Shown here: piece by piece, positions 1 to 64,000 of the stretch
Position numbering within the stretch: position 1 is the first letter of the stretch
How the letters are laid out: every line of letters starts with the position of its first letter
Assembly (NCBI GenBank): GCA_001655195.1
Contig: LPNY01000139.1
Span: 31,424 to 95,423, forward strand
Direction: 5' to 3'
Source: Arcobacter sp. EP1
GTDB lineage: Bacteria; Campylobacterota; Campylobacteria; Campylobacterales; Arcobacteraceae
DNA length: 64,000 nucleotides
Translations under genes and position numbers: made by a program
The notes under the pieces: model-generated
Told to the model about the DNA's origin: nothing
Databases searched by the model: none
The model's input: only the letters and a program-made list of their open reading frames with translations

Positions 1-1
1 T

Positions 2-679
2 GGAAAACCACTGTATACGTCTCATATGTTAGATTTAAGTGAAGAGAGCTTAGAAGATAACATTGGAACATGTGTTGAGTACTTTGAACGAATGAACAAA
101 CTTGATATGATGATTGAAATTGAGCTTGGTATCACTGGTGGTGAAGAAGATGGTGTTGATAATACAGAAGTAGACAATGCACTTTTATACACACAACCAG
201 AAGAGGTTTGTTATGCTTATGAAGCACTTAGCAAAGTAAGTGAAAACTTTACAATTGCAGCTTCATTTGGAAATGTACATGGGGTATATAAACCAGGTAA
301 TGTTGTGCTTTCTCCAAAAATCTTAGATAACTCACAAAAATTTATCGCCCAAAAACATAACACTGAAGCAAAAGCAGTTGACTTTGTATTCCACGGTGGT
401 TCAGGTTCAGAACTTGGAGAAATCAGAGAAGCAATTGATTATGGTGTTATTAAAATGAATATTGATACAGATACTCAATGGGCATTTTGGGATGGTGTAA
501 GAAAATTTGAATCTAAAAATAGAGATTACTTACAAGGACAAATTGGTAACCCTGATGGGGATGATAAACCAAACAAGTCGTATTATGACCCAAGAAAGTG
601 GTTAAGAGCAGGGCAAGAGGCGATGATAGCTAGACTAGAGACTGCATATTCAGACCTATGTTCTATTAATAAAAACTAA
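2..679 (+). CDS. fbaA: Class II fructose-1,6-bisphosphate aldolase, C-terminal part (gene cut by window edge)
   Basis: The enzyme cleaves fructose 1,6-bisphosphate to dihydroxyacetone phosphate and glyceraldehyde 3-phosphate in glycolysis, or condenses them in gluconeogenesis, in the cytoplasm. The reading frame is open from base 2 and encodes the family sequence PLYTSHMLDLSEE before the first in-window ATG at 26, so that ATG is internal and the true start lies upstream. Visible family signatures are the acidic EIELGITGGEEDGVDN stretch, the HGVYKPGN segment, the metal/phosphate-binding FHGGSGS loop, and the IKMNIDTDTQWAFW segment near the C-terminus. About 226 residues of a family that is usually about 350 residues are present. 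A small hairpin follows the stop codon. Family assignment is certain; the N-terminus cannot be seen. Confidence 0.95.
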   Translation, partial: GKPLYTSHMLDLSEESLEDNIGTCVEYFERMNKLDMMIEIELGITGGEEDGVDNTEVDNALLYTQPEEVCYAYEALSKVSENFTIAASFGNVHGVYKPGNVVLSPKILDNSQKFIAQKHNTEAKAVDFVFHGGSGSELGEIREAIDYGVIKMNIDTDTQWAFWDGVRKFESKNRDYLQGQIGNPDGDDKPNKSYYDPRKWLRAGQEAMIARLETAYSDLCSINKN

Positions 680-690
680 AAATTAATTTA

Positions 691-713
691 TTCGCTCATC
701 TTTTGAGCGATTT
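691..713 (+). terminator. Probable transcription terminator hairpin after fbaA
   Basis: A 7-bp inverted repeat (TCGCTCA at 692-698, TGAGCGA at 704-710) with a 5-nt loop follows the aldolase stop codon by 12 bases. Only a short T stretch follows, so termination strength is uncertain. Confidence 0.5.
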
Positions 714-724
714 CTATGTTGTCA

Positions 725-800
725 CAACTCTTTAACTCACTCACATACTTTAGTATGCTCCTAAGTTAAAGAGTTGCTCCGCCTTGAACTCATCTCAAAA
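725..800 (+). repeat. Nested-hairpin intergenic repeat, copy 1 of 3
   Basis: A perfect 12-bp outer stem (725-736 with 765-776) encloses the conserved core CTCAC-A-TAC/GTA-T-GCTCC, which itself forms an inner hairpin (CATACT at 744-749, AGTATG at 752-757). A tail containing GCCTTGAA follows. The same architecture, with different but still paired bases, recurs near 20563-20660 and 52041-52105. All three copies lie shortly downstream of a plus-strand gene (here fbaA). The spacing, core and tail are conserved while stem sequences change, which suggests selection on structure or spread of a palindromic element. Confidence 0.7.
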
Positions 801-871
801 TCTAAACAACTAAATTAATTTTGAAGATTTATTTTAACTATATAAGAAGTAGATTATTTAATGGATAACTT

Positions 872-1258
872 TTATTTACTTTCTTCCGTAATCAAAGCCA
901 AATTATTCAAATTATGTTTTTGCAATAAATCCAAAACCTTTACTACTCTTTCATACTGAACTGTTTTATCAATACGAACAATAATAGATTTTTTCTTATC
1001 TTCTATCTCTTTAAGATTATCTTCTAAGGATTCAAAAGAAACCTCTACTCCTTTGATAGCTAGTTTATTAGGGCTTAGTTCAATAAAAACTTCATCTTTT
1101 TTTACTTCCACAGCTTTTGCATCTGAACTAGGTAGGTCAAGCATGAGTGCTAGTTCCTCTTTTTTAAAGGTGGAGCTTACGATGAAAAAGATAAGCAGAA
1201 TAAAGACCACATCAATAACAGGAGTGAGGTCTATTCCTAAAGGTTCACGACGTTTCAT
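872..1258 (-). CDS. exbD: ExbD/TolR-family biopolymer transport protein
   Basis: This is the small subunit of an energy-transducing inner-membrane complex that uses the proton gradient to drive TonB- or TolA-type transport. The 128-residue protein has the family layout: a short cytoplasmic N-terminus, one membrane segment at about residues 12-30 with the conserved proton-path aspartate in LTPVIDVVFILLIFF, and a periplasmic domain ending in IDKTVQYERVVKVLDLLQKHNL. Its start overlaps the last base of exbB, so the two are co-transcribed. No tonB or tolA is adjacent, so the partner must be encoded elsewhere and ExbD versus TolR cannot be separated from sequence alone. Confidence 0.92.
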   Translation of the reverse strand: MKRREPLGIDLTPVIDVVFILLIFFIVSSTFKKEELALMLDLPSSDAKAVEVKKDEVFIELSPNKLAIKGVEVSFESLEDNLKEIEDKKKSIIVRIDKTVQYERVVKVLDLLQKHNLNNLALITEESK

Positions 1259-1731
1259 TAGTCAATTATCTCTTTTTTTGCTTTTAACTCTATTGCATCC
1301 ACCATTGAAATAAAATGATTGTAGGCTATATGATGAGGTATGGCTACAATTAGCCCAGCGATAGTTGTGATTAATGCAATAGAGATACCTTGTGAAAAAA
1401 TAGTGGGGTCACCTAAACCATTTTGTGTCATGGCTTCAAAAGATTTTAGTACCCCGTAAACCGTTCCAAGTAGTCCTAATAGTGGCGCAACTGTAGCGAT
1501 ATTTTTAATATAAGTTAATCCAGACTCTAATTTTTTCACCTCATACTCTATTTGTGCCGTAATAGTTGCCGCACTATCGGTTATAACTTTTGAGCGTATT
1601 TTTCTCACCATAGCATTTTTTCGTGGGATGGTTAAAAACTTCCAAATGATAATAGTAAAACCAATGAGATTTAGTACAATTAAAAGATAGACAATAATGC
1701 CACCTTTATCAATATATTCTAGGATATTCAT
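1258..1731 (-). CDS. exbB: ExbB/TolQ/MotA-family proton channel protein
   Basis: This is the large subunit of the ExbB-ExbD (or TolQ-TolR) stator complex in the inner membrane. The 157-residue protein has a first membrane segment at about residues 12-32 and two more in the C-terminal half. Between them lies the family signature ATVAPLLGLLGTVYGVLKSF, followed by the TTIAGLIVAIPHHIAYNHF channel segment. It is the first gene of a two-gene minus-strand operon with exbD and is divergent from the PLP enzyme at 1796, with 64 bp between starts. It is shorter than E. coli ExbB (244 residues) but typical of the short Campylobacterota form. Confidence 0.92.
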   Translation of the reverse strand: MNILEYIDKGGIIVYLLIVLNLIGFTIIIWKFLTIPRKNAMVRKIRSKVITDSAATITAQIEYEVKKLESGLTYIKNIATVAPLLGLLGTVYGVLKSFEAMTQNGLGDPTIFSQGISIALITTIAGLIVAIPHHIAYNHFISMVDAIELKAKKEIID

Positions 1732-1784
1732 TAAAACTCTTTAATAATTTTTTGTAATTGTAATATATTATAGTTAATGAATAG

Positions 1785-1790
1785 TATAAT
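1785..1790 (+). promoter_or_regulatory. -10 box (TATAAT) almost touching the start codon of the next gene
   Basis: TATAAT ends five bases before the ATG at 1796, and no Shine-Dalgarno sequence is visible. Transcription initiating the usual 6-7 bases downstream would begin at or inside the start codon, giving a leaderless mRNA. An upstream AT-rich promoter (TATATT region near 1764) is an alternative. Confidence 0.4.
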
Positions 1791-1795
1791 AACCC

Positions 1796-2659
1796 ATGAA
1801 ATATATTAATTCTCCCGTCCAAGAAATGACGTTTAATCACCATAAGATTTTTCTCAAACGCGATGATTTACTGGATGTTGATTTCTCTGGTAATAAAGCG
1901 CGAAAATTCTATTACTATTTATGTAATGAATTCCCAAAAATTACGCGTGTCATATCACACGGTTCAGCCCAATCCAATGCCATGTATTCTTTGTCGGTTT
2001 TATGCAACTTGCGTGGTTGGAAATTTGATTATTATGTGGATCATATTGCATCATTTTTAAAACAAAACCCTGTGGGTAATTTTAAAGCAGCTTTGAATAA
2101 TGGTATGAATATTCACGAAGACAAAATCCCAAATGTATTGGATGAACAAACGCTTTTTATTCCCGAAGGTGGAGCATTAAAAGAAGCACAATATGGCATA
2201 GAGATTTTAGCAAATGAAATTGAGTCATGGGTAAAAGAACACAAGTTTGCGAACCTAAAAGTTTTTCTACCATCTGGAACTGGCACCACTGCTTTGTACT
2301 TACAAAAGTATCTCTCATGTGAAGTTTTAACGTGTGCTTGTGTTGGTGATGAAGCTTATTTGCAAAAACAGTTTGATTTATTGGAGCCTAGAAATCACCC
2401 AACCATACTACCACGAAAGAAAAAGTATCATTTTGGGAAGCTTTATAAAGAGTTTTATGAAATGTATCAAAATCTATTAGAAACAACAAAAATAGAGTTC
2501 GATTTACTCTATGACCCCCTAGGATTCACTATTTTACAAGAGTATCTTAAAACATTTAAAAATAAAGAGCTACCAACAATATTATACATTCACCAAGGTG
2601 GTATTTTAGGAAACAGTTCAATGGTATCACGCTATAAAAATAAGTATGAAAAGCTATAA
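1796..2659 (+). CDS. PLP-dependent 1-aminocyclopropane-1-carboxylate deaminase / D-cysteine desulfhydrase family enzyme
   Basis: Members of this fold-type II PLP family deaminate D-cysteine or related amino acids, releasing ammonia, pyruvate and in some cases sulfide. The N-terminal motif IFLKRDDLLDVDFSGNKARKF carries the lysine (in GNKARK) expected to bind PLP. The PEGGALKEAQYG and FLPSGTGTTALYL segments match the phosphate-binding and cofactor regions, and IHQGGILGN lies near the C-terminus. At 287 residues it is slightly shorter than the roughly 330-residue characterised enzymes. The family is recognisable but the substrate is not. It is a single gene divergent from exbB, and the -10 box sits directly against the start codon, so it may be translated from a leaderless message. 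Confidence 0.8.
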   Translation: MKYINSPVQEMTFNHHKIFLKRDDLLDVDFSGNKARKFYYYLCNEFPKITRVISHGSAQSNAMYSLSVLCNLRGWKFDYYVDHIASFLKQNPVGNFKAALNNGMNIHEDKIPNVLDEQTLFIPEGGALKEAQYGIEILANEIESWVKEHKFANLKVFLPSGTGTTALYLQKYLSCEVLTCACVGDEAYLQKQFDLLEPRNHPTILPRKKKYHFGKLYKEFYEMYQNLLETTKIEFDLLYDPLGFTILQEYLKTFKNKELPTILYIHQGGILGNSSMVSRYKNKYEKL

Positions 2660-2702
2660 TATAATTTTCGATATTATATAGTTAAGCAATGGGGCGGAGA
2701 TT

Positions 2703-5603
2703 ATGATGATACGAATTATAGGGTGTTTAGTCTTTTTTATAACACTAGGTTTTGCACAAGATTTGCAAAAAGTTTCTTTACAACTAAACTGGAAATATCA
2801 GTTTGAATTTGCTGGGTTTATTGCAGCAAAAGAGCTGGGCTTTTATGAAGAGGTTGGCTTAGATGTTGATATTAAAGAGTTTACCAAAGATGTTAATGTA
2901 GTTGAGGATGTTTTAAATCAAAAAGTCGACTTTGGAGTTTATTCCGCTTCCTTGATTCGCTCATATGATGAAAAAAGACCACTGGTTTTTCTAGCTAACT
3001 ATTTTAAACGTTCTCCTTTAGTTTTTATTACGAAACAGTCAATCATTACTCCGCAAGATTTAGTAGGTAAAAAAATTATGGCAGCGCCTAATGAACTGCA
3101 TCATAGTTCCTTAGGGACACTACTGGAAAAATTTAAAATCAAAGAACAAGATTTTGTTACGCTACCTCATAGTTTTAGTGCTGATGAGTTTATCTCAGGA
3201 AATGTGGATGTGATGACTGCATATATTTCCAATGAACCTTTTCATTTACAACAAAAACGAATTCCGTATAATATTATTGACCCTAATAATTACGGAGTGT
3301 ATGGTTTGGGTGTTAATCTGTTTACCTCAAAAGAAAAAACAATCAAAGAAAAAGAACAAGTACAAAAGTTCATTCAAGCAACTAACAAAGGCTGGGCTTA
3401 CGCTTTAGAGAATAAAGAAAAGATTGTTGAGTTGATTTATGAAAAATACTCTAAAGCCAAATCAAAAGAGGCATTACATTTTGAAGCTATCGAAACACAA
3501 AAACTCATGATGCCAAAAATATATCCAATCGGATTTATTGATAAAAATGTGTTAGAAGATACCATTTCAAGTCTGCAAGAAGATAAACTATTAAATACAT
3601 CACTTACAACAAAAGAACTACTTTTTGATGCTAATATATCGAATACATCAGGACTTGTCTTAAGTAAAAAAGAAAAAGTCTATTTGGATAAAAAAGAGTC
3701 TATTACTATGTGTATTGATCCTGATTGGATGCCTTATGAAAAGTTAGTCAATGGAAAACATATTGGTATGACCGCTGATTTCTTTCCCTTACTGGAACAA
3801 AAAATTGGTATTCCTATTAATTTAGTACCAACAATCTCATGGCCCCAGTCCATTGAGTTTGCTAAGCAAAGAAAATGTGATATTTTTTCTCTTGCTATGC
3901 CAACTCCATCCCGTATTAAATATATGGATTTTACACGACCCTATATTGATTTTCCTTTAGTAATTGCTACAAAGACGGATAAACTTTTTATCACGGATGC
4001 CGAAAGAATTATTCAACAAGAACATGTGGGAATTGTCAAAGGGTATGCAATTGCAGAACTGTTAAAAGAGAAATATCCCAATCATAAAATCATTGATGTA
4101 TCTACTGTAGAAGAGGGTTTAGATATGGTTGAACAGGGGAAAATATTTGGGTTTGTTGGAGCGTTACCAACGGTTGCTTATACCCTACAACGCAAATATA
4201 TCACCAGCTTAAAAATTGCAGGAAAATTTGATAGAAATTTAGAGTTAGGGATTGGGGTACGTAATGATGAGCCCATTTTAAAAGATATTTTTGAAAAAGC
4301 TATCGCTTCAATTGATGACACCTCTAAACAATCCATTTTAAATAAATACATCTCAGTTACCTTTGAAAAAGGGGTCGATTACGATTTATTGTGGAAGTTA
4401 ACCCTTGCAGTATTTGTATTGGCTTTGTTTGGTATTTATCGCCATAAACAACTTCTTAAACATAATGAAGAGTTAACGTTACAAAAATCAAAACTCAATG
4501 AGGCAAATGAAGAGCTACTAGTCACCCAAAAACAGTTACAAACTTCGCTAAATAGTTTTGAAGTATTATTAAACTCTGCTATGGAGGCGATTTTTGTTTA
4601 TGAAAACAGAGTCTGTATTGATGCTAATAGGGTTGCAGTTAAAATGTTTGGTTATGAATCAAAAGAGCAAATGATAGGACTCATGGTTGATGATTTTGCT
4701 CACCAAGAGTCCATTCATCAAATTAATGATAATTTTATGCATGATGTTACTGCTTATGAAGTTAAAGCTATTCGAAAAAATGGCGAAGTTTTTGATTTTT
4801 TAGTGCAAGGCAAAAATACGCAACTCAATGGCCGAGATGTTCGAATCTCTTCAGGAATTGATATTACTGAAATGAAAAATCAAGAGCGTCTTATTTTTCA
4901 GCAGTCAAAACTAGCTGCTATGGGCGAAATGATAGATAACATTGCCCATCAGTGGCGACAACCTTTGAGTGTGATTAGCTCTATTTCTACAGGATTGTGT
5001 TTACAGTTTGAGTTACCTAACTTGGATAAAGAAGAGGCAGTGAAGGATTTGAATAAACTCAATAAAACTTCTCAATATCTATCTGAAACCATTGATGACT
5101 TTAGAAACTTTTTTAGACGCAATAAAATAAAACGTGAGTTTTCTATATTGGACGCAGTTCAAAAGAATTTAACACTGATTGATGGTATTTTGAAAAACAA
5201 CGGTATCAAAGTGATTTTTGAAAAAGTGGATGAGGTACGAATTGAGAGTTATGAAAATGAATTAACCCAAGCACTACTAAATATTTTTCATAACGCAAAA
5301 GATGCCATGAAAGATAAAGAGTCCCCTCTTATCTTTATAAGTATCGTAAAAGATACAGAGCATGTGATACTTAAAATTTGCGACAATGGTGGAGGAATTG
5401 ATAAAAAAATTCGTGAAAAGGTTTTTGAGCCTTACTTTACAACAAAACACCAAAGCCAAGGAACAGGGATAGGATTATATATGACACACCAAATTATTGA
5501 GAGTCATATGCATGGGACTATCAAAGTAAATAATCGAAAATTTACCCATGAAGACCAATCAATGAAAGGCGCAGAGTTTACGATTACTTTACCTTTAAGT
5601 TAA
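2703..5603 (+). CDS. Large sensor histidine kinase with two periplasmic binding-protein domains (NMT1/THI5-like, SBP_bac_3) and PAS
   Basis: Predicted order: a signal peptide (about 1-17), an NMT1/THI5-like solute-binding domain (about 20-240, starting QLNWKYQFEFAGFIAAKELGFY), and a second binding domain of the SBP_bac_3 class (about 325-545, with CIDPDWMPYE and MPTPSRIKYMDFTRPY). Next come one membrane helix (about 558-578), a coiled coil, a PAS domain (about 625-725) and a kinase core. The phospho-accepting histidine is His749 in NIAHQWRQPL, and the C-terminal ATPase shows DNGGGID and GTGIGLYM. It should sense a small periplasmic ligand, perhaps thiamine-precursor- or amino-acid-like, and signal to an unlinked response regulator. 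The gene directly downstream is a diguanylate cyclase. At 966 residues with two stacked sensors it is unusually elaborate. Confidence 0.9.
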   Translation: MMIRIIGCLVFFITLGFAQDLQKVSLQLNWKYQFEFAGFIAAKELGFYEEVGLDVDIKEFTKDVNVVEDVLNQKVDFGVYSASLIRSYDEKRPLVFLANYFKRSPLVFITKQSIITPQDLVGKKIMAAPNELHHSSLGTLLEKFKIKEQDFVTLPHSFSADEFISGNVDVMTAYISNEPFHLQQKRIPYNIIDPNNYGVYGLGVNLFTSKEKTIKEKEQVQKFIQATNKGWAYALENKEKIVELIYEKYSKAKSKEALHFEAIETQKLMMPKIYPIGFIDKNVLEDTISSLQEDKLLNTSLTTKELLFDANISNTSGLVLSKKEKVYLDKKESITMCIDPDWMPYEKLVNGKHIGMTADFFPLLEQKIGIPINLVPTISWPQSIEFAKQRKCDIFSLAMPTPSRIKYMDFTRPYIDFPLVIATKTDKLFITDAERIIQQEHVGIVKGYAIAELLKEKYPNHKIIDVSTVEEGLDMVEQGKIFGFVGALPTVAYTLQRKYITSLKIAGKFDRNLELGIGVRNDEPILKDIFEKAIASIDDTSKQSILNKYISVTFEKGVDYDLLWKLTLAVFVLALFGIYRHKQLLKHNEELTLQKSKLNEANEELLVTQKQLQTSLNSFEVLLNSAMEAIFVYENRVCIDANRVAVKMFGYESKEQMIGLMVDDFAHQESIHQINDNFMHDVTAYEVKAIRKNGEVFDFLVQGKNTQLNGRDVRISSGIDITEMKNQERLIFQQSKLAAMGEMIDNIAHQWRQPLSVISSISTGLCLQFELPNLDKEEAVKDLNKLNKTSQYLSETIDDFRNFFRRNKIKREFSILDAVQKNLTLIDGILKNNGIKVIFEKVDEVRIESYENELTQALLNIFHNAKDAMKDKESPLIFISIVKDTEHVILKICDNGGGIDKKIREKVFEPYFTTKHQSQGTGIGLYMTHQIIESHMHGTIKVNNRKFTHEDQSMKGAEFTITLPLS

Positions 5604-5671
5604 TTTAAAAAAAATAGTTTTAATTATTTTATGTTACTATGTAATAAAGCATTTTAAAAAGTTGAGTAATC

Positions 5672-7300
5672 ATGGAAGATGTCATAAAATATCTTAATGA
5701 AAGTCCAACAATTTTTTTTATTTTACGTAAAAAAAAGGAGTGGATTTTAGAGTATGTTACAAATAATGTGCAAAAAGTCTTTGGATACAGTGCACAAGAG
5801 TATATGTCAAGTAAAGTGCATATTACTCACTCTATTCACAAAGATGACCTTAAACTTTTTAACGAACAAGCTCGCCATTTAACTCAAAATAATGGTGATG
5901 AATTTTCCTATGAACCTTATCGTATTATTACTAATGATAAAATCCATTGGATACAGCATTTTACCAAAATTATACGCGATGATGAAGGACAAGCCCAATA
6001 TGTTTATGGGTATTTAACGGACATCACACAGCAAAAAGAGCTCTATAACCAACTCAATAAAACCAAAAATATTATTGAAACAATTTTTGACCACTCTTCA
6101 CACTTTATTGGTTTGTTATCTTTAGAAGGTGATTTACTTAAAGTCAATCAAACTGCTTTAGCCTTTGTTAATAGTTCCCTTGGCGATGTTTTAGGCAAAA
6201 AGTTCTGGGATGGACCTTGGTGGAATTATGATGAAAGAGTACAAGAAGAGCTAAAAAAAGACATTAAAGAGGCTTCAAAAGGCAGTTGTCTGAAAAAAAT
6301 GAAATATCATTACGACCAAAAAGGGATAAAACGTTATGTTGATTTTTCATTAACTCCTGTTTTTGATGACGAACAAGAGATTATCTATTTGTTAGCTGAA
6401 GGTAATGATATAACAAAAAGTGTGAATAGTGCTAGAAAACTTGAAGAGTATGTGAATATCATAGATGATAATATTCTTATTACTAAGACAGATAAAGATG
6501 GGGTAATCATTGATTGTTCCCAAGCTTTTTGTAATTTAAGTGGTTATACTAAAGAAGAACTTATTGGAAAAACTCACCGTATTTTTAAACATGAAGAGAC
6601 AACAGATATCTTTTTTAAAATGATGTGGGAAACTATCAAAAAAGCGCAGGTTTGGAAAGGTGAACATAAAAATGTCACCAAAAGTGGAAAAACAATTTGG
6701 GTTGAAAATATTATTACCCCAAACTTTGATGATGATAAAAATATTAAAGGCTTTACCTCTATCTTAAAAGATGTGACCGACAAAAAAGAGATATCAGAAC
6801 TGCTTATTACGGACTATTTAACAAAAATCTACAATCGACGCTATTTTAATACCGTGTTTGAAAAAGAGCTCAAACGAAGTAGACGTCACGATTATAATTT
6901 TGTTTTAATGATTATGGATATTGACTATTTTAAACAGTACAATGATACCTATGGACACCAAGAAGGTGATAGTGCTCTCATAAAAGTAGCTCAGTGTTTA
7001 AAAGAGACCCTGCATCGTCCTGAAGATTTTGCCTTTCGTTTAGGGGGCGAAGAGTTTGGTGTGATTACCTCTGATATAACTCCTGAGGGAACACTAGAAT
7101 TAGCAAAACATTTTCAAGAAAATATTCAAAAACTTGGCATCAAACATAAAAGCTCTCATGTGAGTCCTTATCTCACGCTCTCTATTGGAATTAAATTGGT
7201 GAAATCTACTGAAAAAATCACTATTGAAGAGATCTATAAACTCACTGATATGTCCCTTTACTCTGCTAAAGAAAATGGAAGAAATAGTATAAGTTTTTAA
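5672..7300 (+). CDS. PAS-PAS-PAS-GGDEF diguanylate cyclase
   Basis: The 542-residue protein has no membrane segment. It carries three PAS-type modules (about 1-125, 130-250 and 255-375; the third ends GFTSILKDVTDKKE) followed by a GGDEF domain. The catalytic signature reads GGEEF at residues 458-462, and an RxxD product-inhibition site (RPED) lies five residues before it. MDIDYFKQYNDTYGHQ is the canonical metal/GTP-binding segment. It should make cyclic di-GMP from two GTP in the cytoplasm under control of the PAS sensors. It lies 68 bp after the large sensor kinase and may be functionally linked to it, though separate transcription is possible. Confidence 0.93.
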   Translation: MEDVIKYLNESPTIFFILRKKKEWILEYVTNNVQKVFGYSAQEYMSSKVHITHSIHKDDLKLFNEQARHLTQNNGDEFSYEPYRIITNDKIHWIQHFTKIIRDDEGQAQYVYGYLTDITQQKELYNQLNKTKNIIETIFDHSSHFIGLLSLEGDLLKVNQTALAFVNSSLGDVLGKKFWDGPWWNYDERVQEELKKDIKEASKGSCLKKMKYHYDQKGIKRYVDFSLTPVFDDEQEIIYLLAEGNDITKSVNSARKLEEYVNIIDDNILITKTDKDGVIIDCSQAFCNLSGYTKEELIGKTHRIFKHEETTDIFFKMMWETIKKAQVWKGEHKNVTKSGKTIWVENIITPNFDDDKNIKGFTSILKDVTDKKEISELLITDYLTKIYNRRYFNTVFEKELKRSRRHDYNFVLMIMDIDYFKQYNDTYGHQEGDSALIKVAQCLKETLHRPEDFAFRLGGEEFGVITSDITPEGTLELAKHFQENIQKLGIKHKSSHVSPYLTLSIGIKLVKSTEKITIEEIYKLTDMSLYSAKENGRNSISF

Positions 7301-7339
7301 TTCATTTTTTTACGGCGAATATTTTTACCTACTTTTAGA

Positions 7340-7345
7340 TATAAT
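7340..7345 (+). promoter_or_regulatory. -10 box (TATAAT) close to the aroK start
   Basis: TATAAT is separated from the aroK ATG by only eight bases and there is no Shine-Dalgarno sequence between them. The mRNA leader would be 0-3 nt. Confidence 0.4.
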
Positions 7346-7353
7346 CTTTAGCT

Positions 7354-7869
7354 ATGAAGAAAAACAATATAATTTTAATCGGATTTATGGGTGTTGGAAA
7401 AGGCACCGTTGCAAGAGCAATTTTTAAGCAGACAGGTCGATTCTCAGTTGATACAGATGATATTATTGAATCAATCACAAAAAAGAGAATCAAAGATATC
7501 TTTGCAGACCATGGTGAACCATACTTTAGGGACTTAGAAAAACAGTGTGCACTTTGGCTTGAAAAAAGTATCGATAATACAATCATCTCAACAGGTGGTG
7601 GATTTTATCGGCAAGAGAACTTAAAAGATATTGGAACAGTTATCTATTTAGAGAACTCATTTGAAGGTATTCTAAGACGAATACACAACTCCCCAAATGC
7701 AGAGAAAAAACTCAAAAAAAGACCATTGTTACAAAATTTAGAAGAGGCAAAAAAACTCTATGATGTAAGAGTCAAAGAGTATGAATCCGTAGCTGATTTT
7801 GTGGTTAATGTTGAAGATAGAGCCGAAGTTGATATTGTAAAAGAAATCTTTGAAAAGATAGAGGGTTAA
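7354..7869 (+). CDS. aroK: Shikimate kinase
   Basis: It phosphorylates shikimate with ATP to shikimate 3-phosphate in the aromatic amino-acid (chorismate) pathway. The 171-residue protein has the P-loop GFMGVGKGT at about residues 9-17, the metal/shikimate-binding DTDDIIE segment, the shikimate-binding arginine in PYFRDLE and the STGGGFY loop, then a lid region with KKRPLL. The P-loop ends KGT where most bacterial enzymes have KST. It is the first gene of the plus-strand run with hisD (8 bp gap). The start has no ribosome-binding site and lies just behind a -10 box. Confidence 0.95.
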   Translation: MKKNNIILIGFMGVGKGTVARAIFKQTGRFSVDTDDIIESITKKRIKDIFADHGEPYFRDLEKQCALWLEKSIDNTIISTGGGFYRQENLKDIGTVIYLENSFEGILRRIHNSPNAEKKLKKRPLLQNLEEAKKLYDVRVKEYESVADFVVNVEDRAEVDIVKEIFEKIEG

Positions 7870-7877
7870 AAACTAAA

Positions 7878-9176
7878 ATGAAAATTTTAAATACACAAGA
7901 TGCAAACTTTAAAGATGAGTTTGAAATAATTTTAGGTCGAGCAAAGACCGATATTAAAGAAGTATCATCAATTGTTAATTCATTAATTGATGATATTGTA
8001 GATAATGGTAACACAGCAGTAAAAGAGCACATTGCTAAATTTGATAAGTGGGACGTTCAAAGTGACAGTGACTTAGAGATTTCAACCACAGCAATGAAAG
8101 AAGCTTATGAAAGACTTGATGAGCCACTACGAAATGCTTTGCATATTGCTTACGATAGAATCAAAAGTTATCACGAAAAGCAGTTACCAAAATCATGGAT
8201 TGACTTTGAAAAAAATGGAACAATTTTAGGACAAAAGGTAACGCCAGTTGATAGAGCAGGATTATACATCCCTGGTGGGAAAGCGGCATACCCTAGTTCT
8301 CTTTTAATGAACGCAATTCCAGCAATCGTTGCAGGAGTTGAAGAGATTGTTGTATGTACACCAACACCAAATAATGAAATCAATGAGTTATTACTTGCAG
8401 CATGTCACATTTGTGGAATCACAAAAGCTTACAAAGTAGGTGGTGCATCAGCAGTTGCTGCTATGGCATATGGAACGGAGACGATTCCAAAAGTTGACGT
8501 GATAACAGGACCTGGAAATATTTTTGTAGCAACAGCTAAAAAATTAGTATTTGGTGAAGTTCACATTGATATGATTGCAGGACCTAGTGAAATTGGAATC
8601 TTAAGTGATAGCAGTGCAAAACCTAAATACTTAGCTATTGATTTACTTTCACAAGCAGAGCATGATGAGATGGCAAGTTCTATTATGATTACAACCGATG
8701 AAGAGATTGCTAAACAAACCTCTATTGAAGTGGATGCTTATTTACAAACTCTAAGTCGAAGTGAAATTGCTCAAAAATCAATTGATGATCGTGGAGCGAT
8801 TATCGTTGCAACTTCAATGGATGAAGCAATTGATTTAATGAACGAAATTGCACCAGAGCACTTGGAAGTAATGACGCAAAACTCTTTTGAACTGTTACCA
8901 AAAATCAAACATGCGGGTGCGATTTTCTTAGGGGAAAATACACCTGAACCAATTGGTGATTATATTGCAGGACCAAACCATACTCTACCAACAGGAAGTA
9001 CAGCGAAGTTTTATAGCCCACTGAATGTTGAAAACTTTTTGAAGAAGTCTTCGATTATTAATTTCTCAAAAGAGGCAATTGATGAGTTAGGTGAAGCATG
9101 TGCAATTCTTGCTGATACAGAAGGTTTAACAGCTCACGCAGAGTCTGTTAGAGTTCGATTAAAAAACGAAGAATAA
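7878..9176 (+). CDS. hisD: Histidinol dehydrogenase
   Basis: It catalyses the last two NAD-dependent oxidations of histidine synthesis (histidinol to histidine). The 432-residue length is typical. Signatures visible are VDRAGLYIPGGKAAYPSS, VGGASAVAAMAYGTETIPKVD and VDVITGPGNIFVATAKK. IDMIAGPSEIG precedes the zinc-binding SQAEHDE segment, and the catalytic EIAPEHLE and GPNHTLPTGSTAKF segments follow. It starts 8 bp after aroK, so the two amino-acid genes are probably co-transcribed. No other his genes are in the window. Confidence 0.97.
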   Translation: MKILNTQDANFKDEFEIILGRAKTDIKEVSSIVNSLIDDIVDNGNTAVKEHIAKFDKWDVQSDSDLEISTTAMKEAYERLDEPLRNALHIAYDRIKSYHEKQLPKSWIDFEKNGTILGQKVTPVDRAGLYIPGGKAAYPSSLLMNAIPAIVAGVEEIVVCTPTPNNEINELLLAACHICGITKAYKVGGASAVAAMAYGTETIPKVDVITGPGNIFVATAKKLVFGEVHIDMIAGPSEIGILSDSSAKPKYLAIDLLSQAEHDEMASSIMITTDEEIAKQTSIEVDAYLQTLSRSEIAQKSIDDRGAIIVATSMDEAIDLMNEIAPEHLEVMTQNSFELLPKIKHAGAIFLGENTPEPIGDYIAGPNHTLPTGSTAKFYSPLNVENFLKKSSIINFSKEAIDELGEACAILADTEGLTAHAESVRVRLKNEE

Positions 9177-9281
9177 AATTCAAGATTAAGACGAAGATTA
9201 CAAATAAACGTAAAATTAATAAATATCAAGGAAAAGGTTTATCAAAATAGGTAGACTTTGAGCAAATAAAAAAGGACAGTT

Positions 9282-9584
9282 ATGAGTTATATGAAAGATT
9301 GGTTTACAGAAGACGAAGATGATATCTTTATGGGGAGTCCAAAATCAAAGTTTTTTGATATTGCACGAACAGCATCCTCTGAAGTTGTAGAAGATGAAAT
9401 CGATAAAATCATTGAAAAATTTGCTATTTTAGAATTAGTGATGACAAAAGAGAAGGGTGAAGATTTCGATTTCGAACAGTTTTTTAAGCAATATGCATTT
9501 GAAAACACTGATGAAGTAAACAACATGAAAAAAGGTCTTTACATGGAGTTTACAGGTGAAATTATTTGTAGATTAGATTCATAA
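9282..9584 (+). CDS. DUF2018 family protein
   Basis: A 100-residue acidic, soluble protein without signal peptide or membrane helix. The start MKDWFTEDEDDIFMGSPKSKFFDIA resembles the DUF2018 family, which is essentially confined to Campylobacterota and has no assigned function. It is followed 9 bp later by the prenyl diphosphate synthase and preceded by a ribosome-binding site (AAAGGACAG). The family call is from memory of the pattern and was not searched. Confidence 0.7.
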   Translation: MSYMKDWFTEDEDDIFMGSPKSKFFDIARTASSEVVEDEIDKIIEKFAILELVMTKEKGEDFDFEQFFKQYAFENTDEVNNMKKGLYMEFTGEIICRLDS

Positions 9585-9592
9585 GGGTTTAA

Positions 9593-10489
9593 GTGGAAGC
9601 GTTAGTCCAAGTTAAAGAACAGATAAAAATATTTGTTCAAGAGTGTAATGATGAAAGATCTTTAGAACTGTTAGATCTTTTAGCAACAGGGAAAATGTTA
9701 CGTAGTAAGTTGATTTTAAAGATTGCAGGGGAAACTCCTGAAGCGTTAAGATTATGTGCTGTTGTAGAGATGATTCATGCCGCATCACTATTACATGATG
9801 ATGTTATTGATGAGGCAGATACCAGACGAGGTAAACCCTCTATTAATGCCCTGTTTGATAATAAAACAGCCATCATGTTCGGGGATATTTTATATTCAAA
9901 AGCTTTTACAGAGTTATCTCAAATGGATCGAAAGATTGCTTACAATGTAGCCAATGCCGTAACACTTCTCTCAATTGGTGAGATGCACGATGTTGCCCTA
10001 ACCGATACTTTCAACAGTGATTATAAAAAATATCTTGATATGATTTATAAAAAAACGGCTTCGTTAATAGAAGCCAGTGCTGCAAGTGCTGCTATTTTAG
10101 CTGGACGTGATGAAGAGAAATACGCTCTATATGGAAAAAATCTTGGTCTGGCGTTTCAAATGATTGATGATATTTTAGATATCACACAAGATAGTGCAAC
10201 ACTAGGTAAACCTGCCATGTTAGATTTCGTTGAAGGAAAAGTAACGATTCCTTACCTTTTATTACACCAAAGATTAGGTGATAAACAAAAATTAGAAAAT
10301 CTATATAAAAAAGAGCTGACCCAAGAGGAGTCAGATTGGATTAAACATCAAATGGAAGTAACTGACGCTTTAGCTGATTCTATTTCTCAAGCACAAGCTT
10401 TAGGAAATGAAGCTATCAATGTTTTACATGATGAAAACAATCCAGAATTAATTATGATTATGAAAGCGATGATTGAAAGAGAGTTTTAA
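9593..10489 (+). CDS. ispB: Long-chain polyprenyl (octaprenyl-type) diphosphate synthase
   Basis: It elongates farnesyl diphosphate with isopentenyl diphosphate to make the side chain of menaquinone. The 298-residue protein has the first aspartate-rich motif DDVIDEADTRRG and the second motif DDILD in FQMIDDILDITQD, separated as usual for trans-prenyltransferases. A second, shorter synthase (ispA-type) is at 57535. The lack of a bulky residue pattern close to the first motif, and the neighbour hemA, are consistent with a respiratory-quinone role, but chain length is inferred. The start is GTG. The stop abuts the hemA ATG directly (TAAATG), indicating translational coupling. Confidence 0.85.
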   Translation: MEALVQVKEQIKIFVQECNDERSLELLDLLATGKMLRSKLILKIAGETPEALRLCAVVEMIHAASLLHDDVIDEADTRRGKPSINALFDNKTAIMFGDILYSKAFTELSQMDRKIAYNVANAVTLLSIGEMHDVALTDTFNSDYKKYLDMIYKKTASLIEASAASAAILAGRDEEKYALYGKNLGLAFQMIDDILDITQDSATLGKPAMLDFVEGKVTIPYLLLHQRLGDKQKLENLYKKELTQEESDWIKHQMEVTDALADSISQAQALGNEAINVLHDENNPELIMIMKAMIEREF

Positions 10490-11785
10490 ATGAGTTATTT
10501 AAGTATTAGTTTTACCCATAAAAATACCGATATAGAGATGCGAGAGAAGTTAGCTTTCTCTGATGATAGTGCTAAAGAGACTTTCATAAAAACTCTCTAT
10601 GATAATGAACTCGTAACAGAAGTAGTTCTTTTATCAACCTGTAATCGTGTTGAAATTATGGCAACAGTTAATCATATTTTAAAAGCACAAACTTTTATTA
10701 TTGAATGTTTAGCAAAATACTCGAGTTTAGAGTTTGATATTTTATATGAACGTGCAGACATTTATGATAATAGTGGTGCTATTCATCACCTCTTTACTGT
10801 AGCTTCCGCACTGGATTCCTTGGTTATTGGTGAGACACAAATTGTGGGACAACTAAAAGATGCTTATCGTCTCTCACTTGCAAAAGGGTACTGTGGTCAA
10901 AAAATCACACGAGCAATGAATTATGCTTTTAAATGTGCCGCAAATGTTAGAAACGCAACCAGCTTAGGAACAGGTTCTGTCTCTGTTGCTTCAACAGCAG
11001 TTGCTAAAGCTAAAGATATTATTGGTGATACAGAAGGTGTTAAAGCACTGGTTATTGGTGCTGGTGAAATGAGTGAGTTAACTATCAAACATCTACTCTC
11101 TTCAGGATTTGACGTTATTTTAATTAGCCGAAATATTAAAAAAGCACAACTGCTAGCTGATACCTTTGATAAAGATATTGATGTACAACCTTATGAAAAA
11201 ATTGATGACTTATTATCACAAGTTCCTGTAATGATTACAGCAACTGCAGCTCCTTATCCAATCATTACTCAAAAAATGGTTCAGTCATCAACGTTTAATC
11301 GATACTGGTTTGATATTGCTGTACCACGAGATATTGATGATATTGAAATGTCAGGATTAGAAGTATTTGCAGTAGATGATTTACAAGATATCGTAAATGA
11401 AAACATGAGCTTACGAGCAGAACAAGCAAAACAAGCTTACTCTATTGTCAACAAATCATCAATGGAATTCTTTGATTGGTTAAAATCTCTTGAAGTTGAA
11501 CCCGTAGTTAAACATCTTTATCTAAAAGGTGATGATGTTATTGATAGAAAAGTACAACGGGCAATTAAAAAAGGGTTTATCAAAGAAGAGGACCATGACA
11601 ATATTAAAAAACTTTGTGAAACTGTGTTAACAGAGTTTTTACATCAACCAACAACACAACTGAAATCAATTTCAAAACATGTGGAGTGTGATGTTGTATT
11701 AGGAACCGTTCAATCTATTTTTGGACTTGAAGGTGAAAGTAATACGATGCACAACTGCGAACATGCAATAAAATTTAATAACTAG
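10490..11785 (+). CDS. hemA: Glutamyl-tRNA reductase
   Basis: It reduces glutamyl-tRNA(Glu) with NADPH to glutamate-1-semialdehyde, the first committed step of tetrapyrrole synthesis. The 431-residue protein has the catalytic cysteine in [10 protein letters not shown], the [13 protein letters not shown] motif, the NADPH domain with [15 protein letters not shown] and the C-terminal dimerisation helix region. It directly follows the prenyl synthase and precedes proS by 11 bp, so it sits inside a long plus-strand operon. Confidence 0.97.
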
Positions 11786-11796
11786 GACTATATTTA

Positions 11797-13521
11797 ATGA
11801 AATTTTCTCAACTGTTTATGCCAACAACAAAAGAGACACCAAGTGATGCAACACTTCCATCTCACCAATTTCTAATTCGAGGTGGATTTATTACACAAAG
11901 TGGTGCGGGACTTTATGATTTTTTACCATTAGGTAAAAAGGTTTTAGAAAAAATTAAAACTATCGTAAAAGAAGAGATGGACAATGCTGGTGCAAATGAG
12001 ATGCAATGTTCATTTGTTACACCTCTATCTTTTTGGGATGATTCTGGACGATCTTCTACTATGGGAAGTGAACTGTTACGTTTCAAAGATAGAAAAAATG
12101 CTGATTATGTTCTTTCACCTACTAATGAAGAGTCGGTAGTAAATATGGTGAAAAACAGAATTACATCATATAAAAACTTACCGGTTAATCTTTATCACAT
12201 CAATTTAAAATTTAGAGATGAAGCACGACCACGATTTGGTCTTATGCGAGGACGAGAGTTTTTAATGAAAGATGCTTACTCTTTCCATGATTCAACTGAA
12301 GACTTAGTACGAGAGTTCCATGTTATGGAAGAAGCGTACAAAAAAGTTTATACTCGATTAGGATTAGAGTTTAGAGTTGTTGATGCTGATAGTGGTGCTA
12401 TTGGTGGAAGTGGTTCAAAAGAGTTTATGGTTTTAGCTAATTCAGGAGAAGATACTATTGTTGTGTGTCCTGAGTGTGAATATGGTGCGAATATCGAAGC
12501 TGCGACGCGAAAAAAGAGACACTTTAATGCATGGTTTGAAAATAGCAGTGCTCCACAAAAATGTGAAAAAGTGTTAACTGAAGGTATGAAAACAATTGAA
12601 GAAGTATCAAACTTCTTATCGGTTTCAAAAGCACAAAATATTAAAGCTGTTATGAAAAAAGCTATCTATGAAGAAGAAACAAAAGTTGTTATCTTTTTTG
12701 TACGAGGTGATGATGAACTTGAAGAGACTAAAGCGTGTAATGCCGTTGATGCACTTGACCTTGATGACGCAAACGAAGAAGAGTTAATCGCTGCTGGTTT
12801 AAACCCAGGATATTGCGGACCATTTGGTCTACCAGAAGATATCACTTTTGTAATTGATGAAGAGTTACAAGGTGAAGTTGGACTTGCGTGTGGAGCAAAT
12901 GAAGAGAACTATCATTTTGTTAATACTGATCTTTCAGAGTTAAAAGAGGCAAAGTATTTTGATTTAATAGCTGTTCAAGAAGGTGATTTATGTTCATGTT
13001 GTGGTGGAAAATTAGAGTACACTAAAGGAATCGAAGCGGGACACATTTTCCAACTAGGTACTAAGTACTCTGAAGCTATGGATGCAAATTTCTTAGATGC
13101 AAATGGAAAATCACAACCATTTGTTATGGGATGTTACGGAATTGGAGTTTCACGACTAGTTGCTGCTGTAATTGAACAAAACCATGATGAAAAAGGGTGT
13201 ATCTGGACAAAAGAGACTGCACCTTTTGCTGTGGATGTTATTGTATCAAATGCTAAAAAAGAAGACGAACTAAACGCTGGTTTAGAGATTTATGATTCAC
13301 TAAAAAAATGTGGCGTTGAAGTAATCATTGATGATAGAACCAAAGAACGATTTGGTTTTAAAATGGGTGATTTTGAACTTATCGGATTCCCATACGCTGT
13401 TGTTGTTGGTAAAAAACTACAAGATGGTTTAGTGGAGATTGTGGATAGAAAAACATTAGAGAAAACAGAAGTCAACGCAGCAGATGCAGCGGCTAAAATT
13501 ATTGAACTGTTAAATTCGTAA
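11797..13521 (+). CDS. proS: Prolyl-tRNA synthetase (bacterial type, with editing domain)
   Basis: A class II aminoacyl-tRNA synthetase that charges tRNA(Pro). The 574-residue length matches the bacterial ProS form. Motif 1 is near the N-terminus ([16 protein letters not shown]), motif 2 contains [21 protein letters not shown], and motif 3 contains [14 protein letters not shown]. The INS editing domain lies between (about residues 225-380, with [10 protein letters not shown]). The anticodon-binding domain forms the C-terminus. It is preceded by hemA (11 bp) and followed by mscS (26 bp). Confidence 0.97.
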
Positions 13522-13547
13522 AATATTTATAAAAGAGGGAGAGTAAG

Positions 13548-14366
13548 ATGGATACAAATAGTGTTCAAACAATTTCGGACATGATTGGTTTATACAGTAT
13601 GAATATTGCAATTGCTATTGTTATTTTTATTGTGGGTAAATGGCTTGCAAAAAAAATCACAGCACTAGTGGTAAAAGTGCTAAGCAAACAAAAGGGTATG
13701 GATGATACCCTACTAAATTTCTTTGAAGATATTATCTATTATATTTTACTCATTGTTGTTATTTTAGCAACCTTAGATCAAGTAGGAATTGAAACAACAT
13801 CAGTCTTAGCAATCTTAGGGGCAGCTGGTTTAGCTGTTGGTTTAGCCCTAAAAGATTCTCTGTCAAACTTTGCTTCAGGTGTTATGGTAATTTTATTTAA
13901 ACCTTTTAAAATAGGTGATGTAGTTACTGCTGGTGGCGTTACAGGAAAAGTCAAAGAGATTCATCTTTTTAATACAGAATTTACAACACCAGATAATCAA
14001 AAAATTTTAGTACCAAACTCGGCAATTACCAGTGGTTCAATCACAAATATTAATGCTCACGATACACGACGAGTGGATTTAGTTATTGGTATTGGATATG
14101 ATGATGACATTAAAAAAGCAAAAAAACTGTTAACTACAATTGTTGAGAGTAATGACAAAGTTTTAAAAGAAGAGGGTGTAACCGTTGCTGTTTCAGAACT
14201 TGCAGATAGTTCAGTTAATTTTGTTGTAAGAGCATGGACAAACACTCCTGATTATTGGGATGTGAAGTTTGCTTTAACCGAAAAAATCAAATTGACTTTT
14301 GATAAAGAAGGAATTTCGATTCCTTATCCTCAAACAGATGTACACCTCTATAAAGAGAAAAAGTAA
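13548..14366 (+). CDS. mscS: Small-conductance mechanosensitive ion channel (MscS family)
   Basis: It opens under membrane tension to release solutes during hypo-osmotic shock. The 272-residue protein, close to E. coli MscS in size, has three N-terminal membrane segments. The pore helix TM3 contains ILGAAGLAVGLALKDSLSNFASGVMVILFKPFKIGD, with the Gly/Ala packing pattern typical of the family, followed by the cytoplasmic beta domain (VPNSAITSGSITN). A strong ribosome-binding site (GAGGGAGAG) precedes the ATG. Its 3' end overlaps the next gene by 29 bases. Confidence 0.95.
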   Translation: MDTNSVQTISDMIGLYSMNIAIAIVIFIVGKWLAKKITALVVKVLSKQKGMDDTLLNFFEDIIYYILLIVVILATLDQVGIETTSVLAILGAAGLAVGLALKDSLSNFASGVMVILFKPFKIGDVVTAGGVTGKVKEIHLFNTEFTTPDNQKILVPNSAITSGSITNINAHDTRRVDLVIGIGYDDDIKKAKKLLTTIVESNDKVLKEEGVTVAVSELADSSVNFVVRAWTNTPDYWDVKFALTEKIKLTFDKEGISIPYPQTDVHLYKEKK

Positions 14367-15735
14367 CATTTATTTACCTCAAGAGTTAGAAGAGATACTT
14401 CTAGCTCTAAAAAATATTGGTGCTAGGCCAATTTTAGTAGGTGGTTGCATCCGTGACCACTTTTTAAATATTCCCATAAAAGATTATGATATTGAAGTTT
14501 TTCATATAGAAAACTTTGAGGTTTTAGAGTCAACATTAAGCCATTTTGGAAAAGTCCAGTGTGTTGGAAAATCCTTTGGGGTTGTTAAACTTTTAACTTT
14601 ATCCCATGAGTATGATTTCGCACTGCCTCGACGTGAAAAAAAAGTTGCAAAAGGGCATCAAGGTTTTGATGTTACTACTCATAGTTCTTTGAGTTTTGAA
14701 CAAGCAGCTATTCGACGTGATTTTACCATGAATGCTATTGGATATGACTATTTTGAGGATACTTTTTTAGACCCTTTTAATGGAAAAGAATCAATTAAAA
14801 ATGCGCAAATAAAACATATTCACGATGATACCTTTATGGAAGACCCCTTACGTATTTATCGTGCTATCTCTTTTGCATCACGTTTTGATTTCTCACTACA
14901 TCCATCAACCTTTAATTTATGCCAAAAGATGACGCAAAGTGGAGTCCTAGAAGAGTTAGCTACAGAACGTATCTTTGAAGAGTTTAAGAAGTTTTTACTC
15001 AAAGGTAATAAACCCTCAATTGCCTTTGAGCTCATTTTAAATTTAGGCATACTCAAAGCGTATCCAGAACTTGAATCTCTTGTAGGTTGTGAACAAGATG
15101 AAGAGTATCACCCCGAAGGGGATGTTTGGGTTCATACCTTGATGTGTTTAGATGAGATGGCAAAATTAAGAGGGGATGATAACAAAGAGAATATTATGCT
15201 CATGCTTGCCGTTTTATGTCATGATTTGGGAAAACCTTTGTGTACAAAAGTGATAAAGGGACGAATTACTTCTCATAAACATGAAGCTTTAGGAGAAGAG
15301 CCTACTAAACTCTTTTTACAACGTCTAACTAACGATAAAAAACTAATAGAATCCATTATTCCATTGGTGAAATATCACCTTTCACCTTTTCAGCTCTATT
15401 TACAAAATTCAAGCCAAAAAGCAGTGAAACGACTCTCTACAAAAGTTAATATTGAACAACTGTGTAAAGTCGCCTTAGCAGATTGTTTAGGGAGAACCAT
15501 ACCTGATAAACAAAAATGTCATAAAGCTATTGAGTGGCTAAAAAATGAAGCAAATCAGTTAAACATTTCCACTCAATCACTACAACCACTAATTCAAGGA
15601 AAAGATTTAATAGCTTTAGGATTTAGACCCTCAAAACTATTTAAAGAGATTCTTAATTTTGCATTTGATGTACAAATTGAGCAAGATTTGTCAAAAGAGC
15701 AGATTTTAGAAAAGATAAAAGAAAAATACCAATAA
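14338..15735 (+). CDS. cca: CCA tRNA nucleotidyltransferase / poly(A) polymerase family protein with HD domain
   Basis: The N-terminal nucleotidyltransferase domain shows LVGGCIRDHFLNIPIKDYDIEVF with the paired acidic residues (DYDIE), then the flexible RRDFTMNAIGYD segment and the RIYRAISFASRF arginine motif. An HD-type phosphohydrolase domain follows (VLCHDLGKP, later VKYHLSPF). This matches the CCA-adding/repair or poly(A) polymerase family; E. coli-type CCA enzymes also carry an HD domain. I chose the ATG at 14338, which overlaps mscS by 29 bases; a TTG at 14299 would extend it 13 residues but with no family sequence. Which tRNA-end activity it has cannot be told from sequence. Confidence 0.85.
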   Translation: MYTSIKRKSNIYLPQELEEILLALKNIGARPILVGGCIRDHFLNIPIKDYDIEVFHIENFEVLESTLSHFGKVQCVGKSFGVVKLLTLSHEYDFALPRREKKVAKGHQGFDVTTHSSLSFEQAAIRRDFTMNAIGYDYFEDTFLDPFNGKESIKNAQIKHIHDDTFMEDPLRIYRAISFASRFDFSLHPSTFNLCQKMTQSGVLEELATERIFEEFKKFLLKGNKPSIAFELILNLGILKAYPELESLVGCEQDEEYHPEGDVWVHTLMCLDEMAKLRGDDNKENIMLMLAVLCHDLGKPLCTKVIKGRITSHKHEALGEEPTKLFLQRLTNDKKLIESIIPLVKYHLSPFQLYLQNSSQKAVKRLSTKVNIEQLCKVALADCLGRTIPDKQKCHKAIEWLKNEANQLNISTQSLQPLIQGKDLIALGFRPSKLFKEILNFAFDVQIEQDLSKEQILEKIKEKYQ

Positions 15736-15744
15736 GGGATAACT

Positions 15745-16380
15745 ATGAAAATGATTAAACTGTGTATTGTTATGTTACTTATTACAGGAACATTATTTGC
15801 CCAAGAACAAAAAAGAGTTGACTATATAATTGTTGCGGCACTTGAAGCAGAAACAAAAGGGTTAGAAAAGTATGCACCTATCGTCTATACTGGGGTTGGA
15901 AAAGTCAATGCAACAATGAAACTCTATGAAGCTATCTTAAAATATAAACCCAGTTTAGTTATCAATTATGGAACAGCTGGTGGATTAAACAGTAAACATG
16001 GATTACTTAAAATTGACACTTTTGTCCAACGAGACATGGATGTTCGACCTTTAGGAATAAAACGAGGAATTACCCCTTTTGAAAATGATGTTTTACCAAA
16101 AGCCAAGGGAATAGTTTTAGGAACAGGTGATTCATTTGTTGTTAATGCTAAAAAAGATTTGGAAGGGTTAGAAGTAAAAGTAGACCTGATTGATATGGAA
16201 GGCTACGCGTTAAATAAAGTTGCGAACTATTTAAAAGTAAAGTTTGAGTCTTATAAATATGTTAGTGACAGTGCCAATGAAGAAGCCTCAAATGATTGGG
16301 CAGCAAACGTTGCAAAGGGTGCCAAACTTTTTGACAAATTTCTTAGCCAAACTTACGGGAAGTCAACACTAAAACCTTAG
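15745..16380 (+). CDS. Secreted nucleoside phosphorylase/nucleosidase-like protein (MTA/SAH nucleosidase family)
   Basis: A 211-residue protein with a clear cleavable signal peptide (about residues 1-19, ending in LFAQ), so it should act in the periplasm. The mature part resembles the PNP/UDP phosphorylase superfamily: IIVAALEAETKGL, YTGVGKVNATMKLYEAI and the INYGTAGGL motif, with the acidic substrate-binding region LIDMEGYALNKVA and a DSANEEA segment where MTAN enzymes have a catalytic aspartate. Cytoplasmic Pfs/MTAN enzymes lack a signal peptide, so a role in salvaging periplasmic nucleosides or adenosyl compounds is inferred. Its stop codon overlaps the convergent lnt stop by four bases. 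Confidence 0.75.
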   Translation: MKMIKLCIVMLLITGTLFAQEQKRVDYIIVAALEAETKGLEKYAPIVYTGVGKVNATMKLYEAILKYKPSLVINYGTAGGLNSKHGLLKIDTFVQRDMDVRPLGIKRGITPFENDVLPKAKGIVLGTGDSFVVNAKKDLEGLEVKVDLIDMEGYALNKVANYLKVKFESYKYVSDSANEEASNDWAANVAKGAKLFDKFLSQTYGKSTLKP

Positions 16381-17618
16381 GGTCTAATAATTGCATTAGA
16401 ACTTCCATTAGCCACATGATAGATAATCACGTGATGTTTTTTAGCAAAATATCTTAAAAGCATTTTTTGTAATATTGGCTCAATGGAAGGGCTAAACCAC
16501 GCATTATTTGAAGTTACAATAAGATATTTGGTATTACCAAGATTTTTATAAATCTCGCTAGAAGTTGCTTCATAACAGATAGCATTTCTAAAACGTTCAC
16601 TGTCAATTACAAAATCGGTGGGTTCATTGGCTTTTGAATAATCTTTTGCGCCATCGTAAAAAACATCATTGATAAAGTTTTTAATCTTTTCAGGTAAAGG
16701 AACTGATTCCCCAAAGGGTACAAGAACAACTTTATGGGCAACTTGATAATCGCCATTTTGAAACAAATAGGTGGAGTTATTATAATTTCCATTCTCTTTA
16801 TATAAAGCTCCCGTTACAATCGTAATCTCTTTTGATTTTTCTAATAGCATATTTAAAACAAGTTGGTCAAGGTTTAGCAACATTGGAAATGCAGTTTCTG
16901 GCAAAATAACAAGGTCTTTACCCTCTAAAATTGCTTGTTCAATATGAGAAAAATTTGTTTTAATAATATTTGATAAATTATCATGTTCCCACTTCTCTTC
17001 TTGTTTAACAAAAAGTTGTGACATGGCAATATTTAAATCACTTTTTACAAGTGATTCATTGGGTTTTTGAATATAAAAACTGATAAAAAATATAGCAGTC
17101 AATAAAAGAGCATAAATACTACGACTACCTTTATAAAGGCTATAAGTGGCAATTAAAAGCAATAGTAAAACAAGTTTTGTTGTTGAAAAGTAACTCTGAA
17201 CAAAGAGCAGTTCAGGTTTGAGCCAGTTAAATCCAAAGGGCTCAAAATATGATAATAACATAATAGAAAAAACTCTAAAAAGAGGATGATTAACAAGCCC
17301 AAGTAGTAAAAAAATAACTCCATAAGCCACACCCATTCCCAAAACAATGATGGGCATGAGATAATATAATTCATAATAGACAAAAGAAAAACTTACCCAA
17401 TAAAACCATAAAATCCCAATAAAAAAACCTGCATAAAAGAGTGAAATACGAGGAATTGTAAGTAGAAAATAAAGGGCTAAAAGTCCCGTAATGGTGTTGA
17501 TAATCTTAACTTCAAAATCAAAATAAGCCAAATACAAGAAGGCCGAAAATAAAAGTGCTGTACACAAGCCTTTTATTATGAATGTTTTGTTAAAATAATC
17601 GCGTTTTAATAAAAACAT
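16377..17618 (-). CDS. lnt: Apolipoprotein N-acyltransferase
   Basis: It transfers a fatty acid to the N-terminal cysteine of lipoproteins at the outer face of the inner membrane. The first ~185 residues hold about six hydrophobic segments. The C-terminal half is a nitrilase-fold domain with the Glu-Lys-Cys triad regions: glutamate in LVILPETAFPM, the conserved VLVPFGESVPLPE loop, and the cysteine in AICYEATSSEIY, followed by VTSNNAWFSPS. At 413 residues it is shorter than the ~510-residue E. coli enzyme, as is usual in this phylum. It is divergent from yajC and convergent with the nucleosidase. Confidence 0.92.
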   Translation of the reverse strand: MFLLKRDYFNKTFIIKGLCTALLFSAFLYLAYFDFEVKIINTITGLLALYFLLTIPRISLFYAGFFIGILWFYWVSFSFVYYELYYLMPIIVLGMGVAYGVIFLLLGLVNHPLFRVFSIMLLSYFEPFGFNWLKPELLFVQSYFSTTKLVLLLLLIATYSLYKGSRSIYALLLTAIFFISFYIQKPNESLVKSDLNIAMSQLFVKQEEKWEHDNLSNIIKTNFSHIEQAILEGKDLVILPETAFPMLLNLDQLVLNMLLEKSKEITIVTGALYKENGNYNNSTYLFQNGDYQVAHKVVLVPFGESVPLPEKIKNFINDVFYDGAKDYSKANEPTDFVIDSERFRNAICYEATSSEIYKNLGNTKYLIVTSNNAWFSPSIEPILQKMLLRYFAKKHHVIIYHVANGSSNAIIRP

Positions 17619-17667
17619 GGAGCATCTTTTTTTAAAGGTGTTACTAATACATCATAAAGGAAACAGT

Positions 17668-17937
17668 ATGGGTCAAGGTGGAGATATTGTAAGCTCATTA
17701 TTACCTCTGGTTGCATTATTTGCAATTTTTTATTTTTTAATTATTCGACCACAACAAAAACAGGCTAAAGAGCACAAAGAGATGGTTGCTAACCTTGCAA
17801 AAGGTGATAAAATTGTATCAAACGGTGGCTTAATGGTTGAAGTTGTAAAAGTTGAAGAAGATTACTTCGTAGTAAAACATGGAGATGATTCAGAGATGAA
17901 ACTTGTAAAAGAGTTTGTAGCAAAAAAACTAGACTAA
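17668..17937 (+). CDS. yajC: Sec translocon accessory protein YajC
   Basis: A 89-residue inner-membrane accessory subunit of the SecDF-YajC complex. One membrane helix (about residues 9-27, LLPLVALFAIFYFLIIRP) is followed by the family motif RPQQKQAKEHKEMVANLAKGDKIV and a small cytoplasmic domain. The start at the ATG preceded by AAGGAAACAGT is chosen; an in-frame ATG at 17617 would add a non-conserved extension reading back over the lnt start. SecD and secF follow. Confidence 0.95.
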   Translation: MGQGGDIVSSLLPLVALFAIFYFLIIRPQQKQAKEHKEMVANLAKGDKIVSNGGLMVEVVKVEEDYFVVKHGDDSEMKLVKEFVAKKLD

Positions 17938-17940
17938 TAT

Positions 17941-17969
17941 TTAAAACATGCCTTTTGAGCATGTTTTAA
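17941..17969 (+). terminator. 11-bp hairpin between yajC and secD
   Basis: TTAAAACATGC (17941-17951) pairs perfectly with GCATGTTTTAA (17959-17969) across a 7-nt loop, three bases after the yajC stop. No T-run follows, so it may be an attenuator or mRNA-stability hairpin that lowers secDF expression relative to yajC rather than a full terminator. Confidence 0.5.
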
Positions 17970-17998
17970 ACTACCCGAACTTTCTTTAAGGAAAAACA

Positions 17999-19567
17999 TT
18001 GAATATTTTTAATTATAGACTTGTAATATTTATACTAAGTATTATTTTTGGTGTAGTCTTTGCAATGCCCTCTTTTTTACAGTTAGACTCTGGAAAAAAG
18101 ATTAACTTAGGGCTTGACTTGCAAGGTGGACTACACATGCGATTGGGAGTAAATACCCACGAAGCGGTTACTTCTAAAATGAAATCATTAGCAACTTCAG
18201 TTAAGTATTTTGCAGATGATGAAGAGGTATTAATTGATGATTTATCAATCAACGGTGACGAGATTGGTTTTACCGTTTTAGATGCAGACGAAGTGAGCAA
18301 AGTTGATGAAATGCTTGCAAAAATCAAGGGACTGAAAATCACTAAAAATGCGGAGTTAAACTATGAGATTGGTTTACTTCCAGAAGAGATTGAACGAACA
18401 AAAGATTTATCAGTTTCACAAGCGGTTGAAACAATTCGAAATCGACTTGACCAGTTTGGTTTAGCTGAACCAACGGTTATTCGACAAGGGGCAACTGATA
18501 TTGTTGTTGAGTTACCAGGTATTAAAACAGGTGAAGATGAAAAAGCGGCACGAGAGCTTATTTCAAAACCTGCAAACCTAGAGCTTATGGCAATTGATGA
18601 AGACAGAGCTGACCAAGTATATACACTTAGTGCAGCAGAAGCTTCTGAGTATGGTGATGTTATTTTAGAAGATACGCGAGACCCAAATAGAAAATATCTT
18701 GTAAAAGAGATTCCTATTTTAAATGGTTCTCAAGTAATCGATGCACAAGTTGCCTTTGACCAAGCAAATCAACCAATCATTAACTTTACACTGAACTCTT
18801 CAGGGGCGCGAATCTTTGGAGACTTTACAGGTAAAAATGTTGGTAAACGATTAGCCGTTGTTCTTGATGGTAGAGTTTACTCTGCACCAAATATTCGAGA
18901 AAGAATTGGTGGAGGTAGTGGTCAAATTTCTGGTGGGTTTACTGTTCCAGAAGCTGGGAATGTTGCCATTGCATTACGTTCAGGGGCACTTCCTGCAACT
19001 GTTAACTTACTTGAAAAACGTTCAGTTGGACCAAGTCTTGGGGCTGATTCAATCAAAGCATCTATGATTGCACTGATTTCAGGTTTCGTTTTAGTTGTTA
19101 TATTTATGGTAATTTATTACGGACTTGCTGGTATCGTTGCAAATATTGCATTGATTACAAATATCTTTATCATCATTGCGGTGATGGCAATGTTTGGGGC
19201 AACCTTGACCCTACCAGGTATGGCAGGTATCGTCTTGACCGTGGGTATGGCAGTTGATGCCAACGTTATTATTAGTGAACGAATTAGGGAACTGTTGCGC
19301 CAAGGTGCTTCTATTCCTAAAGCTATTGAAGATGGATACAACAACGCAATTCGAGCTATTTTAGATGCAAATGTTACTACACTACTTGTGGCAGTAATTT
19401 TATATGCATATGGAACAGGACCTATTAAAGGGTTTGCTGTAACGATCTCTATTGGTATTTTAGCATCGATGTTAACTGCAATCTTAGGAACACATGGAAT
19501 TTATGACGCATTGATTCAGAAGATTTCACGAGATAAAAATATCAGAAAATGGTTTGGAGTGAAATAA
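17999..19567 (+). CDS. secD: Protein translocase subunit SecD
   Basis: With SecF it uses the proton gradient to complete protein export at the Sec translocon. The 522-residue protein has an N-terminal membrane helix, the D1 motif LGLDLQGGLHMRLGV, the periplasmic P1 domain (RNRLDQFGLAEPTVIRQG), and five C-terminal membrane helices with AVDANVIISERIRELL, the conserved Asp-Asn/Arg motif for proton coupling. The start is TTG, preceded by TAAGGAAAAACA. Its stop overlaps the secF ATG by one base. Confidence 0.96.
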   Translation: MNIFNYRLVIFILSIIFGVVFAMPSFLQLDSGKKINLGLDLQGGLHMRLGVNTHEAVTSKMKSLATSVKYFADDEEVLIDDLSINGDEIGFTVLDADEVSKVDEMLAKIKGLKITKNAELNYEIGLLPEEIERTKDLSVSQAVETIRNRLDQFGLAEPTVIRQGATDIVVELPGIKTGEDEKAARELISKPANLELMAIDEDRADQVYTLSAAEASEYGDVILEDTRDPNRKYLVKEIPILNGSQVIDAQVAFDQANQPIINFTLNSSGARIFGDFTGKNVGKRLAVVLDGRVYSAPNIRERIGGGSGQISGGFTVPEAGNVAIALRSGALPATVNLLEKRSVGPSLGADSIKASMIALISGFVLVVIFMVIYYGLAGIVANIALITNIFIIIAVMAMFGATLTLPGMAGIVLTVGMAVDANVIISERIRELLRQGASIPKAIEDGYNNAIRAILDANVTTLLVAVILYAYGTGPIKGFAVTISIGILASMLTAILGTHGIYDALIQKISRDKNIRKWFGVK

Positions 19568-20538
19568 TGGAAATTTTTAAAAGTGATAAAATATATAATT
19601 TTATGGGAAAAAGACTTCCTTTTTTAGGATTGTCTTCGATTCTTGTAATTGCTTCTCTTGTGTTACTTCTTACCAAAGGATTAAACTTTGGTATTGACTT
19701 TGCAGGGGGAACACTGATTCAAGTAAAATATGATAAACCTGCACCCATTAAAGATATTAGAACGATTTTAAAAGGCACAGAAAAATATGCTAACTCAACA
19801 ATTACTGAGTTTGGTAGTGTGGATGAAATTGTTATTCGTATCAAAGGAACATCGTCAAGTTTAGCAAATGATGTTGGTGATGAGATTTCAAAAGTACTTA
19901 AAAACACTGGAAACTTTGAAATTCGACGAGTTGATATGGTTGGACCAAAAGTAGGGGATGAGTTACAAGAAAAAGGGATTATGGCACTAAGCCTATCGTT
20001 ACTTGTAATTTTAGCTTATGTAAGTTTCAGATTTGAGTGGCGATTCGCCGTTGCCTCTATTTTTGCATTAGTACATGATGTTGTGATTGCCTTGGGTGCT
20101 ATTTCACTCATGAGTGTTGAAGTAAACCTAGATATTCTAGCTGCAATTTTAACTATCTTAGGATACTCTCTGAACGATACTATTATTGTATTTGATAGAA
20201 TTAGAGAGGGTGTGCAAAAATCAAAAGAGTCAATTCTAAATAAAGTAGTTAATGAATCAGTTTCAAAAACACTTTCAAGAACAACTCTTACGTCATTAAC
20301 AACATTCTTTGTTGTTGTGACACTCTTTATGTTCGGTGGTGAGATTATTCATGGATTTGCCTTTACAATGCTTGTGGGTATTATTGTCGGTACATATTCA
20401 TCTATTTTTGTTGCCGCGAGTTTCTTAGTTCAATTGAAGTTCGATATTGGAAACTTCAGAGCAAAAGAAGCAGATAAAGTGAAACAACAAAAAGAGAAGG
20501 ACAAAATGAGAGCGATGTACGAGCAAGGAACTGTATAA
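19567..20538 (+). CDS. secF: Protein translocase subunit SecF
   Basis: The 323-residue inner-membrane partner of SecD. It has the N-terminal helix followed by GLNFGIDFAGGTLIQVKY (D1-like motif), a short periplasmic domain, and five C-terminal helices with the signature LGYSLNDTIIVFDRIREG. The chosen ATG overlaps the secD stop (TAATG), the expected coupled start; an upstream GTG at 19549 would add six residues inside secD and is less likely. A long hairpin and an intergenic repeat follow. Confidence 0.96.
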   Translation: MEIFKSDKIYNFMGKRLPFLGLSSILVIASLVLLLTKGLNFGIDFAGGTLIQVKYDKPAPIKDIRTILKGTEKYANSTITEFGSVDEIVIRIKGTSSSLANDVGDEISKVLKNTGNFEIRRVDMVGPKVGDELQEKGIMALSLSLLVILAYVSFRFEWRFAVASIFALVHDVVIALGAISLMSVEVNLDILAAILTILGYSLNDTIIVFDRIREGVQKSKESILNKVVNESVSKTLSRTTLTSLTTFFVVVTLFMFGGEIIHGFAFTMLVGIIVGTYSSIFVAASFLVQLKFDIGNFRAKEADKVKQQKEKDKMRAMYEQGTV

Positions 20539-20562
20539 CCGTTTTCTTGTTTCATCTTTTGG

Positions 20563-20660
20563 AATAAATCGTCGTTCGATACGACGATTTATTTCACTCA
20601 CTTACTTCAGTAAGCTCCCTCAAAAATCATCTACTCTGCCTAGATTTCTCCTCAAAACCT
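20563..20660 (+). repeat. Nested-hairpin intergenic repeat, copy 2 of 3 (with secF 3' hairpin)
   Basis: A perfect 13-bp stem (20563-20575 with 20581-20593, 5-nt loop) is followed by the conserved core CTCAC-T-TAC/GTA-A-GCTCC, with an inner hairpin CTTACT (20601-20606) and AGTAAG (20609-20614). A tail containing TGCCTAGATTTCTCC follows. The core pair differs from copy 1 by a compensatory change (A-T becomes T-A). The 13-bp stem probably also ends secF transcription. Confidence 0.65.
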
Positions 20661-20696
20661 AAAACAATAAAACGCTTATATGAAAATTTTTAATTT

Positions 20697-20715
20697 TGTG
20701 ACAGAAACTGTGACG
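20697..20715 (+). promoter_or_regulatory. Direct-repeat operator-like motif shared with the STAND gene
   Basis: The 19-mer TGTGACAGAAACTGTGACG contains two TGTGAC copies 12 bp apart. The same motif with only two substitutions lies on the minus strand at 38892-38910. It is 44 bp upstream of the start at 20760, compared with 47 bp for the other gene, and immediately upstream of a TATAAT box (20725-20730). It therefore covers the -35 region. A shared regulator is inferred. Confidence 0.65.
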
Positions 20716-20724
20716 AACTCTTAT

Positions 20725-20730
20725 TATAAT
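20725..20730 (+). promoter_or_regulatory. -10 box (TATAAT) of the orphan membrane-protein gene
   Basis: A perfect TATAAT lies 29 bp before the ATG at 20760, downstream of the direct-repeat motif. A ribosome-binding site AAGGAGAC follows at 20749-20756. Confidence 0.6.
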
Positions 20731-20759
20731 GTAAATAATTTATAATTCAAGGAGACTTA

Positions 20760-21686
20760 ATGAGGATTAGGCAATTAGAAAATATATTAAGTAAATTTAG
20801 TGATGGGACATTTTATTTAAATTTGGAGGCGCCAGCTTCCCCAAATCAATCTTTTACCATAAGAAATTTTGTTAATTTTAGACAATTAATTAGTTTTCTT
20901 GAAGAGAGTGAAATTGAAATATTTGCAACAATTATTAATATAATAAAGGATGATAAATTATATACTCCAATAATTTTAGATAAACAAGAGCGTGACAATT
21001 ATGGATTAAATGCAATAGATGCAATGAGAGTTAATGAATGGTCTAAATATTTAGAGCATGCATTTCAAAATATTTCTTTAATAAATGATTGTTATTATCC
21101 GAAATTATCAAAGGAGACAATAAGCATAAAAATACATGATAGTTCAGATTTAAAAGATATGATAATTATTTTAAAGCTTATTGAACTGAATATTTCTCAA
21201 GTCATTAATCATAAAGGTATTGATGGTGAATTAAAAGTTGAAAATTGGGAAAATGGTTCAAGATGGATTAATCTTACTTTGAAAACTACTGCAGCGTATG
21301 CTATTATTGCATCTGTTATATGGTCAAGTGCAGTCGTAGCTAAAAAAATTCAAGAGAACCAAGTTTTATATGAGACCATTAGCGCTATGAAATTAAAAAA
21401 TGAAAGCTTGAATGATATTAAAGAAACACAGAAGAGATTATTAAAAGAGTTAGTTGAAGCAGAAGCAGATTATATTTATGAAGAAAATATAAATAAGTCA
21501 AAAAAAGATGTAGAATATGTAGAAAGATTAAAGAATAGTATCAGAAGTTTTTCTGAGATAATTCTAAAAGGAACAGAGGTCCATCCAGGTATAGTTGGTA
21601 ATGAAAGTGTTGATAACCTTTTTCCAGACTTTAAACATCTTGATACTATTGAATCAAAAGTTCCAAGAATAGAACATAAAAAGTAA
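20760..21686 (+). CDS. Orphan accessory protein with one central membrane helix; function unknown
   Basis: I do not recognise a named family. The 308-residue product has a soluble alpha/beta N-terminal half (about 1-165). A conspicuous segment LKVENWENGSRWINLTLK leads into one hydrophobic helix (about 175-195, AAYAIIASVIWSSAVVAKK), and a long charged helical, probably coiled-coil C-terminal part follows (about 195-285). No signal peptide is present. It stands alone between secF and a structured repeat, has a strong ribosome-binding site and shares its upstream operator-like motif with the STAND gene. It looks like a horizontally acquired accessory gene; a membrane-acting effector role is only a guess from the layout. 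Confidence 0.75.
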   Translation: MRIRQLENILSKFSDGTFYLNLEAPASPNQSFTIRNFVNFRQLISFLEESEIEIFATIINIIKDDKLYTPIILDKQERDNYGLNAIDAMRVNEWSKYLEHAFQNISLINDCYYPKLSKETISIKIHDSSDLKDMIIILKLIELNISQVINHKGIDGELKVENWENGSRWINLTLKTTAAYAIIASVIWSSAVVAKKIQENQVLYETISAMKLKNESLNDIKETQKRLLKELVEAEADYIYEENINKSKKDVEYVERLKNSIRSFSEIILKGTEVHPGIVGNESVDNLFPDFKHLDTIESKVPRIEHKK

Positions 21687-21689
21687 AAG

Positions 21690-21930
21690 CCAAAACTACA
21701 GTCTCCCTGCCTTTGTCAAAGCCGAAAGTTTTAGACTTATTTTCGGATACGCCCGAAACTGTTTGAGCGTAACAAATGTGCTGGGAGCACATTTTAGCGA
21801 GTTTTGCAGGGCAGAAAATATTTCTAAAACTGTAGGGAAGCTTCGCCTTTGACAACCGGCAGTTTTTTTTGCGAACTTTTTGAAACCAAAAAGTGGAAAG
21901 AGTAAAGAGGTAATCCTCTTTGCGATAAAA
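21690..21930 (+). repeat. Structured intergenic element, copy A
   Basis: This occupies most of the gap from 21687 to 22135. It has an outer pairing CTACAGT (21696-21702) with ACTGTAG (21829-21835), then CCCTGC (21705-21710) with GCAGGG (21806-21811). Two inner hairpins follow: CCGAAA/TTTCGG near 21722-21746, and a perfect AAATGTGCT-GGG-AGCACATTT at 21774-21794 flanked by ACTGTTTGAG and GCGAGTTTTGCA. The 3' end has a hairpin AAAGAGG-TAAT-CCTCTTT (21904-21921) followed by GCGAT. The same order of elements, with altered stem bases, recurs at 39109-39340 (copy B). No protein is apparent in it. Confidence 0.65.
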
Positions 21931-22099
21931 AGCCAGAGTATTCTAATAATCAAAATCCCAAAACTAATAAAGCATAACCAACAAAACAAAACGTCATTTT
22001 AATATCATTCCCAAAAGCTATAATAAAAACTATGGAATAAATGCGCGTGTCAAAAATAATAATTTATTCAATTGACACTATTTTGACATCAAACCGATG

Positions 22100-22105
22100 T
22101 ATAAT
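22100..22105 (+). promoter_or_regulatory. -10 box (TATAAT) upstream of the small membrane protein gene
   Basis: TATAAT lies 30 bp before the GTG at 22136. TTGACA-like hexamers occur upstream but not at the usual 17-bp spacing. A GAGG ribosome-binding site follows. Confidence 0.5.
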
Positions 22106-22135
22106 AAAACTGAAAAACCTATATAGAGGTGCATT

Positions 22136-22630
22136 GTGGAAACCATTCAGACTAACACTAAACCTACCAAACTCAAAAAAGTCAAAGAAGGCTTTGATAA
22201 AATAACGTCTAATCATTCCCGTGACTGGAAACTCGTCATCGTTTGGATTGTCATCTTTGAACTAATCTCATCTATTGTTGAATACCTATTTGTCAAACAC
22301 CCTAATTTTTCTATAGGTCTACCAGATACCCTTTTTGTTGAACTTACAGTTGGATTAGGATTGACTCTTTTTATTTGGGGTTGCGTTTATACGTTCATTT
22401 TTTGGAACAAAGACCGCTTTTTATATCTGACCCTAATAGGGTTTATTGGATTGTATTTAGTGGTGACCCATGATATGACATTTGGCTTTTTACTTCACAA
22501 TATTAACCCAATACATTTTTTCCAAGTAGAGTTTAACTTTGCTCTGTTTGTAGAATTATTATTTAAACTTATTATACTTTATCTTATTTACCAGTTGGTC
22601 GTTAGTTATAAAAATAGTAAAAAAGAGTAG
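22136..22630 (+). CDS. Small multi-pass membrane protein of unknown function
   Basis: The 164-residue product has a basic N-terminal tail (rich in Lys and Thr) and four hydrophobic segments at about residues 31-53, 64-88, 93-113 and 130-158. No motif that I recognise is present. The start is GTG with AGAGG seven bases upstream. It stands alone between the structured repeat and the next small membrane gene, with its own promoter-like -10 box. It is predicted to sit in the inner membrane. Confidence 0.7.
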   Translation: METIQTNTKPTKLKKVKEGFDKITSNHSRDWKLVIVWIVIFELISSIVEYLFVKHPNFSIGLPDTLFVELTVGLGLTLFIWGCVYTFIFWNKDRFLYLTLIGFIGLYLVVTHDMTFGFLLHNINPIHFFQVEFNFALFVELLFKLIILYLIYQLVVSYKNSKKE

Positions 22631-22758
22631 TACTTTCCTCTTTTTTACTTTTCCTTCACTGCTTTACACAAGCCTTTTTTTAGCATATTTTAGATAATAT
22701 ATTTGCTTTTAGACAATAATACCAACATTTTGTTTGGTAATAAAATCAAAGGATAAAT

Positions 22759-23103
22759 ATGGATTGGGGTAAGGTAACGTATATCTTCTTTTCACTGATG
22801 TCATTAACAACAACGGCTGGGTTTATTTATGAACCACATGCAGTAGCACTATTTTTAGCTGCGGGTGTAAATGTTATATCAACTATTTTAAAAATTGGTG
22901 TTAAAAACTTATTGGCTGCAGAGCTTTTAGCAAGTTCTTTAGTAGCAGACTTACACTTGATTCCAGCATTTATGGTTTTAACTTTTGTCGGTGATGAACG
23001 AATGGCGATTGCTTTAGCAATTGGTGCAGTTGTAGCGAATTTATTCTCTATTGCGTTAGCATTAATTGAGAGTGCAAAAAGTCAAGAAAAGGACGAGTTT
23101 TAA
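22759..23103 (+). CDS. Small membrane protein, resembling the DUF6394 family
   Basis: The 114-residue protein is almost entirely hydrophobic with three or four membrane segments; it begins [24 protein letters not shown] and ends in a short charged tail. I associate this pattern with a Campylobacterota-restricted family of unknown function (DUF6394), from memory only. An AAAGGATAAAT ribosome-binding site precedes the ATG. Its stop overlaps the leuS start by one base (TAATGG), so it is translationally coupled to leuS. Confidence 0.65.
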
Positions 23104-25565
23104 TGGAATATAATCCACAAGAAGTAGAGAGTAAATGGCAAGGGTATTGGGATGAGAACAATAGCTTTGAACCACAAGATGATACAACAAAAGATAAAAA
23201 ATATATTTTAAGTATGTTTCCATATCCTAGTGGTCGAATCCACATGGGGCATGTACGAAACTACTGTCTAGGTGACGCATTTGCACGTCATTTTAGAAAA
23301 CAAGATTTTAATGTTTTACACCCAATTGGATGGGATAGTTTTGGAATGCCAGCAGAAAATGCGGCTATCAAACATAAACTTCATCCTAAAAAATGGACCT
23401 ATGAAAACATTGATTATATGCGAAAAGAGTTAAGTTCATTAGGACTATCTTTCTCTAAAACACGAGAATTTGCAACTTCTGATGAGTTATACACACGATG
23501 GGAACAAGAGTTCATCATCAAAATGTACGAAGAGGGATTACTTTACCGTAAATCAACAACGGTAAATTGGTGTGAACCGTGTCATACTGTTTTAGCAAAT
23601 GAGCAAGTAGAAGAGGGATGTTGTTGGCGATGTGATACTCCTGTTGAGCAAAAAGAGATGCCAGGATATTATGTTGGTATTACTAAATATGCACAAGAAT
23701 TGCTTGATGATTTAGGAACTTTAGAAAACCAATGGCCAAGCCAAGTTTTAACTATGCAAGAAAACTGGATTGGACGAAGCGAAGGGTTAGAATTTAAATT
23801 TGAGTTAACAAAAGAGACGCGATTTAAACTGAACAAAGAGTTTAGTTCTTTTGATGTTTTTACAACACGACCTGATACAATTTATGGGGTTTCTTATACC
23901 GCACTTGCTCCTGAGCACCCAATGGTACAATATATTTTAGACCATAAACTTTTACCTGAGAAAAAACTCAACGCTATTAAAGCGATGCAAAAGGTGAGTG
24001 AACGTGACCGTGCTACGATGCCTAAAGAGGGATTATCGTTAGAAATTGATGTAGTACATCCGTTAACTGCTGAAGTTATTCCTGTATGGGTTGCTAACTT
24101 TGTTTTAGTTTCATACGGTAGTGGTGCAGTTATGGCTGTACCAGCTCATGACCAACGGGACTTTGAGTTTGCACGTTATTATAAACTTCCAATCAAACAA
24201 GTTATTGTAGGAAAAGAGGGTGAAAACGATAACATGAAAGAAGCCTTTACTGGTGAAGGAACATTGATAAACTCTGAGAGTTTCTCAAACTTACCTAATA
24301 GTGCGGCTAAAAAAGCAATCATGTATCACTTTGAGCAAAACTCATTTGGTAAAAAACAGATTAACTTTAAACTAAGAGATTGGGGAGTGAGTCGTCAACG
24401 ATACTGGGGAGCACCGATTCCTTTTGTTCATTGTGACGAGTGTGGATTAGTTCCTGAAAAAAGTGAAAACTTACCTGTAGCATTACCAGAAGATGTGGAA
24501 ATTACTGGTGAAGGAAATCCTTTAGATACACACCCAACATGGAAACATTGTGCGTGTCCAAGTTGTGGAAAAGATGCTATTCGTGAAACAGATACTTTAG
24601 ATACGTTTGTACAATCATCATGGTATTTCTTACGATATGCAACCAACCCTAAAAAGTGGACTAAAGAGGGAATCAATAAAAATGACAGTGATTATTGGAT
24701 GGATGTTGACCAATACATTGGTGGAATTGAACACGCTATTTTACACCTACTTTATGCACGATTCTTTACTAAAGTATTGAATGATTTAGGATATACAAAC
24801 TCACGAGAACCTTTCAAACGACTTTTAACTCAAGGTATGGTGTTAAAAGATGGGGCAAAAATGTCTAAGTCAAAAGGTAACGTAGTTGACCCAGATAAAA
24901 TTGTTGAAAAGTATGGTGCAGATACTGCGCGATTATTTATGCTTTTTGCTGCACCTCCAACAAAAGAGTTAGAGTGGAATGATAGTGCTGTTGATGGTGC
25001 CTTTAGATTTATTAAGAAGTTCGCAAATAAAGCAAATGAAGCAGCGAATGTAACTATTGAAGAAATTGAAGCAATAGATCAAAGCAGTTTAAATAAAGAA
25101 GAGAAAGAAGCTCGTAAAAAAGTTTATGAAGCGTTACAAAAATCAAATGATGTATTTAATAAAACCTATACGTTTAACACATTAATTGCAGCCTCTATGG
25201 AAGCGATGAATGCCTTAGGTGTACAAAAGAACAAACTAGTATGGGCAGAAGGTTACTATATTCTTTCAACTATTCTTGAACCAATTATTCCCCACTTAGC
25301 GTGGGAAATTGCGGATAACTTATTTGAGCGAAAAAACTTCGGAGCAAAAATTGAAGTAAAAGAAGAAGTATTTGTTTCTGATTCTATTGCCCTTGCTGTT
25401 ACTATTAATGGTAAGCGACGATGTGAAATCGAAGTAGCACCAGATGCCACTAAAGATGAAATCTTAGCACTTGCAAAAGAGGCAGGGGCTAAATGGATTG
25501 AAGATAAAACGATTATAAAAGAGATTGTTGTTCCAAATAAGTTAGTGAATCTTGTAGTAAAGTAG
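23103..25565 (+). CDS. leuS: Leucyl-tRNA synthetase
   Basis: A class I aminoacyl-tRNA synthetase of 820 residues. The HIGH-type motif is HMGH in [15 protein letters not shown], the editing (CP1) domain includes [10 protein letters not shown], and the KMSKS motif is present in [15 protein letters not shown] zinc-binding cysteine set lies in the [17 protein letters not shown] region. Anticodon-binding and C-terminal domains follow to the end. It follows the small membrane protein with a one-base overlap and precedes lptE by 13 bp. Confidence 0.97.
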
Positions 25566-25578
25566 ACAAAGGAAAATT

Positions 25579-26103
25579 ATGAGAAAGTTCTTATTAGCTG
25601 TTTTATGTTGTGCCCCATTGCTTATTTTAACAGGATGTGGATACAAACCAACGGTTCATTATGCTAAAAAAGAGATTACTGGTTCAGTTTATGTGGATTT
25701 AGATGTAAACATTGAAGACCCTAAAAACTCCGTATTAGTTAAAGATGCCATGAATGAGCTTCTTGTACATAAACTAGGTTCTAAACTTGTTTATAATAAA
25801 AAACATGCGGATACAGTTATGTTTGTTAAATTGAACTCTGTTTCATTAAGTGAATTAAGTTATAACGAAGATGGGTATATTAAACTTTATAAAGCAACAA
25901 CAAGTATTAATGTTCGATATATTAACAGTTTGAAAAAAACTAGCTCATTTAGTGTGAGTGGAACGTACGATTTCTCTATTGATGATGGGGGAACAATTTC
26001 TGATACTAAACGATTTGAAGCCATTAAAAATGCGGCTAATAAAGCTTTAGATGAAGTATTATCTAAAATAGCAATTCAAACGTTTAAAAAAGACGAGTTT
26101 TAA
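25579..26103 (+). CDS. lptE: LPS-assembly lipoprotein LptE
   Basis: LptE is the outer-membrane lipoprotein that plugs LptD and helps insert lipopolysaccharide. The 174-residue product has a lipoprotein signal ending in the lipobox LTGC (Cys20), then CGYKP, the usual start of LptE proteins, and a small alpha/beta domain. The order leuS-lptE-folC is common in Campylobacterota, supporting the name. Overall sequence conservation in this family is low, so the call rests on lipobox, size and position. Confidence 0.85.
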   Translation: MRKFLLAVLCCAPLLILTGCGYKPTVHYAKKEITGSVYVDLDVNIEDPKNSVLVKDAMNELLVHKLGSKLVYNKKHADTVMFVKLNSVSLSELSYNEDGYIKLYKATTSINVRYINSLKKTSSFSVSGTYDFSIDDGGTISDTKRFEAIKNAANKALDEVLSKIAIQTFKKDEF

Positions 26104-26104
26104 A

Positions 26105-27274
26105 CTGAAACTGAGTAATTTATCACTTTCAGAGTTTTTAGAGTATAAAACTCTCTATTACGATAAGATTGACTTTAGCACTGTAAAAAATGCTTGGGAG
26201 ATCTTAGCTCACCATATAAAACTTCCTTTTATTATTCATATTGTTGGAACTAATGGTAAAGGTACAACAGGACGCTTTTTAGCTCACTATCTAAACCAAA
26301 GCTCACAAAATGTATTGCATTATACCTCTCCTCATATTATCAAATTTAATGAACGAATTTGGATAAATGGTAGTGATGTTACTGATTCCCAATTGGAAAA
26401 AGCACATGAAAAACTTCTTGCTGTTTTACCACAGTTAAGTTTAGAGAAACTAACCTATTTTGAGTATACTACGCTACTTGCATTATATTTAAGCTCTTCT
26501 TGTGATTATCTTGTCTTAGAAGCGGGACTTGGTGGTGAGTTCGATGCAACCAATGTGGTTGAAAACGATTTATCTCTCATCACAACTATTGGCTTAGATC
26601 ATACTAATTTTTTAGGTAATACCATCGAAGCAATTGCAAAAACAAAGATGCGCGCTTGTGATAAGTCTATGATTATTGGTTACCAAGTAGAAAAGAATAT
26701 TACCCAATATGCCAAAGAGGTATCCCAGAATAAAGAGAAAGCATTTTTAATACAAAATGCTAATATGGATTATGATATTGGAATCCTAGACTTACAACTG
26801 CCTAGTTATTTACAAAAGAATCTCAAACTAGCAATTTCAACCTTAGAGTATTTAGGATTTGATATTGATTTATCAAAATTTGAAGGGGTCTCTTTTCAAG
26901 GGCGTTGTGAAAAGATTGCCCCTAACATTACAATCGATGTGGGACACAATCCCCTTGCCGCTTCTGAGCTACTCAAAGAGTTCTCTTCACAAAATAAAAA
27001 AGTCCAGTTAATTTATAACTCTTTTGAAGACAAAGATTATGTAACAGTTTTAGAAATACTAAAACCCATAATTAATGAAGTGGAAATCATTGAAGTTAGT
27101 GACAAACGCATGACAGAAGTGTCCACTTTAACCCAAGTTTGTGATAATTTGAATATAATGTCATCTAGTTTTAAACAAATAAATAAAGATAAAAATTATT
27201 TAGTTTTTGGATCTTTTTTAGTCGTTGAGGCTTTTTTAGATTTTTTTAACAGTAAAGAGATATATGAAAAATAG
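26105..27274 (+). CDS. folC: Folylpolyglutamate synthase/dihydrofolate synthase family protein with a non-canonical start
   Basis: A Mur-ligase-fold enzyme that adds glutamate to (dihydro)folate using ATP. From base 26105 the frame encodes LSEFLEYKTLYYDKI, the P-loop GTNGKGTTG (residues 48-55 if counted from 26105), the YTSPHIIKFNER motif, EAGLGGEFDATNVV, and GRCEKIAPNITIDVGHNP in the C-terminal domain. The region between the in-frame stop at 26069 and the P-loop contains no ATG, GTG or TTG. The first ATG, at 26315, would remove the P-loop. CTG at 26105 or 26111, one or seven bases after the lptE stop, is the most plausible start. Function is clear, start is inferred. Confidence 0.85.
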   Translation: MKLSNLSLSEFLEYKTLYYDKIDFSTVKNAWEILAHHIKLPFIIHIVGTNGKGTTGRFLAHYLNQSSQNVLHYTSPHIIKFNERIWINGSDVTDSQLEKAHEKLLAVLPQLSLEKLTYFEYTTLLALYLSSSCDYLVLEAGLGGEFDATNVVENDLSLITTIGLDHTNFLGNTIEAIAKTKMRACDKSMIIGYQVEKNITQYAKEVSQNKEKAFLIQNANMDYDIGILDLQLPSYLQKNLKLAISTLEYLGFDIDLSKFEGVSFQGRCEKIAPNITIDVGHNPLAASELLKEFSSQNKKVQLIYNSFEDKDYVTVLEILKPIINEVEIIEVSDKRMTEVSTLTQVCDNLNIMSSSFKQINKDKNYLVFGSFLVVEAFLDFFNSKEIYEK

Positions 27275-28166
27275 ATTAGTTATTACCGTTTCAGATGTAA
27301 ACAGTACCAAATCCTATAACGTTCATCAATTAGTCAGAAAAGTAATTGTTTTTGTCATAATTGCTGCTATATTAGTCATAGGCGGTGCTTTTTATTTTAT
27401 TAACTTTTTATCAGATGAAATGGATGATTTAAAAGCAGAAAAAGAGAAAGAGATTCAATATCTCGTTGAAAAAGAGAAAAAACTTCAAGCTCAAAACCTT
27501 TTTTACTCCATGAAGATTAAAGGAAAAGTGCAAGATATTGAAGAGTTATCTTCAAAACTGGATTCCATTGAAGAAATTATTGGCTTAAAAACAGATGATA
27601 CAAAAGATGAAATCACCCGTGCAACTTTAGCCAAAATCACATCTGCTCAAAAAATGTATATGTTAACAACTATTCCAAATGGTTCACCCCTACAATCTAC
27701 TGTAACAAAATCTAAATTTGGGTATCGAATCCATCCTGTGACAAAGAAAAAGAAATTCCACCGAGGAATTGATTTAAGAGCCAAACGAAAAACACCAGTT
27801 TATTCAACAGCTGATGGAGTAGTTCGATTCGTTCAACCATATAATAAGGGTGATTTTGGTAGAGTTATAATTATTGCTCACAATTTTGGTTTTGAAACGG
27901 TTTATGCCCATTTAAATAAGACCAAAGTAAAAATTGGTGACATTATACGAAGAAATCAACTAATAGGGTATAGTGGAAATTCAGGTAGAAGTACCGGTCC
28001 ACATTTACATTATGAGATACGTTATGCAAGTAAGGTATTAAATCCAAAAGATTTTATGAATTGGAATTTAAAGTCATATGAAACGATATTTGAGAAACAA
28101 AGGAGAGTCCAGTGGGAGTATTTAGTAAAACTAATCAAGGATCAACACAGGCTGGAGCAACTGTAA
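27264..28166 (+). CDS. M23-family peptidoglycan endopeptidase (Csd1/Csd2-like, cell shape)
   Basis: A 300-residue membrane-anchored peptidase: short cytoplasmic N-terminus, one membrane helix (about 25-48), a coiled coil (about 50-110), and a LytM/M23 zinc peptidase domain. The zinc ligands are in FHRGIDL and in GPHLHYEIR, with TVYAHLNK between. Such enzymes trim peptide cross-links and set helical cell shape in Helicobacter and Campylobacter. Its last 55 bases overlap the bactofilin gene, mirroring the csd1-ccmA arrangement of H. pylori. It starts inside the end of folC. The exact Csd paralogue cannot be assigned. Confidence 0.9.
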   Translation: MKNRLVITVSDVNSTKSYNVHQLVRKVIVFVIIAAILVIGGAFYFINFLSDEMDDLKAEKEKEIQYLVEKEKKLQAQNLFYSMKIKGKVQDIEELSSKLDSIEEIIGLKTDDTKDEITRATLAKITSAQKMYMLTTIPNGSPLQSTVTKSKFGYRIHPVTKKKKFHRGIDLRAKRKTPVYSTADGVVRFVQPYNKGDFGRVIIIAHNFGFETVYAHLNKTKVKIGDIIRRNQLIGYSGNSGRSTGPHLHYEIRYASKVLNPKDFMNWNLKSYETIFEKQRRVQWEYLVKLIKDQHRLEQL

Positions 28167-28561
28167 TTGCAAAGGGAACCTGTATAATTGGTGGTATTTC
28201 TACTGAAGGTACGGTACATATTGATGGGAAGTTTGAAGGTGTTATTCTAGAAGCTGATGAAATTTCAATCGGTAAAACTGGTGAAGTTATTGGCGATATT
28301 AAAACAAATAACCTTGTTGTTAGTGGTCTGTTTGATGGAAAAATAGATTGTAATGTGATTCAAATTCTCTCAACAGGTCGCGTAATTGGTGATATTACCT
28401 ACCATGATTTAGTTATTGAAGAAGATGGTAAATTTGAAGGTAGAGGTGTTAGAAAAGATTCTGATGTAAAAAGCCGATACAATGAAATTGAAAATAAAAT
28501 CGGAAATATTGTAATGAATCAACCATTGACAAATGACAAACCTAAAGAAGAGATTAGCTAG
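28112..28561 (+). CDS. ccmA: Bactofilin CcmA-like cell-shape protein
   Basis: Bactofilins polymerise into cytoplasmic filaments that organise peptidoglycan remodelling. The 149-residue protein has the family beta-helix core: GATVIAKGTCIIGGISTEGTVHIDGKFEG, then repeated hydrophobic strands IGKTGEVIGDIKTNNLVVSGLFDG and STGRVIGDITYHDLVIEEDG. The flanking termini are disordered. The GTG start has a strong AGGAGAG ribosome-binding site lying inside the upstream peptidase gene, so the two are translated together. Confidence 0.93.
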   Translation: MGVFSKTNQGSTQAGATVIAKGTCIIGGISTEGTVHIDGKFEGVILEADEISIGKTGEVIGDIKTNNLVVSGLFDGKIDCNVIQILSTGRVIGDITYHDLVIEEDGKFEGRGVRKDSDVKSRYNEIENKIGNIVMNQPLTNDKPKEEIS

Positions 28562-28928
28562 CCTTTATAAACAAAAAAAAGTAATAGAGTAAGAGATATA
28601 AACTCTTGAAACTCAAACTAGTATCTTCCAAAACGCTCTCAAAGCAAGAAAAAAATAAACTCTTTAAAAAACTTTACATTTCTTGGCAAAATATCTATGC
28701 CAAGAAGTGAATAATTAAAGATAAAAAAACAAAACTCTTAGCACGTCACAAGAACATTTAATCAATGAAATAATAAGATAATTGAAACTTTTAGAGGTGT
28801 TATTAATTCAAAAAAGTATAAAATACGTTACTGTTCACGGCAGTTTGAGAAAATTACATCTGTTTAGCTGTGGATATTTTAGATACTAAAGATACATTAT
28901 AAGATAAGTATATTAGGATAGGAGAAAC
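28562..28928. other. Intergenic gap of 367 bp; one 9-bp hairpin, no convincing gene
   Basis: No gene is supported here. A perfect 9-bp hairpin TTCTTGGCA (28680-28688) with TGCCAAGAA (28698-28706) is present without a T-run. A TTG-started frame of 34 codons (28606 to about 28710, ending NIYAKK) and a following in-frame stretch TKLLARHKNI after one stop look faintly coding and could be a decayed gene. The 3' end carries a TATAAG/TATATT region and an AGGAGA ribosome-binding site for the next gene. Confidence 0.4.
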
Positions 28929-30539
28929 ATGTTAGGTATTATTGTTGCAACACTATTTATTGCTATTATTGTTAATTTAATTTTAAAGCGTTTTCATCTA
29001 CCCACAATTATTGGATACATTGTAACGGGTACTATTATTGCCTATACGTTTGGATTACATAATGCAGTACATAATCACGAACTCAAAGAGATAGCCGAAT
29101 TTGGTGTTGTCTTTTTAATGTTCACTATTGGGTTAGAGTTCTCAGTTGAACATCTCAATAAGATGCGAAAAGAGGTCTTTTTTACAGGAAGTCTTCAAAT
29201 CATCGTAACAACTGTTTTTGTTGTACTGATTTGTCAGTTTATAATAGGATTTGATTTTAAAACTTCACTAATTATTGGTGCTGCACTCTCTCTTTCATCA
29301 ACGGCAATTGTACTTAAAGTCTATAATGAAAACAAAGATATCAAAAAACCTCATGGACGAAGAGTGCTTGGTATTTTGATTATGCAAGATATTGCAGTTA
29401 TCCCAATTTTACTGATGATCTCAATTTTTGCATCAGACAGTGACCAAAGTCCACTTATGTTGATTTTACAAACAACAGGTCTTGCAATTGTATTACTTGC
29501 TATTTTATACTTTGCAGGAAAGTATCTACTTGAGCCATTTTTTGAGCATGTGAGTCGTTCAAAATCAGAAGAGCTTTTTGTCGCTACAGTTCTATTTATT
29601 GCAATTGGTGCTTCATATATGGCGCACTATTTTGGCTTTTCTTATTCACTTGGAGCATTTGTTGCAGGTATGATGATTAGTGAAACAAAATTTAAACATC
29701 AAGTTGAGTCCGATCTTACTCCTTTTAGAAATCTTTTATTAGGGGTATTCTTTATCACTGTAGGTATGCAAATTGATTTTACTATTATTGCAAATCATAT
29801 TTTTACAATTTTAATATTGCTTCCAGTGTTATTAGGAATTAAATATGTGATTATTTATTCACTTGTACGTATTGATGATACAAAGCGCGTTGCTTTTAAA
29901 ACAGCACTCTCTTTAGTTCAAATTGGTGAATTCTCCTTAGCAATTATAGAGTTAGCACGTAGTGGGGATATGATTGATCCTACCTATTCTCAAATTTTGA
30001 TTGTAACTATTGTAATTTCAATGATTTTAACTCCATTGGTTCTTAAAAATCTTTCAAAAATAGCAGCACAGCTTGTCCCTGAAGATACAATGATGGTGTG
30101 TAATACAACCTATGTGGACAAAGATAAAAAAGGACATGTTGTTGTTCTTGGGTATGGACACTTAGGACAAGAGATTGTTAAAAAACTCAAAATTAATCAC
30201 CAAGATTATTTGATTATTGAACACAATATGAAATATTATGAGTTAGGTGTTTCTCAAAATGAGCCAATTTTATTTGGAAATGCTGCCAGCAAACATATCT
30301 TAAATGCGGTTAATATTACTAACTCGTGTGCAGTTATCGTTGCCATTGAAAACCCTGATAAGTTACACCTGATTTGTGAAGTTATTGATGATTTAACCCA
30401 CAATACAAAAACGGTGGTAAAAGTTACACGACCTCATGAGAAAGAGGATTTAAAAGGTCTTCATTTAGAGCACGTTATTGTTGCTGATGATGTGGTTGCT
30501 GAAGCTTTAGTTGAAGAGACAAAGTTTTGTAATATCTAG
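28929..30539 (+). CDS. CPA2-family cation:proton antiporter (Kef-type) with TrkA-N domain
   Basis: The 536-residue protein has about 12 membrane segments over residues 1-385 of the Na+/H+ exchanger fold (FLMFTIGLEFSVEHL, LSLSSTAIVLKVYNE, GAFVAGMMISET). A cytoplasmic Rossmann TrkA-N/RCK domain follows (about 395-510), with GHVVVLGYGHLGQEIVKKL as the NAD-binding glycine motif. It resembles KefB/KefC potassium efflux systems and Kef-like exchangers. The ion is not decidable. A hairpin separates it from the convergent acyltransferase gene. Confidence 0.92.
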   Translation: MLGIIVATLFIAIIVNLILKRFHLPTIIGYIVTGTIIAYTFGLHNAVHNHELKEIAEFGVVFLMFTIGLEFSVEHLNKMRKEVFFTGSLQIIVTTVFVVLICQFIIGFDFKTSLIIGAALSLSSTAIVLKVYNENKDIKKPHGRRVLGILIMQDIAVIPILLMISIFASDSDQSPLMLILQTTGLAIVLLAILYFAGKYLLEPFFEHVSRSKSEELFVATVLFIAIGASYMAHYFGFSYSLGAFVAGMMISETKFKHQVESDLTPFRNLLLGVFFITVGMQIDFTIIANHIFTILILLPVLLGIKYVIIYSLVRIDDTKRVAFKTALSLVQIGEFSLAIIELARSGDMIDPTYSQILIVTIVISMILTPLVLKNLSKIAAQLVPEDTMMVCNTTYVDKDKKGHVVVLGYGHLGQEIVKKLKINHQDYLIIEHNMKYYELGVSQNEPILFGNAASKHILNAVNITNSCAVIVAIENPDKLHLICEVIDDLTHNTKTVVKVTRPHEKEDLKGLHLEHVIVADDVVAEALVEETKFCNI

Positions 30540-30540
30540 A

Positions 30541-30561
30541 CAGGAGAGATAAACTCTCCTA
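30541..30561. terminator. Hairpin between convergent genes
   Basis: AGGAGAG (30542-30548) pairs with CTCTCCT (30554-30560) around a 5-nt loop, with TAGA/TCTA extending the stem after one mismatch. It sits between the stop codons of two convergent genes and may terminate both, although T-runs are short. Confidence 0.55.
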
Positions 30562-30562
30562 T

Positions 30563-32269
30563 CTAGCCAATATAACGTTTTCGTTGCGCCTCTTTGATTT
30601 TATCAATCTTAACGAAGATAAAACCATCAATACAATCTGAAAAGTTTTCATCCACATTAAACCCTTGAAATTCAACCCCCTCATCTAAACATAAATCTGA
30701 ATACTGTTTAAAAAGTGTTGGAACTGCAACGCCAATATTACTAAGAGAAGATTTAAGTATTTTAAAATCTCTTTTTTTATCATCATGTAAAAATAGCTCT
30801 TTTAAATTGGAACTATTATTTGAGTACTGATAAGGTAGCCGTGGCATAACTAAGTTGTTTTTACCCAAATAGTAGTGTGAATAATAATAGATCAACATAT
30901 CTTTAGCTACTTTTGGAAACGTAGCACTAATGGATACTGGACCATACATATATTTGATATGAGGGTTAGCTTTTAAATAGGCACCAATACCATACCATAA
31001 ATAATCCAGTGCCCGCGTTCCCCAATATTTTGGTTGCACGAAACTGCGCCCCAATTCAATAGAGTCTTTTAAATAAGGTATAAACTCTTTGTTATATTGA
31101 AACAGTGTTTGAGAATAGAAACCTTTTATCCCAAGGTTTTTATTAATAAAATCACCATTTCCTATGCGATATGACCCTACGATTTCTAACTCCTCTTCAT
31201 CCCATAAAATGATGTGTTGGTAGTAGATGTCGTATTTGTCAGTATCTCTTCTTTTATTGACCCCTTCACCCACTTTTCGAAAAGAGAGTTCTCGCAAACG
31301 TCCTAACTCTTTTAGAACAATACTATCCTCTGTATAGTCGTAGAGATAAATCTTTTTTCCATCTTTTGTTTCACCCAGTAGCTGTGAATTTTTTAGTTCT
31401 AAGAGTATCTCTTTTCTTTTTTGAGGATGGGCAATTGCCGTTTGGGTTAAAAAATAGGATTTTTTACCTTTTTTCAGCCCATAGAGATGTTTTTTATAAA
31501 GTCCTACTACATACTTTTTATTAAGTCCCTTTGGTAAAATATTCTCATTGGGGATAATATTACCAATTTTGATATTAATATTTTTTGACTGTTTTTTAAA
31601 CATTTCATTAGAAAGAAGTAGGGTTGAAAAGGTTTTATTAATCACTGACATAGTGTAAAAGACTTTTGAATTTTTACCATCTACTAAAATAGGCAAAATG
31701 GGTGAGTTTGAATGTAGAGCAAAATTTAAGAACCCTTTACTCCATGTTGGGTCTTGTATGCCTTTGGCACTTGCACGGCTCACTTCTCCTGCAGGAAAAA
31801 TAATGATAGCTTGTTCATTAGCGAGTGTCTCATAAATTGCTTTGATATCTTTTTTACTTTGACGTTTTTTATAGTTATCAATGGGAATAAACAAAGAGCT
31901 TAGGGCATCAATCCCTGCGAGAAAGTCGTTAGCAACAATTTTAACATCACTTCGTACACTTCCTACAAGTTTAAGAAGACACAAGGCATCTAATCCCCCT
32001 AATGGGTGGTTGGCAATGATGATAACTTTTCCAGAACTTGGGATATTTTGTAAGTCATTGCTAGATACAGTAAAGTCAAAATCAAAGTGATCTAACACTG
32101 CATCCACAAATTCAAACCCTTTTAGATGGGCATTTACATTTAAAAATTCATTGATAGAGTCTTCGTGCACAACTTTTTTAGCAATTTTCAAAAGGGACTT
32201 TTTTAAAAAAGAGGAGTTGGTATTAATCTTTGGAAACTTCTTTTTTATCTCATTTTCTACATCAATCAT
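30563..32269 (-). CDS. Fused acyltransferase: PlsC-type domain plus GNAT/OlsB-type domain (OlsF-like)
   Basis: The 568-residue protein joins two acyltransferase domains. The N-terminal PlsC-like domain (about 60-270) has the NHPLGGLDALCLL motif (HxxxxD variant) and FPAGEVSRAS. The C-terminal domain (about 310-500) resembles hemolysin/OlsB-type GNAT acyltransferases (SYRIGNGDF, ELGRSFVQPKYWGTRALDYLW, GPVSISATFP). This order is that of OlsF-type bifunctional enzymes, which make ornithine lipid by N-acylating then O-acylating ornithine. That role is inferred; a more general aminolipid acyltransferase is possible. It is monocistronic and convergent with the antiporter. Confidence 0.85.
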   Translation of the reverse strand: MIDVENEIKKKFPKINTNSSFLKKSLLKIAKKVVHEDSINEFLNVNAHLKGFEFVDAVLDHFDFDFTVSSNDLQNIPSSGKVIIIANHPLGGLDALCLLKLVGSVRSDVKIVANDFLAGIDALSSLFIPIDNYKKRQSKKDIKAIYETLANEQAIIIFPAGEVSRASAKGIQDPTWSKGFLNFALHSNSPILPILVDGKNSKVFYTMSVINKTFSTLLLSNEMFKKQSKNINIKIGNIIPNENILPKGLNKKYVVGLYKKHLYGLKKGKKSYFLTQTAIAHPQKRKEILLELKNSQLLGETKDGKKIYLYDYTEDSIVLKELGRLRELSFRKVGEGVNKRRDTDKYDIYYQHIILWDEEELEIVGSYRIGNGDFINKNLGIKGFYSQTLFQYNKEFIPYLKDSIELGRSFVQPKYWGTRALDYLWYGIGAYLKANPHIKYMYGPVSISATFPKVAKDMLIYYYSHYYLGKNNLVMPRLPYQYSNNSSNLKELFLHDDKKRDFKILKSSLSNIGVAVPTLFKQYSDLCLDEGVEFQGFNVDENFSDCIDGFIFVKIDKIKEAQRKRYIG

Positions 32270-32421
32270 GGTTTTCCTATTTTCTTTATTTAACTAATTT
32301 TATTCATAGTTGATTACACTTGGGTAACAATGTTTTGCTTGATTGTTCCTTTTGTATATTTATGGTAAAATCCCGACCTTATTACTGAAAAATTTAATTT
32401 GATAAAATATTTGGAGTTTAT

Positions 32422-33135
32422 ATGAATAAATCATTAGTTACCAATTTACTTGCTTTATTATTAACTATTATCGGGTATGTAACCCAACAAAACATGCTTT
32501 TTATGGTGGGACTTTTTGCCCTTTCAGGTGCAGTGACCAATGCTCTTGCAGTTCATATGTTGTTTGAAAAGGTTCCTTTTTTATATGGATCAGGGGTCGT
32601 TGAAAACCGATTTGCACAGTTTAAAGAGGGAATTCATTCATTAATGATGAACGAATTTTTTACAAAAGAGAACTTACAACGTTTTTTTGAAGAAGAAGTA
32701 ACTTCTAAAAAAAGTCATTTTGATTTGAGTCCATTGTTAGAAAAAACAGATTTTTCTCCTGCATTTGAGTCCTTGAAACAAGCTGTGATTGAATCTCCGT
32801 TTGGGGGTATGTTAGGTATGTTTGGTGGTGAGCAAGCATTAGAACCACTCAAAGAACCTTTCACGCAAAAACTACAAGGGGCAATTGTAACGATTAGTCA
32901 AAATGATTCTTTTCAACAAGCTTTACATGAGAGTTTAGGTAGCAGTGATGTGAGTGATGATATTTATGAAAAAGTATCGGGTATTGTTAATAAACGCCTA
33001 GAAGAGTTAACGCCTAAAATGGTTAAAGAGATTGTTCAACAAATGATAAAAGAGCATTTAGGTTGGCTTGTTGTGTGGGGTGGTGTTTTTGGTGGTCTTA
33101 TTGGACTTGTTAGTACGTTAGTTACAGGAGCATGA
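32422..33135 (+). CDS. DUF445-like membrane protein
   Basis: A 237-residue protein with an N-terminal pair of membrane helices (about 5-45) containing GAVTNALAVHMLFEKVPFLYGSG. That pattern is characteristic of DUF445 proteins, and it is followed by ENRFAQFKEGIHSLMMNEFF. A soluble helical middle follows, and a C-terminal membrane helix (about 213-235, GWLVVWGGVFGGLIGLVSTLV) closes the protein. Function is unknown; full-length DUF445 proteins are larger, so this is a short form. It is followed one base later by a small gene, probably one operon with mfd. Confidence 0.75.
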   Translation: MNKSLVTNLLALLLTIIGYVTQQNMLFMVGLFALSGAVTNALAVHMLFEKVPFLYGSGVVENRFAQFKEGIHSLMMNEFFTKENLQRFFEEEVTSKKSHFDLSPLLEKTDFSPAFESLKQAVIESPFGGMLGMFGGEQALEPLKEPFTQKLQGAIVTISQNDSFQQALHESLGSSDVSDDIYEKVSGIVNKRLEELTPKMVKEIVQQMIKEHLGWLVVWGGVFGGLIGLVSTLVTGA

Positions 33136-33136
33136 G

Positions 33137-33427
33137 ATGGATGTATTAGTATTATTAGAAGTAGAAAATTTAGAAGATAAAGCAGTGTTTGAAAAGCATG
33201 TGGTTAAAGAGGGATTTGAAATTGTACCTGAAGAACCGTTTGTTTACTCTGGAAAATCAACTACAACCATGTTTTCAACCAAAGCGTATATTTTAGAGGT
33301 CTTTAAAAAAGGGTTACAAAAAACTTCTTTTGAAAGTGCAAGTTTAGTCTTTTTATTAAATGAGACACCATATCCTCCTTATGTATATGATAAAACAACC
33401 AATGATTTTGAAGAAGTAAAAGAATAG
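33137..33427 (+). CDS. Small conserved-looking acidic protein of unknown function
   Basis: The 96-residue product is soluble and acidic, beginning MDVLVLLEVENLEDKAVFEKHVVKEGF and containing FSTKAYILEVFKKGLQK. No family is recognised. It begins one base after the DUF445-like stop with GGAG upstream, and mfd starts three bases after its stop, so all three genes appear to be one operon. An alpha/beta fold is likely from the alternating pattern. Confidence 0.65.
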   Translation: MDVLVLLEVENLEDKAVFEKHVVKEGFEIVPEEPFVYSGKSTTTMFSTKAYILEVFKKGLQKTSFESASLVFLLNETPYPPYVYDKTTNDFEEVKE

Positions 33428-33430
33428 TTT

Positions 33431-36412
33431 GTGCAAAATATTTACGACTTTCTAAACAACAAACTTACTACAAAAAATGATTGCGAACTTTTAATAGTAA
33501 GTGATGATAAACAAGCTCAAGAAGCATCTGATATAGCAAACTTTAAAGGTTACAAAGCATTTATGCTTTCAGATTTCAGGGCAAACTTTGGGGATGATTT
33601 ACTCTCATTTTCTGAAGAGTTACAACAAATCACCAAAGAGTTAAATGCTTACTACTCTTATAAAAAACAGAATAAACTTTTAATCGTTCCTTTGCGAACA
33701 GCATCATTTCCTATGCCAAAAGCACAATGCTTTGATAGTTTTAACATTGAGTTTGCAAGTACGGTCAATATTGAAGAACTCAAATCAAAACTTTACAACT
33801 GGGGATACTATTTTGTTGATATTGTAACCAGTGAAGGGGAAGTTTCTATTCGTGGAGATATCATTGATATTTGTCCATTAGGAAGTGAAACTGGTTTTAG
33901 AGTGAGTATGTTTGATGATGAGGTTGAAAGTATCAGGAAGTTTGATATTGAAGACCAAAAGTCTTTTAAAGAAGAGATTGAGCAGTTTGCTATTACTCCT
34001 GCATTTTTAGCCCTATCTCAAGAGGACTTTGAAAATATTAATGAAGAGGTTGAAAGCATTGAAACCGACGCATTTATCAAAGATATTCATTCGTTGGGAT
34101 TTTGGTATTTAAATGATTTAGGGGAATATTTACCCCAAGTTTTAAATTCATATGTAACTTTAGAAGCGTTAGACGAAATTGAAGAAGCTTATATCTTTGA
34201 TGCTAAACGACTCACCAAAGAGAAGTTTTTAACCCTACCACAAGTTAAAAAATCACAAAACTATAATCCAATAGAACCTGCAAATGTCAAAGAGTTTTTA
34301 ACCTTTCATGAGGGTAAAAAGTTCACAATTATTTCAAGCAGTGAAGCCAAAGTCAAAGCCTATGATTTAGACTTGACTTCTAAAAATATCAACTACTGTT
34401 TTGAAAACTATATTATCAACCTTGTTTCCAATGATGAAGTGATAATTTCTTTAAATAAAGAGATAAAAAAGAAACGTAAAAAGAGAGTTCGTCTAGTTTT
34501 AGACGAACTTAAACCTGGTGATTTTGTCGTACATGAGACTCATGGTATTGGTCAGTTTGATGCTATAGAACCCGTTGTGGTTATGGGTGCAAAACGGGAC
34601 TTTGTGATTATTAAATATGCAGGAGAAGATAAACTTTTATTGCCTGTTGAAAATATTGACTTAATAGACCGATACGTTGCTGATGGAAGTTCTTATGCAG
34701 TCGTTGACAAGTTAGGTAAAGGCTCATTTGCCAAACTCAAAGAGAAAGTCAAAGATAAACTTTTTGCCATAGCAAATGATATTATCAAAATAGCAGCAGC
34801 AAGGGAACTTGTCAATGGAATTAAAATCAATACCAACAAAGAACAAGTCAATCAATTCAAACTAAGTGCTGGATTTGATTATACCAAAGACCAAGACCGA
34901 AGTGTCAAAGAGATTTTTAGCGATTTAAGCTCAGGTCGAGTTATGGATAGACTACTTAGTGGAGATGTTGGTTTTGGTAAAACAGAAGTAGCCATGAATG
35001 CTATGTTAGCAACAATTTTAGATGGACATCAAGCAATCTTTGTGTGTCCTACTACCTTATTAGCTACCCAACACTATCACGGTATCTTTAAACGTTTTGA
35101 ATCATATGGAATCAAAATGGCAAAACTTGATGGAAAAACCACAGCTAAAGAGAAAACCCATATTAAAAAAGGCTTGGAAAGTGGCGAAATCCAACTGGTT
35201 ATTGGAACCCATGCCCTTTTAGGGGTCAAAACAAATAACTTAGCTTTAGTAATCATTGATGAAGAACACAAGTTTGGAGTAAAACAAAAAGAGAAACTAA
35301 AAGAGTTACGAGAAGATGTCCATATTTTCTCCATGAGTGCAACCCCAATTCCAAGAACACTTAACTTAGCACTGTCAAAACTAAAAGGGATGAGTTCATT
35401 ATTAACGCCTCCAAGTGAACGATTGGGAGTAAGAACCTATGTAAAAGAGTACAGTGAAAAACTCATCAAAGAGGTAGTTTTAAGAGAAAAAAGACGTGGG
35501 GGACAACTGTTTTATGTGCATAATAACATCGCTTCAATGGAAGCCAAAAAAGCAGATATCGAAGCAATCCTACCCAATATTAAAATAGAAATCATCCACT
35601 CAAAAATCACGCCAGCAAAAAGTGAAAAAATCCTAGAGCAGTTTAACGATGGCGAGTTTGATATTTTATTAGCTACCTCAATCGTAGAATCAGGACTGCA
35701 CCTACCAAGTGCTAACTCAATCATCATTGATGGAGCAGATCGATTTGGTATTGCAGACCTGCATCAACTTCGAGGTCGAGTAGGACGAGGAAGTAAAGAG
35801 GGATTCTGTTATTTTGTAGTTGAAGATAAAAAACAAATCACCGCAGATGCTATCAAACGACTAGTTGCTTTAGAGTCAAACTCATACTTAGGGAGTGGTA
35901 CCGCACTTGCTCACCAAGATTTAGAAATCAGAGGTGGAGGAAATATCATCGGGGAAGCACAAAGTGGACATATCAAACAAATAGGGTATGGTTTATACCT
36001 AAAAATGTTAGAAGATGCTCTGGCAAGTTTAAGTGGTGAAACTAAAGAAGAGAAACAAACTGTTGATATAAAATTAGCAATTTCAGCCTACATCAGTAGT
36101 GATTACATCGCAGAAGATAGAGTGCGACTAGAACTTTACCGACGTCTAAGTAAATCAACTGATAAACAAGAAGTCTTTGTCATAGAAGAAGAGATGGAAG
36201 ATAGGTTTGGTAAACCTGATACTCCAACACGTCAATTTATCGACCTAATTATGATAAAGATTTTAGGATTACAAAAAGGGATTAAAACTATTAGTTCTTA
36301 TGAGATGAATGTTACGTTTGCTGATATGAAAGAGGCGAAGGTTACGATTAAGAGTCCTAGTAAAGATGATGATGATATTATTGCGACGACGTTGAAGTAT
36401 TTAAGAAAGTGA
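33431..36412 (+). CDS. mfd: Transcription-repair coupling factor Mfd
   Basis: Mfd pushes stalled RNA polymerase off DNA lesions and recruits UvrA. The 993-residue protein starts with GTG. It has the N-terminal UvrB-like region (about 1-330, shortened relative to E. coli's 1148 residues), and the RNA polymerase interaction domain (about 355-430, ELKPGDFVVHETHGIGQF). The RecG-like helicase core follows, with Walker A LSGDVGFGKTEVA, DEEH box (IIDEEHKFG), SMSATPIPRTL and the QLRGRVGRG motif. A C-terminal TRCF domain (about 860-960) completes it. Confidence 0.97.
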   Translation: MQNIYDFLNNKLTTKNDCELLIVSDDKQAQEASDIANFKGYKAFMLSDFRANFGDDLLSFSEELQQITKELNAYYSYKKQNKLLIVPLRTASFPMPKAQCFDSFNIEFASTVNIEELKSKLYNWGYYFVDIVTSEGEVSIRGDIIDICPLGSETGFRVSMFDDEVESIRKFDIEDQKSFKEEIEQFAITPAFLALSQEDFENINEEVESIETDAFIKDIHSLGFWYLNDLGEYLPQVLNSYVTLEALDEIEEAYIFDAKRLTKEKFLTLPQVKKSQNYNPIEPANVKEFLTFHEGKKFTIISSSEAKVKAYDLDLTSKNINYCFENYIINLVSNDEVIISLNKEIKKKRKKRVRLVLDELKPGDFVVHETHGIGQFDAIEPVVVMGAKRDFVIIKYAGEDKLLLPVENIDLIDRYVADGSSYAVVDKLGKGSFAKLKEKVKDKLFAIANDIIKIAAARELVNGIKINTNKEQVNQFKLSAGFDYTKDQDRSVKEIFSDLSSGRVMDRLLSGDVGFGKTEVAMNAMLATILDGHQAIFVCPTTLLATQHYHGIFKRFESYGIKMAKLDGKTTAKEKTHIKKGLESGEIQLVIGTHALLGVKTNNLALVIIDEEHKFGVKQKEKLKELREDVHIFSMSATPIPRTLNLALSKLKGMSSLLTPPSERLGVRTYVKEYSEKLIKEVVLREKRRGGQLFYVHNNIASMEAKKADIEAILPNIKIEIIHSKITPAKSEKILEQFNDGEFDILLATSIVESGLHLPSANSIIIDGADRFGIADLHQLRGRVGRGSKEGFCYFVVEDKKQITADAIKRLVALESNSYLGSGTALAHQDLEIRGGGNIIGEAQSGHIKQIGYGLYLKMLEDALASLSGETKEEKQTVDIKLAISAYISSDYIAEDRVRLELYRRLSKSTDKQEVFVIEEEMEDRFGKPDTPTRQFIDLIMIKILGLQKGIKTISSYEMNVTFADMKEAKVTIKSPSKDDDDIIATTLKYLRK

Positions 36413-36439
36413 AAAATTATAACTTTTACGAAGTTTTAA

Positions 36440-38458
36440 CTATTTATAGTTTAATACATTTGAAATTCTCATAGAATCTATATCATTTTTTAAAACAACA
36501 GTATTTTGAACGTCAGGATGGTTTACAGGGAGAGACTTTCTAAAGATATTATCTGCTTTATTTATTGCAATTGATGCATCAGTTACTTGTCCGTTAATCA
36601 TGTACAGCTGAGCAATATTTGCATATGATGTTGCTAAGGATGGATGACTACTATATATATTTTCTTGTATATTTAATGCTTTTTTTAAATATTTTAATGC
36701 CTGTGGTAAGTTTTCTAATGATCGATAAATACCTGAAATATTATTGTAAGATATTGCTAAATCGGGGTGTTTATTATTTAAAATATTCTCATAAAGTCGT
36801 AGAGCCTTTTTTTGATATGTTAGTGCTTTTTTGAATATTTTTAAATCATTATATATTAAAGATAAATTATTGTAAGACTGTCCAATTGCGGGATGTTTAT
36901 TATCTAGAATGATTTTTCTAATATTTAAAGCTTTTTTTTGAAAGCATAATGATTCATCAAGCTTATTAAGCTTTTGAAGTATTAATGACATATCATTATA
37001 AGCTGTAGCTAGATTAGGCGTTGGAGTATGAGAGTTCTTTTCAAGAATGGTAATACATTTAGTTCCATATTTAAAAGCAGTTGGTAAGTCACCAAAATCA
37101 TAGTATGTAATTGCAAGATTACCATAGTTTAATGCAATATCTGAACTTTCATCAGAATGTTTTTCTCTTATATATATAGCTTTTTCTTGATATTTGATTG
37201 CTTCATTTAAATTTCCCATTAGACGATAGTTACCAGCTAAATTGTTATAAGTCGTAGCTATTTCTGAACTATCCTCTCCAAAAGTCCCTTTTATGATATC
37301 GATAGAGAGCAATAGATATTTTAAAGAGTTCTTATAGTTTCCATTTGTACTAAATACAAGTGCTAAATTATGCATAAGCTCTGATAACCGTATAGAGGAT
37401 TGATTAGAAAAGCTATTTATAATAGAAGTTGCAAATGGAATATAATCAATGGCATTCAATGGATTTATTTTTAGATGATAGTAGATAATGGTATTAAAAT
37501 ACTGAATTGTCTTTTCACAATCATTTTCACTATTTGGATGATGGATATGTAAAAATTCTTTTATAATCTGATGTAATTTAAATGATTTATTATTTTGAAT
37601 TAACCATCCTGTTTTACATAAAGTCACAAGATTTTCATCAAACTTTTCAATATCTTTATCTTCAATAACTAAAAAGTCTTTTAAATATTCAAAGCTTATT
37701 TCAATAGAAGGAAAAAGAGATAATTGTTTTAATAGTAAGATTTCACTTTCTTCAAGGGTATCGAGTTTAAAAAGTTCATTTAAATAAGTATCAAATGTTT
37801 TTTTCTCATAATTGTTTTTTATAGTTTCAAACTCACCATTTTCAAACTTTTTTTCTAGTTTTTCTATTGTTAAAATATTTGATTTTGCCAAGGTTTTTGC
37901 CGTTAGTTCTATAAACAAAGTATGATAATCTAAATACTCTAAAATGTCATCAATATTTTTTTCTGTTTTATAATACTTCAAAAAAAGTTCTTTGGCTTCC
38001 TCATAGGGAAGTTGTTCAACTTTATGAATAAATTGTGTATCGAATTCAGTTCGTGAAGTAATAAGTAGTTCAAAATTTGTTTGTAAGTCTTTGATGAGTT
38101 CAAACTCTTCATCAGTTTTTATATCATCAATAACTAAAAGGTTTTTACCTTCTTGATTTTGCAAATAAATAATGAGTTCTTGAAATTGTTCATCAGGAGT
38201 TGTTCCTTTTAAATCAAACTTTGTTTTAAAGGCAGTGATAAAGGACTCTTGAATATTATTGTTATACTCTATAAAGGCTATGTAGTTATATACTTTAGCG
38301 TAACGATTTAAATATTCAATTGCTAAGGTAGTTTTTCCAATACCTCCAATACCATTAAGTAAAAGGAGTTGTTTATCTTTATCTAAACTATCATGTATTA
38401 ATTTAATCTCATCTTCTCGTCCTACGAAGAGGTTATTAGTTGGAAGATGAGTTAGAGC
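36440..38458 (-). CDS. STAND (NB-ARC-like) NTPase with TPR repeats; reached by -1 frameshift from the upstream frame
   Basis: The frame from 38458 encodes 672 residues: FVGREDEI, P-loop GIGGIGKTT (fusion residues 165-173), Walker B KNLLVIDDI, an NB-ARC sensor-like LLITSRTEFD, and EEAKELFLKYY. A helical region then leads to about seven kinesin-light-chain-type 42-residue TPRs (for example ALNYGNLAITYYDFGDLPTAFKYG). STAND proteins of this build act as ligand-triggered, oligomerising switches, and many bacterial ones are anti-phage sensors. No ATG, GTG or TTG occurs before the P-loop in this frame; a TTG at 38164 lies after it. Expression is therefore expected as a fusion with the 130-residue frame upstream (about 801 residues in total). 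The alternative is a frameshifted pseudogene, but the rest of the frame is intact. Confidence 0.85.
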   Translation of the reverse strand, partial: ALTHLPTNNLFVGREDEIKLIHDSLDKDKQLLLLNGIGGIGKTTLAIEYLNRYAKVYNYIAFIEYNNNIQESFITAFKTKFDLKGTTPDEQFQELIIYLQNQEGKNLLVIDDIKTDEEFELIKDLQTNFELLITSRTEFDTQFIHKVEQLPYEEAKELFLKYYKTEKNIDDILEYLDYHTLFIELTAKTLAKSNILTIEKLEKKFENGEFETIKNNYEKKTFDTYLNELFKLDTLEESEILLLKQLSLFPSIEISFEYLKDFLVIEDKDIEKFDENLVTLCKTGWLIQNNKSFKLHQIIKEFLHIHHPNSENDCEKTIQYFNTIIYYHLKINPLNAIDYIPFATSIINSFSNQSSIRLSELMHNLALVFSTNGNYKNSLKYLLLSIDIIKGTFGEDSSEIATTYNNLAGNYRLMGNLNEAIKYQEKAIYIREKHSDESSDIALNYGNLAITYYDFGDLPTAFKYGTKCITILEKNSHTPTPNLATAYNDMSLILQKLNKLDESLCFQKKALNIRKIILDNKHPAIGQSYNNLSLIYNDLKIFKKALTYQKKALRLYENILNNKHPDLAISYNNISGIYRSLENLPQALKYLKKALNIQENIYSSHPSLATSYANIAQLYMINGQVTDASIAINKADNIFRKSLPVNHPDVQNTVVLKNDIDSMRISNVLNYK

Positions 38459-38464
38459 TTTTTT
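38408..38464 (-). promoter_or_regulatory. Candidate programmed -1 ribosomal frameshift site
   Basis: On the minus strand the slippery heptamer A AAA AAG (38464-38458) lies in the zero frame as TTA AAA AAG. A six-base spacer CTCTAA (38457-38452) containing the zero-frame stop codon follows. Then comes a perfect 9-bp stem: CTCATCTTC (38451-38443) pairs with GAAGATGAG (38416-38408). Slipping back one base on AAA AAG continues as GCT CTA ACT into the STAND frame. Heptamer, spacer length and stem match the dnaX-type arrangement. A purine-rich AGAAGAA lies just upstream but is a weak Shine-Dalgarno-like stimulator. Confidence 0.78.
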
Positions 38465-38844
38465 AAAATTTCTTCTGGTGTGGCTTGATAGTTATTTACT
38501 TGTTTTTCAATCTTATCTCGACCAATTTCATCGCCATGAACTTCTTTATCTCCTACAGTGATATTGCCACTTCCATTATGTGTAATATTATTTTGAGTTT
38601 GATATTTATTAACAATTTTTTGTGTATTAGGTGCTTTTGTTTCAAAGAACTTTTCTAGGTTTTCTTTTGAACTAAAATCATTTTCTGTTGTTACCTCTAA
38701 ATCTTGTGCAATAAGTTGATGTTCTTCTTCTGTTAGAACATAATCTTTTAAAGCAACTTTAACACATGTTTCGTATTCAGTAACACCCATTTTAAAAATA
38801 TCATAGATTAATCCACCTGCTATTGATGCACTTACTAAATCCAT
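38452..38844 (-). CDS. N-terminal (effector-associated-like) domain of the STAND protein; separate short product when no frameshift occurs
   Basis: The 130-residue frame has a strong ribosome-binding site (AAGGGGAAGAG) before its ATG. It begins MDLVSASIAGGLIYDIFKMG, a short hydrophobic, possibly membrane-seeking helix, followed by a helical segment (EEEHQLIAQDLE). The C-terminal part is a polar linker with NITHNGSGNITVGDKEVHGDEIGRDKIEKQ, a Gly-Asp-rich pattern often seen between effector domains and STAND NTPases. It ends LKKL-stop two codons after the slippery heptamer. If read without shifting it yields only this domain; with the -1 shift it forms the N-terminus of the 801-residue fusion. 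The operator-like motif at 38892-38910 lies upstream. Confidence 0.75.
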   Translation of the reverse strand: MDLVSASIAGGLIYDIFKMGVTEYETCVKVALKDYVLTEEEHQLIAQDLEVTTENDFSSKENLEKFFETKAPNTQKIVNKYQTQNNITHNGSGNITVGDKEVHGDEIGRDKIEKQVNNYQATPEEILKKL

Positions 38845-38891
38845 TCTCTTCCCCTTAGTTAATAATAATTTTATATATTTTAACTAAATAG

Positions 38892-38910
38892 CGTCACAGT
38901 TACCGTCACA
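38892..38910 (-). promoter_or_regulatory. Direct-repeat operator-like motif shared with the gene at 20760
   Basis: Read on the minus strand, TGTGACGGTAACTGTGACG contains two TGTGAC copies 12 bp apart and differs at only two of 19 positions from the motif at 20697-20715. It lies 47 bp before the ATG at 38844. An AT-rich stretch containing TATAAA-like -10 sequences sits between them. Confidence 0.65.
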
Positions 38911-39108
38911 GATTTATTTTTATTATGAAATTTTATTTATTCTCTTTATAACTTGCTTTCAAAGAATTTTTATTAGCACAGCACGGCTTCGCTATTAGGT
39001 TAATATGTAGATTGTTGTAATTGATTCCCTTTTTGAAGAACATCACTTGAGTTTTGTTGGATATGGCACCAGTTGGTGGCTAATGGTATTTAAATAAGAC
39101 AATGTCAT

Positions 39109-39340
39109 TATTCCTCTCTTTGTTAACCTCTGCAAGCGCCGAACGGAGAGTTTTTTATTTCGGAAAAAGCTGAGGACTGTTTGAGGAGAAAAAAGTGCTT
39201 TGATGCACTTTTTCGACGAGTTCCGCAAGCTAGGAATATAAAACTTGTAGTGAGGGAACCCATGGCGCTGAAGCCGTTGACGCTTTTGGTTACTTTTACG
39301 CTAAAAGTTACATAGAGTGAAGAGGTAATCCTCTTTGCGA
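39109..39340 (+). repeat. Structured intergenic element, copy B
   Basis: This makes up about half of the 543-bp gap between the STAND gene and pheA. Its order matches copy A: an outer pairing TATTCCT (39109-39115) with AGGAATA (39232-39238), and hairpin CCGAA/TTCGG (39139-39163). Next is ACTGTTTGAG, then hairpin AAAAAGTGC/GCACTTTTT (39190-39213), then CGAGTTCCGCA, and lastly AAGAGG-TAAT-CCTCTT (39320-39335) plus TGCGAT. Stem bases differ from copy A while pairing is kept. Positions 38911-39108 hold no recognisable gene; the stretch may include decayed sequence. Confidence 0.65.
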
Positions 39341-39387
39341 TATCAAGCCCAAGTATATAAATAATATTAGATTAAAACTAACAAATT

Positions 39388-40248
39388 TTACTTATTATAA
39401 GACTTCATTTTATCTCGATACTCATGCCTTCGATAGACACCCAAATTTTTTACATCCTTAGCAAAAAAATCCAACTCTTCCAAAGCTAATTGAAGTTTTT
39501 TTTCACTCGTATGCCCATCAATATCAATATGAAACTGAGTTGCTTTCATACTCCCTGGTATTGAGTAACTCTCTAGTTTGATAAGGTTAACACCATTGGT
39601 TGCAAAACCTCCAAGGGTTTTGTATAGTGATGAGGGAATATCTCTTACTTTGAAAACGAGTGAGGTGATGTAGGATTCATCTTTGTTATATTCTGGAATT
39701 TTATTCTCTTTTGATAAAATTAAAAACCGTGTGGTATTTCCGTGATGATCTCCAAAGTCATTGTCTAAAATATCTAAATCATACAATTGTGCTGATAGAC
39801 TAGATGCAATTGCTCCGTGGCTTTTATCTTGTAATTCTATTAACTCTTTTGCAGAACCAGCAGTATCAAATTTTGCTAGGGCTTCAAGTTTTAGTTTCCC
39901 AATATTTAAATGACATTGTGCCAAAGCTTGTGGATGGGATGAGACATATTTTAACTCTTCAGGCTTAGTACCTTTTAGGGCTAAAAGACAGTGTTTTACT
40001 GGTTCAAAATGTTCACTTCTGATATGTAGTTTCATTTTTGGAATGAGTCGATAAATCTCTTCGACTCGTCCTGCTGTTGAATTCTCCACTGGAATCATGG
40101 CAAGGTCTGCTTCTTCTTGTTCTACTAAATGCATGGCCTCTTGAAAGGTTTCACATGCTATTGAAGCGGCATTTGGAAATACATTTTGACAGGATAGGTG
40201 AGAGTAGGCACCTTCAACCCCTTGGTAAGCAATGACGAGATTTTTCAT
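39388..40248 (-). CDS. pheA: Prephenate dehydratase
   Basis: It converts prephenate to phenylpyruvate in phenylalanine synthesis. The catalytic domain shows AYQGVEGAYSHLSC, MIPVENSTAGRVEE and the TTRFLIL motif in GNTTRFLILSKE. A C-terminal ACT regulatory domain follows (about 195-275) with LYKTLGGFATNGVNLIKLESYSIPG, the phenylalanine-binding ESRP-type region. No chorismate mutase domain is attached. I chose the ATG at 40248, which has AAAGG seven bases upstream; an ATG at 40272 would add eight non-conserved residues and lacks a ribosome-binding site. Confidence 0.93.
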   Translation of the reverse strand: MKNLVIAYQGVEGAYSHLSCQNVFPNAASIACETFQEAMHLVEQEEADLAMIPVENSTAGRVEEIYRLIPKMKLHIRSEHFEPVKHCLLALKGTKPEELKYVSSHPQALAQCHLNIGKLKLEALAKFDTAGSAKELIELQDKSHGAIASSLSAQLYDLDILDNDFGDHHGNTTRFLILSKENKIPEYNKDESYITSLVFKVRDIPSSLYKTLGGFATNGVNLIKLESYSIPGSMKATQFHIDIDGHTSEKKLQLALEELDFFAKDVKNLGVYRRHEYRDKMKSYNK

Positions 40249-40365
40249 TTTAGACCTTTGAAAATTTTGCATATTGTACAGTATGCTTGATTAATCTTGT
40301 TGTCAAATTAACATAAACTACACACTAATAGCATAAAATGTTATATCTAGAAAAGTGGAAAAAAT

Positions 40366-40887
40366 ATGCGACTATTTATACTAACATGTCTAATTCTTTT
40401 TAATTTAAATGCGGTAGGAATTGAAGGGCAAAAAGCTCCAAGTTTTGGCGTTGATACATGGATACAAACCAATGGAAGAGGTTATTTAGATATTGCTGAT
40501 TTTAAAGGGCAAGTTGTTTATTTGTATGGTTTTCAAGCATGGTGTCCGGGGTGTCACTCCCATGGGTTTCCTACGTTGAGTAAACTATCTGAACATTATA
40601 AAGATGATAAAAAGGTTGCTTTTGTTGCAGTACAAACAGTCTTTGAAGGTTATTTTTACAACACCATAAGTGCTGCTAAAAAAATTATTGACAAATATAA
40701 ATTAACCATGCCAGTTGGACAAAGTGGTCTGAACCATCAACGTTCACAACTCATGAAAAACTATAAAACAGGGGGAACCCCTTGGGTTATCATCATTGAC
40801 AAAAAAGGTATCGTTCGATTTAACGCTTTTGGTGCAGACACTGAGTATTTAGTGGCATTAATTGATATGTTAAAAAAGGAGAATTAA
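40366..40887 (+). CDS. Periplasmic TlpA-like thiol:disulfide oxidoreductase
   Basis: A 173-residue protein with a signal peptide (about 1-16) and a TlpA/ResA-like thioredoxin fold. The redox motif is WCPGC (Cys60, Cys63), preceded by GQKAPSFGVDTW, and the cis-proline loop is in GTPWVIIIDKKG. It should act as a periplasmic thiol reductase or oxidase, for example in cytochrome c maturation or protein folding. It is monocistronic with its own strong terminator. Confidence 0.88.
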   Translation: MRLFILTCLILFNLNAVGIEGQKAPSFGVDTWIQTNGRGYLDIADFKGQVVYLYGFQAWCPGCHSHGFPTLSKLSEHYKDDKKVAFVAVQTVFEGYFYNTISAAKKIIDKYKLTMPVGQSGLNHQRSQLMKNYKTGGTPWVIIIDKKGIVRFNAFGADTEYLVALIDMLKKEN

Positions 40888-40912
40888 GAGAGGTCTCTTA
40901 ATTCTCCTTTTT
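40873..40912. terminator. Strong bidirectional rho-independent terminator
   Basis: A perfect stem of about 19 bp overlaps the stop codon of the thioredoxin-like gene. The left arm starts at 40873 with AAAAAGGAGAATTAAGAGA, the loop is GG, and the right arm ends in CTCC followed by TTTTT. A-run and T-run at the two ends let it act for both this gene and the convergent DUF1566 gene. Confidence 0.9.
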
Positions 40913-40920
40913 AGTAGTTT

Positions 40921-41349
40921 TTATAATTTTTTAACACATCGTACTAAATAAGCATCAGTCATTTTCATACGATTAAAACCACCTGCTTTAAAGTCAATAA
41001 CAAAGGCTTCTTTACTTGTACCATGACCAAAAGTTTTTGTACTCCAGTAGTTACCTGGAATAATATGTTGAAACTCTTTTGATAAAGTTGGGTTATAAAG
41101 TTTTGGGTTAACAATAGAGAAAAGTTCCAAGAAACCTGGAAGTTCCCACCCTTTTACCCCATCAAGTTCTAAGTTTCTACAGTAACTCATTGCATCTTTA
41201 AAGTTAAGTTTGTTTGTTGTTACTGCTTTATTATCTTGCCAAAGGTAATTGGTTTTACTATCTTTGATAATATTATCACTCTCTTGAGTCAATTGTGCAT
41301 TAGCAGTTGAAAGTAGTCCGACAATAATTAGTGCATTTAGTAATCTCAT
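40921..41349 (-). CDS. Secreted DUF1566-domain protein
   Basis: A 142-residue protein with a signal peptide (about 1-18, ending ANA). The DUF1566 (Lcl C-terminal-like) domain contains NYLWQDNKAV, ALSYCRNLELDG-type sequence (here AMSYCRNLELDGVKGWELPGF) and YWSTKTFG, ending in VRCVKKL. Such domains are common in secreted or lipoprotein surface proteins of this phylum with unknown function. It shares a terminator with the convergent TlpA-like gene. Confidence 0.8.
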   Translation of the reverse strand: MRLLNALIIVGLLSTANAQLTQESDNIIKDSKTNYLWQDNKAVTTNKLNFKDAMSYCRNLELDGVKGWELPGFLELFSIVNPKLYNPTLSKEFQHIIPGNYWSTKTFGHGTSKEAFVIDFKAGGFNRMKMTDAYLVRCVKKL

Positions 41350-41487
41350 AAATTATCCTTATAATTATAATTTGATTTAATTATATCAAAAAGTTTTGAA
41401 TAAAAATTGATAAACGTCAGTTTTTGAACAACTTTTTGTTAACAGTTGTTGTGTATAATGACTGCATAAATATAAATAAGGTATTCA

Positions 41488-41799
41488 ATGAAAATATCAA
41501 AACTTAAAGAGAAATCTGAAAATGTTATCAATTTAACAAAAGAGCAGTTTAATAAAGGCTTTAGTCTTGCGCGTATAAAAAGCGAGAGTGTCAAAGATAA
41601 AATCAATCTAAAAATAAGAGAAAAGGCGATTCTTGCAACAAAAGCTAGGTTAGCTGAAAACCACAAAAGTTTTGATGACTTTAGTGATGAAGAGTTAGAA
41701 GCTATTATTGCCGATGAAGAACGTAAAATTATTGATGATTTAAAAACAAAATCCTTGGTTGCTGCTTTGGCAATTTTGGGTTTAGACTTTTTGATTTAG
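41488..41799 (+). CDS. Small lysine-rich protein, unknown function
   Basis: The 103-residue product is helical and strongly charged (KLKEKSENVINLTKEQF...) with an acidic DFSDEELEAIIADEERKIIDD segment. It ends in a short hydrophobic tail (SLVAALAILGLDFLI) that could anchor it weakly in the membrane. A TATAAT box at about 41455 and AAGG upstream support expression. It is followed 9 bp later by a two-helix membrane protein, probably in one operon. No family is recognised. Confidence 0.65.
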   Translation: MKISKLKEKSENVINLTKEQFNKGFSLARIKSESVKDKINLKIREKAILATKARLAENHKSFDDFSDEELEAIIADEERKIIDDLKTKSLVAALAILGLDFLI

Positions 41800-41808
41800 G
41801 ATTGTTAT

Positions 41809-42234
41809 ATGTTTAAACAAGTTAAATCAGCACTTATCTGGTACCATCTTTATAAGTTTAGAAAAACAGTTATTATGGTTGTTTTGCTTTTAAGTAGTGT
41901 ACTGTTTTCTCAATGGATTTATTCTGATATTGTGGAGTATTTAACTTTACGTGAAAAACTAGAGTACTTGGATATTTTATTGCCACTTAAGTGGGCGGTG
42001 ATTTTTTTTAATATTGCACTTTCTGTGTTTTTGGTTTTGAGACTCTTTAAAGTAGAAGATAAAGAAGTACAAACTCATAAGAAAGAAACAAAGAAAATAG
42101 CTGAATCAAAAGAAAATAAAGAAAAAATAGAAACAATTGAAGAGGTATCGAAACCAACTCTTAGCAAAAGAGAAGAGTCTTTTTTACATACAAAAAAACT
42201 CAATACTCATGCAGATAGGTTAGTAAAACGCTAA
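41809..42234 (+). CDS. Small membrane protein with charged C-terminal tail, unknown function
   Basis: The 141-residue product has two membrane helices (about 20-40 and 62-82) and a lysine/glutamate-rich cytoplasmic tail of about 55 residues (KKETKKIAESKENKEKIETIE). It follows the small lysine-rich protein and overlaps the stop of the convergent cyclic-nucleotide-binding protein by four bases. No family is recognised. Confidence 0.65.
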   Translation: MFKQVKSALIWYHLYKFRKTVIMVVLLLSSVLFSQWIYSDIVEYLTLREKLEYLDILLPLKWAVIFFNIALSVFLVLRLFKVEDKEVQTHKKETKKIAESKENKEKIETIEEVSKPTLSKREESFLHTKKLNTHADRLVKR

Positions 42235-43298
42235 AGAGAAATATCTTTTTGATTAATGGTATAGATTTTTTTAACTAACTGCTGGGAAATATTTTTATAA
42301 AGCTGTGAAAAAAGACAGGGGTTTTTATCAAATGATTCCAAGTCAAAATTAAAACTAATAATCACTGAGTTTTCATTGGTTTTAATGGTAGCACTACGTA
42401 GCTCTTTGGTAATAAAAGCAAACTCCCCAAAAATTGTTTTACACTCTATTTTTCCTAGGGGTCTACGCCTAAAAGTGGCACGACATTCCCCTCGAACCAA
42501 AAAGTAAATTTCCTTGCTATCATCAAACTCTTTGATGAGTATTTCATGGGCATTGTAGTGACAAAACTTGACATCTTTAACAATCTCTCTGATATCTTGG
42601 TCTTCAATATCTTTAAAGTAGGGGATGTGTTTTTTGTAACGTACTAGTTGTTCCAAAGGTTCATTATACTCCTGTTCAGCGCTTTCATGAGCTAATGATT
42701 TAACATATTCAATATCAGAAGCTTTGTATTTTTTATGTAAATCAATATGAAATGAGGAGTAATCTAAACGCATATAGGATTTTCGCACAATGGTATGTTT
42801 TAAGTAATCAATGGTTGAATCCACATCTCTTAGGTTTTTGATTTTTAAAAGTTGCCGTAACTCTTTTGATTTTTTGATTTTATCCCATAGGTATTTATCC
42901 AAAAAGAAAAACTTTGTATTTAACAGGGCTCTAAAAGTCTGCTTATGTAGGGTATATTCTTCTTTAAAAATTGAAAAAACTTCATCTTTATCATGGAGTT
43001 GGTCATAGCTTTTTAAAAAGTCACTATAAATAATTTCTAACCGTTGAGTATCTTTTTCAAGTGAAGTTGTAAAATGCATGAGGTTGATAATATCATCTAA
43101 ACAGACATCTAAAAATTCATCTTCTAAATCTGTATCAATTTGGCAAACTAGATTGACAAAAGAAAAAATATCTTCATGGTAGGTAATAAAATTAATTTTT
43201 GTTAGGTTTGCACTAGAATGAATACCAAAGATAGTATTGTGGTGTTCAATAAGTGACTTAAAATAGTTTTGAATGAATTCCTCAGCAATCTCTTTCAT
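42231..43298 (-). CDS. Cyclic nucleotide-binding (Crp-like) domain protein
   Basis: The 355-residue protein has a helical N-terminal region of about 220 residues without a recognised domain. A cNMP-binding beta-roll follows (about 225-345): HIPYFKDIEDQDIREIV, IYFLVRGECRATFRR, and the phosphate-binding-cassette-like IFGEFAFITKELRSATIKT. There is no helix-turn-helix at the C-terminus, so it is unlikely to bind DNA the way Crp does. The phosphate cassette lacks an obvious second arginine pattern, so actual ligand binding is uncertain. Convergent with the small membrane protein. Confidence 0.75.
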   Translation of the reverse strand: MKEIAEEFIQNYFKSLIEHHNTIFGIHSSANLTKINFITYHEDIFSFVNLVCQIDTDLEDEFLDVCLDDIINLMHFTTSLEKDTQRLEIIYSDFLKSYDQLHDKDEVFSIFKEEYTLHKQTFRALLNTKFFFLDKYLWDKIKKSKELRQLLKIKNLRDVDSTIDYLKHTIVRKSYMRLDYSSFHIDLHKKYKASDIEYVKSLAHESAEQEYNEPLEQLVRYKKHIPYFKDIEDQDIREIVKDVKFCHYNAHEILIKEFDDSKEIYFLVRGECRATFRRRPLGKIECKTIFGEFAFITKELRSATIKTNENSVIISFNFDLESFDKNPCLFSQLYKNISQQLVKKIYTINQKDISL

Positions 43299-43381
43299 AA
43301 GTATTCCTTAAATTCACAGGATGCAAAAATTATAACATAACTTTTTGAAGTACAGATGATAAAACTTAAGGAGATTTTTCC

Positions 43382-44689
43382 TTAAGTTTTTTTAATTGCC
43401 AGTACATCCTCTATTAAACCAAAGTACCATCCATATGCCGCATCTGCCGTATAAGTATCGATATCTGAAGTGATAGTTGTTACATGTACTTTATTGGTAA
43501 ACTCATAAAGATGTGAAATAGAAACAGCTTTGTTATTTGTAAGCATTGAGTAACAGACATTGCCCGGTAAGTGAGTTTTGTACTCAAAGCTTTTGTTTTT
43601 AAGACGATTGATTAATTCCGCTGCTACTAAATATCCACAGGAGTTTGCCATTTGTGCTGATTTTGGATAAGGGTATTCCCCTTGGGCATCTCCAATGATA
43701 TAAACCCTATCATCACTTACTGACCTAAAAGTTGGTTGTTGAAGTTTTGCCCACCCTTGTGCGTAGGTTGCAAGTCCTGCTTTTTTAACAAGTTTACTAG
43801 AAGTATTAGGTGGAATAATTGAGGCTTCTTCGAACTTGATCTCTTTTGTTTCATAGTCCACGGTTTTTTTATTAAAGGTTTCAACAGTGATGGTTTTTGT
43901 TTTAAAATCAACATCTTTAAAGTTAGAGTGAGATCGATATTCTATAATATCAGGATAGAATTCCTTAAAGGCTTGTAAAAATGACGCTGGCTTAGCTGCG
44001 GGTTTAATACGTGGGTCAATAATGATAACTTTCCCATCAATTTTATGCGTTTTAAAATAGTTTGCAATCATACAGGCTCGTTCATAAGGAGCCGGTGGAC
44101 ACTTATAACTTTGAGAAGGAATAGAGATAACAAAATTCCCTCCTTTGAAGTTGCTAATCATACGTTTAAGGGCTAAATGTTCACTCCCTGGTTTTAATCC
44201 TGGAGGTGCTTTAACTAAACACTCTTTGGCTTTTTCTTTGTTGCGTTTAAAAAGTTTTTTGTAGTTATACTCTATTCCTGTAGCTAAAATAAGATAGTCA
44301 TACTCGACATTTTGTTCATTGGTGGTAATAACTCTTTTTTCTCGGTCAATATCCATAATCGTTGCATTTAAAAAATCATAGCCATAAGTTTGTACTGCTT
44401 TATAGTAGTCATAATTTAAATTGGCAAATGTAATATTTTGAATATCCCCTAACCAAACGTTTGAGAAAGGACATGACATAAAATTTGCACGTTGTTCAAT
44501 AACAAGAACATCTAATAGTGGATTGAGGCTTTTTAACTCTTTTGCCACAGACAGACCTGCAAATCCAGCGCCACACACTGCAACAGTCGTTTTTAGGGTT
44601 TTACCTTTTTTAGGTTTTGCATGAACTGTTTGAGTGCTTACAAGTAATCCTGCAATGGCACTGTATTTTAGAAAGTCTCTTCGTATCAT
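43382..44689 (-). CDS. fccB: FAD-dependent sulfide dehydrogenase-like protein (flavocytochrome c flavoprotein FccB family)
   Basis: The 435-residue protein starts with a Tat-type signal (RRDFLK followed by a hydrophobic segment), so it is exported folded. The FAD-binding motif is VCGAGFAGLSVAKEL, followed by MSCPFSNVWLGD, typical of sulfide dehydrogenases. Cysteines in SYKCPPAPYERAC and VYIIGDAQGEYPYPKSAQMAN correspond to the flavin/disulfide regions, and a C-terminal FCSD-type domain is present. It should oxidise sulfide in the periplasm. The adjoining gene 3' of lnt-type context is a small secreted protein without a heme motif rather than the usual cytochrome subunit. Confidence 0.82.
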   Translation of the reverse strand: MIRRDFLKYSAIAGLLVSTQTVHAKPKKGKTLKTTVAVCGAGFAGLSVAKELKSLNPLLDVLVIEQRANFMSCPFSNVWLGDIQNITFANLNYDYYKAVQTYGYDFLNATIMDIDREKRVITTNEQNVEYDYLILATGIEYNYKKLFKRNKEKAKECLVKAPPGLKPGSEHLALKRMISNFKGGNFVISIPSQSYKCPPAPYERACMIANYFKTHKIDGKVIIIDPRIKPAAKPASFLQAFKEFYPDIIEYRSHSNFKDVDFKTKTITVETFNKKTVDYETKEIKFEEASIIPPNTSSKLVKKAGLATYAQGWAKLQQPTFRSVSDDRVYIIGDAQGEYPYPKSAQMANSCGYLVAAELINRLKNKSFEYKTHLPGNVCYSMLTNNKAVSISHLYEFTNKVHVTTITSDIDTYTADAAYGWYFGLIEDVLAIKKT

Positions 44690-44700
44690 AGGGCTATCCT

Positions 44701-45021
44701 TTAATTACAGGTTGGAGAGTTTTTAACATCTTTGGCATATTGGATGGTAAACTCTTTTAAATAGGGAAGAATTTTTTTGAACTTTTCACTTTTTACAAAT
44801 GTTTTTAGAGTAGGATTTTCATTAACTAACATAACTTTAAATGCTTTTGCATCATTTTCAAAGAGTTTTTTCCACTCTTTTTGCGTATGTTGTTTGGCAA
44901 AAACTGCACCGTTATATCCTAGGGGTTCTTTGAGAAGATAAAGGTAATATGTTTGTCCTTTAACTACGTCATCAGCGTAGATTGAAAGAGTTAGTAAGAA
45001 TAAAATTAATAGTTTTTTCAT
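44701..45021 (-). CDS. Small secreted protein co-transcribed with the sulfide dehydrogenase-like flavoprotein
   Basis: From the ATG at 45021 (AGAAGG six bases upstream) the product has 106 residues with a signal peptide (about 1-15). The mature part starts DDVVKGQTYYLYLLKEPLGYNGAVFAKQHTQKEW and ends with a single cysteine. No CxxCH heme site is present, so it is not a c-type cytochrome. It lies 11 bp upstream of fccB and is probably its accessory or partner protein. The longer ATG at 45051 would add ten non-signal residues. Confidence 0.7.
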   Translation of the reverse strand: MKKLLILFLLTLSIYADDVVKGQTYYLYLLKEPLGYNGAVFAKQHTQKEWKKLFENDAKAFKVMLVNENPTLKTFVKSEKFKKILPYLKEFTIQYAKDVKNSPTCN

Positions 45022-45196
45022 AGGGTACCTTCTATAAAATGATAACAGCAATTAACTAAAAGTTATATTTAACATAAGTAAAGGTTATTAAGTGTTTACT
45101 TTCGTTTAAAATGATTAAGAAATGATTAAAAAAGAGTTCAATATTGATTAAATAGCTCATGTCATAATTTCACTATACAAAATAAAGGAGTATAGT

Positions 45197-45673
45197 ATGA
45201 AAAAGTCAATTTTAGTAACCGCAGTTACAGTAACAATTTTAGCAACAGGTGCCTTTGCATATAATAAATCAGGATGTAATATGTCAGGTCAAAATCAACA
45301 AGGTATGGGCATGAAAAAAATGCACATGATGAAACAAGGGATGCATCAGCAAAAACGAGGTTCAATGATGAAGCTTTTTAGACAACTGAACTTATCAGCT
45401 GAGCAACAAACGAAGCTTCAAGATATTATGAAAAATTCAATGCAAAAACGTGAATCAATGTTTACAGCTTTTAGTGAAAATGGATTTGATAAAGATAAAT
45501 TTATTAAACAAGCTATGAATAAAAAAGAAAATATGATAAAATTAAAAGCCCAAACACTTGAAAAAGCTTACAATGTTTTAGATAAAAAACAAAAAAGTCA
45601 ATTACGCGTGCTAATGGATTTACAAGAACAAAAAGGATTACAATTTGATCGATATTGCAATGGTAGAGGATGA
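45197..45673 (+). CDS. Spy/CpxP-like periplasmic protein
   Basis: The 158-residue protein has a signal peptide (about 1-21). A methionine-, glutamine- and histidine-rich region follows (about 25-58), then a helical domain with the LTxxQ-like element LNLSAEQQTKLQDIMKN, typical of Spy/CpxP proteins that respond to envelope or metal stress. Its 3' end overlaps the following response regulator by 29 bases, and a kinase follows, giving a CpxP-CpxR-CpxA-like layout. The His/Met-rich segment suggests metal binding. A strong AAAGGAG ribosome-binding site is present. Confidence 0.82.
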   Translation: MKKSILVTAVTVTILATGAFAYNKSGCNMSGQNQQGMGMKKMHMMKQGMHQQKRGSMMKLFRQLNLSAEQQTKLQDIMKNSMQKRESMFTAFSENGFDKDKFIKQAMNKKENMIKLKAQTLEKAYNVLDKKQKSQLRVLMDLQEQKGLQFDRYCNGRG

Positions 45674-46322
45674 TACCGAATTAGCGGAAGTTCTTACTCA
45701 ATATTTAAAAAAGTTCAATATGAATGTAACCAACTACGAAGAGCCTTTTTTGGCTCTTTCGGCGTTGAAAATAAACAAATATGATTTAGTTATATTGGAC
45801 TTGACTTTACCTGGTATGGATGGTTTGGATGTCTGTAAAGAGATTCTTGCTAACCACGATTTACCAATTATTATTAGCTCTGCACGAAGTGATATTACCG
45901 ATAAAGTAACGGCACTTCAGATGGGTGCGGATGACTACTTGCCAAAACCTTATGACCCACGAGAATTAGAAGTACGAATAAAAACAATTTTAAGACGATA
46001 TAGTACTCCTACAAAAGATGAACAACTCCCCACAAAACACTTTGCTTTAGATGATGAAAAAAAAGAGATTACTAAAGATGGTGATTTTATTAAACTTACT
46101 GCCGCAGAGTATGAAGTGTTATCGTTGCTATTGCGACGAGAAGGGTTTGTAGTATCTCGTGATGATATTTTTGAGAACTCTGATTTATTAAACAGCGACT
46201 ATGATAATGTCGGCTCGTTGGCGGTGATTATTAACCGTATACGACATAAAATTGAAGATAACCCTAAAGAGCCAAAATATCTTCATACAATTCGAGGAAT
46301 GGGATATAAATTAGTACAATGA
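45645..46322 (+). CDS. OmpR/PhoB-family response regulator
   Basis: A 225-residue regulator. The receiver domain has acidic pocket residues in AMVEDD, the phospho-acceptor Asp52 in LVILDLTLPG, and the conserved Lys in DYLPKPYDP. The C-terminal winged helix (about 125-225, LTAAEYEVLSLLLRREGFVVSRDDIF and YLHTIRGMGYKL) binds DNA. The start is a TTG inside the upstream gene with AAAGGA seven bases before it; the next ATG at 45660 would cut into the first strand. It overlaps the kinase by four bases (ATGA), the usual translational coupling. Confidence 0.92.
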   Translation: MIDIAMVEDDTELAEVLTQYLKKFNMNVTNYEEPFLALSALKINKYDLVILDLTLPGMDGLDVCKEILANHDLPIIISSARSDITDKVTALQMGADDYLPKPYDPRELEVRIKTILRRYSTPTKDEQLPTKHFALDDEKKEITKDGDFIKLTAAEYEVLSLLLRREGFVVSRDDIFENSDLLNSDYDNVGSLAVIINRIRHKIEDNPKEPKYLHTIRGMGYKLVQ

Positions 46323-47566
46323 AACGGGAATCAATATTTTTCACCATAACCATCAGTTTTGTTATCTCTATTTTTTTAGTGGTTGTTAGTTTCATCGGTC
46401 TCATGGTTCATACCCAAGATGAAAGAGATGATCAGTTAGGTAGAAAATATCTGCCCGTTGCGAAAATGATTTTAGAAAAAAATAGAAATTATGGATTAAC
46501 AAAAGAGTTTTTAGAGTCTTTATCTAATATGAACTTACAATTTGTAAATGAGTTAGGCTCAGTACGAGCTGTAACCTATAATCCAAAAACGCGAATCATG
46601 TTAGAGAGACGTTTTAGAAATATATATGTGCGTGTTTTAGAACTGCGTGGAGATACATTTCTTTTTATTAAAAACGGTCGTTTAGAGATCATGTTAAAAG
46701 ATACTGAGTACAAACATATGAATCCTACTGTTTATATTGTTGCTGTTTTTGGTATTTTGTTTGTGGCCTTGGTGCTTTCATTTTTAACCACATGGCGAAA
46801 GCTCTATCCTCTAAAAATTTTAAAAGATAAAGTAAAAACCCTTGGTGATGAAAATTTTGATTTTGAGTGTTGTGATACTGAAGCCCAAGATGAGGTTTCT
46901 CAATTAGCCCATGAATTTAAAAGCTCAGCAGAACGGTTACAAAATATTAAAGAAGCACGAAATGTGTTTATTCGAAATATTATGCATGAACTTAAAACCC
47001 CTATTACTAAAGGGAAATTCTTAAGTGAGTTAGAACACTCCCCTGCAAATGATGATAAAATGAAAAATGTTTTCTCGCGATTAGAGATGTTAATTAATGA
47101 ATTCACCTCTATTGAAGAGTTGATTTTATCCACAAAAAATGTGGAAAAAAATCTCTACTTTTTAGATGATATTTTAGATAATGCCATTGATATTTTACTC
47201 ATTGATGATGATGTTATTGAGATGCACCATGAAAACAAAAAGATTGAAGTTAACTTTAAACTCTTTACTGTTGCAGTTAAAAATTTAATTGATAATGCAA
47301 TTAAATATTCTCCTGATAAAAAAGTAATCATTCGAACCGATGAAAATGCAATTATTTTTGAAAACTTTGGTAAAGAGTTGTCTCATCCATTAGAGAACTA
47401 TTTTGAACCATTTTTTGCCAATGAAGATAAAAGTAAAGATGGGTTTGGTTTAGGATTGTATATTGTTCATGCAATTTTAGGTGCTAATGATTACACCTTA
47501 GAGTATGAGCATAACGAAGGTAAAAATATTTTTAAAATTGTAAAACAGACTACTAATGAAGTATGA
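46319..47566 (+). CDS. ArsS-family sensor histidine kinase
   Basis: The 415-residue kinase has two membrane segments (about 8-28 and 138-160) flanking a ~110-residue periplasmic sensor, then a HAMP-like linker. The phospho-acceptor is His223 in NIMHELKTPITKGKF, a motif typical of the Campylobacterota ArsS group (pH sensing in H. pylori). The ATPase domain has NLIDNAIKYSP and the G-box GFGLGLYIVHAIL. Its ligand is not decided by sequence; the upstream Spy-like gene suggests envelope, acid or metal stress. Confidence 0.9.
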   Translation: MKRESIFFTITISFVISIFLVVVSFIGLMVHTQDERDDQLGRKYLPVAKMILEKNRNYGLTKEFLESLSNMNLQFVNELGSVRAVTYNPKTRIMLERRFRNIYVRVLELRGDTFLFIKNGRLEIMLKDTEYKHMNPTVYIVAVFGILFVALVLSFLTTWRKLYPLKILKDKVKTLGDENFDFECCDTEAQDEVSQLAHEFKSSAERLQNIKEARNVFIRNIMHELKTPITKGKFLSELEHSPANDDKMKNVFSRLEMLINEFTSIEELILSTKNVEKNLYFLDDILDNAIDILLIDDDVIEMHHENKKIEVNFKLFTVAVKNLIDNAIKYSPDKKVIIRTDENAIIFENFGKELSHPLENYFEPFFANEDKSKDGFGLGLYIVHAILGANDYTLEYEHNEGKNIFKIVKQTTNEV

Positions 47567-48692
47567 TATAGCCATAATAGGAGCAGGAGCTAGCGGGTTG
47601 ATGCTAGCAGCTCTTTTAAAGAATCAAAAAGTGTGTATTATTGACTCCAACAGCGAAATTGGTGCAAAAATAAAAGTAAGTGGTGGAGGAAAGTGTAATA
47701 TCACCAATAAATATGTCAGTGCAAAAAACTATCTAGGAAATGAAAAATTTGTCCAAGATATTTTAGATGGTTTTGATAGTAAAGCTTTTTTGTCCTTTTG
47801 TAAAGAAAATGGTCTTGTTCCTCACTTTGATGAAAAGATTGTCAAAGGAACTTACTTTTGTAAATCCTCTAAAGAAGTCATCTCTTTATTTAAAAAACTA
47901 ACGACTTCCTGTAAATATTATTTGAATACAAAAGTAGTAGATATGACGTATGATGATGCGTTTTGTATTGAAACTAACAAACAAAATATTATGGCACAAA
48001 AAGTTGTAGTTGCAAGTGGTGGCTTGAGTTTTACCAATCTTGGTGCTTCTTCAATTGCTTTTGATATTGCTAAAAAATTTAATCATAAAGTCAACGTTTT
48101 AAATCCTGCACTTGTAGGTTTTACAGTACAAAAAGATGAATTTTGGTTTAAAAAACTCAGCGGAATCTCCTGTTTTGTCAAAGCAACTGTTGAGCAAAAA
48201 AGTTTTGAAGGTAATATTTTATTTGCCCATAAAGGCTGTACTGGACCTGTTATTTTAAACAGTTCATTGTATTGGAAAAAAGGGCAGATGAGTCTGGATT
48301 TTTTGCCTAATAAGAAAATTGAACCTTTTTTAAAAAGTAATAAAAAAATCTCTTCAGCATTGCCATTACCAAAACGTTTTATTCAAGAGTTTTTGCTTGC
48401 TAGTAATCTTGAAGATAAAGCGATTAGTTCGTTAAAAGATGATGAACTAGAGCAATTGAAACGATTAAAAAATTATAACTTCGCCCCTGCAGGAAATTTT
48501 GGATTTACAAAAGCTGAAGTGACCAAAGGTGGTATTTGTACCAACGATATTAACAGTATAGATATGCAAAGTTATTTACAAAAAGATTTGTACTTTCTTG
48601 GAGAGTGCCTTGATGTAACAGGTGAATTGGGTGGTTATAATTTTCAATTTGCATGGTCAAGCGCTTATGTTTGTGCAAAAAGTTTACAATAA
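47556..48692 (+). CDS. BaiN/HI0933-family FAD-dependent oxidoreductase
   Basis: The 378-residue protein has an N-terminal FAD-binding motif IAIIGAGASGLMLAALL, the family-specific ISGGGKCNITN-like element (KVSGGGKCNITN), a VVASGGLSFTNLGASSIAF region, and the C-terminal KAEVTKGGICTNDI and LYFLGECLDVTGELGGYN signatures. Members are predicted flavoproteins of uncertain substrate. It overlaps the kinase stop by 11 bases, so it may be in the same transcript. Confidence 0.92.
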   Translation: MKYDIAIIGAGASGLMLAALLKNQKVCIIDSNSEIGAKIKVSGGGKCNITNKYVSAKNYLGNEKFVQDILDGFDSKAFLSFCKENGLVPHFDEKIVKGTYFCKSSKEVISLFKKLTTSCKYYLNTKVVDMTYDDAFCIETNKQNIMAQKVVVASGGLSFTNLGASSIAFDIAKKFNHKVNVLNPALVGFTVQKDEFWFKKLSGISCFVKATVEQKSFEGNILFAHKGCTGPVILNSSLYWKKGQMSLDFLPNKKIEPFLKSNKKISSALPLPKRFIQEFLLASNLEDKAISSLKDDELEQLKRLKNYNFAPAGNFGFTKAEVTKGGICTNDINSIDMQSYLQKDLYFLGECLDVTGELGGYNFQFAWSSAYVCAKSLQ

Positions 48693-48790
48693 ATATTTTG
48701 TTTTATTAGTATCGATTTATTTGTTTAGATAAAGTAGAAACTAACCCTACAGAAGGTACAATTGCTTCATTAAAAGAAGTAAGGAATATC

Positions 48791-49603
48791 TTGAAAATTG
48801 CATTTATTGGTGATATTGTAGGACGACCTGGTCGAAGAATTATTGAAGCAAATTTAAAAAAACTCAAAACGGAATACGGTATAGATTTTGTTATTGCAAA
48901 TGGCGAAAATGCTAGCCATGGATTTGGATTAACCGTTAAAAATGCTAACGAACTTTTTAATGTAGGAATTGACGTTATTACAGGAGGGAATCACTCTTTT
49001 GATAAGCGAAAAGAGATGATAACCCTACTGGAATCCCAAAATGTTTTACGACCAGATAATTATCCCCAAGGTGTTCATGGTAGTGGGTTAATGACCTTTG
49101 ATGTGAACGGTGAAAAATTAGCTGTTTTAAATCTCATGGGACAGTTTTCTATGCCAACTTGCGAAAACCCTTTTAACTGGGCAACAAATGTAATAAAAGA
49201 GCTCAAAGAACAAAATATTAGAAATATTTTTATTGATTTTCATGCAGAAGCAACCAGTGAAAAACGGGTTATGTTTAAGATGTTTGAAGGGGAAGTTAGT
49301 GGAATTTGTGGTACCCACACTCATGTGAGTACGGATGATTTACAAATTTCACAAGGGACCTGTTATTTAACGGATATTGGTTTAACAGGGTGTCGCGATA
49401 ATATTATTGGAATGGATAAAAAAATTCCTATTCGAAAAGCTACAACAGGGCTTGGTGGTCATTTTGAAATACCAAACTCTTGTAAATCAATTTTACAAAT
49501 GGTAGTGATGGAACTAGAAGAGGGCAAAGCTAAAGATGCCTTTAAAATAAAACTCTTAAGTGGAAAAAATGAAGCAATTATTACAAAGGCGATGATTGAA
49601 TAG
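48791..49603 (+). CDS. YmdB-like metallophosphoesterase (TIGR00282 family)
   Basis: The 270-residue protein shows the calcineurin-like metal motifs: MKIAFIGDIVGRPGRR, ANGENASHGFGL, TGGNHSFDKR, IDFHAEATSEK and GTHTHVSTDD, all typical of the TIGR00282/YmdB group (metallophosphatases, some acting on 2',3'-cAMP or cyclic dinucleotides). The start is a TTG with AAGGAAT upstream. It is followed by the glycosylase gene with an eight-base overlap. Confidence 0.9.
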   Translation: MKIAFIGDIVGRPGRRIIEANLKKLKTEYGIDFVIANGENASHGFGLTVKNANELFNVGIDVITGGNHSFDKRKEMITLLESQNVLRPDNYPQGVHGSGLMTFDVNGEKLAVLNLMGQFSMPTCENPFNWATNVIKELKEQNIRNIFIDFHAEATSEKRVMFKMFEGEVSGICGTHTHVSTDDLQISQGTCYLTDIGLTGCRDNIIGMDKKIPIRKATTGLGGHFEIPNSCKSILQMVVMELEEGKAKDAFKIKLLSGKNEAIITKAMIE

Positions 49604-50237
49604 AGTTGACAACGCTTATGATTTGTGGCTTTTTCTAAAAGAACAAAACTTACTAGAAAATGCACCAGAGTTTTGGTGGCCAAGTTCTAGTGACTTTGAA
49701 GTGCTCATTGGTGCTATACTCACACAAAATACAAAATGGGTGAATGTTGAACAATCTATAAAAAACCTAAAAAAGCTGGATGTTTTAAGTCTTGAAAAAT
49801 TAGCAACTGTTGATTTAGATACTTTCATAGTAGCAATTACTCCCAGCGGTTTTAAAAATCAAAAATCAGTACGTATCAAAAAACTGTGTCAAAATATTTT
49901 GCAAGAGTTTGAAACCTTTGAAAACTTTTCTAAGTGTGTAACACGAGAGTGGCTTTTAGAACAAAAAGGTATTGGTCCAGAAACAGCTGATGCAGTTCTT
50001 TGTTATGCCTGCCATCAAGACTATTTTGTGGTTGATTCTTATACTAATAGATTATTAAAACGTTTTGGTTATAGCTTTGAGTCTTATGAGGATTTACAAG
50101 CGTGGTGTGAATATGGAATTAATGAAAATTTCGATAAAATAATCAAAATTTACAAAAAAGATGTCTCTTTAAACTTTGTTTACTGTAGACTCCACGGCAA
50201 GATAGTCGAGTATATGAAAAGCAATCCAAAGGATTAA
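49596..50237 (+). CDS. magIII: 3-methyladenine DNA glycosylase, MagIII type (endonuclease III fold)
   Basis: The 213-residue protein has the HhH-GPD fold: FEVLIGAILTQNTKWVNVEQ and the helix-hairpin-helix EQKGIGPETADAVLCYA followed by VVDSYTNRLLKRF, with the catalytic aspartate in VVDSY. The C-terminal 4Fe-4S cysteine cluster of endonuclease III is absent, as in H. pylori MagIII, which removes 3-methyladenine. The start is a TTG overlapping the upstream gene by eight bases. Confidence 0.85.
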   Translation: MNRVDNAYDLWLFLKEQNLLENAPEFWWPSSSDFEVLIGAILTQNTKWVNVEQSIKNLKKLDVLSLEKLATVDLDTFIVAITPSGFKNQKSVRIKKLCQNILQEFETFENFSKCVTREWLLEQKGIGPETADAVLCYACHQDYFVVDSYTNRLLKRFGYSFESYEDLQAWCEYGINENFDKIIKIYKKDVSLNFVYCRLHGKIVEYMKSNPKD

Positions 50238-50240
50238 TTA

Positions 50241-51032
50241 ATGATTATTATTCCACAAACAAAAGGTGGGGTAGGTAAGTCTACTGTAGCAATGCAAGTT
50301 ATAGCGCCTTACCTTTATAAAAAGCATGGTAAAAAAGTAACTTATATTGAAATCGATGATGAAAACAATGATTCACGATCGTTTACGCGTACGAATATCG
50401 TTGATAAACGGATGTTAGGGACAAACAAACTAACAGAACTTGATGAACTTATTTTAATGGATGATAATCATGAAGTAATTGTGGATGTAGGTGGTAATAA
50501 AACCTCTTCACTAGTCCTAGAAGAGATTAAAAAAGTGGGTTCTTTTGGTAATATTAAGTGGATTATTCCTTTAGGGGATGGTGAACTTGATGGTAAAAAT
50601 GCTATTGCAACCATGAAAAAAATTAAAAAGATTGAAGAAAAATCAGAAGATAATATTATTTTTGCACTTAACCGTGCTATTTCTATGGAACCTGACTATA
50701 TTGAAGAACAATTTATCAACTTTTTTGGACATAAATATTTAGACTCAAACTCTGTAATGTTTGATTTTATCAAAGAACCCAAATACTTTCCTGTAAAAAA
50801 TGATAAAGTTATCACAATGAGTCGATACTTAGGAAGTACGGTTTGGGAAATGGCATATAATAACACAGATTTTGCACAAAAAGCAGTGCAAGCTAAAGAG
50901 TTAGGGGATTTAGATTCTGCTCGAAAATACCTCTTCTTTAGACGTATTCAAACAGAAGCAAAAGATTATGTACTTCAAGTACTGAATAAAATCTTTTTTG
51001 ATTTAGATAAATGGATTGATATTAAAAAATGA
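50241..51032 (+). CDS. ParA/MinD-like P-loop ATPase
   Basis: The 263-residue protein begins with the deviant Walker A motif QTKGGVGKSTVAMQ characteristic of ParA/MinD-type ATPases, then IEIDDENND and a Walker B-like VIVDVGG. The middle is unlike canonical chromosome ParA. No parB follows; instead a small membrane protein overlaps its stop by four bases (ATGA). A role in positioning a cell-pole or membrane-associated cargo is conceivable. It is not a plasmid gene by context, sitting between magIII and ubiE. Confidence 0.8.
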   Translation: MIIIPQTKGGVGKSTVAMQVIAPYLYKKHGKKVTYIEIDDENNDSRSFTRTNIVDKRMLGTNKLTELDELILMDDNHEVIVDVGGNKTSSLVLEEIKKVGSFGNIKWIIPLGDGELDGKNAIATMKKIKKIEEKSEDNIIFALNRAISMEPDYIEEQFINFFGHKYLDSNSVMFDFIKEPKYFPVKNDKVITMSRYLGSTVWEMAYNNTDFAQKAVQAKELGDLDSARKYLFFRRIQTEAKDYVLQVLNKIFFDLDKWIDIKK

Positions 51033-51280
51033 GTGAAATGAGTTTTAAACAAGCCAAAGAGGTTGTTGAACAGTTAGAACTTTCTGAAATTTCATTAAAA
51101 AAATCAACGCAGGATTTAAATACATCCTCAAAAAAGTTTAATGAAGCGCTTCAAAAACAGGCGACTATATTAAGACTTTTACCAAAAGCTGACAAAAAAA
51201 TAAACACATTACGACTTCTAGTGATGTTAAATGTAGGATTTATTTTAGGTCTTATTGTTGGCGCAACACTATTAAAATAA
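51029..51280 (+). CDS. Small coiled-coil membrane protein coupled to the ParA-like ATPase
   Basis: The 83-residue product has a helical N-terminal part (about 5-55) with coiled-coil-like spacing (AKEVVEQLELSEISLKKS) and a single C-terminal membrane helix (about 60-82, LLVMLNVGFILGLIVGATLL), so it is tail-anchored. Its ATG overlaps the ATPase stop (ATGA) and ubiE follows 11 bp later. It may recruit the ATPase to the membrane. No family is recognised. Confidence 0.7.
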   Translation: MSEMSFKQAKEVVEQLELSEISLKKSTQDLNTSSKKFNEALQKQATILRLLPKADKKINTLRLLVMLNVGFILGLIVGATLLK

Positions 51281-51291
51281 TTAGGGAAAAA

Positions 51292-52002
51292 ATGAGTAAA
51301 CAAGAAAAAATTGTATCAATGTTTAATGATATTGCAGGAACGTATGATTTAGCAAATAGAGTATTAAGTATGGGAATAGATAAAAGTTGGCGAGATAAAG
51401 CGTGTAACTTAGCCTACTCTTTTTATGGAAAAGATACGGTTTCTAAGATTGTAGATGTTGCTTGTGGTACAGGAGATATGATTGACTACTGGCAAAAAAC
51501 AGCAGGCAAAAATGGTATCAACTTAGAGCAAGTTGTGGGAGTTGACCCAAGTGTTGGTATGATGGAAGTAGCAAAGAAGAAACTTCCTGATGTTGAGTTT
51601 ATTGAAGCAGGTGCTGCTCAAATGCCATTAGATAGTGATAGTGCCGATGTTATCTCTATTTCATATGGAATTCGAAATGTTGTGCAACGACAAGAGGCTT
51701 TTGATGAATTTGCAAGAGTACTTAAAAAAGATGGTTTAGTAGTTATTTTAGAGTTTACAAAAAATAAAAAAGAGAAGCCATTAGATTACGTGACAGATTT
51801 TTATATGAATAAAATTTTACCAACGCTAGGTGGAATGATTTCACGAAATAAAGAAGCCTACACTTATTTGCCAAACTCTATTGATGAGTTTTTAACTCAA
51901 GACAATCTGTGTGCAGAGTTAAGACAAGCTGGATTAGAGCCTATTTATGTAAAAGGGTTCAGTATGAATATCTCAACACTCTTTATCGCTCGAAAAATAT
52001 AG
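51292..52002 (+). CDS. ubiE: Demethylmenaquinone/ubiquinone C-methyltransferase UbiE (MenG)
   Basis: It methylates demethylmenaquinone with S-adenosylmethionine to give menaquinone, the respiratory quinone of this phylum. The 236-residue protein has the UbiE signatures MFNDIAGTYDLANRVLSMGIDKSWR, SAM motif I VDVACGTGDM, GVDPSVGMMEVAK, and SYGIRNVVQRQEAFDE-FARVLKKDG followed by VILEFTKNK. An intergenic repeat follows 50 bp after the stop. Confidence 0.93.
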   Translation: MSKQEKIVSMFNDIAGTYDLANRVLSMGIDKSWRDKACNLAYSFYGKDTVSKIVDVACGTGDMIDYWQKTAGKNGINLEQVVGVDPSVGMMEVAKKKLPDVEFIEAGAAQMPLDSDSADVISISYGIRNVVQRQEAFDEFARVLKKDGLVVILEFTKNKKEKPLDYVTDFYMNKILPTLGGMISRNKEAYTYLPNSIDEFLTQDNLCAELRQAGLEPIYVKGFSMNISTLFIARKI

Positions 52003-52040
52003 GTTAATCTGATAACTATTTTTCACGAACTTCTGCGTTA

Positions 52041-52105
52041 AAGCGTTATTTTAAATGCTCACGTACTACATGTATGCTCCGCTTTAAAATAACACTTTGC
52101 CTTGA
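52041..52105 (+). repeat. Nested-hairpin intergenic repeat, copy 3 of 3
   Basis: Outer stem GTTATTTTAAA (52045-52055) pairs perfectly with TTTAAAATAAC (52083-52093), extended by AAAG/CTTT beyond one mismatch. It encloses the core CTCAC-G-TAC/GTA-T-GCTCC with an inner hairpin CGTAC (52062-52066) and GTATG (52072-52076), one G-T wobble. The tail TGCCTTGAATTTCAT follows. It lies downstream of ubiE in the same orientation as the other two copies. Confidence 0.7.
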
Positions 52106-52183
52106 ATTTCATAAAAACTATCTATCATCTTAACCTATATGGGTAGGATGACTTTTACTTTCTTAAAAAGGAAACTTTTTTAA

Positions 52184-53371
52184 ATGAACACTCCCATTAC
52201 GGTCTCAACCTTAAACAATCAAATCAAATCATTATTAGAAACTACTTTCATTGGTGTATATGTGGAAGGGGAAGTTTCAAACCTAACTTATCACAACTCA
52301 GGGCATATTTATTTCTCCATCAAAGATGCGAACTCAACGCTTTCTTGTGTTATGTTTCGAGGTAACGCTCAATACCTAAAGTTTCGTTTAGAAGTGGGTA
52401 TGAAAATTACAATTTCTGGTAGTATCACAGCCTATGTTCCTCGAGGTAATTATCAACTCATGTGTAATAAAATTGAGCCTTCAGGACAAGGGGTGTTAGC
52501 TTTAGCTTATGAGCAACTCAAAAAGAAACTTCAAGAAAAAGGGTATTTTAATTCTGAAATTAAAAAGACCCTACCAAAATATCCTAAGCATATTGTTTTA
52601 GTAACATCACCTACAGGTGCAGCTATTGAGGATATGAAAAAAGTTGCTCTTCATCGTTGGCCATTAGCTAAGTTTACGTTAGTGCCAACCTTGGTTCAAG
52701 GAGATGATGCCAAGTTTGATATTGTAAACTCCATAAAAATCGCTGATGAATTAGAAGCTGATGTGATGATTGTAGGTCGAGGAGGAGGAAGTATTGAAGA
52801 TCTTTGGGCCTTTAATGAAGAGGTTGTTGCTTTATCTATTTATGAAGCAAAAACTCCTGTTATCTCTGCGGTTGGTCATGAGGTAGATTTTTTGATTTCA
52901 GATTTTGTAGCTGATGTTCGTGCGGCAACGCCATCCAATGCTATAGAAATAGCACTTCCTGATATGAATGAACACCGAATATTCCTAGATAATTTACACG
53001 ATCAGTTTAATAGCCGATTTAAAATGATTCTCTCTTCAAAAGAGCAATCTATTATGCATATTAAATCACTCTTTGAACAAAACTCCTTTGAACGTAAATT
53101 TGAGTTCGTACAAAAAGAGTTAAATCTTGTAAAAGAGAATTTAAATCGTAGCATGCTAACAATTTTTCAGCAAAAACAGAGTCTGCTTGAGATGTTAAAT
53201 AATAATTACAAAATGAATCATCCTAATAAAAAAGTAAAAGAGGGAATGGTACAGTTAACCAAAGATGAAAAAATAATTAATTTGGAAAATGTTAAGCCTA
53301 AAGATACAATTTGGTTGGAGTCAGCTAAAAATGTTGCACGATGTGAGGTAATAGAAAATAATGTGCTATAA
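52184..53371 (+). CDS. xseA: Exodeoxyribonuclease VII large subunit
   Basis: The 395-residue protein has the N-terminal OB fold (TVSTLNNQIKSLLETTFIGVYVEGEVSNLTYHNSGHIYFSIKD), the nuclease core with LVTSPTGAAIEDM and GRGGGSIEDLWAFNEE, and VISAVGHEVDFLISDFVADVRAATPSNAIE, followed by a coiled coil. It degrades single-stranded DNA with the small subunit XseB, which is not adjacent. The usual XseA length is about 400-450. Confidence 0.95.
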   Translation: MNTPITVSTLNNQIKSLLETTFIGVYVEGEVSNLTYHNSGHIYFSIKDANSTLSCVMFRGNAQYLKFRLEVGMKITISGSITAYVPRGNYQLMCNKIEPSGQGVLALAYEQLKKKLQEKGYFNSEIKKTLPKYPKHIVLVTSPTGAAIEDMKKVALHRWPLAKFTLVPTLVQGDDAKFDIVNSIKIADELEADVMIVGRGGGSIEDLWAFNEEVVALSIYEAKTPVISAVGHEVDFLISDFVADVRAATPSNAIEIALPDMNEHRIFLDNLHDQFNSRFKMILSSKEQSIMHIKSLFEQNSFERKFEFVQKELNLVKENLNRSMLTIFQQKQSLLEMLNNNYKMNHPNKKVKEGMVQLTKDEKIINLENVKPKDTIWLESAKNVARCEVIENNVL

Positions 53372-53485
53372 TTTTTAAGTTAATAATCGTTAAAATAAGT
53401 TAAATTAATCTTTATAACGAAAAAGAGGTTTCTTTTTGTAAAGATTACTACAATAAAGAGCATGTAAGAATAAAAGGATTGCTTA

Positions 53486-53995
53486 ATGGAACAAAATGTA
53501 AACAGCCATAGAGAAGAAGAAATAATTGACTATGCTAATACTAGCGAGTTTATGACTTTTGAACTTGGTAGTATGAAATATGCCATTGAATTACCAAAAA
53601 TTAGAGAGATTTTAACTTACCCTGAATTAATTACAACATTACCAAATACTTCTGATTGGGTAAAGGGATTAATCAACTTGAGAGGTGAAGTAGTACCTAT
53701 TTTAGATATTCGAATTAAATTTAATACCGGTGAAATTGTTTATGATGATAACACAGCAGTTATTGCGGTAATTACAAAAGATAAACGTATGATTGGTATT
53801 GTTGTAGATAAAGTTGATGATGTTCAACGACTTGATACTTCAAACTTAGCACCTGTTTCAGATATGGGTTCTTCAATACCTTCGCGATATTTAAAAGGTT
53901 TTGTAAGGCTTAATGATAACAGAATGTTGGTTGTTATGGATATCGAATCTGTTGTTCATAAAAGTGAATTAGGTAGTGCTGAAACTGATAAATAA
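53486..53995 (+). CDS. cheW: Chemotaxis adaptor protein CheW
   Basis: CheW couples chemoreceptors to the kinase CheA. The 169-residue protein has the CheW fold with FELGSMKYAIELPKIREIL, WVKGLINLRGEVVPILDIRIKF and GIVVDKVDDVQRL. Two response regulators follow, and none of the other core chemotaxis genes (cheA, cheB, cheR) is present here. A promoter-like AT-rich region and AAAGGATTG ribosome-binding site precede it. Confidence 0.95.
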   Translation: MEQNVNSHREEEIIDYANTSEFMTFELGSMKYAIELPKIREILTYPELITTLPNTSDWVKGLINLRGEVVPILDIRIKFNTGEIVYDDNTAVIAVITKDKRMIGIVVDKVDDVQRLDTSNLAPVSDMGSSIPSRYLKGFVRLNDNRMLVVMDIESVVHKSELGSAETDK

Positions 53996-54009
53996 GCTTA
54001 GGGTATAAA

Positions 54010-54399
54010 ATGCAAGAAAAAATAGCAAAATTAAAAGAGTTGAAACTACTCTTTGTTGAAGATGAAAAAGATTTATTAGATATTATTAGTGATACTCTTG
54101 TTAAACTGCAAGCAAACTTCTTAACTGCAACAAACGGTGAAGAGGCTTTAGCTGTATTAGAAGAACATAGTGATATTGATGCAGTAATTACTGATATTAA
54201 TATGCCTGTAATGAATGGCTTAGATATGATTAAAATCATTAAAGAAAAACAGCCAGATTTAACAATTATTATCATGTCTGCACATACTGAAACTGAGTAT
54301 ATTGAAAAAGCTGAAGAGTATGGTGTTAAAGACTACTTGTTAAAACCTTTTGATTTTATAAAATTTATAGAGTTAATTACGAGTAAAAATATAAAATAA
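54010..54399 (+). CDS. Single-domain CheY-like response regulator
   Basis: The 129-residue protein is a lone receiver domain: acidic pocket LFVEDEKD, phospho-acceptor Asp62 in AVITDINMP, threonine/serine switch in IIMSAHTE and conserved Lys in DYLLKPFD. It lies 15 bp after cheW and overlaps the next regulator by one base, so the three are one operon. It may be a CheY-like or stress-relay protein; sequence does not tell the partner. Confidence 0.9.
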   Translation: MQEKIAKLKELKLLFVEDEKDLLDIISDTLVKLQANFLTATNGEEALAVLEEHSDIDAVITDINMPVMNGLDMIKIIKEKQPDLTIIIMSAHTETEYIEKAEEYGVKDYLLKPFDFIKFIELITSKNIK

Positions 54400-55772
54400 T
54401 GAATGTAGATAATGTCCTCTTAAAACGATTGCAGATTTTATATGTAGAAGATGATGAACATGTTCGTCAAGAGCTCACACTTCTATTGTCAAAATTTTTC
54501 AAAAAAGTTTACACTGCAGTTGATGGAAAAGAAGGCTTATCTGTTTATGAAGAAAAAAAAGAGAATATTGATGTAATAATCTCTGATATTAATATGCCAA
54601 ATATGACAGGTATTGATATGGTTAAAGCCATACGGCAGAAGAATGATACTATTCCTGTTATTTTTGCTACTGCTTATTCGGATAATGAATTTTTGTCTGA
54701 ATCTATCAAATTAAAAATCTATGACTATATTATCAAACCTATTGATGTGAGAGCTCTGTTAACCTCTGTATCTGAGTTGTCAAAAATTTTATACCATCAA
54801 AATTTAATGGAAGAACAAAATCGTGAATTGGAGCGTTATAAAGAGGCAGTTGATCAATATAATATTGTAATTAAAACTGATACTCAAATGAAAATAACCT
54901 ATGTCAATTCACTCTTTTGTGCCATTACAGGTTTTGATAAAGAAGAACTTCTAGGAAAAGATTTTAGAGAGTTACGACACAGCGATACGGATATTCATAT
55001 GTACAATGGCATGTATGCTGATGTATTAGATAACAAATCGTGGTCAGGTAAAATCAAACAAGTTACCAAAGAGGGTGAAGGTTATGTGGTAGACTCTTCT
55101 ATGATAACCATGCATAATGATGCAGGAGATATCATAGGTTCTATTGCAATACAACGAAATATTACCCAAGAAGTGAACCAAAAGCGTGAAGTGCAAATGG
55201 CTCTGATGAAAGATAAAGGGGATATTTTTATCAAAGGAAAAGCTGGTTCAGCTGAACAAGAGAAAAAAATAACTGCTCTTAATGATAATATTCGTGATTT
55301 AGAAAAAGCTATGCGTAACCTAAATGTTGAAAAAGACAAATACATTTACATGGTTCAAAAAGCTAAAGTAGAAAACAAAAAACTTAAAGCAGAAGTTGCT
55401 CACTATCGAAAAGACTCCGATACAGTTGAAGATAAAACCTCTGTTACTCTAAAAACAAATCGTGAAAACCATCAACTGCGACAACAAGTTGCACAACTCA
55501 ATGCAAAAGAAGATGAGTTAAAAACTGAAATTGAAAAACAGGTAACCCAAACAAAAGTAACCTATGAGATTCAAATTGATGATTTAGAAAAAGAACTACA
55601 AGAGTACAAAGATAAACTTGATGCTATTGAAGATGGTCATGTCTTAGCACAAAAAGTTGAGTATTGGAAAGTAAAAGCTAAAACAGAGCAAGAACGTGTA
55701 GAGCAGTTAGAGAAAAAGATTATGCAAATTGGTGATAAAACAATCTTACAAAAACTCTTTGGTAATAAATAA
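54399..55772 (+). CDS. Response regulator with PAS domain and long coiled coil, no recognised output domain
   Basis: The 457-residue protein has an N-terminal receiver domain (acidic residues in YVEDDEH, Asp63 in VIISDINMP, Lys in IIKPID). A PAS domain follows (about 145-265, with TGFDKEELLGKDFRELRHSD and GSIAIQRNITQEVN), then a long coiled coil (about 275-450). No kinase, GGDEF or DNA-binding domain is visible. It is coupled to the single-domain regulator and to cheW and may be a scaffold or localisation protein. Confidence 0.88.
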   Translation: MNVDNVLLKRLQILYVEDDEHVRQELTLLLSKFFKKVYTAVDGKEGLSVYEEKKENIDVIISDINMPNMTGIDMVKAIRQKNDTIPVIFATAYSDNEFLSESIKLKIYDYIIKPIDVRALLTSVSELSKILYHQNLMEEQNRELERYKEAVDQYNIVIKTDTQMKITYVNSLFCAITGFDKEELLGKDFRELRHSDTDIHMYNGMYADVLDNKSWSGKIKQVTKEGEGYVVDSSMITMHNDAGDIIGSIAIQRNITQEVNQKREVQMALMKDKGDIFIKGKAGSAEQEKKITALNDNIRDLEKAMRNLNVEKDKYIYMVQKAKVENKKLKAEVAHYRKDSDTVEDKTSVTLKTNRENHQLRQQVAQLNAKEDELKTEIEKQVTQTKVTYEIQIDDLEKELQEYKDKLDAIEDGHVLAQKVEYWKVKAKTEQERVEQLEKKIMQIGDKTILQKLFGNK

Positions 55773-55792
55773 AAGAGAAAATTCTCTTTTAT
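55769..55792. terminator. Bidirectional terminator hairpin between convergent genes
   Basis: ATAAAAGAGAA (55769-55779) pairs with TTCTCTTTTAT (55782-55792) with a two-base spacer, overlapping the stop codon of the PAS-containing regulator. It lies directly before the convergent peptidyl-prolyl isomerase stop and can serve both genes. Confidence 0.8.
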
Positions 55793-55799
55793 CTATCTT

Positions 55800-56327
55800 T
55801 TATTTAATCGTGATCTTTAAAATCTTTTGATCTTTTAAGGGTTTATCTCCGGCATATCGTCCATTTGTTCTAACATTTTCTAGCTTTTTAACAACATCCA
55901 TCCCCTTTTTTACATATCCAAAAATAGTGTGTCGCCCATTTAACCAATGAGTTGTTACTGTTGTAATAAAAAATTGACTTCCGTTTGTATGTGGACCAGA
56001 GTTTGCCATGGCTAAAATACCTGGTTTGTCAAAAACAGCATTTGGTGAGAATTCATCTTTAAATGGTTTTTCCCAAATAGATTCTCCACCACGACCTGTT
56101 CCTGTTGGATCACCACCTTGAATCATAAAGTTTTTAATGATTCTGTGAAAAATTAGACCATTATAGTAACCGTTGTTTGAATGTGTTACAAAATTCTCTA
56201 CAGCCTTAGGCGCTAAATCTTTTCTTAACTCAATTTCAATGGTTCCTTGTGTTGTTTCCATAACTGCAATTGGATTTGTAGCAAATAGTAACACAGAGAA
56301 TGAAATTAAAAGTAGTAACTTTTTCAT
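55800..56327 (-). CDS. Periplasmic cyclophilin-type peptidyl-prolyl cis-trans isomerase
   Basis: It catalyses proline isomerisation during periplasmic protein folding. The 175-residue protein has a signal peptide (about 1-17), then VMETTQGTIEIELRKDLAPKAVENF, the active-site FHRIIKNFMIQGGDPTGTG-type motif, and LAMANSGPHTNGSQFFITT, the canonical cyclophilin signatures, ending HTIFGYVKKGMDVV. It is divergent from the 2Fe-2S protein gene, with about 137 bp between their starts. Confidence 0.93.
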   Translation of the reverse strand: MKKLLLLISFSVLLFATNPIAVMETTQGTIEIELRKDLAPKAVENFVTHSNNGYYNGLIFHRIIKNFMIQGGDPTGTGRGGESIWEKPFKDEFSPNAVFDKPGILAMANSGPHTNGSQFFITTVTTHWLNGRHTIFGYVKKGMDVVKKLENVRTNGRYAGDKPLKDQKILKITIK

Positions 56328-56464
56328 TGATATCCTTGTCTTTAAAGTGGCAGTAAGTATATTATTAAAGATTTTAATATTCTATTAAAAGTTCTCTTTT
56401 AGATGAGTTTAAATTTTCTTTGATAGAATTCAGACAAAATTTATCTTATTTTAAAGGAAATCGC

Positions 56465-56824
56465 ATGGAAATGCCTGCAATGCCGCAACCAACCTTCTAT
56501 ATTTTTAAGTGTGAGCAAAGTTCACCTCCTGGTATGCCAAAGCCAAGTTGTGTAACTCCAGATACTCAAGGGTTGTTTAATCATTTAGCACAGAAGATGA
56601 TGGAAAAAGGTTTAATGGGACCAGTTCAGCCAATTCGAACTTCATGTTTAGGAAGATGTCAAATGGGACCAGTAATGTTAATTGAACCTGGACATCATAT
56701 GTACTGTCAATTATCTAAGGAAAAAATTGATAGAATTGTCGAAGAACACATAATAGGTGGAAACCCGGTACAAGAGTATATTATTCCAGAGCAATTTTGG
56801 GGTGAACCTATTAAACTAGGATAA
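56465..56824 (+). CDS. Thioredoxin-fold 2Fe-2S ferredoxin-like protein
   Basis: From the ATG preceded by TTAAAGGAAATCGC the product has 119 residues. Four cysteines (Cys16, Cys29, Cys61 and Cys65, in FKCEQSS, KPSCV and TSCLGRCQMGP) match the thioredoxin-like 2Fe-2S ferredoxin/NuoE-like arrangement. The partner protein is not shown by context; panD follows 12 bp later. An upstream ATG in frame at 56420 lacks this ribosome-binding site. Confidence 0.82.
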   Translation: MEMPAMPQPTFYIFKCEQSSPPGMPKPSCVTPDTQGLFNHLAQKMMEKGLMGPVQPIRTSCLGRCQMGPVMLIEPGHHMYCQLSKEKIDRIVEEHIIGGNPVQEYIIPEQFWGEPIKLG

Positions 56825-56836
56825 GGAATCGAATAT

Positions 56837-57220
56837 ATGACATTTGATATGCTGTATAGTAAAATTCACAGAGCAACTGTTTCAGATGCGAATTTAAATT
56901 ATGTTGGATCAATTACGATTGATGAAGAATTAATGATTGCTTCTCATTTACGAGTTGGGCAGAAAGTAGAAATCGTAAACGTTAACAATGGTGAACGATT
57001 TGCAACATACGTGATAAAAGGGAAAGCTGGAAGTAAAGACATGTGTCTTAATGGAGCAGCTGCAAGAAAAGTGGAGATTGGTGATAAGATTATTGTTATT
57101 GCTTATGCTTCATATAATGAATCAGAACTAGATGATTATAAACCAACAGTAGTTATTGTTGATGATGAAAACAATATTGAAAGTATTACTCATGAACTTG
57201 TAGGAAGTGACCATGTTTGA
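56837..57220 (+). CDS. panD: Aspartate 1-decarboxylase
   Basis: It decarboxylates aspartate to beta-alanine for pantothenate and coenzyme A. The 127-residue proenzyme has the self-cleavage site Gly24-Ser25 in NYVGSITID, which generates the pyruvoyl cofactor, and the active-site lysine region [11 protein letters not shown] and tyrosine/arginine elements such as GERFATYVI and [12 protein letters not shown]. It overlaps the ybaB start by eight bases. Confidence 0.96.
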
Positions 57221-57533
57221 TGGTATTGATTTAAGTAAAATCAATCTCAACGAGGTTATGGGACAAGTTCAAGAGATGGCAAATAAAGCCAAAGAAGATA
57301 ATGCGGATAAAATCTTTACTAGTAAATCTGGTGGAGGTATGATTGAGTTATCTATTAATGGAAACTCTGAAGTAGTTGATTTACAAATTGATGATTCGTT
57401 ACTTGAGGATAAAGACTCTTTACAGATTCTTTTAATCTCAGCCATGAATGATGTTATTAAACAAGCAGATGAGAATAAAAAAATGATGGCCATGAACATG
57501 ATGGGTGGTATGGGCTCGTTTGGTCAAAAATAA
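57213..57533 (+). CDS. ybaB: YbaB/EbfC-family nucleoid-associated protein
   Basis: The 106-residue protein has the family layout: a helix with [18 protein letters not shown], a beta sheet with [22 protein letters not shown], and a C-terminal helix with [22 protein letters not shown] and a Met/Gly-rich tail. Such proteins bind DNA as dimers. The ATG at 57213 with AGGAAG upstream is preferred over an in-frame GTG two codons earlier. It overlaps panD by eight bases and ispA follows directly. Confidence 0.92.
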
Positions 57534-57534
57534 A

Positions 57535-58395
57535 ATGCAAGATTTGCTAACTTCTTTTGAAGATTATTTACAGAATAATCTTCCTAAATCACAATCTTTT
57601 CATCCATATTTTGAAGCAGCTTTAGGCGAAATGCTTAATGCTGGTGGAAAACGTTTTCGACCCATGTTGCTATTAAGTGTAGTGAACTCAAAAAACTCAC
57701 TTTTAGTACAGAGCTCTTTAGGGGTAGCTTTAGGTGTTGAGATGTTACACACATACTCTTTGGTTCATGATGACTTACCTGCTATGGATGATGCAGCTTT
57801 ACGTAGAGGATTTACTACTTTACATAAAAAATATGATGAAGTGACTGCTATCTTAGTAGGAGATGCTTTAAATTCTGAAGCTTTTAATCAAATAGCCCAA
57901 GCACCATTAAATGCTGAAGTAAAAGTTGAATTAGTAAAATTATTAGCAACAGATGGCGGAATTAATGGTATGATTATTGGTCAAGCAATTGATTGTTATT
58001 TTGAAAATCAAAAGCTTGAACTTGATCAATTAGAGTTTTTACATATTCATAAAACAGCTAAACTTATTGCGGCTTCATTACGAATGGGTGCAGTAATTGC
58101 AAACTACAGTTTAGACGTGCAACAAAAACTATATGATTTTGGAATTGATATTGGCTTACTCTTTCAAATTCAAGATGATATTATTGATGAAACTGCGACA
58201 GAAGAGGAAGCGGGTAAAACCACACAAAATGACGGAGCTAAAAACTCTTTTGTAAATCTTTTAGGTTTAGAGGGTGCAATTAAAGCAGCAGATGATTTAG
58301 CTTTAAAGTGCGAAAATAGGCTTAATACTCTTGATGAAAATTTACAAAATTCTTTAAAAGAGTTACTTCTTAAATATCTTAATCGACATAAATAA
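57535..58395 (+). CDS. ispA: Short-chain polyprenyl diphosphate synthase (farnesyl diphosphate synthase type)
   Basis: The 286-residue protein has the first aspartate-rich motif HDDLPAMDDAALRRG and the second motif QDDIIDETATEE, with GGKRFRPMLLLSV at the N-terminus and GVEMLHTYSLVHDD. The DDxxxxD spacing (two additional residues) is the bacterial type II farnesyl synthase pattern. It supplies precursors for undecaprenyl phosphate and quinone chains, including the longer-chain enzyme at 9593. The ATG is one base after the ybaB stop; the upstream GTG at 57505 lies inside ybaB. Confidence 0.9.
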   Translation: MQDLLTSFEDYLQNNLPKSQSFHPYFEAALGEMLNAGGKRFRPMLLLSVVNSKNSLLVQSSLGVALGVEMLHTYSLVHDDLPAMDDAALRRGFTTLHKKYDEVTAILVGDALNSEAFNQIAQAPLNAEVKVELVKLLATDGGINGMIIGQAIDCYFENQKLELDQLEFLHIHKTAKLIAASLRMGAVIANYSLDVQQKLYDFGIDIGLLFQIQDDIIDETATEEEAGKTTQNDGAKNSFVNLLGLEGAIKAADDLALKCENRLNTLDENLQNSLKELLLKYLNRHK

Positions 58396-58434
58396 AATTT
58401 ATATTAAATCTTGAGTTTAACCTACTCAACTAAC

Positions 58435-58463
58435 TTGACAATTAAACAAAAACTCATTACAAT
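58435..58463 (+). promoter_or_regulatory. Sigma-70-type promoter of groES-groEL
   Basis: A consensus -35 TTGACA (58435-58440) is followed after exactly 17 bases by TACAAT (58458-58463), which directly abuts the CIRCE element. Transcription would start inside the CIRCE. Confidence 0.85.
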
Positions 58464-58490
58464 TTAGCACTCAAAAAAACTGAGTGCTAA
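58464..58490 (+). promoter_or_regulatory. CIRCE operator (HrcA-binding inverted repeat)
   Basis: TTAGCACTC-N9-GAGTGCTAA, a perfect match to the consensus CIRCE element. It overlaps the expected transcription start of the groES promoter, so HrcA repressor binding should block initiation until heat stress. hrcA itself is not in the window. Confidence 0.95.
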
Positions 58491-58531
58491 AACTTATAAA
58501 AATTATAACTAAACTTGATAGGAGACATATC

Positions 58532-58789
58532 ATGAATTTTAAACCATTAGGTAAAAGAGTTCTTGTTCAAAGAACAGAAGTAGAAGAAAAAACTGCAAGC
58601 GGAATTATCCTTGTAGACTCTGCAAAAGAGAAACCAAATACAGCAAAAGTAGAAGCCGTTGGTTCAGAGGTAACTGAATTAGCAGTTGGTGATACAATTG
58701 TATTTGAACAATTTAGAGGAACAGAACTTTCATTAGAAGGTGAAGACTACTTAGTATTAGATATTGAAAACGTTATAGGAGTTATGTAA
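58532..58789 (+). CDS. groS: Co-chaperonin GroES
   Basis: The 85-residue GroES caps the GroEL folding chamber. It starts MNFKPLGKRVLVQR, contains the mobile-loop region EEKTASGIILVDSAKEKPN, and ends EDYLVLDIENVIGVM. The ATG is preceded by AGGAGACATATC; an earlier in-frame start at 58484 lies within the operator region. It is followed by groEL after about 96 bases. Confidence 0.97.
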   Translation: MNFKPLGKRVLVQRTEVEEKTASGIILVDSAKEKPNTAKVEAVGSEVTELAVGDTIVFEQFRGTELSLEGEDYLVLDIENVIGVM

Positions 58790-58872
58790 TGGCATACGTT
58801 GCTTAGCAACTTATCCATGTACATAAATTCGATTCAATATTAACGTTAATAACAAAAAATAAAAAATATTTA

Positions 58873-60529
<1,657 letters not shown>

Positions 60530-60550
60530 ACTCAAGTCTCTCAAACCCTC

Positions 60551-60577
60551 GTGTTTCTCGGATTTTCTGAGAAACAC
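60551..60577 (+). terminator. Hairpin after groEL
   Basis: GTGTTTCTC (60551-60559) pairs with GAGAAACAC (60569-60577), 9 bp perfect, 22 bases after the groEL stop. The downstream bases are AT-rich but without a continuous T-run, so termination is likely but may be partly rho-dependent. Confidence 0.6.
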
Positions 60578-60738
60578 AATACTCTAATCAATTGCCCCTT
60601 TTTATCCCCTTTTTTCTTCTACTGATCATAACCTATGCATCCATCAAAAGCGACACTCTTTTTTCTTAAAACTGTTGTAATATTTAATAAAACTTAGTTA
60701 TAATAATTAATACTCCTATAAAAGTGAGAATAAAGAGT

Positions 60739-62532
60739 ATGAAAATATTTAATACCCCTTTAACTAAACGATATATCCCTGCAGTATCTTTAATTGCACT
60801 ATTTATTATAATTACCAATATACTCAATACCAATTCTATTAGTTCAAATAAAGAGTATGGAAAAATCATTAATATCAGTGGTAAACAACGAATGTTATCT
60901 CAAAAACTGGTGATTTTGGGAATGAATTATCTTGCCCATAAAAATAGTCACTCTCAAAAAGAGTTAGAAGATGCAATTACTGAAATTAGTAATAGTCACG
61001 ACTATCTTTTAACAAAAAGTTTTACCCAAGAATTAACGGATATTTATTACATAGAGAAACTTGATAGTGAGTTGAAGTACTATATTAGTAATTTTGAACG
61101 ACTACTCGTAACCCATGATGAAGCATATTTGCATAATGCTAGATTATCCTCTAATATGATACTTGCAAAACTTGATCGCGCTGTAAAAGCTTATGAACGA
61201 CACGCAAATCAGCAGCTTGAAACAGTACTAAGTTATGAATTTTATTTAATGGTACTAACTCTGTTTGTTTTGTTATTAGAAGTGTTATTTATTTTTAAGC
61301 CAGCTGCAAAGAAAATAGAGGCGGACAATATTGAAATAACCAATCAAAAAGAGTATGTAGAAGCAGTTATTGAATCAAATAACAATGCTATTATTGCTAT
61401 TGACGGAACTTCTAAAATTACAACCTATAATAAAAAAGCACAAGAGATGTTTGGTTGGACAAAAGAGGAGATGCTTGGAACAAGAAAGCTTTCTCTTATT
61501 ATCCCAAATAAGTATAAAACAGCACATGATAAAGCATCAAATACTTATTTACATAGTGGAGTTTCTTGTGGTATTTTAGGGGGAGCACATGAGTTAGAGG
61601 CCCAAAGAAAAGATGGTACAGTTTTTCCCATTGAGATATCTTTTGGGTCTAAGTATAAAGCTGAAAACTCTATTGTTATTGCCAATATCTCTGATATAAC
61701 GTTAAAAAAAGAGAATGAGAATAATTTAAAACTACTCAATGAATCTTTAGAACAAAAAGTGAAAGATCGAACAAAAGAGTTAGAATTTTTAAATACAAAC
61801 TTAGAAAATATTGTACAAGAGAAAACAGACCAAAATACCAAACAGTTAGAAATCCTACAGCAACAAAGTAAAATGGCACAGATGGGTGAAATGATTGGTG
61901 CAATTGCTCATCAATGGCGACAACCTTTAAATGAATTAGGCATTAATATTCAAAAGTTGAAATATAACTATAAAGCAAACGAGATTGATGAGAATTTTAT
62001 AAAAGCATTTATTGATAAAAATAAAAAAACGATACAGTTTATGAGTAATACCATTGATAATTTTAGGAACTTTTTCCGTGTGGATAAATCAAAAGAGAAC
62101 TTTAGCGTAAAGAAAGCCATAGAAGATACTGTATCTATGCAATCATCACAATTAAATAGTCATGATATTGCTTTAAGTATTCACGGTGATGACTTCATTG
62201 TAGAAGGCTTTCACAGTGAATTTCAACAAGTTATTTTAAACATAATTAATAACGCTAAAGATGTACTAATTTACAATAAAATAGATACACCTAAAATTGA
62301 AATAGTTCTAGAGAATGAATCTTTAAGGATAGGTGATAATGGTGGAGGAATACCACAAGATATCATCAATAGAGTCTTTGAACCTTACTATACGACAAAA
62401 GAACAAGGTAAGGGTACAGGCATAGGTTTATATATGTCAAAAATGATTATTGAAGATAACATGAAGGGTAAACTTTTTGTTGAGAATAAAAATGGGGGAG
62501 CATCGTTCTTAATACGTTTAAGTCAAAAGTGA
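60739..62532 (+). CDS. PilJ-like/PAS sensor histidine kinase
   Basis: The 597-residue kinase has an N-terminal membrane helix (about 14-32), a periplasmic domain of the type IV pili methyl-accepting (PilJ-like) class with ISGKQRMLSQKL, and a second helix (about 168-190). Next come a PAS domain (about 215-330, with TTYNKKAQEMFGWTKEEM), a coiled coil, and a kinase core with His391 in AIAHQWRQPLNE, NIINNAKDVL and the GTGIGLYM box. The ATG at 60739 is preferred over the GTG at 60724. The receiver-kinase hybrid follows 39 bp later, so they may work in one relay. Confidence 0.9.
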   Translation: MKIFNTPLTKRYIPAVSLIALFIIITNILNTNSISSNKEYGKIINISGKQRMLSQKLVILGMNYLAHKNSHSQKELEDAITEISNSHDYLLTKSFTQELTDIYYIEKLDSELKYYISNFERLLVTHDEAYLHNARLSSNMILAKLDRAVKAYERHANQQLETVLSYEFYLMVLTLFVLLLEVLFIFKPAAKKIEADNIEITNQKEYVEAVIESNNNAIIAIDGTSKITTYNKKAQEMFGWTKEEMLGTRKLSLIIPNKYKTAHDKASNTYLHSGVSCGILGGAHELEAQRKDGTVFPIEISFGSKYKAENSIVIANISDITLKKENENNLKLLNESLEQKVKDRTKELEFLNTNLENIVQEKTDQNTKQLEILQQQSKMAQMGEMIGAIAHQWRQPLNELGINIQKLKYNYKANEIDENFIKAFIDKNKKTIQFMSNTIDNFRNFFRVDKSKENFSVKKAIEDTVSMQSSQLNSHDIALSIHGDDFIVEGFHSEFQQVILNIINNAKDVLIYNKIDTPKIEIVLENESLRIGDNGGGIPQDIINRVFEPYYTTKEQGKGTGIGLYMSKMIIEDNMKGKLFVENKNGGASFLIRLSQK

Positions 62533-62571
62533 AAGTTCGATACAGGATAAAAGTAGAAACGGGAGAGAAAT

Positions 62572-63714
62572 ATGCATAATGATATAACAATATTGTATGT
62601 AGAAGATGAAGTGGGAATTAGAGAGAGTTTAAGTGGCTTTTTGGATTTTATGTGTAATAAACTCTATATAGCAACAGATGGAGTACATGGTTTAGAGCTC
62701 TATAAAGAACACACTCCTGATATTGTTATTTCAGATATAAAAATGCCAAAGATGAACGGTATTGAGATGGCAAAATCCATGAAAGCCATAAATCCTAAAC
62801 AACATATTATTTTTACAACAGCCCACAGTGAAAGTAGTTATTTCATTGATACCATAGAAATGCATGTGGATGGTTATATTTTAAAACCTGTTGATTTAGA
62901 GAAATTAGAAGATAAAATAGAGAATATCATTGAGTATATACGACTTAAAAGAGATTATAAAAAACAGCAAGCTATGTTAGTACAATCTGAAAAGATGGCC
63001 TCTTTAGGGGAAATGTTTAGTAATATTGCCCACCAATGGAGACAACCATTATCGGCTATTTCCACTTGTGCTTCTGGTATTCAGTTACAAAAGGATGCAG
63101 GCAGTTTAAGTGACGAATACATTGATGCAACCTGTGAAACAATAACACAAAAAGCCCAATATCTATCAGGAATAATTGATGAGTTTAATGATTTCGTTCA
63201 TGATAAGTCAATTAAAAAAGAGTCTAATATAAAAGAGATCATTAAAAGTGCTTTGCTGTTTTGCGAATTGAATAACCAAAACAATAATATAAAAATAGTC
63301 GATAGTTTAGATGAGAATATAAGGCTTCAAACCTATCCTAATAAATTAAAACATGCGCTTATTAATATTTTGGATAATGCAAAAGATGCTTTATGTCAAA
63401 AAGGAGATGTTCTTGATACTATTATTGAAAACAGATATATTTTTCTAACTCTAAAAAAAGAAGAAAATGAGATAGTTATTGTAGTAAAAGATAATGCTGG
63501 TGGAATACATGAAGATATTATAACAAAAGTCTTTGAACCTTATTTCACAACAAAACATCAATATATTGGTACAGGACTTGGATTGTATATGACTTATAAT
63601 ATGGTCAAGGAGAATTTAAACGGTAAGATTCAAGTGACTAATACCCAGTTTGAATATAAGGATAAAACTTATTGTGGAGCAGAGTTTAAAATTACTCTTC
63701 CTCCTTTAAGCTAA
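62572..63714 (+). CDS. Hybrid response regulator-histidine kinase
   Basis: The 380-residue protein starts with a receiver domain (VEDEVGIRESL, phospho-acceptor Asp55 in IVISDIKMP, Lys in ILKPVD) followed by a kinase core with His154 in NIAHQWRQPLSA, NILDNAKDAL and the ATP lid region GTGLGLYMTYNMV. No membrane segment is present, so it is cytoplasmic and probably receives phosphate from the upstream PilJ-like kinase. It is convergent with the small RNA at the end of the window. Confidence 0.9.
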   Translation: MHNDITILYVEDEVGIRESLSGFLDFMCNKLYIATDGVHGLELYKEHTPDIVISDIKMPKMNGIEMAKSMKAINPKQHIIFTTAHSESSYFIDTIEMHVDGYILKPVDLEKLEDKIENIIEYIRLKRDYKKQQAMLVQSEKMASLGEMFSNIAHQWRQPLSAISTCASGIQLQKDAGSLSDEYIDATCETITQKAQYLSGIIDEFNDFVHDKSIKKESNIKEIIKSALLFCELNNQNNNIKIVDSLDENIRLQTYPNKLKHALINILDNAKDALCQKGDVLDTIIENRYIFLTLKKEENEIVIVVKDNAGGIHEDIITKVFEPYFTTKHQYIGTGLGLYMTYNMVKENLNGKIQVTNTQFEYKDKTYCGAEFKITLPPLS

Positions 63715-63718
63715 CCAT

Positions 63719-63747
63719 AAAAAAAGGCCCTTCAATGAAGGACCTTT
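63719..63747 (-). terminator. Rho-independent terminator at the 3' end of the small RNA
   Basis: On the minus strand AAAGGTCCTTC (63747-63737) pairs with GAAGGGCCTTT (63733-63723), containing one G-T wobble, and continues as a T7 run ending at 63719. On the plus strand the wobble becomes an A-C mismatch and no T-run follows, so it works for the minus strand. Confidence 0.85.
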
Positions 63748-63843
63748 GACTATCTTTAAAGTTAGAAAATCTTTCTCTAACTTAGCCACTTACTAGGTAG
63801 CTTTTTTATTTTCAATGTTTAACAATATCAAGAGATAATTGTT

Positions 63844-63867
63844 CTACCAATGTAGAATTCCTGTCAT
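63844..63867 (-). CDS. Seven-codon ORF inside the small RNA (MTGILHW)
   Basis: ATG at 63867 is preceded by GGAGG (63877-63873) with five bases of spacing and ends at TAG (63846-63844). Its stop codon lies in the TTCTAC/GTAGAA hairpin. Translation is plausible because of the strong ribosome-binding site, but the peptide may be incidental. Confidence 0.4.
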   Translation of the reverse strand: MTGILHW

Positions 63868-64000
63868 TGAGACCTCCGTATTGTTTGGATTATAAAATTA
63901 TACCATGGAATACGATTAAAATAAAATTAAAAGAGTTCACTATAAATAAAAAACTCTTTAAAACTACGATTTTATCGATATTGTAACAAATATTCATATT

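Follow-up and report, generated by a model that had tools for sequence, protein, structure and literature searches.

Three hairpins in the genome of Arcobacter sp. EP1 share a short core and stand at the very ends of the genes fbaA, secF and ubiE. An initial annotation took them for a family of three, either under selection as RNA or as a protein-recognised cruciform, or else REP-like palindromes. The question is which kind of element they are, and what such an element would do at the end of a gene. We analysed a stretch of 64,000 nucleotides (the window; contig LPNY01000139.1, positions 31,424 to 95,423, forward strand), the whole genome to which it belongs (3.0 Mb in 229 contigs), and genomes of other bacteria.

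Three hairpins and their parts

The core, CTCACNTAC(3-8)GTANGCTCC, has three matches in the window, all on the + strand. None is expected by chance and none occurred in 100 dinucleotide shuffles, which upholds the shared core described initially. A covariance model of the whole element, R1, finds exactly three copies, each a single imperfect hairpin of ∼125 nt, or 140-150 nt with its outermost stem. All three fold much more stably than shuffled sequences, with z values of -8.3, -7.0 and -5.4 for copies 1, 2 and 3. The upstream genes had been named correctly and encode fructose-bisphosphate aldolase, SecF and UbiE. The hairpins, which had been placed 30-50 bp past the stop codon, lie closer than that: the model begins 4-8 nt after it, and the hairpin proper starts at the stop codon, whose bases form part of the outermost stem. 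The additional outer stem reported earlier is real, but it is the middle stem of the element, with TTTTG/CAAAA, TTC/GAA and a locus-specific stem outside it. The features of the three copies, which we call ERIC-like for reasons given below, are as follows:

677..679 (+): TAA stop codon of fbaA, where the outermost stem of copy 1 begins
679..690 (+): copy 1, locus-specific outermost stem, 5' arm (partner 811-822)
688..812 (+): copy 1, ERIC-like hairpin (full model R1, 99.4 bits)
725..736 (+): copy 1, middle stem P2, 5' arm (partner 764-775)
740..761 (+): copy 1, conserved core CTCAC-A-TAC TTTA GTA-T-GCTCC (pattern search)
764..775 (+): copy 1, middle stem P2, 3' arm
811..822 (+): copy 1, locus-specific outermost stem, 3' arm
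20533..20552 (+): copy 2, outermost stem, 5' arm, with the stop codon inside (partner 20662-20681)
20536..20538 (+): TAA stop codon of secF
20544..20669 (+): copy 2, ERIC-like hairpin (full model R1, 77.1 bits)
20597..20618 (+): copy 2, conserved core (pattern search)
20662..20681 (+): copy 2, outermost stem, 3' arm
51997..52007 (+): copy 3, outermost stem, 5' arm (partner 52130-52140)
52000..52002 (+): TAG stop codon of ubiE, within the outermost stem
52007..52130 (+): copy 3, ERIC-like hairpin (full model R1, 96.7 bits)
52058..52080 (+): copy 3, conserved core (pattern search)
52130..52140 (+): copy 3, outermost stem, 3' arm

In copy 2 the 5' arm of the middle stem has turned into a self-complementary palindrome.

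The window also holds the direct repeat TGTGAC-N6-TGTGAC, at 20697-20714 (+) and 38893-38910 (-), with 0.17 occurrences expected when one mismatch is allowed. This repeat, perhaps a response-regulator site in promoters, is found 3' of several hairpin copies elsewhere as well (18 of 370 loci, of which some overlap).

A family at the ends of housekeeping genes

A strict core search of the whole genome gave 11 cores (0 for the reversed control pattern), and the flanks of the copies that were read are conserved well beyond the core. Twelve copies were aligned with MAFFT, a 26-pair structure was written by hand, and R1 was built. At E≤0.01 R1 recognises 42 copies in the genome, and 44 when the limit is relaxed to E≤1, a lower bound since the prefilter restricts what is scored; the supposed family of three thus numbers about 42.

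Covarying stems alternate with invariant internal loops in these copies. Outermost is the locus-specific stem beginning at the stop codon, followed inward by TTTTG/CAAAA and TTC/GAA, and by an invariant internal loop in which TGCGTT(G/A) faces GCCTTGA. A middle stem of 10-16 bp, different in sequence in nearly every copy, leads to a second invariant loop, CTCA facing CTCC (CTCAC/GCTCC), and the top is a 5-bp stem, CNTAC/GTANG. The variable N pair, noted initially as A-T, T-A and G-T, does covary over the larger sample: among 45 distinct copies it is UA in 22, AU in 13, GC in four, GU in two and CG in one, with two other combinations and one gap. Standard pairs fill 86.6% of the cells of this 45-copy alignment and 25 of 26 pairs show at least one double change, values biased toward the structure because the alignment was fitted to R1. 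Slid versions of the structure were 30-50% paired on the same 45 copies, none above 50%. In the 12-copy MAFFT alignment from which the structure was written by hand, 88.1% of cells are paired and 17 of 26 pairs doubly changed. The arms of the outermost stem pair better with each other than with arms swapped between copies (-17.8 vs -11.7 kcal/mol). A short local hairpin within the 5' arm was counted, uncontrolled, in 20 of 42 copies and is not drawn on here.

The position of the copies is nearly fixed. For 38 of 45, a same-strand upstream gene has a stop codon ending -19 to +12 nt from model position 1, as measured with a simple ORF caller. Six related genomes are similar: 70 of 73 copies have a same-strand upstream gene, and 65 of 73 lie within -19 to +16 nt of its stop. 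The upstream proteins scanned (20 of 38, some truncated at the edge of the locus) are of the housekeeping kind, namely FabI, Rho, an ammonium transporter, PurH, GyrB, FbaA, UbiE, LepA, MetH, RNase Y, HtpG, HemC, NrdB, MnmE, SecF, GuaB, RuvC, UvrB and CarA; another is closest to the tungstate ATPase TupC, below its cut-off. Around the stem base U is moderately enriched, with a mean of 5.1 T in 8 nt (control 4.0) and at least 5 T in an 8-nt window nearby in 31 of 42 copies. Of the outcomes that the initial annotation named as speaking against it (few copies, no wider covariation, random placement), none was found: copies are many, covariation is strong and location is non-random.

Long palindromes with conserved unpaired patches would also suit a cruciform at the DNA level, its internal loops recognised by a protein such as a replication, segregation or nucleoid factor. 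We regard this as improbable. A cruciform gives no reason to expect so strong a preference for the sense strand of the upstream gene, unless replication strand is behind that preference, and several related genomes carry no copies. Of the two forms of selection proposed at the outset, the sense-strand bias thus favours the RNA.

Selection on RNA is further supported by the double changes in 25 of 26 pairs and by orthologous genes, whose stems co-evolve. The proteins upstream of 104 elements in seven genomes include 23 orthologue groups; fabI and guaB each carry an element in six genera. In 89 of 204 comparisons, against 16.5 expected, the best-scoring element of another genome stood at the orthologous gene. 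In an arm-swap test on the 23 groups (75 members), the element's own arms paired better than arms swapped between species, both for the middle stem P2 (-10.3 vs -4.9) and for the outer stem (-15.1 vs -9.8), each in 22 of 23 groups. Stem sequences have therefore been replaced while pairing was kept. An apparent co-evolution of the coding end with the outermost 3' arm (p 1.4e-4 over 102 non-independent pairs) was lost at the level of groups (12 of 23, p 0.085, not significant) and was set aside.

Retention is not universal. Among 11 relatives compared at guaB (G017 was left out), the element is present in G011 alone; by reading, G009, G020 and G023 have plain terminator-like hairpins in its place, and the remaining relatives have other hairpins or none callable. 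A cross-phylum model, R2, finds 41 copies in the genome of the window and zero in seven genomes of the same family (G004, G007, G009, G012, G020, G021 and G023), from which we conclude that the element is dispensable, a point against the explanation ranked first below. These seven stand beside sister genera with up to 42 copies, a contrast through which a partner gene might come to light.

The presence of one Y1 transposase gene in the genome could suggest REP-like palindromes mobilised by a RAYT, as the initial annotation had proposed to check. We give this very little credence. Over 25 genomes the copies and Y1 genes are uncoupled: G008, G010 and G016 carry 15, eight and 31 copies without a Y1 gene, whereas G021 has 17 Y1 matches and zero copies. 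The Y1 gene is not flanked by copies, the nearest being ∼30 kb away. REP and BIME share with our element their nature as extragenic palindromes; REPs are described as 20-40 bp units with a GTAG or CGTC tag in the part of PMC3733652 available to us, whereas the unit here is ∼125 nt without that size and tag, and its size and core are those of ERIC. The single Y1 gene (IS200-like/RAYT-like; L017, 1120-1866, -) adjoins two near-identical small ORFs, which by reading we take to be a duplicated RelE-type toxin gene.

Relation to ERIC and occurrence in other bacteria

The closest kind of element is ERIC, the enterobacterial repetitive intergenic consensus (also IRU or RU-1). ERIC has the same core, TCACTTACTT..GTAAGCTCC, the same TGCGTT and GCCTT patches, a similar length (∼127 bp, against ∼125 nt here) and the form of a single long imperfect hairpin. 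The consensus of E. coli ERIC printed in PMC2759123, a paper seen in part, displays this core and these patches, and R1 matches an authentic E. coli ERIC with 30.1 bits (E 3.7e-6 in 5.1 kb). The family is therefore called ERIC-like. It is not called ERIC because its outermost stems differ from copy to copy and the copies in this genome have no conserved terminal inverted repeat in common, whereas ERIC has a conserved terminal repeat. Both variable stems are also of other sequence here, the element is held at orthologous genes where ERIC is scattered, and the host is campylobacterotal. The hosts given for ERIC in the accessible parts of PMC10969869 and PMC2759123 are Enterobacteriaceae and Vibrionaceae; our literature search listed no paper on ERIC beyond these two families, a weak result given that most subscription papers, the main ERIC papers among them, lay outside its coverage.

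Other known systems fit less well. None of the 4,227 Rfam families matched the window at gathering score, the only hit of seven loci of this genome (E≤5) was a human lncRNA family that is unrelated, and seven loci of other genomes matched only rRNA and tRNA. Below gathering score, RF02818 (V_AS5, Vibrio RNA AS5) matches the ERICs of E. coli, Raoultella and Providencia (L163, L327 and L128) on the opposite strand and may therefore be an ERIC-derived entry; the window and the seven loci of its genome are not matched by it. The YPAL (RU-2) elements of Yersinia are likewise intergenic and palindromic, but they are ∼168 bp long, and by reading, the printed RU-2 sequence lacks the core, so identity with YPAL was rejected. 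In the part of PMC2229807 seen, YPAL targets lie at or beside dyad symmetries with target duplications of 3-26 bp, and the elements are thought to affect transcript stability. Integron attC sites, riboswitches and ribozymes were considered and dropped as candidates.

In a scan of named genomes with a longer core pattern, at least 120 stretches were found and 80 loci analysed. Among the matches listed are Enterobacteriaceae, Pseudomonas, Legionellales, Desulfobacterales, Nitrospirota, Scalindua, Bacteroidales, Fulvivirga, Clostridia, Coriobacteriales, Alicyclobacillus and Verrucomicrobia. R1, built from the genome of the window only, scores 91 matches (E≤0.1) on these 80 loci, some of them copies missed by the pattern. 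The cross-phylum copies are 83.9% paired with 22 of 26 pairs doubly changed; the loci had been picked by their core, not by the other stems. R1 counts range from 1 to 145 across 22 of the genomes, picked because they had a match. R2 matches 65 of 249 genomes of the Campylobacterota, and in the phylum to which Fulvivirga belongs it matches 36 of 198. Seven stretches with the core pattern occur in viral contigs, and plasmids searched with copy 1 gave no match.

Relatives of the element are mobile in some hosts. In E. coli, a psuT-yeiL query that contains ERIC was covered to 80% or more at one place in 289 of 5,426 genomes. By reading, three ERIC-less genomes have this site uninterrupted, and the filled site has TA on both sides, i.e. 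the TA is duplicated. The ERIC element in E. coli is thus mobile, with precise TA insertion and empty sites. For the copies of the window, whose genus is represented by one genome, no alignable empty site was found. A tandem array was found in Pantoea, and a close inverted pair at another locus:

L137, 483-984: four tandem ERIC-like copies with a period of ∼128 bp, Candidatus Pantoea formicae
L162, 2541-2648 and 6716-6833: near-identical inverted pair ∼4.2 kb apart

The outer stems of the two L162 copies, which are recent, have diverged by a compensatory change, a C/G swap in both arms. By reading, molybdenum-type genes and no transposase are present in the ORF list between them; a cassette reading of close copy pairs was rejected, the genes in between being ordinary in both pairs read.

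Copies also occur in rRNA operons of other Campylobacterota, ∼30 nt past the end of the 23S gene and immediately before 5S or tRNA genes:

L317, 5249-5372 (+), 5536-5660 (-) and 1464-1587 (-): ERIC-like copies in the rRNA operon
L318, L319 and L320: ERIC-like copies 3' of 23S
L322 and L323: ERIC-like copies in the 16S-23S spacer

Three identical units in other Campylobacterota, considered as transposons, turned out to be rRNA operons.

Outside the Campylobacterota, stop-anchoring was counted on the best-scoring copies per genome, not on a random draw. Sense copies within 12 nt of a stop codon make up nine of ten in a deltaproteobacterium, six of seven in an ectothiorhodospiracean, three of four in R. 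flavefaciens and the one copy in Providencia, and by reading the stop-anchored copies elsewhere often have a long outermost stem starting at the stop codon. The corresponding counts are two of 11 in Fulvivirga and five of 11 in Scalindua, where the copies are mutually alike (median score 0.89 and 0.84 of length, respectively).

Probable origin and function of the element

The explanation that we rank first, and consider fairly likely, is that of an ERIC-like element of mobile origin that has been kept to form the 3' end of mRNAs, where it probably terminates or stabilises the transcript. Palindromic elements of ∼125 bp would have arrived as mobile sequences and, in this campylobacterotal lineage, would no longer move freely. 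They sit at the 3' ends of housekeeping genes, inherited across genera, with pairing maintained by compensatory change; the order, mobile first and retained later, we infer. Once RNA polymerase has passed the stop codon, the entire 3' UTR would fold as one long hairpin with its base at the stop codon. The hairpin would then act on the transcript as a terminator, as a barrier by which the 3' end of the mRNA is set and shielded, or as both.

Position, orientation, the plain hairpins of relatives and the maintained pairing together point to the transcript 3' end as the site of action. An intrinsic (Rho-independent) terminator resembles the element in being a hairpin past the stop codon with an A-rich/U-rich base, and in some relatives a plain terminator-like hairpin occupies the place of the element; the much greater length of the element, its conserved internal loops and the weakness of its U-tract set it apart. 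The copies within rRNA operons make an obligatory terminator role unlikely, as a terminator between 23S and 5S or tRNA genes would be harmful, whereas RNA processing or protection would fit both kinds of place. ERIC copies at the 3' ends of Yersinia genes alter transcript levels via an RNase E site, according to the part of a review (PMC10969869) seen, which names no mobiliser of ERIC.

Ranked second, and in our judgement rather unlikely, is that these are purely selfish repeats of the ERIC or MITE type without host function, surviving just after genes where insertion is harmless, and kept paired by template-switching self-correction or by the spread of differing masters. The mobility of the E. 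coli relative with its empty sites and TA duplication, the tandem array in Pantoea and the swapped base pair of the near-identical L162 copies all accord with it. So do the closely similar copies in Scalindua and Fulvivirga, mostly unanchored, which behave as plain mobile repeats and count against retained function. It does not lead one to expect that the same genes are occupied in as many as six genera and that the similarity of elements follows the gene, nor the near-fixed distance and sense orientation; and template switching leaves the long-term conservation of the internal loops unexplained.

ERIC sequences have been used in strain typing for decades, with no known mobiliser or function. 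In our reading ERIC is the closest kind, and the present element is a variant of it that has been retained by vertical descent and occurs in a far broader range of hosts. A broader reading, tentative and in our view somewhat doubtful, would make ERIC the tip of a pan-bacterial structured-RNA family, normally a stop-anchored mRNA 3'-end module whose loops are read by a conserved factor, the mobile, TA-inserting forms of E. coli, Scalindua and Fulvivirga being derived. A covariance model across all phyla would let annotators locate many unannotated copies. The same architecture recurs across phyla and is gene-fixed in one lineage, which offers a natural system for testing what the hairpin does, and the retained, compensatorily maintained copies suggest that function can outlast mobility.

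Follow-up and report, generated by a model that had tools for sequence, protein, structure and literature searches.

A segment of about 172 nucleotides on the minus strand of Arcobacter sp. EP1 (63719-63890 in the window, the whole 64,000-nucleotide stretch of DNA that was analysed) almost certainly belongs, judging from its relatives, to a real and conserved family of small RNA (sRNA) genes that was previously uncatalogued. The comparative evidence shows an RNA gene, its structure and the conserved start and stop signals of a very short open reading frame (mini-ORF) whose peptide is not conserved; transcription, actual translation, gating of the RNA and any target are what we infer beyond this. 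A small RNA with a translated-looking mini-ORF had been proposed by a sequence-only reading of this DNA, and the promoter, Shine-Dalgarno (SD)-ATG pair, hairpins and terminator that are conserved in relatives argue for that proposal.

Architecture and conservation of the small RNA gene

The elements that the sequence-only reading had listed, namely TATAAT, GGAGG-ATG, a 7-codon ORF encoding MTGILHW, hairpins and a terminator with seven T residues, are all present when the minus strand is read directly. The -10 box TATAAT lies at 63897-63902 and transcription is predicted to start at about 63890-63886, while a 5' segment, AACAAUAC, stands between TATAAT and GGAGG. The 5' arm of helix P1 (AACAAUA, 63879-63885) pairs in the alignment with a 3' arm (UAUUGUU, 63821-63827), and between them lie the SD GGAGG (63873-63877), predicted to be masked in a 5' hairpin, and, 5 nt past it, the ATG (63867-63865) of the mini-ORF (ATG ACA GGA ATT CTA CAT TGG TAG, 63844-63867). 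The stop codon of this ORF sits inside a small hairpin, UUCUAC-AUUG-GUAGAA (63842-63857), as had been noted earlier; this hairpin occurs only in the window species and in genus g14. Further 3' come hairpins H2 (AGCUAC...GUGGCU, 63784-63802) and H3 (AAGUUAGAGAA...UUUUCUAACUU, 63759-63783), both supported by compensatory changes, and an intrinsic terminator (63719-63744) made of a stem (63744-63726) followed by 7 T (63725-63719). The same signals recur in homologs: TATAAT was found in 34 of 46, mostly 17-21 nt 5' of GGAGG, an extended TGn element in 32 of 46, and 43 of them have at least 5 consecutive T residues close to the 3' end.

Folding analyses gave -43.7 kcal/mol for the minus strand (z = -4.34), a value equalled by none of 200 shuffled sequences, versus -34.7 kcal/mol for the plus strand (z = -1.77), which upholds the earlier use of G-U pairs as an internal sign of the strand. 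Covariation was scored in A3, a MAFFT alignment of 21 sequences, and in A4, which holds 44 distinct sequences fitted to the covariance model and is thus biased towards the structure of that model. In A3, 93% of the cells pair and compensatory changes occur at 10 pairs in 42 cells, a cell count that was matched by none of 500 shuffles. Pairing fell to 43-48% when the partners were slid by one column, a control that favours the structure because part of it had been chosen from A3 itself. In the model-fitted A4, 18 of 27 pairs covary, with 98 compensatory cells. The earlier reading had made its RNA depend on hairpins and a terminator being conserved in related genomes, and had suggested looking for compensatory changes there: hairpins and terminator are both conserved, and compensatory changes are present in both alignments. 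Most of them fall in H2 (3 of 6 pairs in A3, 6 of 6 in A4) and in H3 (7 of 9 and 9 of 9, respectively), indicating that structure, not sequence, is what is maintained in these hairpins. P1 is paired in 94% of the A4 cells, with mostly one-sided G-U changes and both-sided changes at 3 pairs. Outside the 5' domain, we found no sequence-conserved unpaired seed, so that base-pairing targets are unclear.

Of the 104 genomes of the bacterial family, at least 47, distributed over 11 genera (by our count), carry homologs of about 155-178 nt. When 60 relatives were searched at the nucleotide level, two genomes had full-length matches of 68-69% identity, located between groEL and glmS, and a third one had a partial match adjoining groEL. 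A pattern made from the 5' box matched 32 of the 104 family genomes; on inspection, most of these proved to be the same RNA, complete with promoter, hairpins and terminator, besides some chance matches inside genes in a few cases. The covariance model R1, built from 21 of these pattern homologs with the window sequence left out, found the window copy in a whole-genome scan (63.9 bits, E 3e-6) and picked up further homologs 3' of groEL, and a second covariance model that included all homologs found additional members. Two copies of the sRNA are carried by G018 (L098, L106), G032 (L099, L107), G002 (L101, L108), G022 (L167, L184) and G034 (L171, L185). Between the two copies in G018 and in G032, the 5' domains are much more similar than the sequences of H2 and H3, which hints that the functional core is the 5' domain. 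Genus g12 adds four probable divergent members (L126, L139, L144 and L148) beyond these 47 or more genomes, in which the P1 arms have changed to GUAAC/GUUAC, with AUAGGAG as a second purine-rich box.

A scan of named genomes recovered assemblies of Arcobacter caeni, of other Arcobacter and of Aliarcobacter, as well as a single Campylobacterales assembly, and the model matched each of them. In unrelated phyla, the exact-pattern hits were not matched by the model and hence were set aside as chance. Among about 400 genomes of the order, the one match outside the family (G142, E 0.03) looks like chance as well, because the SD-ATG box is missing. As seen in these genomes, the sRNA family appears confined to Arcobacter relatives, provisionally so since the order-wide scans were strictly filtered and missed some family members.

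A conserved start and stop without a conserved peptide

GGAGG, exactly 5 nt and a start codon (44 ATG and 2 TTG) were found in all 46 tabulated homologs, more than half of which had been detected with patterns containing GGAGG and ATG and the remainder with structural models. The later homologs G012, G109 and G022b share the 5-nt spacing, with GGGGG in G012, and G069 has a spacing of four. Among the 46, the ORF has 7 codons in 30 homologs, 12 codons in 12, 15 codons in two, and 6 or 13 codons in one each, bearing in mind that a short ORF by itself proves nothing in AT-rich DNA. The stop codon is TAG or TAA in every member of the 7-codon class. In a class that has lost one base and whose frame is thereby shifted, the old stop site is mostly TGG, TAT, TAC or TGT, and a replacement in-frame stop lies just beyond P1. 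A stop that is kept in frame, and that is decayed and replaced after a shift, bears the marks of a used frame, an argument with few independent events behind it.

The peptide behaves differently. No purifying selection on it was detected in the homologs, with synonymous fractions of 0.17 and 0.08 compared to about 0.22 expected. The most variable position of the mini-ORF codons is the middle one, the last residue of the 7-codon peptides is F, S, W, I or T, and what similarity there is lies mostly in codons pairing with the SD or with P1. From these comparisons, selection seems to act on the start and stop codons and not on the peptide. In g12, GGAGG, P1, H2 and H3 are kept, and the ORF has 7, 3 or 0 codons, showing that it is largely lost in this genus and not essential in all family members.

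The SD is predicted to be masked in most homologs. For the SD, partition-function folding of the 5' domain gave a mean unpaired value of 0.15, against 0.40 when the flanks were shuffled, the real value being the lower one in 43 of 46 homologs; the start codon had a value of 0.53. The predicted partner strand of the SD is CACUUUU or CACAUUUUU in most homologs, ACUUCU in G013-like species and CUCU in the window species. We also considered an RNA thermometer (fourU-like): the masking of the SD is U-rich, and its predicted openness changes little with temperature, going only from 0.09 to 0.19 between 4 and 45 C. We also looked for a conserved second fold that releases the SD and so would give a clean switch: the hairpin UUAGU/ACUAA, which had seemed good by eye in several species, was rejected for lack of support, its mean z being about 0 over 42 homologs.

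We tentatively propose that translating the 7-codon ORF is itself the functional act, the peptide drifting freely, and that ribosome loading on the masked SD may gate the folding, stability or activity of the RNA, an idea that we would sooner expect to fail than to hold. An alternative would be that the RNA is a base-pairing sRNA in which GGAGG-AUG mimics an initiation site, acting as a decoy that draws ribosomes or another sRNA, without any useful translation. This fits with the conserved portion being the SD-start region and its hairpin, with the GGAGG of g12 that is kept without a consistent ORF, and with the unconserved peptide; nevertheless, the ATG to TTG swaps and the stops that are kept only in frame point to real translation, and a masked SD fits a decoy poorly. 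We hold this alternative to be unlikely. More improbable still would be a small mRNA that functions through its peptide of 7-12 residues, as a signal or a regulator. The conserved SD, start and short frame would suit it, and a 7-codon gene has a precedent in microcin C7 (PMC11955535), but the variable second codon positions, the synonymous fraction lying under expectation and the confinement of similarity mostly to codons that pair with the SD or P1 all argue against it, and genes for processing or export do not recur as neighbours. Looking for features of microcin C-type heptapeptides, we found neither a C-terminal Asn nor, by inspection, any recurring neighbour encoding an MccB-type adenylyltransferase.

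Comparison with known RNA classes

The sRNA ends right next to the stop codon of a histidine-kinase gene that lies on the opposite strand (62572-63714), and 5' of its promoter lie a divergent gene and then glmS. From reading the translations, the divergent gene looks like suhB and its neighbour like glmS. In the window, two tandem sensor histidine kinase genes (60724-62532 and 62572-63714) stand between groEL and the sRNA; in G013, G030 and G089, the sRNA comes immediately after groEL. No conserved co-directional downstream gene was found near the homologs, whose neighbours are convergent or varying.

This arrangement bears on a further alternative, that the RNA is a cis-regulatory 5' UTR, such as a leader-peptide attenuator. 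Such leaders share with the Arcobacter sRNA a strong SD, a mini-ORF overlapping a hairpin, a terminator and an apparent indifference to the peptide, recalling amino-acid leader regions in particular, and in G017 a same-strand SMR-type transporter gene does lie 3' of the sRNA. However, unlike attenuators, the sRNA controls no downstream gene: in the window and in most homologs, what follows is either an unrelated gene or a convergent one (groEL or a histidine kinase), and the peptides have no run of a single amino acid. The sequence-only reading had already denied that this was an attenuator of a downstream operon, and with no gene read through and neighbours that are unrelated or convergent, we agree; this alternative is already largely refuted and very unlikely.

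The RNA also matches no catalogued family, again as had been suggested. Rfam models at the gathering score gave no match over the whole window and a sensitive local scan gave nothing significant (best E 0.05, far under the cut-off of that family), 6S RNA being included at both gathering and lax thresholds. No tRNA or tmRNA was found in the window. The 6S model (RF00013) matched neither in the window nor in the whole genome up to E 10, and instead of the closed 6S rod with paired ends and a central bubble, separate hairpins are seen here: the 5' end of the sRNA pairs with about nt 64-70 and its 3' end is the terminator. Genome G000 has no detected 6S, although 6S is known to adjoin purD elsewhere in the phylum, lying upstream of this gene in C. 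jejuni and H. pylori (PMC3847290). Standard models detected neither Hfq nor CsrA in genome G000. That the RNA titrates a protein, either as a GGA sponge for CsrA (ANGGA precedes the SD in 29 of 46 homologs) or as a divergent 6S RNA (its length is within the 6S range), is hardly credible, given that CsrA was not detected in the genome, that the GGA is paired and not in a loop, that 6S is not matched, that the ends do not pair as in 6S and that the 6S RNAs of C. jejuni and H. pylori sit upstream of purD.

With its own promoter, an intrinsic terminator, a conserved structure and no linked downstream gene, the RNA has the attributes of a trans-encoded sRNA. It resembles dual-function sRNAs (SgrS/SgrT, Spot 42/SpfP, VcdRP, SR1/SR1P) in being an independent sRNA that has its own promoter and terminator and bears a short ORF with an SD. 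The SD, start and frame are conserved in 46 of 46 homologs (not in g12); yet the peptides of these dual-function sRNAs are conserved and functional, whereas the Arcobacter sRNA conserves the frame only, without purifying selection on the peptide, its ORF has only 6-15 codons and Hfq was not found. The Arcobacter sRNA thus fits neither with dual-function sRNAs, for want of peptide constraint, nor with attenuators, for want of a downstream gene.

Within the phylum, the closest counterpart with experimental support is CJnc110 of C. jejuni, which carries CJsORF23 and 24 (10 and 15 aa), both experimentally translated, and whose status as an sRNA or a small mRNA is unsettled (PMC11955535). Both are intergenic RNAs of the same phylum with very short ORFs, translation having been seen for CJnc110; no homology between them was found, and order-level scans gave no homolog of the Arcobacter sRNA outside its family. 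A survey of Arcobacter sp. L examined 38 intergenic regions, most of the remaining novel, Arcobacter-confined ones being left without a name (PMC6429828). Nothing equivalent to the present sRNA was found in main-text passages of that survey or in Rfam 15, and the sRNA may be among these unnamed RNAs.

A putative ribosome-gated 5' domain

Given that neither a linked gene nor Hfq or CsrA was detected, the simplest reading is that of an Hfq-independent RNA with a 5' hairpin that competes with ribosomes. Our preferred explanation, held at slightly below even confidence, is that this is a standalone Hfq-independent sRNA in which the masked ribosome site and the mini-ORF make up a ribosome-gated 5' domain. 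Its own promoter and terminator would yield a trans-encoded transcript, with a 5' domain in the form of a hairpin, made of P1 and a G-U-rich P2, that would hold a very strong ribosome-binding site. The SD would be paired with a U-rich or CU-rich strand inside or just past the mini-ORF, leaving the start codon more exposed. Opening of the 5' hairpin, by a ribosome or a partner RNA, would then lead to translation of a frame, usually of 7 codons, that would end before or just beyond the closing helix. Ribosome occupancy, rather than the peptide, would set the state of the RNA, by exposing or hiding the P1 strands and/or by protecting the 5' end from decay, while any regulation of other RNAs would not need Hfq.

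Few sRNAs are conserved in Campylobacterota; the only ones shared by C. jejuni and H. pylori are reported to be 6S and other stable RNAs (PMC3847290). An sRNA found across at least 11 genera of one family is a tractable regulatory RNA for this lineage. Its conserved start and stop codons around an unconserved peptide offer a test of whether translation of an sRNA mini-ORF matters apart from the peptide that is made. If our explanation is true, this would be a ribosome-gated sRNA in bacteria with no detected Hfq or CsrA.
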